34,541 nt of DNA from a candidate division TM6 bacterium GW2011_GWE2_41_16 (GTDB taxonomy: Bacteria > Babelota > Babeliae > Babelales > Babelaceae). Below, piece after piece: positions 1 to 34,541 of this stretch. Positions within the stretch are counted from its first letter, which is position 1; each line of letters begins with the position of its first letter. Where the stretch lies: contig LCAT01000014.1 in NCBI GenBank assembly GCA_000996695.1, positions 1 to 34,541 of the forward strand. Direction: 5' to 3'. Position numbers and translations under genes: made by a program. The notes beneath the pieces were generated by a model that was not told the origin of the DNA, searched no databases, and saw nothing but the letters and a program-made list of their open reading frames with translations.

Positions 1-124
1 CTTCTCAAAAGCTTTTTAATTTCTCATCAACATCAACAAGGGGGTGTCATGTTTTAAATCTTTTTCTATTTTCGTGTCTTGACCAAGGGGGTCACTTTAT
101 TTCTTAAAGAATGTTATAAAAATT

Positions 125-3100
125 TTAATCGTTGAGTAATTCTTGTAATATATAGTGAGCTTCTTGTAGTTCTTTGGTGCTTTCCCCTAAAGCCTGCTGT
201 AGGTTAAAGCGTTCTTGATATTTTCGTCCTATGAAGTCTCTTTTTTGTTGTTTCGTGGTGAACGGGGCCAGGTCTATTTCTTGTATGTCTAAAGTTTTGT
301 ATAAATCTACAATAGGTTGAAGATATTTTGTTATGATTTCGAAAAATCCAGTATATTTTCCACAGCTTTCCGTTATTTGTTTAATTTTTATTTCTGCTGC
401 ATTCTTTTTTTGTTGAGCCGCTAGTTGTTCCTGTGTTGTTTTTGTTGCATCCCTTAATATTTCTTCAGCTTCTTTTATTTCAGCTACTTCTTGTACTGTT
501 AATTTGTCTGGATGTTTTAATCGAGCTTGTTTTCTGTATTCTTTTTTTATATTTTTAAAAATATTTTGTTTTTGTTCTTCAGTAAGATCTTGAATGCGAA
601 TGTTTGGTTGTTGACCTAAAACTGCATCAAATTGTGACTTAAAAGTTACAACGGCATCAGCTATTTCTTTTTGTTTTTTGAAAGTTGCTTCTGTACCATC
701 AATAACCGTAGATATTTGAATAACACGATCACTTATGGTATTTTTTTGTGCTTGATTCATCATTTCGTTGTGACCAATTGCTATTTTTTGTCGTAAAGCT
801 AACAGATGTTGTATGGTATGTTCTGTTTGAGCGCCTTGAGAGAGCATTTGAGCCAATTGAATCATATTGTCAATATATACTTGAAAAATATTGTCTATTG
901 TTTGCAAAGAATATTGATCATTAATTTGCTGCGCTTGTGCTTTTAGTTGTAATGTTCGTGTAAATACATTGTCAAGATAGGCCTCAGGAGGATGATTTTG
1001 TTGTAGCGCGCCATATGTATCTGTTAATTCTTTTTGTAATGCTGAAAGTGTTTGTGGCACCGGTACCTGCATGGCTGGAGTTTGTGTTGTAGTCGCAGCA
1101 GGTGGATGTTGTGCCTGTGCTGCTTGTTTTGCTGCAATACGTCGCTGCAGTTCGGCGATAAGATTCTGTGTTGGCGCGAAGTGAGGATGTATGTTTTTTG
1201 TAAATACTTTTTGTGCATCGGTTAAAAGAGCAGTAAGTATTTGTAATTGTTCTTCATAAGGTCTTCGAGCTTCTGGGTGTAATTGCTGTAAGTCCATTTC
1301 GATTTCATTACCATGCTGCTTCCATACATTCTCAAAAGTACCAAACTCTTGCCTCGTTTGTTGGCAGAGGGTGGTAATTCTCGCTATTTCTTGATCGAGG
1401 GTTGATACGATTGCTGGTGAATAAAACATCTGAGACGCATTTTTTAAATTTACAAAATGTGTTAGTGCCAATTCAATCTCTTCTAACACTATTTCGTTCA
1501 TAGGAAGTGTTCTTTGATAGATTCGTACGGGTACTTGTTTTGCAAGAGCCATCAGTAATGGTTGATACACAGGCGCTAAGGTATTTAAGAACCTGATTGT
1601 ATCTAAAACTGTATTTTCTGCGTGAGTGAATAATTCCCGATATTCTACTTTTAAAAGATCGTGGATAAAAGGATTTTGTAAATATTCCAAAACGTTTGTA
1701 TTAATCCTTGGCATATTTGTTGTGTTAATGAAAAACATAAAGTTTTTTGTCACATATGATTTGAGTTCATTAAAATATTTTGTTCGTGCATTCTGAGGGA
1801 CAAGTAAAAAATTTATATCTTGTTTGCTTGCCTGAGCATATTGATGTTGTGGAATAGTTTGATTTGCTGCAAGAGCTGCAAAAAATTTATCCAACAAGCT
1901 TTGTATCGAAAGGTCAGATACTTGAGTGTATGGATCAGTTTCTCTGAGTTTTTGTTGGTGTATCCAGAGTGCAAAAGGAATGGATAAACCATTAAAAAGT
2001 TGATCGTTTCCGTACCATGATGATCGTTTTCCTCCTGGTGCTGTTGCATCAGGTGTCCATGCAAATTGTGCGTCCGTTGGTAAATTATTGCGCGTAAAGA
2101 TATCGGTAAGCGCAGAGACGACTATTTTGAGCCCTCTTACAGACCTTTCTTGATCACGATTCTGAATGATATCGCTCAAAGAATACCAGACATTATCAAA
2201 GAGTTGGTTTAGTGGTCGCTGAACATTTTCTTGAGTACGTGCGTTATTGTCCTGGTAAGCATCAATAAGTTGTTTTTGTTGCGCCATAAACTGTCGTATG
2301 ATTCTTATTTTGTCTATCAATTGCGGATTAACTGTTTGTTGGGTTGCTTGCATTGCTGCGTTAACTGATTGTTCTATTTGTGTGCATTCAGCAATTCTTT
2401 GAGCCATGGGTGTTTGAGCGTTAATTTGCTGTATTTGAGTCAGTAGGGCGTCGATCTGTTGCAAATAAATTCGATCATTCTCAAGCTCTCGTTGTTTTTT
2501 ATAAAGATACCTGCCGAGCGCTGTTTCGGTTTCTTGTGCTTGTGTTACTAACTGTGCTGTTGCTGAACCATACATGTTTTGTGCTTGTTGTTTCAATCGC
2601 GCTATGTTTTGTTGAGCCGCTTGAATTTGTTCAATGGTTGTTTCTGGTTGACTTAAAATAGTGTGCACTCGCCGTATGTCTTTTTGTATGTTTTGAACGC
2701 TGGCGCCAAAAATTTGCTCTTTTTGTTTATAGATGGCTTGAGCATCCTGGTAAAAAGTGTTTATTACCGGAGGTAGTGTGGTGCCAAAAATTTGTGCAAG
2801 TGCTGTGAGCTCTGTATGCATTTGCTTAAGGTATGTTTGAAGCTCTGTGAGCTTTTGATACGTTATTTCATGTGGCAAAATACTGTGCAAATTTTTATGA
2901 GCTTCCATCAGCTGGTTTGTATGCATTATAATTGCCAGATTTTTTTGATCTAATTGATTGAATGATTGTCTTTTTGTCATTGCAACATCAAGCGAATGGT
3001 CAGGTACGTAGTGTGCAAAATCTGTGATTATGCGGTTTACCATGGTGCGTGCTTGTTCTGAGATATTTTCTAAGGCGAATGCATACAGCTCATTAAAATA

Positions 3101-5635
3101 TGGCAAGCGATTTTGAGCTTCTGCAAAGAGAAACGCAAATTCTTCTGGTGTGATATTGAGATAATTGCGGCCTTGAGTGAGATTTTGTTGTGTAAGTACA
3201 GTAAAAAAATTTCGTAGCAATGTAGGCCAGCAAAACTCAGGAATGTTTTTGTACGGATCGTTTTGCACGAGCTCTTGCTGTTGCCTGTAAAGATACAATG
3301 GTATTGAAAAATGTGGCGTGAGGCCATCATGCCATAATGAAGGATCTTTTTGTTTTAATTGTTCTTTCAATGGTGTAAATTGTGCATCCGTAGGAGAATT
3401 TTTCAGTCGGTCGGTGATAATGTGAGTAAGTGCTTTTAAAGAGTCATTTATTCGTGCAGGCGTGTAATACGGATTAGGCTCTTTGTATGGATTATTTTTA
3501 GTAAATACGGTAAGCCAAAAAGTGCTAAACAGTTTTGCTAGATCATATTTTTCATATAGTTGTGTCGCTTCATGTATTGCTTGATGGGCGGGTATGACAG
3601 CTTTTTGTGTTTCTAAAAATTTTTGTGATGCTTGTGTATCAGCTGAAGGTCCTATCAATTCAGAAGCTTTTTTTTGTTCCTGCTCGAGTTGATCAAGGGC
3701 TTGTTTACGAACTTCAAATGGTGTTTGTGGATTAGCAATTATTGTTTGTGTTTTTTGAAGCGATGTATTCAAGTCTTCTTGCGCCCGATTAATTATTGTA
3801 ATGCGCTGTGTAACTTCTTGCAGTTTTGCTCGAGCTTGTTGAATAGCGGCATTTTGTTGAGTATGTATTGTTTGAGCTGCGTTTAGTTGTTCTCCAAGTT
3901 GTTGGCGTAATTCTATTAAGAGATTCACGGGCGCTTGTGTTGCTAAATGACCATGTATATCTGTGGTAAGGCGAGTAATGCCATCTATGTTTTTTTGCAG
4001 ATCTGTAGCCAATTGTTGCTGAGTCTGTTGTGCCTGTTGTTGTAAAGCAATGATGGTTGGTAGATCTGTTTGGGTGGATGGTTGTAATGCTTGCATGTCA
4101 TTAAGTATATTGTTTGCCTGTAGATATTTTTTGGCAAGCGTTTGCAACCCGATGAGCCATTGATCTGTGTGCGGAGTAGCAGTCTTGAGATATTGATCTA
4201 ATTGTTTGTAGCTTTCTATAAACGCGTTTGCTGCTTTTATTTTTGCAATTTTTTGTTGATCGACTGGGGTAAAAAGGTTTGTTGGTATCTGATCAAAAAA
4301 ATGATTTGGTTGGTATTGCAAAATGTGTGTATCGATAGCGTTGGTTACAGCTTGGAGATATTGCGAGTATGTTTTTTGAGTAAAAGAACGAAGATGTGTG
4401 GATAAAGCATTGTTGGGTTGGCCCGCTATGTAGATTAAATCATTTTGGCCTGGCATAAGTGTCTGTGGTGCTGAGGTATCGAGAACAGCAAAAAAATCTC
4501 TCATAATTGTATTCCATGCGAGTGCAGGAAAATTTTCGCAAGCGTCTTGTTGTGTGAGGCCCGCATATTCTTGGTGTAAAAAGAATGGTAACGATACATT
4601 GATACCTGTTTTACTCCAAGATTGATTTTGGATTGTTGGCGCGGCAGGAGTTTTTAGTCTTTGAGAAAGGGTGAAAATAATTGCCTTGAGATGTTGAGAT
4701 CTGTATTTATCATTTTGAGGAGTGTGTGCAAAAACGGTCCAAAAATTTTCGCATATCTTGTTAATATCTGCTGCTTTGTACTGGTTTTTATAATGCTCTA
4801 TATAATTATTTTCTTGAGTTATGATCTGTATATTTTTTTTTCGATCAGCAAACCAATCGTAATTTTGAAGCTGTGAAATATCGCAATGGATAGGTTTTTG
4901 TGTAATAAGAGTATCGACAGCTTGAATTTTTTGTTGTACCTGAGCAATGTTTGATACGTCTTGTTCAATGTTTTTACTTATTTCTGCAAATTCTTTTAAT
5001 GCTTGTGCAAAACGGTTCGCGAAATCAGTAGATTCACGGGTTTCTTGTGTGGCTTTTCGGTTAGCCTCTTGTTGAGCAATTTCCGCTGGAGTAGGTGCTG
5101 GTGACGTTATAACTACAGGAGTGTCTACGAGTGGTTGATCAAGTGGTGGCACTGCAAAGTGAATTGCTGTTTGTGGAAATCGCACAGGACCTGTTCCAAT
5201 GTGATTGTCTTGATCTTGGATTACTGGTGGCACAATTGCTGGTACCGGTGCCGGTAATGGTACTGGTGCAAGCGCAGGCGCAGGTGCTGGTCCTACAAGC
5301 ATTGGTGGTCTATTTTTGTTTTGCATAGGCAGTTTATTAAAACATCCTGCAATTAAACGACGGTTACGCAATGCGTTCCATACGAGCATCGCATCTGCAG
5401 CAAGAGCCCATTTACCTGCTCCACGTTTGTGGGCTATATAGGTTAATCCAATGATACCAGTAACAGATAGTGCAACGGTAGTAGCAATTTTTTTGGGATG
5501 ATTTTGTGCGCCATGACGAAATTTGGTGAATGCTGCATGCTCAAAGGGCGTTGGGCTATGCAAAAACTGCATAGCATGTACACCAAAACTCATGATCAAT
5601 GCGTATAGTACGCCTATTCTTAATATATTTTTCAT
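125..5635 (-). CDS. Giant secreted or anchored coiled-coil protein with three repeat modules and a C-terminal J-domain
   Basis: The protein has 1836 residues from the chosen ATG at 5635, which has AAGG nine bases upstream and opens directly with a signal peptide (MKNILRIGVLYALIMSF, predicted cut after GVHA). An in-frame ATG at 5668 lacks a good ribosome site. A second hydrophobic segment lies at about residues 48-69, then a Pro/Ala/Val-rich linker at about 109-139. Three divergent modules of about 180-190 residues follow at roughly 294-474, 701-879 and 1144-1332. They share an FW-x-VF-like opening, an LPFFLHQE or IPLYLYRQQ block, a DPY block and an FFAVL-like block, and are separated by Gln-rich coiled-coil stretches. 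Near the end (about 1672-1727) is a J-domain-like segment with the HPD tripeptide at 1708-1710, preceded by YRKQARLK and followed by AEIKEAEEILRD. The HPD loop is what stimulates Hsp70 in known J-proteins; here the export signal makes the partner unclear. No enzymatic domain is recognised. Confidence 0.9.
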   Translation of the reverse strand: MKNILRIGVLYALIMSFGVHAMQFLHSPTPFEHAAFTKFRHGAQNHPKKIATTVALSVTGIIGLTYIAHKRGAGKWALAADAMLVWNALRNRRLIAGCFNKLPMQNKNRPPMLVGPAPAPALAPVPLPAPVPAIVPPVIQDQDNHIGTGPVRFPQTAIHFAVPPLDQPLVDTPVVITSPAPTPAEIAQQEANRKATQETRESTDFANRFAQALKEFAEISKNIEQDVSNIAQVQQKIQAVDTLITQKPIHCDISQLQNYDWFADRKKNIQIITQENNYIEHYKNQYKAADINKICENFWTVFAHTPQNDKYRSQHLKAIIFTLSQRLKTPAAPTIQNQSWSKTGINVSLPFFLHQEYAGLTQQDACENFPALAWNTIMRDFFAVLDTSAPQTLMPGQNDLIYIAGQPNNALSTHLRSFTQKTYSQYLQAVTNAIDTHILQYQPNHFFDQIPTNLFTPVDQQKIAKIKAANAFIESYKQLDQYLKTATPHTDQWLIGLQTLAKKYLQANNILNDMQALQPSTQTDLPTIIALQQQAQQTQQQLATDLQKNIDGITRLTTDIHGHLATQAPVNLLIELRQQLGEQLNAAQTIHTQQNAAIQQARAKLQEVTQRITIINRAQEDLNTSLQKTQTIIANPQTPFEVRKQALDQLEQEQKKASELIGPSADTQASQKFLETQKAVIPAHQAIHEATQLYEKYDLAKLFSTFWLTVFTKNNPYKEPNPYYTPARINDSLKALTHIITDRLKNSPTDAQFTPLKEQLKQKDPSLWHDGLTPHFSIPLYLYRQQQELVQNDPYKNIPEFCWPTLLRNFFTVLTQQNLTQGRNYLNITPEEFAFLFAEAQNRLPYFNELYAFALENISEQARTMVNRIITDFAHYVPDHSLDVAMTKRQSFNQLDQKNLAIIMHTNQLMEAHKNLHSILPHEITYQKLTELQTYLKQMHTELTALAQIFGTTLPPVINTFYQDAQAIYKQKEQIFGASVQNIQKDIRRVHTILSQPETTIEQIQAAQQNIARLKQQAQNMYGSATAQLVTQAQETETALGRYLYKKQRELENDRIYLQQIDALLTQIQQINAQTPMAQRIAECTQIEQSVNAAMQATQQTVNPQLIDKIRIIRQFMAQQKQLIDAYQDNNARTQENVQRPLNQLFDNVWYSLSDIIQNRDQERSVRGLKIVVSALTDIFTRNNLPTDAQFAWTPDATAPGGKRSSWYGNDQLFNGLSIPFALWIHQQKLRETDPYTQVSDLSIQSLLDKFFAALAANQTIPQHQYAQASKQDINFLLVPQNARTKYFNELKSYVTKNFMFFINTTNMPRINTNVLEYLQNPFIHDLLKVEYRELFTHAENTVLDTIRFLNTLAPVYQPLLMALAKQVPVRIYQRTLPMNEIVLEEIELALTHFVNLKNASQMFYSPAIVSTLDQEIARITTLCQQTRQEFGTFENVWKQHGNEIEMDLQQLHPEARRPYEEQLQILTALLTDAQKVFTKNIHPHFAPTQNLIAELQRRIAAKQAAQAQHPPAATTTQTPAMQVPVPQTLSALQKELTDTYGALQQNHPPEAYLDNVFTRTLQLKAQAQQINDQYSLQTIDNIFQVYIDNMIQLAQMLSQGAQTEHTIQHLLALRQKIAIGHNEMMNQAQKNTISDRVIQISTVIDGTEATFKKQKEIADAVVTFKSQFDAVLGQQPNIRIQDLTEEQKQNIFKNIKKEYRKQARLKHPDKLTVQEVAEIKEAEEILRDATKTTQEQLAAQQKKNAAEIKIKQITESCGKYTGFFEIITKYLQPIVDLYKTLDIQEIDLAPFTTKQQKRDFIGRKYQERFNLQQALGESTKELQEAHYILQELLND

Positions 5636-5689
5636 GGATATACGCCTTAATAAAAAAATGCGTTGCATAGTATTTCTTAATTACATTTA

Positions 5690-5709
5690 TGCATGTTTTT
5701 TGACATGCA
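5690..5709. other. Inverted repeat upstream of the giant gene
   Basis: TGCATGT at 5690-5696 and ACATGCA at 5703-5709 form a perfect 7-bp inverted repeat with a 6-base spacer, about 55 bases upstream of the start codon at 5635 in an AT-rich region. It could be an operator or a leader hairpin. Nothing else is recognisable between 5710 and 5848. Confidence 0.35.
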
Positions 5710-5848
5710 CTATATATTTTTATTCATAAAATTAAGTGTAAAAGAAAAATTTTTAATGTCCATATTTTTATGTGTTTATTTTCAAATAGAAAAATTTTTA
5801 AATATATCAAAAGCATGTAAAACGTCTAATCCTGTAGCATTTGTTGAT

Positions 5849-5881
5849 AAAAAAACGCCGAAGCTTGAAACGCTTCGGCGT
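5849..5881 (-). terminator. Rho-independent terminator, minus strand
   Basis: A perfect 10-bp stem (ACGCCGAAGC at 5855-5864 with GCTTCGGCGT at 5872-5881) has a 7-base loop and, read on the minus strand, is followed by seven T. It would end transcripts arriving from the coiled-coil gene at 6357-7619 after they cross the repeat-rich gap. Confidence 0.85.
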
Positions 5882-5948
5882 GGTTAGTAATGTGCCATGT
5901 TCTTAAAAATACAAGAAGTCTTAAAGGGCAGAATATATTACGAGGAAT

Positions 5949-6085
5949 ATAGCGAAGTCCACCCAGCCTACGCCGAGGCTTCGGCGGGCAGGCTAAGCTC
6001 TGCACATTCGAGATCATGAATAGTGTGATTTAATCACATAAACAAAAGATACGTTTGAGCGTGCCCAAATGGCTTTTGCCATATA
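5949..6085 (+). repeat. Dispersed composite palindromic repeat, copy 1
   Basis: It begins TATAGCGAAGTCCA, contains GCACATTCGAGATCATGAA, the palindrome GTGATTTAATCAC and TTTGAGCGTGCCC, and ends with the hairpin ATGGCTTTTGCCAT. It differs from other copies by an insert at about 5961-5998 that forms its own GC-rich hairpin. Its closest relatives are the copies at 19151 and 32116. Confidence 0.85.
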
Positions 6086-6334
6086 TAGCGAAGTCCCCAG
6101 GTATCTTGGCCCAAGTACTTCAATGTTTCAGTACTCGGTCGTACCTGGTATGCACACCCGAGTTTACGAATAGTGCTTTTGGATTGCACAAACCGTAAAT
6201 GCGTTTGAGCGTGCCTAAAGTAGTACGGTCTTGGTACGCCTCTAAAAGGCCGTACTATTTTACGACGTACCAATAGTGCGGTCCTAGAAGTCAGATAAAA
6301 CATATCCATTATTATCTGGCATGGCGGTTGCCAT
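6084..6334 (+). repeat. Dispersed composite repeat, copy 2 (expanded)
   Basis: It starts where copy 1 ends (TATAGCGAAGTCC) and retains GAATAGTGCTTTTGGATTG, AAACCGT, GTTTGAGCGTGCCTA and a terminal ATGGCGGTTGCCAT. It is interrupted by unrelated hairpin sequence at about 6096-6160 and 6215-6318. The GTGCTTTTGGATTGCAC centre places it in a second subfamily with the copy at 17079. Confidence 0.7.
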
Positions 6335-6356
6335 AATACAACTGGACGAACTTTGT

Positions 6357-7619
6357 TTACGATTTTTTTATTGCCAAGGCAAATTGAACTTCCTTTAACA
6401 ATCTTTTTGCCTCGTCTAAATCTTCTTGTAACCATTTTTCATTTTTATTTTTTATTCGCTCTTCGTGATCTTTGATCATTTCAAGGTGCTCCTGTTCTTG
6501 CCCTTCTAACTCTTGAATTGAGAATGATGTATATTTTTCAAGAGCTTTTAGTTCCTGATCATTGATCAGATCGTTTTCAAATTTTTGTGCAATGTTTTCA
6601 TATGCTTTTTTTAAAAGTGCTGTGATATATCCGTACGCCGAGCTTTTTTTTCGATTTTCCCATTCCGCGAGTTTTTTTGTGAAAAATTTTAAAATTTCTG
6701 CTTGTTTTTCTTGTTCGGTTTTTTGAGAAAGATTCAGTTCTTTTATGAATTCATTGAAATAGAGGATGTTTTTTAGTTTTTGTAACTGTTCTTCAAAATT
6801 TTTCTCATATTCTATGTGATTTTTTGTATCAAGAAATTTATAAAAATTGGTAGCGCTGTCATCAAACGATCTAAAAATGTCTTCTGATGCTTCTAAATCA
6901 CTAGTTCTTTTTATTATTATATCTTCAATTTGTAATGTGTCGGTTATTTTTTTTAGATCTTTGAGTAATTCATCAAGTTGTTTCAATACAATTTTTTCAT
7001 TATCTAAAAATTTTGCGCGTTCTTGCTCTAAGACTTGTTTAGCTTGTTGGACTATCGGATGATTTTTGGGTAATTTTTCGCTATTGGCAACGATTGTCTG
7101 TTCGAAACTTTTATACATTTCATCATTCATTTGTATATTGGGATGTACCATGTCTTGAATTATTTGTTGCAAGGTTTGAATTTCTTGTGGACTTGTTTCT
7201 TCAATTTTTTGCTGTTTTGCTTGTGCTTGTTCAAACGCTTTTTGTTTTGCCGCTGCTCCATCTAACGTCATTTGCTTAAATCTCAATGATAATATTTTTA
7301 CGCTGAGCGCTTTTTGTTCAGCTGTTTTTGCTATGAGTTTATTGAGTTCGTTCATGGTTTGTTTGTAGTTTTCATACGTTGGCCATGAAAATTTTTGGTT
7401 ACCAGTTGTTAATTGCGTGTTTAACTCATTTGTTAACTGTTGTGCGCGTTGTACAAGTTCTTCCAAAGATGATTGAACCGTTGTTTTTGTCTGGAGCTGT
7501 TTTAGGTCAGCATTAAATTTTTTTAACGCACTATCAGGTTGCATGCCAAACATGCTGTTTGCAAAAAAGCTGCTCAACGCAAGGCCTAGCAAATACATTT
7601 TTTGTTTGTGTGCATTCAT
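6357..7619 (-). CDS. Secreted coiled-coil protein of unknown function
   Basis: This 420-residue protein starts at ATG 7619, with AGGGGG nine bases upstream; an in-frame TTG at 7628 abuts the Gs and is unlikely. The N-terminus is a signal peptide (NAHKQKMYLLGLALSSFF, predicted cut near SMFG before MQPDS). The mature part is highly charged and rich in Lys, Glu, Gln and Leu with long heptad-like helices. No domain is recognised and no catalytic motif is visible. It lies upstream of the giant gene on the same strand, but 0.7 kb of repeats and a terminator separate them, so co-transcription is unlikely. Its low-complexity, helix-rich style resembles the giant neighbour and the protein at 28264, which may reflect a common surface or periplasmic role. 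Confidence 0.88.
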   Translation of the reverse strand: MNAHKQKMYLLGLALSSFFANSMFGMQPDSALKKFNADLKQLQTKTTVQSSLEELVQRAQQLTNELNTQLTTGNQKFSWPTYENYKQTMNELNKLIAKTAEQKALSVKILSLRFKQMTLDGAAAKQKAFEQAQAKQQKIEETSPQEIQTLQQIIQDMVHPNIQMNDEMYKSFEQTIVANSEKLPKNHPIVQQAKQVLEQERAKFLDNEKIVLKQLDELLKDLKKITDTLQIEDIIIKRTSDLEASEDIFRSFDDSATNFYKFLDTKNHIEYEKNFEEQLQKLKNILYFNEFIKELNLSQKTEQEKQAEILKFFTKKLAEWENRKKSSAYGYITALLKKAYENIAQKFENDLINDQELKALEKYTSFSIQELEGQEQEHLEMIKDHEERIKNKNEKWLQEDLDEAKRLLKEVQFALAIKKS

Positions 7620-7659
7620 AGCTCCCAACCCCCTTTTTTATGGTGTGGCTAAAAATTTA

Positions 7660-7685
7660 GGTGCATGCCTTTTACCGCATGCACC
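7660..7685 (-). terminator. Terminator-like hairpin downstream of the SEC-C-motif gene
   Basis: A perfect 9-bp stem (GGTGCATGC at 7660-7668, GCATGCACC at 7677-7685) has an 8-base loop. It lies 35 bases past the stop of the minus-strand gene at 7720, and on that strand is followed by CTAAATTTTTAG. The plus strand also has a T-run after it, so it may work both ways. Confidence 0.6.
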
Positions 7686-7719
7686 GGTTTTTTTATTGCC
7701 GCGAATATAGCATGTTTTA

Positions 7720-8187
7720 TTATTTTTTTTCAATCCAGTAACAGGGGGTCTTGTCCGGTAATAGCCCAATACGCTTACAGGTGCCCGATTTAAGCTCTCG
7801 TATGTCGCATGCCTTTACGCACGCGAGGGTGATAGTTGCATTACGCGATGCGTCTTTTGGTTGCGGCTGACACAGAACAACCTCTTTTTCTCCAAATTTA
7901 GCATAAAAACACGCATACGCCGATGTTTTAAGCATAGGGACCTGAGTGTCTGAGATATCTATTGGTTGCCCACAACATACATCTTTGTGCACACCATCTT
8001 CGCATGGACACAGTTGTTTGACTCTGCCTGCGTTATACTGATAATTAAAAAATCGATCAATAGGATGGTGAGACCGAGGTGTAACCATTTGTGCAATTGC
8101 AACGCCGACGCAGCAAATCAGACATGCATATGCGAGCACAAACCAGACGGCTCGGTCATGTTTTTTGTTTTGTATATTGTTCTTCAT
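7720..8187 (-). CDS. Membrane-anchored protein with a SEC-C-like zinc motif
   Basis: The protein has 155 residues, with a start supported by AAGGGGG just upstream of ATG 8187. Residues 1-12 are basic and polar, and residues 13-33 form a hydrophobic segment (signal anchor or uncleaved signal). At 60-73 is C-P-C-x8-C-C-G, the spacing of the SEC-C zinc-binding motif found at the end of SecA and in many small proteins. Six further Cys are spread through the rest, including single Cys near the end. SEC-C modules are usually cytoplasmic, so its presence after an export-type anchor is odd; either the anchor leaves this part inside or the motif binds metal outside. Divergent from the lipoprotein gene at 8311. 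No other family is recognised. Confidence 0.85.
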   Translation of the reverse strand: MKNNIQNKKHDRAVWFVLAYACLICCVGVAIAQMVTPRSHHPIDRFFNYQYNAGRVKQLCPCEDGVHKDVCCGQPIDISDTQVPMLKTSAYACFYAKFGEKEVVLCQPQPKDASRNATITLACVKACDIRELKSGTCKRIGLLPDKTPCYWIEKK

Positions 8188-8310
8188 ACATCCCCCTTAT
8201 TTCTTTAGTGGTATTCTCTATACTCATCTTTTAAAGTCTTACGTTACTAGTAAGAATACACTTTGGTATTTCCAAATAGCAATTGTTTTTAAATATATGG
8301 GGGTTTCCGT

Positions 8311-8988
8311 ATGTTTTTTTCACAAAAGTGTTTTTTGAGTGTGTGTGTTGCATGCATATCACTATCTTCGTGCACGTATGGTTTATCGCCTTTTGATCGA
8401 ACTATGTATGAAGTTTTGCGAATTGAGCGTGATCAGCTTAAAAACATCAATGAAGTTTTGACTAATAAAGTGGCTGAACTTACCAAACAAAATCGTTATG
8501 GAAGCCCCGCGCAAACTGCGCTTGCAATAACACTTATAGGATACAGTTTCAGCAATATAGTGTTGTTATTTGTGAACAACCAGCTTTTGGATCCTACGCT
8601 ATGGTCTTTTTGGATGCGAGATTTTTCAAACGAAGAACTTTTTGGTCTCAAAGATGAGATTGTGCGGCGATTGATACAAGATATAGCGGCACGTTATGAT
8701 TCGGGTTCTTTCGATACTGTTGATACGATTTCTTTGCATAAAATGCATGAAGTTGTGCATGCATTTGAAAAAGATTGTGTATCTGAACGCAAAATGCTTG
8801 AATCATACCGAACTTTTACTTTGTGTCTCAAAAAGGTGCCTTATGCCGAGTGGCTTTTTTTTGTTGATCCGGGTATTTACGAGCAGATTGAAGTACGCCT
8901 TGAACGCTTGAGTTTTTGCCAAAGTCTTATTTCGGAAGCGTTGAGCGTGCAGTGTGCAAAGATATCCACAGACACAAAACAATTATAA
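8311..8988 (+). CDS. Putative lipoprotein of unknown function
   Basis: This 225-residue protein has GGGGG seven bases before its ATG. Residues 1-20 form a signal peptide ending in the lipobox L-S-S-C, with Cys21 as the lipidation candidate; the lspA and lgt genes in this window would process it. A short coiled coil follows (about 38-65), then a hydrophobic stretch at about 70-92 that could be a membrane helix or buried core, and a mainly helical C-terminal part. No family is recognised. Only 12 bases separate its stop from the Nudix gene, so the two are probably co-transcribed. Confidence 0.85.
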   Translation: MFFSQKCFLSVCVACISLSSCTYGLSPFDRTMYEVLRIERDQLKNINEVLTNKVAELTKQNRYGSPAQTALAITLIGYSFSNIVLLFVNNQLLDPTLWSFWMRDFSNEELFGLKDEIVRRLIQDIAARYDSGSFDTVDTISLHKMHEVVHAFEKDCVSERKMLESYRTFTLCLKKVPYAEWLFFVDPGIYEQIEVRLERLSFCQSLISEALSVQCAKISTDTKQL

Positions 8989-9000
8989 AGGACCAGCTCA

Positions 9001-9429
9001 ATGAAACATGAAATTTCAGCAGGAGCAGTAGTTTACGCTTATAAACATACCACCTGTTATTATTTGTTATTGTTGTATGAAAGCGGCTATTGGGGATTTG
9101 TTAAAGGAAAATCCGAGTCTGGAGAAACGCTTGAACAAACAGCTGTGCGCGAAATTGCTGAAGAAACAGGTCTGAGCGTGAACTTGGATACGTCCATTTC
9201 GCATGATATTACGTATATATACACCAATCCACACGGAGAAAAGGTGCACAAAATTGTGCACCTTTTCGTGGCCAAGGTTCCTCAAAAAATTGCTGATTTG
9301 CCTGTGGTTACACTATCACATGAACATCGTGGTTACGGATGGTTTACGCATCGTGAGGCTCTTGCCATGTTGACCCACGAGGCTTCTCGATCAGCATTTT
9401 CGGACATTCAACAGCGTCTTCAGGCTTAG
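9001..9429 (+). CDS. Nudix hydrolase, Ap4A-hydrolase-like
   Basis: The protein has 142 residues, with AAAGGA seven bases upstream of the ATG. The complete Nudix box G-x5-E-x7-R-E-U-x-E-E-x-G-U spans residues 36-58 (Gly36, Glu42, Arg50, Glu51, Glu54, Glu55, Gly57), so the metal-binding glutamates are intact. The preceding WGFVKGKSESGE and the short single-domain length resemble asymmetrical bis(5'-nucleosyl)-tetraphosphatases, which cleave Ap4A to ATP and AMP; the exact substrate cannot be fixed from sequence. It is cytoplasmic, with no signal. Its last 86 bases overlap the end of the convergent gene at 9344. It probably shares a transcript with the upstream lipoprotein gene. Confidence 0.93.
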   Translation: MKHEISAGAVVYAYKHTTCYYLLLLYESGYWGFVKGKSESGETLEQTAVREIAEETGLSVNLDTSISHDITYIYTNPHGEKVHKIVHLFVAKVPQKIADLPVVTLSHEHRGYGWFTHREALAMLTHEASRSAFSDIQQRLQA

Positions 9430-9835
9430 AGCTCTGCCCTCCAAAGGCGAATACGTGAAGCATTTGGGAACGAGGTCCTTGACCCCATGACATAAGCCCC
9501 TTGTCTGCCAGCCAAAGCTTTAGCGACGGCTGGAGCTTTTCGTCATGTAGGCCCTCAAGTGAGTTAAGCACCATCTGTGCGCTTTGAGTTGATCGTGATG
9601 CAATTTCAACGATGTGTGAGATGTTATTTACAATGCCTGCAAGCGCATGCAGCTGTGCCTCTTTGTCGCCGTTTTGTGCAGCAAACTCAAGAGAGTGTGC
9701 AACTATTCCAAAAAATTGGGTGATCACTTCTTGGGCTGAGGCCTCTGGTTTAGGGGTTGCTGAGCGTGAGGCTGCATGGGCAAAGCAAGCCATGCTCAAA
9801 CATATAACAAAACTACTTATATGAGCATAATGCAT
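9344..9835 (-). CDS. Small secreted protein of unknown function
   Basis: The protein has 163 residues from ATG 9835, which has AAAGGAG eight bases upstream; the ribosome site overlaps the stop of the four-Cache gene, so the two are likely translationally coupled. Residues 1-22 are a clear signal peptide with an AHA cleavage site (…CFAHA|ASRS). The mature protein looks helical with no recognised domain. The reading frame runs 86 bases into the Nudix gene on the opposite strand. The last 28 or so residues are therefore encoded by sequence constrained by another protein, which suggests an original stop was lost. Confidence 0.8.
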   Translation of the reverse strand: MHYAHISSFVICLSMACFAHAASRSATPKPEASAQEVITQFFGIVAHSLEFAAQNGDKEAQLHALAGIVNNISHIVEIASRSTQSAQMVLNSLEGLHDEKLQPSLKLWLADKGLMSWGQGPRSQMLHVFAFGGQSSKPEDAVECPKMLIEKPRGSTWQEPHDA

Positions 9836-9848
9836 GTGTAATTCTCCT

Positions 9849-11705
9849 TTACATGCGGTATGAAACAGCAATGATATAACTTTGTTCGGCAGTAGAAGTT
9901 TTTTTTGATTTCTCTCGGCCGTTGAGTTTATTTGAAGTTTCGCTTATACCACGTGTCACACGTTTTACGTATGTGCGTGTGAACCCGCTTGCATCTTGAT
10001 AATCAACCCAGCCTCCACCGCGGCTTACCACGCGCATGTCATCAAACAATGCTTTTCCGCGTTTATTTTTGACTGTTTTTACATCTGTCCAGATGAGGTC
10101 TTTATTCACGCCGGATATTAGGCAAATGCCATCTTCGCTATAGACAGAAACAAACAGATCGCCATGAATGAAATCTGAGGGCATTTCTGAAAATCTAGTA
10201 AACGACTCGTCTATGGGATGATTTTTAAAAAAAGATTCAGCTTTTTTAGCAAGCGCTTCTACGCTGCGTTCTTTGGATATAGGCCAAAAACTTGATCCAA
10301 CAATAAGCTCTCCTTCGGGTGTTTCGACAAGTTGTACAAAAGCGTCTGCATATGCTCGACGATTAACAAACCCGAACCAGCCACTTTTTTGTGTGACTGC
10401 GATATCGATAATTTTTTTGGTAATAAAATTACCGTCGGCATCCTTGGAATTTATAAGATTTTGCCCAATAAAAATAGGATTTTGACCATCAGCAAGCATG
10501 ACACCGTCAGGACGATATGCAAATACGGTCAATGGTCCTTCGATAAAACCGGCATCACGTGTCGTAAAATCGCGTAATGCATTTGTGAATCCTGCACTAC
10601 GAATATGAGCAACTGCTTTATGAACGAATGCTTGTACCTGTTCGTGGTTGATAAACGGATAATATCCTGCACCAAAAATGAATGATTCTTTTGAGATAGG
10701 ATCTTCCATTTTTTCAACGTATGCTCGTTTTATTGCGCCGTTTTCTATGTATTCTATCCAACCTTTTCCGGCATCCTTAACCAATTTAATCATTTCTTTA
10801 TTGCGGTATTGACCATTTGAGTCTTGCCAGTTGAGAAGGTCTTGTCCGATCATTGCCGGGTTATTTCCATGAGCCTTGCACTCACCCAACATGTTATATG
10901 CCCACAGATAAATATCGCCACGTACAAATGCTCCCATAGGGTTTGATATTTGTTCAAATGCAGCGCGTGCACTTTTTTGTTGAGCGAGATTAATAGCCGC
11001 TTTAACGAGTTGCTCAGCAATAAATTCGCCCGTTTCTGGATAAAAACTTGCGCCAATGATATACGTTTGTTTGTCTTTTTTTGTTGTTTTGACATATGAG
11101 TATGCAAGTGCATTTTTCCATGTATTGCTTATCCATAAGCCTTTTTCCCCTGCCTCGCGCATTCGCTCGATGAAAGGCTCCCCCTCTTCTCCTTTTTTTA
11201 CAAAATTTTTCCAGATTGCCCAGGAGTCATTGTCATAGCGGTAGCAGATACCCGAATCAGAGAAAACAAAAAGACTTATACCGCCCAGGTTCCACTGTTG
11301 ATCGCTGCCAAACGATTTGCATGTATATGATAGGGTGTGTTTTTTCAAAAAGGCTACTGCATTGTTAACCATTTTTTCCATCTGAACCATTTTTGCTTTA
11401 AGTATTTCATTGATCTGTTCGTTTGAAATGGTACGTATGGTAATGCCAGTTTCTTTCGACTCTTTTTCTAAATTTGCTGGTGCTTCTGTATCAACAGCAG
11501 TTTGAGTACTATCATCCTCAGCCTGAGTATCCTTGTCTTCATCTTCAATTATTGTAGCCTCAGAATTTTCTTCCTCCTGGATAGGCTGGTTTTTGAGTGC
11601 AGCAATTTTGGTTAGGGCAGAAGCTTTTGCTGGTTTATCTGCAGCAAACCCTGGTATATACACCATGAGCAATAGCGCTATGGCATAGGTGAAAAATTGT
11701 TTCAT
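9849..11705 (-). CDS. Secreted protein with four tandem single-Cache domains
   Basis: The protein has 618 residues; AAGGAGG sits nine bases before ATG 11705. A signal peptide (residues 1-21, …YIPGFA|ADKP) is followed by an acidic low-complexity stretch (about 45-85). Four repeats of about 120-130 residues are centred near 140, 262, 392 and 513. Each has a helix, then GD-x-Y/F-V-x-x-Y or equivalent, a DG-x-x-L/C turn, NP-x-x-IGQ-NL in copies 2 and 3, a GWI/GWV-x-Y strand, and YVxKxE followed by YIIGASF or FIFGAGY. This is the layout of sCache_2-type ligand-binding domains. Cache domains normally form the extracellular sensor of chemoreceptors and kinases; here no membrane helix or signalling domain follows, so the protein should be free in the periplasm or outside. 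Ligand unknown. It forms an operon with the gene at 9344. Confidence 0.9.
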   Translation of the reverse strand: MKQFFTYAIALLLMVYIPGFAADKPAKASALTKIAALKNQPIQEEENSEATIIEDEDKDTQAEDDSTQTAVDTEAPANLEKESKETGITIRTISNEQINEILKAKMVQMEKMVNNAVAFLKKHTLSYTCKSFGSDQQWNLGGISLFVFSDSGICYRYDNDSWAIWKNFVKKGEEGEPFIERMREAGEKGLWISNTWKNALAYSYVKTTKKDKQTYIIGASFYPETGEFIAEQLVKAAINLAQQKSARAAFEQISNPMGAFVRGDIYLWAYNMLGECKAHGNNPAMIGQDLLNWQDSNGQYRNKEMIKLVKDAGKGWIEYIENGAIKRAYVEKMEDPISKESFIFGAGYYPFINHEQVQAFVHKAVAHIRSAGFTNALRDFTTRDAGFIEGPLTVFAYRPDGVMLADGQNPIFIGQNLINSKDADGNFITKKIIDIAVTQKSGWFGFVNRRAYADAFVQLVETPEGELIVGSSFWPISKERSVEALAKKAESFFKNHPIDESFTRFSEMPSDFIHGDLFVSVYSEDGICLISGVNKDLIWTDVKTVKNKRGKALFDDMRVVSRGGGWVDYQDASGFTRTYVKRVTRGISETSNKLNGREKSKKTSTAEQSYIIAVSYRM

Positions 11706-11843
11706 ACGTCAGTTCCTCCTTTAAAACGAATATGTAAAAAAAATAGTTTCTGGTATCGAACTCGACTCTAACAAAAAGACTACACATTCGTACACCGTCT
11801 TGTTTTTCTTGCGTGACATGGAGAACCAAGATGCTCCAAGGGA

Positions 11844-11872
11844 TTGAAAAAAAATATGGTATCTGTTACACT
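11844..11872 (+). promoter_or_regulatory. Putative sigma-70-type promoter
   Basis: TTGAAA at 11844-11849 and TACACT at 11867-11872 are separated by 17 bases and lie 49 bases upstream of the ATG at 11921. Match to consensus is five of six and four of six. Confidence 0.4.
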
Positions 11873-11920
11873 TTTTTTAGTACCAATAGAAAAATATATT
11901 TAAATCAGAAGGATTTATAC

Positions 11921-12544
11921 ATGTTGTTATCAAAAAAATATACCTGTATGTTTTCACTTGCGATGGCATGTTCATGCCTGATCAGCTCGGCAGTTGTTCC
12001 TGCTATTGTAACTCAAAAAGTTTCTCAAAAAATGGTTGTTTCTGCCGCACAAAAATTTGTACAAGCAGCACGTCGACTTGACGCTCGCATTGGTACACAT
12101 GTTGTTTCGCCAGTTGCGAATGCTTTTGTAAATTTCAAAGATGGTGCAGTGATTGCATGCATGAACACCAAAGATCTTGCAAATTTGTATCGTAGTGAAG
12201 TGCTTATGGCTACCGGCGCGTTAGTGGTAATAGGCGGATGCGCAGGTTTAGTGGTATGGAAAAAGATACATGAAAAAAAATTAGCTCAAGATTATCGTGT
12301 GTGGTCAGCTTCAAACACAGTTCGTGATAATAATTATGAAGTTGATTGGGAAAATTTTTTGAACTGGCGTCATGAAAATAAGCGCGAAAGCCGCGAAAGC
12401 TTTGTAGAAAAATGCTGTCACTATTTGCCCGTACATTTTAACGAGCCACAAGGTACGAAATCACGTATGCGTTTAAAAGTTGTGCCACCTGTACCTGCAG
12501 TGCCACATCAATATGCTGCATGGAATGATGAAATAAGAGAATAG
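11921..12544 (+). CDS. Secreted or membrane protein of unknown function
   Basis: The protein has 207 residues from ATG 11921, with AAGGA nine bases upstream; an open frame reaching back to 11813 has no supporting site. The N-terminus is a signal-type segment (MLLSKKYTCMFSLAMACSCL). A second hydrophobic segment, Gly-rich, lies at about residues 96-114 and is followed by a basic patch (WKKIHEKK), as in a membrane helix with a cytoplasmic tail. The C-terminal part is polar. No family is recognised. The SP-plus-glycine-rich-helix layout is similar to the small proteins at 32299-34407. It ends just before a strong bidirectional terminator. Confidence 0.82.
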   Translation: MLLSKKYTCMFSLAMACSCLISSAVVPAIVTQKVSQKMVVSAAQKFVQAARRLDARIGTHVVSPVANAFVNFKDGAVIACMNTKDLANLYRSEVLMATGALVVIGGCAGLVVWKKIHEKKLAQDYRVWSASNTVRDNNYEVDWENFLNWRHENKRESRESFVEKCCHYLPVHFNEPQGTKSRMRLKVVPPVPAVPHQYAAWNDEIRE

Positions 12545-12568
12545 TAAGTCAAATTAGATTTGAAGTTT

Positions 12569-12623
12569 AACAAAAGAGAAGAAGCGCTTGGAATAAATTC
12601 CCAAGCGCTTCTTCTCTTTTGTT
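12569..12623. terminator. Bidirectional terminator with a 23-bp perfect stem
   Basis: The arms at 12569-12591 and 12601-12623 are perfectly complementary over 23 bases with a 9-base loop. The outer stem is A-rich on one side and T-rich on the other, so it provides a T-tract in both directions. It lies between the convergent genes ending at 12544 and 12670. Confidence 0.9.
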
Positions 12624-12669
12624 TTATAAGCACAAGCATGTACTGCTTGTGAGACACACTCTTGTGTGT

Positions 12670-13407
12670 TTAATTACTACGACGGTTATTGCCAACAAAA
12701 CGGAGCAAAAACAAGAACATATTAATAAAGTCGAGGTACAAAGTTAGTGCGCCGAGGACTGCTACGCTTTTAATCGGAGCATGGTCGCTACCTGACTCGA
12801 GGTACTCGCCATCCTGAAAGACTGAGCGTTGGTAGGTGGACACACCTTCTGCAAGTTTTAAAAGCTTTTGCATGTCATACGCTGTCAAGGCTGAGAACAC
12901 GCATACACCAATAATCGAAATTACATAGTCAAACGCACCGCTGCGTAAGAACATGTTAACAAGCATGGCTATGATCAGTCCCCATACAAACATGCTTGCA
13001 ATCGATCCAAGCGATGTGAGATCACGCTTAGTGACCATGCCATAAAGCGCCATCGATAAGAACAGTGCTGCCGTAATAAAGAATGTTGATACGATCGATG
13101 TCATGGTGTACACCGCAAAAATTGATGAGAGTGTAAGTCCATTCAGGGCTGCGAAAAGAGCGAACATGGTCAATGCACGCGTGTATGAGAAACTGCGGAC
13201 CGCGCTCGAGAGTGCGATAACAAGGCCCAGCTCGGCAAGAAAAATAGTAAAAAAGACCCAAGGAGATGATATCGCTTTCATGAGCGCTGGTGTATTAAAC
13301 ACCGCAAAAGCGATGGTTCCGCTCAATGCAAGCGCTGCACTCATCCACAAAAAAGTGCGCTGCATAAAAGTCTGTATCGCTGCGACTGAGGTTGACTGTG
13401 TATTCAT
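12670..13407 (-). CDS. Bax inhibitor-1 (BI-1/YccA) family membrane protein
   Basis: The 245-residue protein starts at ATG 13407, where AAAGGA lies nine bases upstream; an ATG at 13416 abuts that site and is unlikely. About seven hydrophobic helices fill the protein, and the closing ALTLYLDFINMFLFLLRF is the characteristic last-helix signature of the BI-1 family (LYLDFINLFL in bacterial members). Bacterial members such as YbhL and YccA are inner-membrane proteins; YccA modulates FtsH and some members act as pH-sensitive calcium leaks, but the role here is not fixed by sequence. Length is typical. Divergent from the gene at 13594. Confidence 0.92.
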   Translation of the reverse strand: MNTQSTSVAAIQTFMQRTFLWMSAALALSGTIAFAVFNTPALMKAISSPWVFFTIFLAELGLVIALSSAVRSFSYTRALTMFALFAALNGLTLSSIFAVYTMTSIVSTFFITAALFLSMALYGMVTKRDLTSLGSIASMFVWGLIIAMLVNMFLRSGAFDYVISIIGVCVFSALTAYDMQKLLKLAEGVSTYQRSVFQDGEYLESGSDHAPIKSVAVLGALTLYLDFINMFLFLLRFVGNNRRSN

Positions 13408-13593
13408 AAAAGGCATTCCTTTCTTTTCAAATAGAATATGGTGTATGGTTGTCGTAGAAAATTTTATGGCAATCGCTGTTTTTGATAATACGCACACAAA
13501 GTCACTGGTGAACTGGTGTCTTGCGCCATAGTGTATCAAAGTTTTTGTAGGACATTGAGTTTTATGTTTATGTTAAAAAAATTGGAGGCAGGG

Positions 13594-14325
13594 ATGAAAA
13601 AAACATATTCGGCGTGGTACAAATCTTCATGGATGACCACCGCTTTGGTGTGCATGGGAGGTTTACTCTCCATTCAGTCTAGCAAAAACTCAGATATTGT
13701 CACCGACAACAAGCCGAGGATCAATTTTGCGGGAGAGCTGATCACTATCTTGGGCGAAAAGCTGCAAGTGGAGAATTGCACCATCGGAGGGTTATATCGC
13801 CAAATACCGGTGTATGCCTTACCCAAGGACGCTGATATCGATCCGGTTATCGATACGACGTTCATCGATCTTGATCAAGTAAAACAGATACGTACGCCAT
13901 TTGATGATGGTTCAAAGCCTCAAAGCTATACCTTCAAAAAACGTCCATTCAACGAAATTATTGTTATCATGAACAATGATGCAAAATCGGAGCATCACTA
14001 CATCCTTGAAGCTACGCGCAAGTTTATGTGTCAGGTGATAGACGGTGACAAGCGTCTTGATCGCGAGATGTCCTTTTTGGCGCTTAAGAGTATTACGATA
14101 ACCTCATTCAAAAAGCATGAGGATCAATACACGCAAAAACTCGAGAACCAAAAGCACTCGGCGGCTAAAGCTGCTACCTGTAGCAAGGCGCTTGATACGA
14201 TCAAGGAGCTGGAATCTGGTCCTCAAAATAAAGAGATGGCAGATAAACTAAATAGTCTCAAAAATTCTGTGTGCTTGCTTTGCCAAGACGGTGTGCCGCA
14301 GCAGCCCACGTGCCCTATAAAATAA
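13594..14325 (+). CDS. Exported or anchored protein of unknown function
   Basis: The protein has 243 residues from ATG 13594, directly preceded by GGAGG at five bases. Upstream in-frame starts (13516, 13564, 13570) lack such a site. Residues 1-14 are basic and residues 15-30 hydrophobic (WMTTALVCMGGLLSI), a signal peptide or anchor. The middle contains a short beta-rich segment (FNEIIVIMNNDAKSEHHYIL). The C-terminal part is Lys-rich helix ending with a cluster of Cys (CLLCQDG…PTCPIK). No family is recognised. Confidence 0.8.
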   Translation: MKKTYSAWYKSSWMTTALVCMGGLLSIQSSKNSDIVTDNKPRINFAGELITILGEKLQVENCTIGGLYRQIPVYALPKDADIDPVIDTTFIDLDQVKQIRTPFDDGSKPQSYTFKKRPFNEIIVIMNNDAKSEHHYILEATRKFMCQVIDGDKRLDREMSFLALKSITITSFKKHEDQYTQKLENQKHSAAKAATCSKALDTIKELESGPQNKEMADKLNSLKNSVCLLCQDGVPQQPTCPIK

Positions 14326-14339
14326 CCGCTGTTTTTTTT

Positions 14340-14378
14340 GTATGCTTCTTGCGGTTACACAATGTGCAAGAAGCATAC
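14340..14378. other. Long inverted repeat after the gene at 13594
   Basis: GTATGCTTCTTGC at 14340-14352 and GCAAGAAGCATAC at 14366-14378 form a perfect 13-bp stem with a 13-base loop, 15 bases past the stop. The T-run precedes rather than follows the stem, so it is not a textbook terminator. It may protect the 3' end or act in the leader of murB. Confidence 0.55.
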
Positions 14379-14462
14379 GTATATAATTACGGACTTCTTT
14401 TTTATGACGTCCTTGTTACACTCAAAAATATAATACTCCAAAACAGTTTTTAAGGACTACTC

Positions 14463-15407
14463 ATGAATATGCTTGAGAATATATCGCTTGCTGACAAGGT
14501 ATGGTTTTGTACCGGTGGCAAGGCGCGCTTTTTTGTAGAACCAAAAACGGCTGATGAGTTTGCCGCTGCTGTCAAATTTGCAACAGAAAAAGAGCTTGCG
14601 ATACACATGCTTGGGCTTGGTGCAAATACCTTGGTAAGCGATACGGGTTTTGATGGGCTTGTTATTCGACCGGCGCTTAAAACCATTTCGCAGCAAAAAA
14701 ATGGTGCAGATGTGTTTGTTACTGCTGGTGCAGGGGTGACCATTGAAGAACTTATAAACTGGGGTTTTGAGCATAACGTCGTTGGATTAGAAGAATTCTC
14801 AGGTATTCCCGGTACCATTGGCGGATCGGTGTTTATTAATATTCATTATTTTGACTGTGATCTTTCGCACATGGTGTATGCCGCAAAGCTCATGCATCGT
14901 AAAACCGGCGAACTGATCGATGTTGATCGCGAGTGGTTTGACTTTAAGTACGATTACTCTCGTTTACATGATGAGCCGTATGTGGTTGTAGAAGCGACTC
15001 TCAAACTTAAGGTTGCAACAGATATTGATGTTGCCTTTGCTCGTGGACGATCTGTTGAAATTATACGTCATCGAGCTCATCGATACCCAACGGTGCGCAC
15101 GTGTGGAAGCTTTTTCCAAAATTTTTCAGCACTTACGCCAGGACTTATAGAATTGAATGGTAAAAAAATTACTGCGGTTGCGTATTATCTTGATCAGCTT
15201 GGTTTAAAAGGCGCAGTTAAGGGTAAAGCGAGTGTGTCGACTAAACATGCGAACATGATAGTAACAGCTCCGGGTGCTACCTCGCAGGATGTTATTGATG
15301 TGGCGCAACACATGCAACAAAAAATGCGTGACGTGTACGGACTTACACCGCAGCCCGAATGCCAGTTTGTTGGCTTTAGCGAATACCCATTGTTTTTGAA
15401 CGTGTAA
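14463..15407 (+). CDS. murB: UDP-N-acetylenolpyruvoylglucosamine reductase (MurB)
   Basis: The protein has 314 residues, with AAGGA six bases before the ATG. MurB is a cytoplasmic FAD enzyme that reduces UDP-GlcNAc-enolpyruvate to UDP-MurNAc with NADPH in peptidoglycan synthesis. The FAD-binding part shows GLGANTLVSDTGFDGLVIR (about 51-69) and GIPGTIGG (about 118-125). The C-terminal domain has TCGSFFQNF, whose Ser corresponds to the catalytic proton donor, then LGLKGAVKGKASVSTKHAN, and PECQFVG near the end carrying the catalytic Glu. It stands alone, not in a mur cluster, between two genes of unknown function. Its presence implies the cell makes peptidoglycan. Confidence 0.96.
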   Translation: MNMLENISLADKVWFCTGGKARFFVEPKTADEFAAAVKFATEKELAIHMLGLGANTLVSDTGFDGLVIRPALKTISQQKNGADVFVTAGAGVTIEELINWGFEHNVVGLEEFSGIPGTIGGSVFINIHYFDCDLSHMVYAAKLMHRKTGELIDVDREWFDFKYDYSRLHDEPYVVVEATLKLKVATDIDVAFARGRSVEIIRHRAHRYPTVRTCGSFFQNFSALTPGLIELNGKKITAVAYYLDQLGLKGAVKGKASVSTKHANMIVTAPGATSQDVIDVAQHMQQKMRDVYGLTPQPECQFVGFSEYPLFLNV

Positions 15408-15483
15408 ATGGACAGAGCTCTATTGTTAACGTTAATTTCGGCCTAATCAACGTTAAAGCTAACCCGCCGTTACCCATATGATA

Positions 15484-15590
15484 TACCCAAGCGCTTCAAT
15501 ACTTCAGCGCTCGATTCCGTCTGTCTGGTATGGCCCAGATAATACGCACGGGCTTTTATCTGGACGCGGCGGTCAGGAGCCAGTTCTGAC
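15484..15590. repeat. Hairpin-rich repeat related to the insert at 6096-6148
   Basis: The block CCCAAGCGCTTCAATACTTC followed by AGCGCTCG and CTGGTATG parallels 6110-6151, where the arms read AGTACT instead of AGCGCT. Downstream are the hairpins CCAGATA/TATCTGG (15535-15563) and GTCAG/CTGAC (15572-15590). It lies in the 237-bp gap between murB and the convergent gene at 15645, which holds no gene. Confidence 0.6.
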
Positions 15591-15627
15591 ATATAACCTC
15601 AATGTGTATGTAACTATTTCAATGGGT

Positions 15628-15644
15628 CAAGGGCGTCGCCCTTG
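15628..15644 (-). terminator. Hairpin adjoining the stop of the gene at 15645
   Basis: CAAGGGCG and CGCCCTTG are separated by a single base and directly abut the stop codon. No T-run follows on the minus strand, so termination is uncertain; an RNA end-protecting hairpin is as likely. Confidence 0.35.
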
Positions 15645-16187
15645 TTAGAAAAAGAGCGGACAGAAGCCAAGAAGCGATGCAAGTGTGATGAGAATATGCC
15701 CATGCGCTGGCTGCTCTTGAAGCTCTTTTTGCTCGTATAAAAATATGCCCTTGTTACCGTGTTTAAGATCAAACTCAAAAACGGTAGGATTTTCGAGGCC
15801 TACTGCATGAGCCATCAGATCGATGTGTTCTTGGGTGTTTTTTTTGAGAGCGCTTGATGAGAACGTTTTTACTGATTTATTGAATCCTGATGCATCAAAT
15901 GCGCGGGCGATGCGATCGAATGACTCATCATGCACAGCAACACCTTCGAGATCGTTTGCATGGTAGCCAATGACCCCTCTGCAGCAGTCAAAATCGGGGT
16001 TATTAACAAAAAAGGCCGCCTTTTTGATGTCGCAACACTGTTTATCGCAAATGCGTGCCATGATGTAATCGGTTAATCTATCAGCGCGTGGCGTGTTCAG
16101 TAAGGTAAGAATTTCTGTGGGTAGTGAAAAAATAAGCGACATTTTTGCAGCGTCTATTCCGTGTGAGGTTGCTTCTGCGCGCTTCAT
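15645..16187 (-). CDS. Cytoplasmic protein of unknown function
   Basis: This protein has 180 residues; AGAGGA lies seven bases before ATG 16187. There is no signal peptide. A Cys-rich stretch (residues 47-70: C..QCC and DFDCC) sits in the first half, followed by a charged region with His and Asp residues (IGYHANDLEGVAVHDESFD). The C-terminus is hydrophobic (ILITLASLLGFCPLFF) and may be a tail anchor or a buried strand. I do not recognise the family. Codon use and the clear ribosome site support a real gene. It is convergent with murB. Confidence 0.75.
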   Translation of the reverse strand: MKRAEATSHGIDAAKMSLIFSLPTEILTLLNTPRADRLTDYIMARICDKQCCDIKKAAFFVNNPDFDCCRGVIGYHANDLEGVAVHDESFDRIARAFDASGFNKSVKTFSSSALKKNTQEHIDLMAHAVGLENPTVFEFDLKHGNKGIFLYEQKELQEQPAHGHILITLASLLGFCPLFF

Positions 16188-16409
16188 GAGACGATCCTCT
16201 TTTTTTTTGTAAAAATGAATTTTTGACTAATGAGCATTGAGCTCACGCTATCAGATGATTGGCTAAAAAAGCAAGCGCTTTTGAAAGACCATTTTTTTGT
16301 GTGATAGTCCCAGCCTTTTTTTATAATGTTGGGTTGTTTTAGCTTTGTGAGAGTATGCTCTTGCCGATCGGGAAAAAACTGTTTAATACTTTTTTTGAGG
16401 AGTTTTGCA

Positions 16410-17096
16410 GTGAAAATTTTTTTGCTCTTGGCAGTGTTTTTTGTTCAACTGCATGGTATGGAAGTTATGGTCAATCAGTCTCAACAGAAGTCTTTGGTTG
16501 TTCAGGCACCTGTAGATTTGTTTACGGTTATCAGAAATTTTGAGCAAAGCTTAACTAAAGGTCAAAAAACCGCTCAAAAAGAGTTACAAATTATTTATAA
16601 GCAGATTAGCCAAGGCCTCATGCCCGAAAACATTATTATCGGGCATAAAACGCTACTAGCTTGGCTTTTGTTTTATGGTGCTGATGCCAGATGCGTTCTT
16701 GATGTTATGCAATGGGTTAAGAATGAAAAGGCGTATGTGAATGCTATTGACCTTCCAGATAGTATGACTCCTCTCATGGCAGCTCTGTTAGCTTATAAAA
16801 ATACTCAAAATGTTGATGGGTATTGTGTTGATATGTCTCGGGAGGAACATGTTCTTAATACAATCGAATTGCTAATGGCTTTTGGAGCATCTGTCTCTAC
16901 AAAATATAAAAATGCTTTCCCCCTTGAGTATGCTCTTAAATATCATGAATATAATCACGCTTTACTGACGGATTTTTGGTGTGTAATGGGCAGAAAAAAT
17001 CGGCGCTTATTATCGCCGAAAACTCGAGGAGAAGTTTTATGGCGCATTGCTGATTTAGTTGGTATTTCCTGTGTTTCATATAGCGAAGTCCATTGA
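16410..17096 (+). CDS. Secreted ankyrin-like protein, tandem paralogue 1
   Basis: The protein has 228 residues from a GTG start at 16410, preceded by GAGGAG; this start yields a signal peptide (VKIFLLLAVFFVQLHG|MEV), while the longer frame does not. The mature part has HKTLLAWLLFYGAD, MTPLMAALLAYKN and IELLMAFGASV…FPLEYALKYHE, which match the helix-loop-helix pattern of two to three ankyrin repeats. It is clearly homologous to the next gene (shared FEQSLTK, QKTAQKEL, IYKQI, HKTLL.WLL..GAD), and its leader and GTG start are also shared. The C-terminus and TGA stop lie inside a dispersed repeat starting at 17079, so the original end may have been replaced. Exported ankyrin proteins are often host-interaction factors; that role is inference. 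Confidence 0.85.
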   Translation: MKIFLLLAVFFVQLHGMEVMVNQSQQKSLVVQAPVDLFTVIRNFEQSLTKGQKTAQKELQIIYKQISQGLMPENIIIGHKTLLAWLLFYGADARCVLDVMQWVKNEKAYVNAIDLPDSMTPLMAALLAYKNTQNVDGYCVDMSREEHVLNTIELLMAFGASVSTKYKNAFPLEYALKYHEYNHALLTDFWCVMGRKNRRLLSPKTRGEVLWRIADLVGISCVSYSEVH

Positions 17097-17184
17097 GTTT
17101 TGCACATTCGAAATTACGGATAGTGTCTTTGGATTGCTTTAACCGTGAGCTTGTTTGAGCGGGCCTATATGGCGGTTGCCATAC
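17079..17184 (+). repeat. Dispersed composite palindromic repeat, copy 3
   Basis: It begins TATAGCGAAGTCCATTGAG and continues with TTGCACATTCGAAATTACGG, ATAGTGTCTTTGGATTGC, AACCGTG, TTTGAGCGGGCCTA and the terminal hairpin ATGGCGGTTGCCAT at 17169-17182. Its first 18 bases encode the last residues and stop of the ankyrin-like gene. The remainder separates the two tandem paralogues. Confidence 0.85.
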
Positions 17185-17320
17185 ATAAAAAAATAATACC
17201 ATAGTCGTCATTGTTGTATGCATACTGCAGAGGCGCTTGTCATAGTAAGCTCGATATATTTTTCGGTAATATGTGATAAAATCGAAAAAAAATTATGTAA
17301 CATTTTTGAGGAGTTGTGCG

Positions 17321-18001
17321 GTGAAAAAATTTTTGATTCTTGCACTATATTCAGTGCATCTGTGTGCCATGGAAGTTACCAACCCACAATTATCAGTTCA
17401 ATCTTTTGAGATGATTCCATCTCCTGCCGATTTGTTTGCGGTTATCAAAGATTTTGAGCAAAGCTTAACCAAAAATCAACGAACTGCTCACAAAGAATTA
17501 AATGCTATCTATAAGCAGATTAACCAGGGTACAACGCTTGAAACCGTTGTTGTGAGCCATAAAACGTTATTGACGTGGTTGTTACTCCATGGAGCTGACC
17601 TGAATTGTGTTCGCAATATCATAGGTTTTGTAAATAATAAACGAGAATATGTAAATGCACATGTACCAGGATATCCTGAATGGACGCCGCTTATTGCTGC
17701 ATTGTCAGCAAGAAAAAATGTAAAATGCGTTGATAAACAAAATTCTATTGTCAATGGTATCAACTTATCCCCTGAAGCGCGAATTAGGTTGTTGGTCAAA
17801 CAACTTATGGGGAATGGGGCACATGCAAATAATGGGTATGAGAAACGTTACTGCTGCCAAATACGAAAAAACTCTTTAATTTTTCCCGTTGACTATGCGT
17901 TTAAAAATCATGGAGATGATCGAGATTTAATATTGATGTTATTAGATGCGATGGATGAGAAAAACCGTAGTCTTGTATCAAACCGTATACATATCGATTG
18001 A
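17321..18001 (+). CDS. Secreted ankyrin-like protein, tandem paralogue 2
   Basis: The protein has 226 residues from GTG 17321 with GAGGAG upstream, the same leader as its neighbour. The signal peptide is VKKFLILALYSVHLCA|MEV. Residues from about 30 onward align with paralogue 1: DFEQSLTKNQRTAHKEL, IYKQINQG, SHKTLLTWLLLHGAD, WTPLIAALSARKN, and VKQLMGNGAHA…FPVDYAFKNHGDD. This is an ankyrin-type pattern of weak, widely spaced repeats. It carries an insertion (INLSPEAR and CCQIRKNS regions) relative to paralogue 1, and keeps a natural C-terminus. It ends 26 bases before a terminator hairpin. Function unknown; export plus ankyrin repeats suggests protein binding outside the cytoplasm. Confidence 0.87.
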   Translation: MKKFLILALYSVHLCAMEVTNPQLSVQSFEMIPSPADLFAVIKDFEQSLTKNQRTAHKELNAIYKQINQGTTLETVVVSHKTLLTWLLLHGADLNCVRNIIGFVNNKREYVNAHVPGYPEWTPLIAALSARKNVKCVDKQNSIVNGINLSPEARIRLLVKQLMGNGAHANNGYEKRYCCQIRKNSLIFPVDYAFKNHGDDRDLILMLLDAMDEKNRSLVSNRIHID

Positions 18002-18027
18002 CTCTGCGTGCAACAATGTAGGGTGTT

Positions 18028-18060
18028 GGGCATGAATTTTTTCATGCCCCGTATTTTTTA
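18028..18060 (+). terminator. Rho-independent terminator after the ankyrin pair
   Basis: GGGCATGAA (18028-18036) pairs with TTCATGCCC (18041-18049) around a 4-base loop and is followed by CGTATTTTTTATT. It also lies between convergent genes, but the T-run favours the plus strand. Confidence 0.85.
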
Positions 18061-19017
18061 TTAAGCGTTTTCGTGACGAATAATGGCTTTTGATCTTAGG
18101 TCTTTGCGATATGTGTCTAAGCGTTCATCAAAACGACCGTGCTGAATGTCCATTGCAATTTCATCATAACGCTCATCAAGAGAGAGTAAGCGTGAAGGTT
18201 TTTTTGATACAAGCTTGGTGAGCTCGTAATAATCGCCTGCACGATCAATGGTAACGATTTCTCCAGCGAGTGCGTTTACCAGCGCTTCACGACGATCTGG
18301 TGCGATTTCTTGTTCATTAATAGTAAACGGTTCTTCCCATTTTAGAACACTATCAAGCTCTTTCTTTTCTGCGGCCGCGAGTAATGATTCTTCTGTCCAC
18401 TTGTCTGCCGGGGCAACCGTTTGTGAGAGTTCATAGCGCGTTTTTGTGTATTCGGGATGCTCTTTGTTGTATGCGATAACCTCTTCTTTTTCGGTAAGCA
18501 TTGAGCCGGTACCGCGCACGCGTTGCTCAAGGACGCGGTCAATAATCTGTTTTAGGCGTACTTGGTCAAGACCTTCATCGTATGAGTATCCAAGTTGTTC
18601 GAACATTTCGCGTAGGCCCGCCTTATCAAGGTTTGCTTCTTTTTCAACAACCTCAATAAATTTAGACACATCCTCGCCTGAAACTTGAACGCCCACGGAT
18701 GGCGCATCGAGCTCAATGAGCTTTTCATTAATAGCGTCATCAAGCGTGCGTACTGATCCATCAAGATGTGGTCGCAAGTCAGACTGTAAAACTATACCCG
18801 TTTGGTCTTGTAGGTACACGGTTGCGAGGATGCAATCAACCAGTTCGTTCTCAAAATTTTTATCAGACAGTACCGGGTTGTTTTTTGTGAGCTCTTTTTC
18901 TGTGGATTGTTTTTTGTCTGTGGTGTGTTCTGAGGCAGGAGCTGTTTTATCTGTTGCATGCATCAATGCACATTGAGTAATTACCAGGATGCTGAGGAAA
19001 GCTAATTTTTTTTTCAT
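18061..19017 (-). CDS. Periplasmic SurA-like chaperone
   Basis: The protein has 318 residues from ATG 19017, with AGGTGA six bases upstream; a GTG nine bases earlier is less likely. The signal peptide is MKKKLAFLSILVITQCALMHA|TDK. Residues about 55-190 follow the SurA N-terminal pattern: a start resembling VDCILATVYLQDQTGIVLQS, two helices, VSGEDVSKFIEVVEKEANLD, then LREMFEQLGYSYDEGLDQVRL. The remainder, with GEIVTIDRAGDYYELTKLVSK, could be a reduced or degenerate parvulin domain; the usual active-site pattern is not evident. SurA-type proteins assist folding of outer-membrane proteins in the periplasm. The next minus-strand gene upstream (19350) also encodes a foldase-like protein, but a repeat and a terminator lie between them. 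Confidence 0.78.
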   Translation of the reverse strand: MKKKLAFLSILVITQCALMHATDKTAPASEHTTDKKQSTEKELTKNNPVLSDKNFENELVDCILATVYLQDQTGIVLQSDLRPHLDGSVRTLDDAINEKLIELDAPSVGVQVSGEDVSKFIEVVEKEANLDKAGLREMFEQLGYSYDEGLDQVRLKQIIDRVLEQRVRGTGSMLTEKEEVIAYNKEHPEYTKTRYELSQTVAPADKWTEESLLAAAEKKELDSVLKWEEPFTINEQEIAPDRREALVNALAGEIVTIDRAGDYYELTKLVSKKPSRLLSLDERYDEIAMDIQHGRFDERLDTYRKDLRSKAIIRHENA

Positions 19018-19058
19018 ATACGTCACCTAGAGCGGAAATGGGTGTTTTTGTAAGGCAA

Positions 19059-19067
19059 AATATAGCA
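19059..19067 (-). promoter_or_regulatory. Putative extended -10 promoter of the SurA-like gene
   Basis: On the minus strand TGC-TATATT gives an extended -10 element about 42 bases upstream of the start at 19017. No clear -35 is seen. Confidence 0.35.
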
Positions 19068-19150
19068 TTCGCTATTTTGATTTACACTAATTTGATCATT
19101 GATTGCACGTCTCAATCACAACGTTGATGTGTATGTCTAAGCTCTTGAGT

Positions 19151-19266
19151 TATATGGCGAAAGCCATTTAGGCCCGCTCAAAAGTGTTTTTTGTTTATGT
19201 GATTAAATCACACTATTCATGATCACGAATGTGCATGGCTTAGTGGACCTCGTGAATCTTGCTATA
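19151..19266 (-). repeat. Dispersed composite palindromic repeat, copy 4 (inverted)
   Basis: Read on the minus strand it gives TATAGCAAGATTCACGAGG, GCACATTCGTGATCATGAA, TAGTGTGATTTAATCACATA, TTTTGAGCGGGCCTA and the closing hairpin ATGGCGAAAGCCAT. It matches copies 1 and 5 but in the opposite orientation. It occupies much of the 332-bp gap at 19018-19349, which otherwise contains only a promoter candidate and a terminator. Confidence 0.85.
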
Positions 19267-19289
19267 GTTTGAAAAAGGCTCTAAGCAGA

Positions 19290-19314
19290 AAGGGCGCCTT
19301 GTTCGGGCGCCCTT
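19290..19314 (-). terminator. GC-rich terminator-like hairpin after the PpiC lipoprotein gene
   Basis: AAGGGCGCC (19290-19298) and GGCGCCCTT (19306-19314) form a perfect 9-bp stem with a 7-base loop, 36 bases past the stop at 19350. On the minus strand the stem runs into TTCTGCTT, a weak T-run. Confidence 0.6.
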
Positions 19315-19349
19315 GTACCTTTATCAAATCGATTCACAGCCGTTGAGTA

Positions 19350-20375
19350 CTAGGCTGCAGGTTGTGCTATTGGAGCAGGTGCAGCATCAGCTGGAGTTGC
19401 TGCTTTTTCTTCAGCTTTTTGCTCTGGACGTTCAGCTGCTGCTTTTTGATCAAGAAGATCGTTGTTTATTGCAACGTTGTATTTTTTCGAAAGTTCTTCA
19501 AGCTTTTCGTTGAGCAATTTGTCGAACTTTTCTTTACGCAATACTTGGAGCGCATAATCTTTTACGCGTTCATCAAGTTTGTCGTAGTCAGCAAATACTG
19601 GTTCTTGTTTTTTGTGTGCTTTGAAGACGATGAACTTGTTGTCAGCAACTTTAACAATGCCTGTTGTTGGGAATTTTGTTGCACCGAGGATAGTTGCTTT
19701 AACTGCTTCATCGATGTTTGGTGTACGTGCGGTTACAAAACCAAGATCTTGGTGCTTAAGCTTTTCTGCTGTTGCAAGTTTTTTGATGTCTGCAACTGCT
19801 GCAAGTTTGCTCTTGATACCTTCTGCCGCTGCAGATGTTGTGACGGTAATAATGTCAGCTTTTACGCCACCGGCTTGGGTCATGAAAGGTGGTTGTTGGA
19901 ACTCTTGGCGAACAAGCTTAGCAGTTTCATAGAATTCTTTTGGTTCATTTTCACCCAAGGTGATTAATTCTACGAGTTTTTCGTTAAACGCGCGTACTGC
20001 AAGATCACGCTCTAATGCTTTTACGATTTCTTCGCGACGTTTTTGGTACTCTGGTGTTGATGAAATTTTTTCATCATTTATCCAGCGCATCATGAGATAT
20101 TCTTTAGAAAGGTTCTGTGCAATTTGTTGGTAAAATGTTGCTAAGTCTTTTTGTGAGAACGAAGGATAGAACTGCTGAACCATTGGGTTTGCAGATACAA
20201 CCGCTTTTATTGTTTTATCGAACTCGTCAGCATCAACAACTGTTTCTTTGCCAAATTTAATAACGCCTTCGCCTTTGCCGCATGAACCGCAGCCGCAGCC
20301 GCCCTTATTGCAACCAACAAGCAAAAGAAGTGGTGCTGCAAAAAGCATCGTTAATAAAACATGAGACATTTTCAT
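19350..20375 (-). CDS. PpiC/PrsA-type foldase lipoprotein
   Basis: The protein has 341 residues, with GAGGG eight bases before ATG 20375. Residues 1-21 form a lipoprotein signal ending in L-V-G-C, with Cys22 as the lipidation site. An unusual Gly/Cys-rich run follows (CNKGGCGCGSCGKGEG). A helical N-terminal region (about 45-160) resembles PrsA and PpiD chaperone segments. Residues about 170-272 resemble a parvulin domain: ADIITVTTSAAAEGIKSKL, LGFVT, EAVKATILGATKFPTTGIVKVADNKFIVFKAHKK. A C-terminal helix (VKDYALQVLRKEKFDKLLNEK) is also typical. The tail is Ala/Pro/Glu-rich. The likely role is peptidyl-prolyl isomerase or chaperone for exported proteins, tethered to a membrane. Confidence 0.83.
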   Translation of the reverse strand: MKMSHVLLTMLFAAPLLLLVGCNKGGCGCGSCGKGEGVIKFGKETVVDADEFDKTIKAVVSANPMVQQFYPSFSQKDLATFYQQIAQNLSKEYLMMRWINDEKISSTPEYQKRREEIVKALERDLAVRAFNEKLVELITLGENEPKEFYETAKLVRQEFQQPPFMTQAGGVKADIITVTTSAAAEGIKSKLAAVADIKKLATAEKLKHQDLGFVTARTPNIDEAVKATILGATKFPTTGIVKVADNKFIVFKAHKKQEPVFADYDKLDERVKDYALQVLRKEKFDKLLNEKLEELSKKYNVAINNDLLDQKAAAERPEQKAEEKAATPADAAPAPIAQPAA

Positions 20376-20528
20376 ATAAAAAACCCTCGCAATAAAATGT
20401 AACTTCTTACCAGGACAAAATTGCCCACTAAAATCATTTCAAAATACGCGCTGATAGAATATCACAGCATTCTTAAAGAAGCAAAAACAAAACAAAAAAA
20501 CTTTATTTTGTGCGATTATTCGCCGTAA

Positions 20529-21221
20529 TCAAATAACACGTGCAGCAACAAGCACGGTTACGCGGCGTACGCCCATTTTTTTGAGCACGGTAATCATACT
20601 TTTAACGGTTGTTCCTGTCGTGTACACATCATCCACAATGACCACATGCGCACCATGGTAATGCACTTTATGTGCCAAACTATTACCAGGGAGCGCAAAA
20701 ACGTTCTGCATAATTGCGTTGCGCTCTGTTATAGACAATCGCGTGAGCTGTGGAGTTTTAGTTGCGCGATGCATGTGTGTATCGACGGGTACATGGCTGT
20801 GGCGGCTTAGGTGTCGTGCAATAATTTCTGATTGATTGAACCCGCGCCACATTTTTCTGCTCCAGTGCAGAGGTACGGGCATAATACATTGGGCGTCCAT
20901 AATTTTATCGAGATGCTCGGCTGCAAGAAGTTGTGCAAGTGCCTGAGCTCCGTATGCCTGCCCATAATTTTTGCTAAGAATAAGTTTTTGAATAGCGCCT
21001 TCGTATGCTCCTATTGAGTACACGTTGACGGTAACGTGGCGATGCTGATAGGTAAGCGGCAAAATACGCCGTGACGAAGTTTGACACGTGCGACACAACG
21101 GTACGCGAAGCGGCATGCGTGTGCGACATGAGCTGCATAAGGGTGGGAAAATCGCCTGTTCAATGCGCTCTATGAGCGTGCTTGGCAGGTGCAAAGAAGT
21201 TCGTAATACAGTAGACCACAT
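20529..21221 (-). CDS. comF: ComF-family phosphoribosyltransferase-like protein
   Basis: The protein has 230 residues from ATG 21221, preceded by GGTGG; earlier in-frame starts lie deeper in lspA. A four-Cys zinc-ribbon-like motif (Cys29, Cys32, Cys43, Cys46) opens the protein, and the PRPP-binding loop VVIVDDVYTTGTTV lies at 193-206, with VPLHWSRKMWRGFNQSEIIAR in the middle as is usual for the family. ComF proteins are cytoplasmic and in naturally competent bacteria help single-stranded DNA uptake; in others (GntX) the role is less clear. The start overlaps the end of lspA by 52 bases, so it belongs to the pheT-lspA-comF transcript. No convincing terminator follows. Confidence 0.93.
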   Translation of the reverse strand: MWSTVLRTSLHLPSTLIERIEQAIFPPLCSSCRTRMPLRVPLCRTCQTSSRRILPLTYQHRHVTVNVYSIGAYEGAIQKLILSKNYGQAYGAQALAQLLAAEHLDKIMDAQCIMPVPLHWSRKMWRGFNQSEIIARHLSRHSHVPVDTHMHRATKTPQLTRLSITERNAIMQNVFALPGNSLAHKVHYHGAHVVIVDDVYTTGTTVKSMITVLKKMGVRRVTVLVAARVI

Positions 21222-21646
21222 AACCCACCAACAATTGCGATATCTGCGATATTGAACCACGGCCAATTAAATGTACCGAATACAGGGAGTGAAAGTTTTA
21301 AAACGATAAAATCTATCACACCGTCAAATATCATGCGATCGATACTGTTAGAGAACGCACCGACGACGATTAATGCGTAAGGCCAAAGACGTTTATGTAA
21401 GTTGTGTGCACATACGCCTTGCCATACTACAAAAAGGGTGAAAATAAATATGCCTAATCTCAAAGCCCAAGAGAACAAAACATATTGCGCGGTGAACTCG
21501 CCACCGATACCCCAGCATACGCCGGTATTGATAGCATACTCTGCCGCTGTACCGTAGGTAATGGTGAGCCATTTGCTCGCCTGATCAGCGATAACAATAC
21601 CTATGCACGCAAGTCCGAGTAGCCATGACTGTAACGAATATTTCAT
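21170..21646 (-). CDS. lspA: Lipoprotein signal peptidase (LspA)
   Basis: The protein has 158 residues from ATG 21646, one base after the pheT stop, with GAGGT eight bases upstream inside pheT. LspA is an inner-membrane aspartyl protease that removes the signal peptide from diacylglyceryl-prolipoproteins. Four hydrophobic helices are visible. Family motifs are ADQASKWL (20-27), NTGVCWGI (40-47), GAFSNSIDRMIFDGVIDFI (96-114) and FNIADIAI (131-138); Asp112 and Asp135 are the catalytic pair. Length is typical. Its substrates would include the lipoprotein candidates at 8311, 19350 and 28264. It lies between pheT and comF, overlapping comF by 52 bases. Confidence 0.96.
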   Translation of the reverse strand: MKYSLQSWLLGLACIGIVIADQASKWLTITYGTAAEYAINTGVCWGIGGEFTAQYVLFSWALRLGIFIFTLFVVWQGVCAHNLHKRLWPYALIVVGAFSNSIDRMIFDGVIDFIVLKLSLPVFGTFNWPWFNIADIAIVGGLCGLLYYELLCTCQARS

Positions 21647-21647
21647 T

Positions 21648-24011
21648 TTAACGAACCTCAATAGAGTGAGCTCTAAGTTTTGTGTGTACTTTATGAACCA
21701 ATGCTTCACGATCATCACTACCTATTACAAAACAGCGTAGGGTGACTGATCGCTTATTTTGCCACTCTTCTTTTTCGAAATAGTCTACCAGTTGAACGGA
21801 CGTGATATTTTTGTCTGTTTCTTGAATCATATGCTGCAATGACAAGACGCTGAAATCGTATGATGCAAACATGCTTATATCAAAATTCCAGTGATTTTTT
21901 TGATCGATGGCATGATATTTTTTTGCTACGTCATGTGCGTATAGCGTTTGTGCCGTGAATTCAGCGACAAAGGCTGTGGCTTTGGCTCCCGCTTTTTCTG
22001 CGGCAAAAAGTTTTGAGCAGAGCTGCGGCTTGACCGTGCCTGCATATCCGAAAACTTCGCCATTATACGTAAGCAAGGCAGTTTGCTCGGGAACCATCCA
22101 ATTATCAACTGCTTGAGCAATCCACCACGGTGCATTTGAAGCATTGTATGGTTGCCAAATAACGTTCATGTCATGATGAGTGAATATGCGTTCAATCGTA
22201 GCTCGTGATTCATAAAAATCGATTTGTTTGTATGTGTGAGCTATGCAGCACGCGCAAATTTGACGCTCGATCGCGTTTTCGTTTTCTGTAAGTTCCCATG
22301 CGGCTTGAAGCTCAAAAAATCTGAACGAATCACTTTGTAGGTGGTTAGACTCGCATGCTTTAAGCAGGTGTGGAATGAGTGATGTTACGAGTTTTTGCCA
22401 AATAGCAGATACAGGGCTGTTTACCGAAATAGTGCGTGTAGGGATATAGCCCATACGCTGCAAAAAATCTTCGTCATACAGCGCGTATGAGAACGCTTCA
22501 GTGAGATTGCATGCATATGCACACAGTTCTTTGAGCTTGCGTTTTTTGAAGACGATGGATTGATTAAGCCATCGCATTTCTCGAGATGGGAACTTGGGTT
22601 CAATAGTATTATACCCATGCAAACGGCCAACCTCTTCGACAATGTCCTCGGGTATTGAGATGTCGTTACCTGCACGATAGGACGGTACGTGTACGGTGTA
22701 GACGTTGTGATGAGTTTCTACTCTAAAGCCAAGTTTACTCAATTGTTGAACGATTGTTGCCTGATCGAGGGTGCAACCAATCTTTTGCTCAAGAAAGGCA
22801 TGCTCAACTTGTACGATGCGATCTGGTGCTTGTGCAGTGTCACCAAGTACCGCAACTTTTTGCGGCATGTGAGCGATAAGATCGAGTTCGCTCGCATACA
22901 TGATAAAGCATCCAATAGCGCGCTCAGCCCCATACGGATCGAGCCGCTTTTCATATCGTGCTGATGCATCGGTGCGATGGGCATGCCGGAGAGCAGATCG
23001 TCTAATGGATGCAGCATCATACGCTGCTGACTCAAGTGCCAATACACGCGTTTCTTGTGCAATGCCACTACGTTGACCGCCCATAACTCCTGCGAGAGAG
23101 AGCGGGCCATAGCTATCAGCAAAAATGGTGTCTTGGTCGGTAAGTTCAATTTTTACGCCATCAAGGAGTGTCAGTTTTTCATCATTGCGCGCGCGGCGTA
23201 TTGCAAGCGTATCGCCTGATAAACATGATCGATCGAATCCGTGCATAGGTTGACCAGTGTCGTGCATAACAAAATTGGTAAGATCGATGAGCGCATCCTT
23301 AGGGCGTGTATCAACGCGTGCTAAAAAGCTTGCCATGGTAGGCACTGACGCATGAGGCATTTTTACATCAACCACACATGAGCATACCCGGGTGCATGCC
23401 GATAATTCGTCACGTTCAATTGAAAAATTTTGTGCGAGAGCAGTTTTTGTTTGGTTGGTTACAAGCTGTTTTTTGATGATATCTTCATATTTTTTATCAG
23501 TAAAAGTGAGATTGCAGATTGCGGCGACTTCACGCGCGCATCCTTGATGTCCCCACAGATCAGGACGATGGTTTATCGATTTATTCTCGATCTCGAGTAC
23601 ATAATCTTCCCACACCATATCTCTGCGCCACTCGCCCGACTCAAACAGAAAATCGGCGCCTTGTATCATCGGCATAAGTCCGTTTTTTGAGCTACCCATA
23701 TCCTCGCATGATAACCAGCGAACGTCATGGTCAGTTATGAAAGCAAGGGCCCATGTGCCTACAAATACGTCAACTCGGTGCGCGAGTGTAAATGTTTTGC
23801 CCAGTTCTCGGGACGTGGTGATCACATGCTGATCGGTGATCGTTTCAATAAACACAGCGGTAACTTTTTGAGGATCGAGGCTCCAGTAGGATACAGAGTC
23901 AATTTCTGCTGTTTTGAGACTAAAAGACTTAACCAGTTGCTCAACAAAAGGAGCGTCAAGGGTTATCTGATTTTTGATATGACGCAAAAGCCATTGCAGA
24001 GATATTTTCAT
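21648..24011 (-). CDS. pheT: Phenylalanine-tRNA ligase beta subunit
   Basis: The protein has 787 residues, close to the usual 790-800, with GGAG nine bases before ATG 24011. It is the beta subunit of the cytoplasmic alpha2-beta2 enzyme that charges tRNA-Phe and carries the editing site. The order is normal: N-terminal and tRNA-binding region (about 1-155), NHRPDLWGHQGCAREVAAI, B3/B4 editing region with IDLTNFVMHDTGQPMHGFD, B5 domain (about 395-470, ending VEEVGRLHGYNTI), the catalytic-like core, and a C-terminal anticodon-binding (FDX-ACB) domain from about 695. pheS, normally immediately upstream, is absent; the gene before it is divergent and unrelated, so the alpha subunit must be encoded elsewhere. 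Confidence 0.97.
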   Translation of the reverse strand: MKISLQWLLRHIKNQITLDAPFVEQLVKSFSLKTAEIDSVSYWSLDPQKVTAVFIETITDQHVITTSRELGKTFTLAHRVDVFVGTWALAFITDHDVRWLSCEDMGSSKNGLMPMIQGADFLFESGEWRRDMVWEDYVLEIENKSINHRPDLWGHQGCAREVAAICNLTFTDKKYEDIIKKQLVTNQTKTALAQNFSIERDELSACTRVCSCVVDVKMPHASVPTMASFLARVDTRPKDALIDLTNFVMHDTGQPMHGFDRSCLSGDTLAIRRARNDEKLTLLDGVKIELTDQDTIFADSYGPLSLAGVMGGQRSGIAQETRVLALESAAYDAASIRRSALRHAHRTDASARYEKRLDPYGAERAIGCFIMYASELDLIAHMPQKVAVLGDTAQAPDRIVQVEHAFLEQKIGCTLDQATIVQQLSKLGFRVETHHNVYTVHVPSYRAGNDISIPEDIVEEVGRLHGYNTIEPKFPSREMRWLNQSIVFKKRKLKELCAYACNLTEAFSYALYDEDFLQRMGYIPTRTISVNSPVSAIWQKLVTSLIPHLLKACESNHLQSDSFRFFELQAAWELTENENAIERQICACCIAHTYKQIDFYESRATIERIFTHHDMNVIWQPYNASNAPWWIAQAVDNWMVPEQTALLTYNGEVFGYAGTVKPQLCSKLFAAEKAGAKATAFVAEFTAQTLYAHDVAKKYHAIDQKNHWNFDISMFASYDFSVLSLQHMIQETDKNITSVQLVDYFEKEEWQNKRSVTLRCFVIGSDDREALVHKVHTKLRAHSIEVR

Positions 24012-24110
24012 GGGGGATTGCTCCGAGCATCGAAACTGTACTACGGTATAAACGTTTCTTCTTAGCAGAGAGATAAGTTTAACACATGTTATATGGAGAG
24101 GTAAAAAGGT

Positions 24111-24485
24111 ATGAAAGGCTTTTTAACAAAATGCGGCATCGTAAGTTTGTGCGTGGTAAGTAGCGTTGCTTGTGCTATACAGCCTGCGGAGATGTTGAAA
24201 AATTTTAATTGGGATTTGATAAGGGTAGGACCACCACGGTTAATGCGACGCGATGGAGAAAAGATTGATATGAAGGAACAACTGGACGCAACGCTTATTT
24301 TTAATCGTTTGGCTATAGGAGGTACTAAAAAAGAGAAAAAAGCGCTGTTGAAAAAACTTGAAGATACATATACGCAAGGAAGTATTCTTTGGGTTACGAG
24401 AACAACTGAAACATTATTGTTGAACCCGGTTGATATTGAGAACCAGTGGAAAGATTATAAAGACAGTATGCTTGAGGGAGACTAA
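24111..24485 (+). CDS. Small secreted protein of unknown function
   Basis: The protein has 124 residues; GGAGAGG precedes ATG 24111. It has a signal peptide (MKGFLTKCGIVSLCVVSSVACA|IQPAE). The mature part is about 100 residues, charged, with a central Lys-rich helix (KKEKKALLKKLEDTY). No domain is recognised. It is divergent from pheT and followed by the HU gene after a 155-base gap containing a promoter candidate, so it is likely a separate unit. Confidence 0.8.
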   Translation: MKGFLTKCGIVSLCVVSSVACAIQPAEMLKNFNWDLIRVGPPRLMRRDGEKIDMKEQLDATLIFNRLAIGGTKKEKKALLKKLEDTYTQGSILWVTRTTETLLLNPVDIENQWKDYKDSMLEGD

Positions 24486-24521
24486 AAAGAGCAGAAAATT
24501 CAGACATGTCGTCCAAAAAAT

Positions 24522-24549
24522 TTGACAAACAAACAAATCGCTTTAGGCT
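24522..24549 (+). promoter_or_regulatory. Putative promoter of the HU gene
   Basis: A perfect -35 TTGACA at 24522-24527 is followed 16 bases later by TAGGCT, a weak -10 match. It lies about 92 bases upstream of the HU start. Confidence 0.35.
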
Positions 24550-24560
24550 TGGGGGCAGCA

Positions 24561-24587
24561 CATTGAGGCATTTACAGGCCCTCAATG
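24561..24587 (+). promoter_or_regulatory. Stem-loop in the HU leader
   Basis: CATTGAGG (24561-24568) pairs perfectly with CCTCAATG (24580-24587) around an 11-base loop, 53 bases before the HU start. No T-run follows, so a regulatory or stabilising leader hairpin is more likely than a terminator. Confidence 0.4.
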
Positions 24588-24640
24588 CTGTTGCACACGC
24601 TGCTTTAGTGTCTGTGTTTTTTTAAAATGAGGAGCGTTTT

Positions 24641-24922
24641 ATGAACAAGACCGAATTGATCCAATCCCTGAGTGAAGAGACAGCTCTCGGCAAAAAAGAG
24701 GTTATTCGCATTCTTGATACACTTACACGTACGGTTATCCGCACTCTTAAAAAGGGTGATAAACTACAGTGGTCAGGCTTCGGTACCTTTACTTTGTCAC
24801 GCCGTCCGCCACGCCAAGGCATAAATCCTGCAACAAAAGAACGTATCCAGTTACCTGAAACACATGTTCCAAAATTTAAGGCAGGAAAAACGCTCAAAAA
24901 TCAGATTCGCTGCCAGAATTAA
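24641..24922 (+). CDS. HU-family DNA-binding protein
   Basis: The protein has 93 residues, with GAGGAG seven bases before the ATG. The family pattern is complete: N-terminal helices (MNKTELIQSLSEETALGKKEV), GDKLQWSGFGTFTLSRRPPRQG, then the DNA-binding arm with INPATKERIQLPETHVPKF and KAGKTLKNQI at the end. The Arg-rich arm and the Pro in NPAT intercalate in the minor groove in known HU and IHF proteins. It acts as a dimer in nucleoid compaction. It is a single-gene unit with its own leader hairpin and a strong terminator. Confidence 0.95.
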   Translation: MNKTELIQSLSEETALGKKEVIRILDTLTRTVIRTLKKGDKLQWSGFGTFTLSRRPPRQGINPATKERIQLPETHVPKFKAGKTLKNQIRCQN

Positions 24923-24967
24923 CATATATTGCGCGTCTTGATTCATGCGCAAAAAAGCTTTCCCTCA

Positions 24968-24998
24968 AACCGCTTCCTCAACCGAAGCGGTTTTTTTT
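24968..24998 (+). terminator. Rho-independent terminator of the HU gene
   Basis: AACCGCTTC (24968-24976) and GAAGCGGTT (24984-24992) form a 9-bp stem with a 7-base loop, running into eight T. Confidence 0.92.
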
Positions 24999-25006
24999 GG
25001 TATAAT
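24998..25006 (+). promoter_or_regulatory. Extended -10 promoter of serS
   Basis: TGG-TATAAT is a perfect extended -10, placed directly after the HU terminator T-run and giving a leader of about 120 bases to serS. No good -35 is present. The leader contains a partial ATGGC-N4-GCCA hairpin at 25061-25073; no T-box is recognisable. Confidence 0.5.
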
Positions 25007-25132
25007 CAAAAAAGAATAGTGCTACAAAATATGTCAAAGGTAGTATGGCGAGACCAAATCATGGCGAATGCCAGTGATAGGTGCAAAAATCCATACGTAC
25101 TTTTTTTTCATGAAATTTTTAGGGAGCGCCTC

Positions 25133-26374
25133 ATGATAGATCTCGCCCTTTTGCGCACTGATTATCAAACCACTGCACAAAAGATTCTTGCAAAAGATCC
25201 TCACTACAATGTTCAAAAACTCTTTGAGCTTGATAAACAGGTTCGCGAGCTCACGCTTTCGATAGAAAAAAAACAAACACAAAAAAATGCGCTTGCAGCG
25301 CAAGCACGCACCGGTTTTACTGAAGCAATGCGTGACGAGTCTAAGCAACTGAGCTCATCAATCAAAGAAGAAGAAACATTGCTCGAGTCAGTTTCTGCAG
25401 AGTTTCGCGATCTGTATTTACGCTGCCCAAACATTCCTTTTGATGATTTGCCACATGGCGGCAAAGAAGCGAATAAAGTTGTTCGCACGATCGGTGCGCA
25501 ACCAACGTTTTCATTTACACCACAAAATCATCTTGAGCTTGGTACCAATCTTGGTTGGTTGGATTTTGAGTCTGCTGCACGCATGAGTGGCGCGCAGTTT
25601 GCTCTCTACAAGGGTACTGCGGTAAAAATGCATTATGCATTGTGTATGTTCTTATTTGGTAATGCTCTTGAACACGGATTTAATCCTGTATTGCCACCTT
25701 TTTTAATTAACGAAAAAACTCTTGAGTGCGCAAGTAACTTTCCACGATTTAAAGATGAAGTGTATGCGGTTGAAAAAGACGGTCTGTACCTTACACCGAC
25801 TGCTGAGGTTAATCTTACTTCTCTGTATCGTGACCAAATTCTTGCCGAAGAAGATTTGCCTATCCGTCACATGGCGCTCACAAGTTGCTTTAGACGCGAA
25901 GCGGGTGGGTATGGCGCAAGTGAGCGAGGTCTGATACGCATTCATCAATTTGATAAAATTGAACTGTATTCGATTACTACGCCAGAGCAATCAAAAGATG
26001 AGCTTGAACGCATGGTTGCCTGCGGCGAAGACGCGCTTAAAAAACTTGGATTGCACTATCAGGTAAGCCTTCTTGCAAGTGGTGATTGTTCTTTTGCTTC
26101 AGCGAAAACCTATGATATCGAAGTATGGCTACCAGGCCAGCGCGAGTATCGCGAAGTATCGTCTGCAAGCAATTGCACGGATTTTCAGGCGCGACGCTCA
26201 GCAATAAGATTCCGTTCCGGCGCTCAAAAAACGCGATTGGTAAATACGCTCAATGCTTCATCATTAGCATTGCCACGATTGACCGTTGCGCTTATGGAAA
26301 CGTATCAGCAATCGGATGGATCGATTGAGATACCAGAAGTTCTTAAAAATGTCTCGATGAAAATGTTTTGCTAA
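25133..26374 (+). CDS. serS: Serine-tRNA ligase
   Basis: The protein has 413 residues from ATG 25133, where AGGGAG lies seven bases upstream and the protein opens MIDLALLRTDY, matching the family N-terminus; a longer frame back to 24929 crosses the HU terminator. SerRS charges tRNA-Ser (and tRNA-Sec) in the cytoplasm. The N-terminal coiled-coil arm that grips the long variable arm spans about 30-100. Class II motifs are present: LTPTAEVNLT, motif 2 around SCFRREAGGYGASERGLIR, then IHQFDKIEL, the SSASNCTDFQARR loop, and motif 3 as LPRLTVALMETYQQSDGSI, with Pro where Gly is usual before the Arg. The stop codon lies inside a small inverted repeat. Confidence 0.96.
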   Translation: MIDLALLRTDYQTTAQKILAKDPHYNVQKLFELDKQVRELTLSIEKKQTQKNALAAQARTGFTEAMRDESKQLSSSIKEEETLLESVSAEFRDLYLRCPNIPFDDLPHGGKEANKVVRTIGAQPTFSFTPQNHLELGTNLGWLDFESAARMSGAQFALYKGTAVKMHYALCMFLFGNALEHGFNPVLPPFLINEKTLECASNFPRFKDEVYAVEKDGLYLTPTAEVNLTSLYRDQILAEEDLPIRHMALTSCFRREAGGYGASERGLIRIHQFDKIELYSITTPEQSKDELERMVACGEDALKKLGLHYQVSLLASGDCSFASAKTYDIEVWLPGQREYREVSSASNCTDFQARRSAIRFRSGAQKTRLVNTLNASSLALPRLTVALMETYQQSDGSIEIPEVLKNVSMKMFC

Positions 26375-26432
26375 GAGCAAAACGTGTATGACGCACTATG
26401 ACGAGCGTATACGACAAGCGTTATGCGCTCGT
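26365..26432 (+). terminator. Hairpins at and after the serS stop
   Basis: GTTTTGCT/AGCAAAAC (26365-26383) forms a perfect 8-bp stem around the AAG that includes part of the stop. ACGAGCG/CGCTCGT (26401-26432) forms a second stem. Neither is followed by a T-run, so termination is doubtful; the pair may protect the 3' end. Confidence 0.35.
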
Positions 26433-26509
26433 GCATATGAACCAAAATGTTTGTGTAATCAACAAAATAGATTTTTTTGGTGTGTATAACTAAGTGGATT
26501 GCCCTATAA

Positions 26510-27742
26510 ATGCCGACTTCACTGTATATTCATTGGCCGTTTTGTCCCTACCGTTGTAGCTTTTGTCCTTTTGTGGCACTTGCCGGGCAAGATCAGTTTA
26601 TGCAACCTTATCACGATGCTTTGTGCACCGAGATTGCCTCAAAGTCAACGCAAGAGAAGATCGAGAGCATCTTTATTGGTGGTGGTACGCCCAGTACTTA
26701 CCCGCCTAAACTTTTGCTTGACATGTTTGGTATACTAAATATGTCATACCAGAAAAGTCCCGAATGCGAAATAACCATAGAAGTAAACCCAGGGACCCTG
26801 ACCGCAGAACATGTTTCAGCGTGGAAGCAGGTAGGTATCAACCGAATAAGTTTAGGAGTTCAAAGCTTGAGTGACACAACGCTTTTATTGCTCAATCGCC
26901 ATCATACCCGTGCTGACGTTGAGCGAGCACTCGAATTGCTTGCCGGATCATTTTCTTCAGTATCGATAGATTTGATGATTGGGTTACCCGGTTCAACCAT
27001 GCAGCAATGGAAAGAAACGCTGCGCACGGTTGTTACTTGGCCGATTCAGCACCTCTCGATCTACTTTCTCACGTTGCATAACAAAACACCGTTTGTGTAT
27101 CAGCTAAAGAGCGGCGTTGACAAAGCGTTAAGACCAACCTCGCAGGGCATGAACATTTCGATGTACCGCTGGGCTGCTGATTTTTTGGCTACTGTTGGTT
27201 TTGAGCGCTATGAGGTTTCGAATTTTGCCAAAAAAGGCTATCAAAGCTCGCACAATAAGGCCTATTGGGATCGAAAACGGTACTATGGTTTTGGGCTTGG
27301 AGCGTGTTCGTTTGATGGGCAGGTGCGTACACGGAACCATGCAAATTTATCATGTTATTTTGATGCAATTACATCGGGCAAAGAGCCGATTGAATTTAGT
27401 GAACAGTTAACATTATTACAACATGTGAGCGAGCGAATAATGCTTTCGCTCAGACAAGCACATGGAGTGGATCTTCAATCAATTTTTGTTGAGGTCTCAC
27501 CGCAATCAGTTTTAATGCTTACCGATTTGGCGACTCAGTTGTGTCGCAGCGGTCTTGCGCTGATGCAGGATGAGCGACTGGTATTAACGTCGCGTGGGTA
27601 TGCGCTCGAGCATGAGATCTCGGTGCGCCTTGTGCAGTGCATAGCGAAATGTACTAAGAACTGTACTTCAATCTGTCGATCTGAAAATGCGACTAATGAT
27701 CAAAGTGATCTAGGTCAAAATGGCGAATGCCATGTTTTATAA
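26510..27742 (+). CDS. hemW: HemW-like radical SAM protein with extra C-terminal tail
   Basis: The protein has 410 residues. The radical SAM cluster motif C-x3-C-x2-C is at Cys12, Cys16 and Cys19 in SLYIHWPFCPYRCSFCPF, with GGGTPS at 57-62 for SAM binding and the HNKAYW motif typical of HemW. HemW is related to oxygen-independent coproporphyrinogen oxidase but acts as a haem chaperone or insertase; the HNxxYW motif and lack of an extra N-terminal part favour HemW over HemN. The HemW C-terminal domain ends near LTSRGYALEHEI. A further 35 or so residues follow, with C-x3-C-x3-C-x3-C and a polar end, partly encoded by an ATGGC-N4-GCCAT hairpin at 27720. The ribosome site is weak (GTGGAT, about 12 bases away). 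Gene symbol assigned by motif. Confidence 0.9.
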   Translation: MPTSLYIHWPFCPYRCSFCPFVALAGQDQFMQPYHDALCTEIASKSTQEKIESIFIGGGTPSTYPPKLLLDMFGILNMSYQKSPECEITIEVNPGTLTAEHVSAWKQVGINRISLGVQSLSDTTLLLLNRHHTRADVERALELLAGSFSSVSIDLMIGLPGSTMQQWKETLRTVVTWPIQHLSIYFLTLHNKTPFVYQLKSGVDKALRPTSQGMNISMYRWAADFLATVGFERYEVSNFAKKGYQSSHNKAYWDRKRYYGFGLGACSFDGQVRTRNHANLSCYFDAITSGKEPIEFSEQLTLLQHVSERIMLSLRQAHGVDLQSIFVEVSPQSVLMLTDLATQLCRSGLALMQDERLVLTSRGYALEHEISVRLVQCIAKCTKNCTSICRSENATNDQSDLGQNGECHVL

Positions 27743-27745
27743 AAC
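27720..27745 (+). repeat. Solo hairpin ATGGC-N4-GCCAT plus palindrome at the hemW end
   Basis: ATGGCGAATGCCAT (27720-27733) is followed directly by the perfect palindrome GTTTTATAAAAC (27734-27745), which contains the hemW stop. The first element equals the terminal hairpin of the dispersed repeat. It could also act as a weak terminator. Confidence 0.6.
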
Positions 27746-27786
27746 AAGAACCTTTTCAAACTCTTTAAGACAAAGGACTCGTTCCT

Positions 27787-28248
27787 ATGGCAAAGCATAT
27801 TGGTGTTAAAATTCCTGAAGATTTGATGCAAACGCTTATGAAGTGTAAGACCGTTGCCGTGCTCGCAACTTTTTCCGAAAAAGGATTGCCGCATACAACG
27901 CCGCTTCAGTGCATTTATCCAAAGGGTGATGAGTCTATTTTGCTTACGATAAATAAAGATCATACGGGCTATCACAACATGGTATGGCAAAAAAAGGTCA
28001 TGCTATCGTTTTTGGATGAAAATAATGTTGCATACGGTGTTCTTGGACGCGCGGGCGTAGTTCGCGCACCATCAAATGTGCATCCCCTCATGAATGTCGT
28101 GCGTCTTGATGTTATCGATATCAAAAGTGACCGCTCGGTTTTGGTCAGAGTTGATGGAGGAATTCGCTGGAGCTATACTTCGCCTGAAGCCGAAGAATTG
28201 ACAAACGCACTCTTTGAAGAACTCAAAGATCTTGCAAAAACGCTCTAG
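27787..28248 (+). CDS. Pyridoxamine-phosphate-oxidase-like split-barrel flavoprotein
   Basis: The protein has 153 residues, with AAAGGA nine bases before the ATG. The first half follows the FMN-binding split-barrel pattern: a helix, then CKTVAVLATFSEKGLPHTTPL, a short turn, SILLTINKDHTGYHNM, and KVMLSFLDENNVAYGVLGRAGV. This fold is shared by PNPOx-related oxidoreductases and haem-degrading relatives; the substrate cannot be told. There is no signal peptide. The gene follows hemW by 44 bases and precedes the coiled-coil gene by 15 bases, so it may be part of an operon, although the hairpin at the hemW end could separate it. Confidence 0.8.
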   Translation: MAKHIGVKIPEDLMQTLMKCKTVAVLATFSEKGLPHTTPLQCIYPKGDESILLTINKDHTGYHNMVWQKKVMLSFLDENNVAYGVLGRAGVVRAPSNVHPLMNVVRLDVIDIKSDRSVLVRVDGGIRWSYTSPEAEELTNALFEELKDLAKTL

Positions 28249-28263
28249 AAAAAGGATTTCGTC

Positions 28264-29544
28264 ATGATACGATTGCACGTCTCACTCGCTGTTTTTTTAT
28301 TGGTGTCTTGTGAATGTATGGTGCAGGCAATGGATGAATTTTCTGGTTCATCCGACATGGCATCATCGACAGAATCGTCGTCTGTTGCAAAAGAAACGCC
28401 GGATAAAAAAGCTCCAGAGTGGGACGAAGCGGCAACGCTCGTGATTCCTCATGACGACAAAACGGGTATAACGACCGATTTTTTTGATAATCACACGAAC
28501 TGGTACCATAAAAAACAAATTTTAACTGCAGCACGTAAAAAATATATAGACGTTACAGAGCTCCAAGAAGCGATTTCACAAAAAAAAGAAGAGTTTGCTC
28601 ATGTACGTACGGGGATTAATGATCAATTGAATGCATTTTATAAAGAGTTCAACATAGAAGAAGCATCGATAGCTAAGGTTCTTGCTAAGGTCAGTGAGGC
28701 TCTTAAAGAAAAAGAAAAAACGGGCTCAGCCCTTGATCCACAAGAACAAAAGCAGGTTGAGGAGTTTACTCAAAGAAAGACCGCGCTCGAAGATCTTCAG
28801 CAAGCACTGGCATCAGTCAAAGAGCTCGATACAAATTTTGATAAAGCGTTGGCAATACTTTTTGAGCAAGAAGAACTAGCTCGGGCGTATGAAAAAGGTG
28901 CTGGTGAGCAGTACGATGAAATTGAAAAAATTTTGAGTGATCAAAAAGCCGAGGTTCTTTTTTTGCACATTAAGAGTGCTGGTGAAAATCTTGCGGCTAT
29001 CAAACAATATGTCGATGATGACTTTGCGTCCTTTATTTCCAAAACCAAAAGTGAATTGGATAAGGCGATAGCGACCGTCAAAAAGTCTATGGAAACGCTC
29101 AAAGAGCAAGGCATTCTTTTAGAGGATGAGATCAAAGAAGCTCAAGAAAATGAAAAAAAAGCTCAAGAAGAAATTGCTGCTAAAGCAGCAGCACAGGCTG
29201 CACTACAAAAGCGTTTGGCCGAGCGCCCTTGGTGGCAAAAAAGCTTAGATTGGTTCAAACAAAAATTTGGCATAGTGCAGGTGTACACCGTAAGTGTATG
29301 GCAAAAGGCCAAGACCGTTGTGGTGGAAAAACTGACACTTAAGAAAGCTCCAACAAAAATTCAACCAAAACAAGAGTCAAAACCGATTGAGCCTCAGGGT
29401 TCCTCTAGTGCGGCAAAATCGGTTGAATCTGTCACGGGATCAACGCAATCAGCCGAAGTAACAAAAGCGATTGAGATGTCAAAAACATCTATTCAACCGG
29501 TTGCATTGGCAAAATCGACTGAAGTGAAAACTGATAAAAAATAA
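28264..29544 (+). CDS. Exported coiled-coil protein, possible lipoprotein
   Basis: The protein has 426 residues; AAGGA lies seven bases before the ATG. The N-terminus is a signal peptide with a lipobox-like L-V-S-C (Cys16); a standard cut after VQA, before MDEF, is the alternative and fits a pattern seen in neighbours. A Ser/Thr-rich linker follows (about 27-45), then long Lys/Glu-rich coiled coils from about 90 to 315. A basic, aromatic stretch (WWQKSLDWFKQKFG) then precedes a low-complexity Ser/Thr/Lys tail. No enzymatic domain is recognised. It closely follows the split-barrel gene and ends at a terminator. Confidence 0.85.
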   Translation: MIRLHVSLAVFLLVSCECMVQAMDEFSGSSDMASSTESSSVAKETPDKKAPEWDEAATLVIPHDDKTGITTDFFDNHTNWYHKKQILTAARKKYIDVTELQEAISQKKEEFAHVRTGINDQLNAFYKEFNIEEASIAKVLAKVSEALKEKEKTGSALDPQEQKQVEEFTQRKTALEDLQQALASVKELDTNFDKALAILFEQEELARAYEKGAGEQYDEIEKILSDQKAEVLFLHIKSAGENLAAIKQYVDDDFASFISKTKSELDKAIATVKKSMETLKEQGILLEDEIKEAQENEKKAQEEIAAKAAAQAALQKRLAERPWWQKSLDWFKQKFGIVQVYTVSVWQKAKTVVVEKLTLKKAPTKIQPKQESKPIEPQGSSSAAKSVESVTGSTQSAEVTKAIEMSKTSIQPVALAKSTEVKTDKK

Positions 29545-29579
29545 TATTTTTTGAAAAATTTTTTTTATAAAATTACACC

Positions 29580-29621
29580 ACAAGGGTATCAAAAATAATA
29601 TTTTGGTGCTCTTGTTTTTTT
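29580..29621 (+). terminator. Rho-independent terminator after the coiled-coil gene
   Basis: ACAAG pairs with CTTGT, enclosing GTATCAAAA with TTTTGGTGC (two wobble pairs), followed by a run of seven T. The rest of the 188-base gap up to 29732 is AT-rich and holds nothing else recognisable. Confidence 0.75.
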
Positions 29622-29732
29622 ATTGTAAAATCAAACACATAGTATTGAAGTCTGAAAAAAACTAATTTTGAATCTATTTTTCATTCCAAATAATTATCAT
29701 TTAATTCTTTTTGCTTTGTGAAAGGCTTTTCT

Positions 29733-30278
29733 ATGAGTTTTCGTACCATTTTGATTTCTTCATGTATTGTTTCGTTGTCCGCTTTTTCCCTGCAGGGTAT
29801 GCAACTTCCCGATTCACAGTATCACACTCCGCCTAACTCGCCTCGAATTGTATCAGAGATTCAAACTAAAGGGTTCGCTTCTTTTCTTTCTCGTGGATTA
29901 AGAACCCCTTATAATGAATTTATGGCTGCTGCGGCAAATGGTATTGTTTCCACTATGCAAGAATTTCAGACACAGGTTTCTAGTGAGGTTTTATCTCGAG
30001 GTGTGATCTCTGCTTGTTCTAATGGTCATGCACATGTTTTAGCTGCTTTTGTTATGCATTCATTTTTGGACCCAAATGCTCAAGAAGACGAAACCAAGAT
30101 GACAGCTCTGATGTATGCGATAAAAAATGGTGATACGGTAGGTGCTTCAGCGTTAATTGCCTTGCCAACGATTGATCTTAACATTCCGGATAGTCATGGT
30201 CATATTGCCAGAGACTATGCTCGTTTGCATGGAAACGTGGCCGTTACTGCTGCTATCATGAGAAAAATTGCTCGATAA
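29733..30278 (+). CDS. Secreted ankyrin-repeat protein
   Basis: The protein has 181 residues from ATG 29733 with AAAGG seven bases upstream; a GTG 15 bases earlier sits on that site and is unlikely. The signal peptide is MSFRTILISSCIVSLSAFSLQG|MQLP. A Pro/Ser linker follows. From about residue 60 come helix pairs typical of ankyrin repeats: YNEFMAAAANGIVSTM, GVISACSNGHAHVLAAFV, MTALMYAIKNGDTVGASALI, then IDLNIPDSHGHIARDYARLHGN. That makes three to four repeats, better conserved than in the tandem pair at 16410-18001. Secreted ankyrin proteins commonly bind host proteins in intracellular bacteria; this is inference here. Confidence 0.87.
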   Translation: MSFRTILISSCIVSLSAFSLQGMQLPDSQYHTPPNSPRIVSEIQTKGFASFLSRGLRTPYNEFMAAAANGIVSTMQEFQTQVSSEVLSRGVISACSNGHAHVLAAFVMHSFLDPNAQEDETKMTALMYAIKNGDTVGASALIALPTIDLNIPDSHGHIARDYARLHGNVAVTAAIMRKIAR

Positions 30279-30322
30279 TAACTCACAGTAAAAAGCATTG
30301 TGCATCTTGATTTGCAATAGAA

Positions 30323-30370
30323 AAACAAAACAAGCTGGCGAATAACCGTGTTCACCAGCTTGTTTTGTTT
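30323..30370. terminator. Bidirectional terminator between convergent genes
   Basis: Perfect 16-bp arms (30323-30338 and 30355-30370) with an A-rich left and T-rich right outer stem lie between the genes ending at 30278 and 30387. Confidence 0.88.
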
Positions 30371-30386
30371 ACGTTTGAGAAAATTT

Positions 30387-31079
30387 TTACAGACCTTGTA
30401 GTCTTTTAACTTCAGATCGCGTTAACTTACGCCATGCGCCGCGTGCAAGCCCGCGATTTGTTATGCCTGCAAATTTTACACGCTCAAGCCCGTGTACATG
30501 ATAGCCGAGTGCACCGAACATGCGTCGAATAATGCGGTTTTTCCCGCTTGAGAGTTTAACTGATACGTTCGTACCTTTTTTGCCGAGCATACGAATTTCG
30601 TCTGGCTTAATTTTGCCATCAGGTAGGTCAACGCCACTACGTATGATCTCAAAATCTTTTTCATGCAGCGGTTTATCGAGCTCAACGTGGTACTCTTTGG
30701 TAATATCATGCTTAGGGTGCAAAAGTTTTTGGGCAAGTGCGCCATCAGTCGTGAGTAAAATGACTCCTTCGGTCGTTGCGTCGAGCCGTCCCATAGGGAA
30801 CAAGCGTTCGCGTGAGCCGATGAGTTCTACTACCGTTTTACGACCACACTCATCCGAGCAACTCGAGAAGTATCCGCTTGGTTTGTTGAGCACAACGTAC
30901 TGATGCTCGCGTGGCGTGACGCGTCTGCCGCGAAATATGACCTCGGCGGTTTCCTCAACCTGGCGGGCAGGGTTCTTTTCTGTTTTGCCGTTAACTTTGA
31001 CAAAGCCGGCTTTGATAATTGCTATGGCTTTGCGGCGGGCACATAACCCACTACGAGCGATGTAAACTGATAAATACAC
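30387..31079 (-). CDS. RsuA/RluB-type pseudouridine synthase
   Basis: The protein has 230 residues from GTG 31079, with AAAAGG eight bases upstream. The S4 RNA-binding domain starts at the first residues (YLSVYIARSGLCARRKA, KAGFVKVNGK) as in the family. The catalytic core has VVLNKPSGY (about 62-70) and GRLDATTEGVILLTTDG, with Asp100 as the catalytic residue. The C-terminal RIIRRMFGALGYHVHGLERVKFAG is also typical. Such enzymes convert one uridine of 16S (RsuA) or 23S rRNA (RluB, RluE, RluF) to pseudouridine in the cytoplasm. With an S4 domain and no extension, RluB or RsuA are equally possible. Divergent from lgt. Confidence 0.94.
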   Translation of the reverse strand: MYLSVYIARSGLCARRKAIAIIKAGFVKVNGKTEKNPARQVEETAEVIFRGRRVTPREHQYVVLNKPSGYFSSCSDECGRKTVVELIGSRERLFPMGRLDATTEGVILLTTDGALAQKLLHPKHDITKEYHVELDKPLHEKDFEIIRSGVDLPDGKIKPDEIRMLGKKGTNVSVKLSSGKNRIIRRMFGALGYHVHGLERVKFAGITNRGLARGAWRKLTRSEVKRLQGL

Positions 31080-31139
31080 GTGTGTAACCTTTTCTTTGTT
31101 CTCTGATTGAATTTATTGATGCTTTTTATTCTATATTTT

Positions 31140-31168
31140 TTGGTTTGTCTATAACTATTGATTATACT
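31140..31168 (+). promoter_or_regulatory. Putative promoter of lgt
   Basis: TTGGTT at 31140 and TATACT at 31163-31168, 17 bases apart, lie 39 bases before the lgt start. The -10 is five of six; the -35 is weak. Confidence 0.4.
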
Positions 31169-31207
31169 TAAAGAATAGAATTTAGTCTTGTTTAATGAAA
31201 GAGTGGT

Positions 31208-32002
31208 ATGAACCCGCTTTTATTTCATATCTACGGTCCTTTTGCCGTGCATTGGTATGGTCTTATGATCGCCATCGGCGCAGGCTTTGCGCTCTGGCGC
31301 GTTCGTGCTGAATTTTTAGCTCAAAATCTTATGCCGGATAAACTCTTTTCGCGGTTTGTTTTGTACACGCTTATAGCCGGCTTTATTGGTGCGAAAGCTT
31401 TGCAAATTTTTGAACTGTTCATGACGGGGCAGGGCATCAACGAAAATACTTCAATCTTTGGAGGCTTTTCAGTGCTCGGTGCAATTGCTGCAATTGCGGT
31501 ATTTTTTATGTTTTTCGCACGTATGCATCATCTTAAAACGTTACGTATAACCGATATCTGCGCACAATGGACTCCGCTTGTACAGGCCTTTACCCGTATT
31601 GGTTGTTTTATTGCGGGTTGTTGCAACGGCTGTCCGACCAGCCTCCCATGGGCGGTAACCTATACCCATCCAGATTCTTTGGCGATGCCGATGCATACGC
31701 CCGTGCATCCTACGCAGCTTTACAGTGCCGCTATGCTGCTGATAATTTGGGCTTTATTACAGTGGATAGGGCGACCATCACATAAAATCGCCCCGGGTAC
31801 GCTCACTCTTTTGTACTTTTTATGTGCGTTTACTGAGCGCTTTGTACTCGATTTTTGGCGCGCAGATGCATCAGTCGCCGGACATGCATTAACGTTTATG
31901 CAATGGGTTGCTCTGGCGGGTATATGCGGTGTTGTTAGTGTTTTTGTAATATTAAAAATATATTATAAAATTCAAATTGAAAATAATAATAAGAAAATAT
32001 AA
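31208..32002 (+). CDS. lgt: Prolipoprotein diacylglyceryl transferase (Lgt)
   Basis: The protein has 264 residues; AAAGAG lies a few bases before ATG 31208. Lgt is an inner-membrane enzyme that moves diacylglycerol from phosphatidylglycerol to the lipobox Cys of preprolipoproteins, the step before LspA. About seven hydrophobic helices are visible. Signatures are the start FHIYGPFAVHWYGLMIAIG (6-24), the RIGCFIAGCCNGCPT core at about 132-146, HPTQLYS, and ERFVLDFWRAD carrying a conserved Arg. The normal Lgt signature has a basic residue after CCNG; here it is Cys. It stands apart from lspA (about 10 kb away) and is followed by a repeat and the small-protein array. Confidence 0.95.
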   Translation: MNPLLFHIYGPFAVHWYGLMIAIGAGFALWRVRAEFLAQNLMPDKLFSRFVLYTLIAGFIGAKALQIFELFMTGQGINENTSIFGGFSVLGAIAAIAVFFMFFARMHHLKTLRITDICAQWTPLVQAFTRIGCFIAGCCNGCPTSLPWAVTYTHPDSLAMPMHTPVHPTQLYSAAMLLIIWALLQWIGRPSHKIAPGTLTLLYFLCAFTERFVLDFWRADASVAGHALTFMQWVALAGICGVVSVFVILKIYYKIQIENNNKKI

Positions 32003-32052
32003 CAAAAACTTTTATTTTTATATGCAATTGTTACAATAAAAGTCAGTAATGT

Positions 32053-32066
32053 ATGGCGGACGCCAT
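32053..32066 (+). repeat. Solo hairpin ATGGC-N4-GCCAT
   Basis: ATGGCGGACGCCAT stands about 50 bases upstream of composite repeat copy 5. It equals the terminal hairpin of that repeat with a different loop, and may be a remnant of another copy. Confidence 0.6.
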
Positions 32067-32115
32067 TTCGACATGCGCACACAAGGCGACTGTCTGTGGA
32101 ACAGTATGCAAAATT

Positions 32116-32224
32116 TATAGCGAAGTTCATTAAACTTTGCACATTCATGGTTATGAATAGTGTGATTTAATCACATAAACAAAAGACATGATTGAGCGGG
32201 CCTAGATGGCTTTTGCCATATATT
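32116..32224 (+). repeat. Dispersed composite palindromic repeat, copy 5
   Basis: It is the cleanest copy: TATAGCGAAGTTCATTAAAC, TTTGCACATTCATGGTTATG, AATAGTGTGATTTAATCACA, TAAACAAAAGACATGATT, GAGCGGGCCTAG, then the hairpin ATGGCTTTTGCCAT. It lies in the 296-base gap between lgt and the first small-protein gene, otherwise without a gene. Confidence 0.88.
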
Positions 32225-32298
32225 CTCGAATGTGCGTGAATTGGCGGGTGGAGCTGTACAAGATTTAATCATTCTGTATCTATTTTAAGGATCTTTTT

Positions 32299-32721
32299 AT
32301 GAACAAAAAAATAATGTCAGGTGTTTTGGTTCTTGCCCTTGTATGCGGCATGTCAGTTCAAGCAATTGAGTTGAAAAAAGCGATAGTTCCTGTTGCTGTT
32401 GGCGGTACCATGGCAGGCGCACTCGTGTTATCACATGTTGCCGATACGAGTAACTTTTTAGCTCCTGTAGCGCGTGTATTGAAAAATCACAAATTGACTG
32501 CATGTACATTGGTGGCATGTGGCTTTGTTGCTGCAGCATATGCATGGGGCGATAAACAAAAAACGGTTAAAAACGCACAACAAAACGATGCACAGCAAAA
32601 TTTAAACTTCTTCCAGCGCATTATTTCCGGTTTTGGCAAAATGGGGCCAAATGGTAAAAATGTTTCTGATGCGGTAGGACTTCTCGCATTAACTGGCAAA
32701 TTGATGGCTTTTGTTGCCTAA
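32299..32721 (+). CDS. Small exported membrane protein, array member 1
   Basis: The protein has 140 residues, with AAGGA seven bases before the ATG. The signal peptide is MNKKIMSGVLVLALVCGMSVQA|IELK. Two Gly/Ala-rich hydrophobic segments follow (about 28-46 and 66-84), flanking a polar loop with DTSNFLAPVARVLKNHK. A Gln/Asn-rich part leads to FFQRIISGFGKMG and a final hydrophobic stretch. It is paralogous to the next gene: FLAPVARVLKNHK against IFSPVMNVLKGHK, LVACGFVAAAYAWGDK against LVACGVVALAYSIGDK, and GFGKMG against GFFKMG. Function unknown. Confidence 0.85.
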   Translation: MNKKIMSGVLVLALVCGMSVQAIELKKAIVPVAVGGTMAGALVLSHVADTSNFLAPVARVLKNHKLTACTLVACGFVAAAYAWGDKQKTVKNAQQNDAQQNLNFFQRIISGFGKMGPNGKNVSDAVGLLALTGKLMAFVA

Positions 32722-32756
32722 TATTGCTTGTAGATTTTTGTATTGAAATAGAACGC

Positions 32757-32787
32757 AGGGGGAGCGTTGAGCTCCTCCTATTTTTTT
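32757..32787 (+). terminator. Terminator between array members 1 and 2
   Basis: AGGGGGAGC pairs with GCTCCTCCT (one wobble) around a 5-base loop and is followed by a seven-T run. It ends two bases before the ribosome site of the next gene, so it could act as an attenuator as well as a terminator. Confidence 0.8.
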
Positions 32788-32805
32788 GAAGGATGAAATA
32801 AGACC

Positions 32806-33249
32806 GTGTGTAAGAGTCGTGCAAATCTATTAATTATAACCTGTGCCATTGTCGCTGTATGCTGTGGATCAGCCACGTATGCATGGCGACCTACCTCAAA
32901 ACAGATAGCAGTTTCTGCGTCTGTTGTGGGTGTGGTTGGTTTGGCTTACTTTGCAGACTCGCATGACATTTTTTCACCGGTCATGAATGTTTTAAAAGGG
33001 CACAAAAAGACCGTTACGGCTCTTGTTGCCTGTGGTGTTGTTGCTCTTGCGTACAGTATTGGTGATAAGGTCACCATGCCCGATGACAAAGATCGTTCGC
33101 GATGGTTTATTCGCTCAGGTTGTTATGAATTTTTACGAAAAACCTTTGACGGATTTTTTAAAATGGGTGGTTTCGTGCGTGACTGTAATGATATTCATAT
33201 TGCAACCACGACGGCTGCACGTTTTGTTATGCAAACAAATAAGCATTAA
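32806..33249 (+). CDS. Small exported membrane protein, array member 2
   Basis: The protein has 147 residues from GTG 32806. AAGGA lies 12 bases upstream, a rather long gap, and an ATG-AAA-TAA mini frame sits between, so the start is less sure. Residues 1-26 form a signal-type segment (RANLLIITCAIVAVCCGSATYA). The core matches array member 1 (hydrophobic helix, ADSHDIFSPVMNVLKGHK, hydrophobic helix, GDK, then CYEFLRKTFDGFFKMGG). The C-terminus differs and is polar. No known family. It may depend on read-through of the terminator just upstream or on its own promoter. Confidence 0.8.
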   Translation: MCKSRANLLIITCAIVAVCCGSATYAWRPTSKQIAVSASVVGVVGLAYFADSHDIFSPVMNVLKGHKKTVTALVACGVVALAYSIGDKVTMPDDKDRSRWFIRSGCYEFLRKTFDGFFKMGGFVRDCNDIHIATTTAARFVMQTNKH

Positions 33250-33308
33250 AATAAGAAGAAGTTTAAGGGGTGTAGCGTGAAATTTTTTTTAAACTGTTTG
33301 GAGATTTT

Positions 33309-33770
33309 ATGTTGATCAATATGAAGTCAATGAAAGTGCGAGCATGTCTTATGCTTGCCCTGATCGTTTGTAGTATAAGTTGCTCATCAGTGCACGCAGG
33401 CGCTGTAAAATCGATGGTTAAATTGACTATCGGTGTACCGTGCTTGATCGGTGCATTTTTTGCAGCAAATGAATTTAAAAGCACATGGCCAGAAGCTCGT
33501 CTTGTGTATGCGGATGAATTGTACAAGTCAAGTATACATGAGGATTGGAAGAATCGCATTGCGGGATGGTTTAGGCTTAAGCCTCAAAACATTGCTGGTG
33601 ATGCTTTTGCAAGTCCAATAGAAACTTTCAAAAGGCTTATGAATGCTACGAAAACTAATGGCGAGTCGGTAAAAGAAGCTACCCAAAAAAATATGGTTTG
33701 TGCGGGTACGACGTTGGTGTGTGGTATTGTGGGTTTGGTATTTACGCTCAGCGCACTCAAGCATCTTTAA
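33309..33770 (+). CDS. Small exported membrane protein, array member 3
   Basis: The protein has 153 residues, with GGAG five bases before the ATG. The signal peptide is MKSMKVRACLMLALIVCSIS followed by a VHA cut. A first hydrophobic segment (about 36-53) is followed by a long polar part with WPEARLVYADELYKS, then ETFKRLMNATK and a last hydrophobic segment (VCAGTTLVCGIVGLVFTLSAL). That last segment is similar to the ones in array member 4 (GGCSVVCGAVGLAFLLESI). The general plan is as in members 1 and 2 but sequence similarity to them is weak. Confidence 0.82.
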   Translation: MLINMKSMKVRACLMLALIVCSISCSSVHAGAVKSMVKLTIGVPCLIGAFFAANEFKSTWPEARLVYADELYKSSIHEDWKNRIAGWFRLKPQNIAGDAFASPIETFKRLMNATKTNGESVKEATQKNMVCAGTTLVCGIVGLVFTLSALKHL

Positions 33771-33807
33771 ATCGAAATTTTTTTTAAAAATATCATGAGA
33801 AAGTAAT

Positions 33808-34407
33808 ATGAAAAAAAATAAAACAAATAAAATAATCGTTTTGATATGCTGCTTTTTATTAGCCTTAACACCTATTTCTGCTCATGCTATGTCAATCCTT
33901 GTCCAACGAGGTGTTGGTTTGGGACTCTGTTTACCTACCGTTATTTTTGGTTCTATGGCCAAAAAATCTCATCAATATGGTTTTGGAAGTAGAGGTGTAT
34001 TTTATGGTGGATGCTCGGTAGTTTGTGGTGCTGTAGGCTTAGCCTTTTTACTCGAGTCGATTAAATCACCTGTTTTGCAAGCATGGACTGGTGCGGGACT
34101 TGGCCTGGTTTCTTGTTTCGCGGGACATGAAGCTTTCTGTCAGTATAAAGATGGCGGTAAAATAGGCATAAATGTGATGCTTAATCATCTTGGCCTTAAA
34201 ATGAGAATTCCATACAATCAACAAGAAAAAGGTCTGGTAGCTGAGCATACTTCTAAAGAAGGTTCAGTTGATATGAGTGGTAATTTTGGACAAAATGTGT
34301 ACGAATCTTTTATGAAGATGGGTATGTACGGAGCTCCTGCAGCTTTTTGCGGCATTATTGGTTTGACGCTTATAGCCAAATCGATGAAAACTCTTTTTGC
34401 TCATTAA
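33808..34407 (+). CDS. Small exported membrane protein, array member 4
   Basis: The protein has 199 residues; the upstream GAGAAAG is a fair ribosome site. The signal peptide is KIIVLICCFLLALTPISAHA|MSIL. Three or four Gly/Cys-rich hydrophobic segments follow (about 34-50, 68-88, 96-112 and 173-192). Two of them share the pattern G-x-x-x-x-C-G-x-x-G-L with array member 3. Before the last segment is VYESFMKMGMYG, recalling GFGKMG and GFFKMG of members 1 and 2. No family is recognised. Likely an integral or pore-like membrane protein, but that is only inferred from composition. Confidence 0.83.
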   Translation: MKKNKTNKIIVLICCFLLALTPISAHAMSILVQRGVGLGLCLPTVIFGSMAKKSHQYGFGSRGVFYGGCSVVCGAVGLAFLLESIKSPVLQAWTGAGLGLVSCFAGHEAFCQYKDGGKIGINVMLNHLGLKMRIPYNQQEKGLVAEHTSKEGSVDMSGNFGQNVYESFMKMGMYGAPAAFCGIIGLTLIAKSMKTLFAH

Positions 34408-34463
34408 AGTAAAGTAATGTTTATGAAAAAGTTAAAAAGTTTTTGTTTATTCAAATCGCAGAA

Positions 34464-34489
34464 AACCCCAAGGCTTTTTAAGCCTGGGG
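34464..34489 (-). terminator. Terminator-like hairpin at the right edge, minus strand
   Basis: CCCCA (34466-34470) with TGGGG (34485-34489) and GGCTT with AAGCC form a 10-bp stem with one bulged A and a 3-base loop. Read on the minus strand it ends GGGGTTTTC. It could serve a gene beyond the window; no gene is seen after 34407. Confidence 0.5.
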
Positions 34490-34541
34490 ATGAATGCGAT
34501 ACCGAATAGAAGCCAAGGCTAAAGAAATAAAAAAAGACTAT

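What the first reader, a model, noticed from the sequence alone, without database searches (positions are those of the whole stretch)
125..5635. 1836-residue exported protein with three repeat modules and a J-domain
A signal peptide, a second hydrophobic segment, a Pro-rich linker and three divergent modules of about 185 residues, spaced by about 410-440 residues of coiled coil, are followed by an HPD-containing J-domain segment. J-domains act with cytoplasmic Hsp70. A J-domain at the end of an exported giant protein suggests either topology with the C-terminus inside the cell, or delivery to a host where it could engage host Hsp70. The module is not a family I recognise.
Basis: partly seen in the sequence, partly recalled or inferred. 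Interest (0 to 1): 0.75.

Follow-up and report, generated by a model that had tools for sequence, protein, structure and literature searches.

The report
Exported J-domain protein of intracellular bacterium
A tiny-genomed bacterium that probably lives inside protists (inferred to be a Dependentiae/Babelota member) exports a giant protein ending in a J-domain, the part that switches on Hsp70 chaperones; about half of its phylum exports similar proteins with no exported Hsp70 of its own, so the likeliest target is the host cell's Hsp70.

Summary
The three modules are real: a profile built only from other proteins scores 58-81 bits on them, against at most 5.8 in 500 shuffles. The J-domain is real by sequence (HPD at residues 1719-1721). 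The module belongs to an orphan all-helical domain family: eight copies in five exported proteins of this genome, none convincing in 100 related genomes, no Foldseek match in PDB.

Across this phylum (inferred Dependentiae/Babelota), about 93% of non-DnaJ J-domain proteins carry signal peptides, against 0 of 34 DnaJ proteins and 0 of 30 J-proteins from 12 genomes of other phyla. In the class whose J-domain ends the protein, HPD is the most conserved feature (95%). Some are fused to ankyrin repeats. No exported Hsp70 was recognised.

Best explanation: a HopI1-like effector strategy. Exported J-proteins recruit host Hsp70, and variable bodies choose where and on what. Inside/outside topology is not settled for this protein itself (one clear, one weak hydrophobic segment after the signal peptide); two paralogues with only a signal peptide support export. 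Delivery and Hsp70 binding are inferred.

The parts
125..5668 (-). ORF of the giant J-domain protein (1847 aa; preferred start ATG at 5635 gives 1836 aa)
5570..5635 (-). Sec-type signal peptide (residues 12-33, MKNILRIGVLYALIMSFGVHA)
   Evidence: sequence; hydropathy
5432..5488 (-). Hydrophobic segment TM1 (residues 61-79)
   Evidence: Kyte-Doolittle 1.77
5351..5413 (-). Weak second half of a possible membrane hairpin (residues 86-106; mean hydropathy at most about 0.5); a similar region is more hydrophobic in two proteins encoded on contig C4 (seen by eye)
5069..5338 (-). Pro-rich linker (residues 111-200, 24% Pro)
4205..4780 (-). Module 1 (orphan helical domain)
2894..3565 (-). Module 2
1562..2230 (-). 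Module 3; lead sequence of the AlphaFold model (pLDDT 78.9, pTM 0.81, all helical)
431..619 (-). J-domain (residues about 1684-1746)
506..514 (-). HPD motif (residues 1719-1721)
128..430 (-). Helical C-terminal tail after the J-domain (residues 1747-1847); relatives of the C-terminal class stop within about 13 residues of helix III instead
5855..5881 (-). Terminator-like stem-loop upstream of the gene (10 pairs, T run): the gene is probably its own transcription unit

Best explanation
The gene encodes a Sec-exported, J-domain-bearing effector-type protein. SHOWN (by sequence): a signal peptide, three copies of an orphan helical module, and a J-domain with intact HPD near the C-terminus; four sister proteins in the genome carry the module, three of them also with an HPD J-domain near the C-terminus; the genome has one cytosolic DnaK and no recognised exported Hsp70; exported J-proteins with conserved HPD recur across the phylum. 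INFERRED: the protein leaves the bacterial cytosol (Sec, then perhaps the type II system or outer-membrane vesicles), the N-terminal hydrophobic region and Pro-rich linker may tether it to a membrane, the modules and Q/A-rich spacers bind a target or scaffold, and the J-domain captures and activates Hsp70 of the eukaryotic host, putting host chaperone activity where the parasite wants it. This is the working principle of Pseudomonas HopI1 and of the exported J-proteins of Plasmodium.
For: J-domain and HPD present above chance. Own paralogues with module and C-terminal HPD J-domain: C8 766 aa and C6 684 aa have a signal peptide and no further membrane segment seen; C24 823 aa has ankyrin repeats, module and J. 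Phylum census: 115 of 137 non-DnaJ J ORFs have signal peptides by a crude scorer, 129 of 139 after a wider start-codon search and by-eye additions; DnaJ 0 of 34; other-phylum controls 0 of 30; neighbouring ORFs 239 of 455, so the lineage baseline is high, yet the excess has binomial p about 3e-25. 53 of 101 genomes have at least one J ORF with signal peptide and HPD. H, P and D are each kept in 95% of 39 exported C-terminal J-domains, against a median column of 41%. Net charge +2.2 before and -0.1 after the hydrophobic core fits a signal peptide, not an N-out anchor. One full DnaK in most genomes, the own one starting MAKIIGIDLGTTNS. Exported ankyrin-J fusions in other genomes. ATP/ADP translocase matches (7 here, 0 in 14 controls) fit an intracellular parasite. 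Two secretin genes. Precedents read: HopI1, PMC4617103; PFA66, PMC8544838.
Against: No localisation, secretion or Hsp70-binding data exist. This protein has one clear hydrophobic segment after the signal peptide and only a weak second one, so a C-in topology is possible. The route across the outer membrane and any vacuole membrane is unknown. Helix I and helix IV of the J-domain are degenerate, and Foldseek did not recognise the J fold in the model. A minority of exported J-like domains have lost HPD. The phylum name is inferred, not read from a record.
Confidence: 0.5

Rival explanations
1. C-in membrane protein: signal peptide plus one membrane span (61-79) leaves the modules and J-domain in the bacterial cytosol, where the J-domain recruits the bacterium's own DnaK to the inner membrane (DjlA-like logic).
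For: The second half of the hairpin is only weakly hydrophobic (mean at most about 0.5) and positive residues follow TM1 (HKRGAGK, RNRR).
Against: Two paralogues with the same module and an HPD J-domain have a signal peptide and no second hydrophobic segment; 29 of 35 exported C-terminal J-proteins of the phylum likewise have no later membrane segment; two related N-termini on contig C4 look more strongly two-span by eye.
Confidence: 0.2
2. The J-domain works before export, in cis: it recruits cytosolic DnaK to keep a large multi-domain protein unfolded until Sec exports it, and has no role outside.
For: Needs only the bacterium's own DnaK; would explain HPD conservation across unrelated exported bodies.
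Against: Many carriers are small (191-300 aa) and should not need it; the J-domain sits just after the signal peptide in about 30 proteins and at the extreme C-terminus in about 40; most exported proteins of this lineage, such as the window's other signal-peptide proteins, have none.
Confidence: 0.15
3. The exported J-like domain is a structural or protein-binding helical hairpin in the periplasm, with no Hsp70 partner.
For: A J-like class with HPD lost is widespread in the family (about a dozen ORFs, mostly 660-810 aa).
Against: HPD, which is needed for Hsp70 activation, is the most conserved feature of the C-terminal exported class (95% against a 41% median).
Confidence: 0.1

Closest known systems
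HopI1, type III effector of Pseudomonas syringae (PMC4617103)
   Same: Bacterial host-directed protein with a middle repeat region and a C-terminal J-domain; there the J-domain binds host Hsp70 and stimulates its ATPase, and host Hsp70 is recruited to a chosen compartment.
   Different: HopI1 is 432 aa, injected by a type III system, and its repeats are short P/Q-rich disordered ones. Here Sec signal peptides, folded helical modules of about 190-225 aa, and many unrelated bodies across one phylum. No sequence relation was tested or claimed outside the J-domain.
Exported J-domain proteins of Plasmodium (PFA66, PMC8544838)
   Same: A parasite exports J-proteins to the host cell; HPD is required and the partner is probably host Hsp70.
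   Different: Eukaryotic parasite with its own export pathway; Plasmodium also exports an Hsp70 (PfHSP70-X), for which no counterpart was found here.
DnaJ-domain proteins reported in Babela massiliensis (PMC4378268)
   Same: Same presumed phylum; three lineage-specific DnaJ-domain proteins were noted.
   Different: They were read as part of a chaperone surplus, tentatively tied to cell division; the passages read make no exported-effector argument. The drawing of their domain layout (Figure 5) could not be seen.
DjlA (membrane-anchored bacterial J-protein; from general knowledge)
   Same: N-terminal hydrophobic segment and C-terminal J-domain.
   Different: DjlA is N-out with the J-domain in the cytosol. 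Here the charge pattern is that of a signal peptide.

Membership tests
J-domain proteins (class C/III: J-domain only) | HPD between two helices | tested here: met
   HPD 1719-1721; profile match above shuffles; hhalign probability 96.7; helix-loop-helix in the model
J-domain proteins (class C/III: J-domain only) | Full four-helix J fold recognisable in structure | tested here: inconclusive
   pLDDT 72.5, pTM 0.29; no Foldseek match to J-domains
J-domain proteins (class C/III: J-domain only) | Stimulates an Hsp70 ATPase | not testable with these tools
   needs protein biochemistry
DnaJ (class A/I) | N-terminal J, G/F region, CxxCxGxG zinc repeats | tested here: not met
   J-domain at residues 1684-1746 of 1847 and no other Pfam DnaJ part; the genome has a separate canonical DnaJ
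DjlA-like membrane J-proteins | N-out, C-in anchor with cytosolic J-domain | tested here: inconclusive
   Signal-peptide charge pattern across the exported class argues against it, but the weak second hydrophobic half in this protein leaves it open
HopI1-like host-Hsp70-recruiting effectors | Delivered to the host cell | not testable with these tools
   signal peptide only; route unknown
HopI1-like host-Hsp70-recruiting effectors | J-domain at or near the C-terminus after a repeat region, with HPD kept | tested here: met
Dependentiae/Babelota (taxonomic placement) | Genome about 1 Mb, phylum with a single order, ATP/ADP translocases, ankyrins, abundant signal peptides | tested here: inconclusive
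   101 genomes of the phylum all in one order, mostly about 1 Mb; translocases; ankyrins: all consistent, but no named record of the phylum was retrieved

The most novel reading that the evidence does not exclude
A whole phylum of protist-infecting bacteria uses a large, fast-changing set of Sec-exported J-domain proteins (often with the J-domain at the very end, sometimes fused to ankyrins or to lineage-private modules as here) to commandeer host Hsp70, a bacterial counterpart of the exported J-proteins of Plasmodium.
Probability: 0.45. Interest if true: 0.82.

Novelty: new variant of a known kind. Interest (0 to 1): 0.64.

Why it matters
J-domains need an Hsp70 and ATP, normally found only in cytosols. 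Finding that nearly all non-DnaJ J-proteins of a phylum carry signal peptides, keep HPD above every other position in the C-terminal class, and have no recognised exported partner points at host Hsp70 as a common target of these poorly known parasites. It gives a concrete, testable biochemical handle (J-domain plus protist Hsp70 ATPase assay) on organisms that are hard to grow, and it reinterprets the surplus of chaperones noted earlier in Babela.

Tried and rejected
(1) Relatives of the full protein by single sequence: none in 33 related genomes. (2) Module in 100 other genomes of the phylum: only chance-level matches (best per-genome E 3e-4), so it is private to this species at this sensitivity. 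(3) Module fold: no PDB or viral Foldseek match at E <= 0.001. (4) Foldseek on the C-terminal segment: top matches are generic helical (MIT and other) domains at E about 1, dismissed. (5) genome-contig scans to name the organism: one found nothing, the other (SerRS) gave only distant phyla at 33-40% identity. (6) Profile scan of genome contigs with the module alignment was not possible, too divergent. (7) Exported Hsp70 as partner: not found; the second PF00012 match, checked in the own genome, is MreB. (9) The signal-peptide scorer is a crude script, not SignalP; its misses were partly added by eye. (10) DnaJ, class A, considered and rejected (J-domain near the C-terminus, no zinc repeats).

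Full report
WHAT IS THERE. The feature is on the minus strand: 125..5668, 1847 codons. After it come a hydrophobic segment (61-79), a weakly hydrophobic continuation (86-106), a Pro-rich linker (about 111-200), then three modules (297-488, 702-925, 1147-1369) separated by Q/A-rich segments, a J-domain (about 1684-1746, HPD at 1719-1721) and a helical tail. A terminator-like stem-loop lies upstream.

IS IT MORE THAN CHANCE. A module profile built only from other proteins of the genome scores 81, 68 and 58 bits on the three modules; the best of 500 block-shuffled copies scores 5.8. A J profile that does not contain this protein scores 23.0 bits at 1705-1753; the best shuffle scores 8.3. Pfam DnaJ gives 23.7 bits (below its curated 27.8) in the full protein and 29.7 in the genome scan. 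The J-domains of the four module+J proteins together match DnaJ-type and other J-domains of the phylum at hhalign probability 96.7 and solved J-domains in the PDB (best DNAJC5, E 9e-8). The structure model shows a helix, a loop holding HPD, and a helix, but is moderate (pLDDT 72.5, pTM 0.29) and Foldseek is inconclusive.

THE MODULE FAMILY. Eight copies occur in five proteins of this genome: this one (3), C8 766 aa (1), C24 823 aa (1), C6 684 aa (2), C4 782 aa (1). The C6 and C4 copies were found at E 3e-13 to 7e-11 by a profile that did not include them. Four of the five also end in or near an HPD J-domain; the C4 protein lacks one. The C8 and C6 proteins have a signal peptide and no other membrane segment; C24 adds ankyrin repeats. 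The module model is compact and all helical (pLDDT 78.9, pTM 0.81), with no Foldseek match at E <= 0.001 in PDB or viral libraries and no convincing copy in 100 other genomes of the phylum.

THE ORGANISM. The genome is 940 kb (93.6% complete), in a phylum whose 101 held genomes all fall in one order and are mostly about 1 Mb. It has seven matches to ATP/ADP translocase, absent from 14 control genomes, ankyrin proteins and two secretin genes. This fits Dependentiae/Babelota, described as strict intracellular bacteria of protists (PMC12172432; PMC4378268 and PMC6561590). No named record was retrieved, so the name is an inference.

EXPORTED J-PROTEINS ARE A THEME OF THE PHYLUM. J-domain matches were collected from 62 genomes of the phylum (sequences). 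Of 137 complete non-DnaJ J ORFs, 115 have a signal peptide by a crude scorer; with a wider start-codon search and by-eye additions, 129 of 139. DnaJ itself: 0 of 34. J-proteins of 12 genomes of other phyla: 0 of 30. Neighbouring ORFs in the same stretches: 239 of 455, so the lineage is rich in signal peptides (44% published for one member), but the excess remains large (binomial p about 3e-25; relatedness of sequences is not corrected for). Fifty-three of 101 genomes have at least one J ORF with signal peptide and HPD, 23 have one with the J-domain ending the protein. In that C-terminal class H, P and D are each present in 95% of 39 sequences while the median column is at 41%. Charge is +2.2 before and -0.1 after the hydrophobic core, as in signal peptides and unlike N-out anchors. 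Some are fused to ankyrin repeats.

PARTNER. Most genomes hold a single complete DnaK (two genomes hold two; a few assemblies show only fragments or none); the own one starts MAKIIGIDLGTTNS without a signal peptide, and the second match in the own genome is MreB. An exported Hsp70 was not seen. N-termini of DnaK in other genomes were not read one by one.

HOW IT MOST LIKELY WORKS. Shown by sequence: signal peptide, modules, J-domain, paralogues, phylum-wide pattern, lack of a recognised exported partner. Inferred: passage out of the bacterium, contact with host cytosol, binding of host Hsp70, module as target-binding or scaffold part. The principle is established for HopI1 and for an exported Plasmodium J-protein, where an HPD mutant fails to complement. 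For this protein the topology is open: if the weak second hydrophobic half does not insert, the J-domain would lie in the bacterial cytosol. The paralogues without any such segment argue against that as the family's general rule.

NOVELTY. Extra DnaJ-domain proteins were noted in Babela massiliensis in 2015 and tentatively linked to cell division. In the open-access library searched I found no report of exported J-proteins as a phylum-wide feature; subscription papers are not covered. I rate it a new variant of a known kind (bacterial J-domain effector), with an orphan module of its own.

Noticed in passing
L138, L142, L143, L149, L153, L160 and similar loci; own genome L013:5675-6970: A recurring exported protein (about 430 aa here, mostly 660-810 aa elsewhere) with a J-like domain that has lost HPD (helix II ends ...KRYSPKK, ...KEYDIE) and a longer helix II-III loop; found in most genomes of the same family that were examined. 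Possibly an exported pseudo-J-domain.
   Followed up: partly
L210:1711-4059 and 4056-5087 (own contig C4): Two overlapping genes, each with signal peptide, two hydrophobic segments with a basic loop, and a Pro/Thr-rich linker, the first with one module and no J-domain; the N-terminal architecture resembles that of the finding.
   Followed up: partly
32299-34407 +: Four consecutive small proteins with signal peptide plus further hydrophobic segments, the first two visibly paralogous.
   Followed up: no
9849-11705 -: Exported protein with Cache sensor domains (dCache_2/sCache_2, E 5e-22) and no signalling output domain recognised by Pfam, unusual for an intracellular parasite.
   Followed up: no
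16326-17096 + and 17273-18001 +: Two adjacent paralogous signal-peptide proteins, ankyrin-like by eye.
   Followed up: no
G076:C31:12156-21194; G043:C12:16997-19381; G006:C46:1485-3571: Local arrays of two to four J-protein genes, suggesting tandem duplication.
   Followed up: partly
L086, L091, L092, L206: Several exported J-proteins start with a similar short segment after the signal peptide (IYIKND/VYVRNE/LIIKNN...), perhaps a shared small domain.
   Followed up: no
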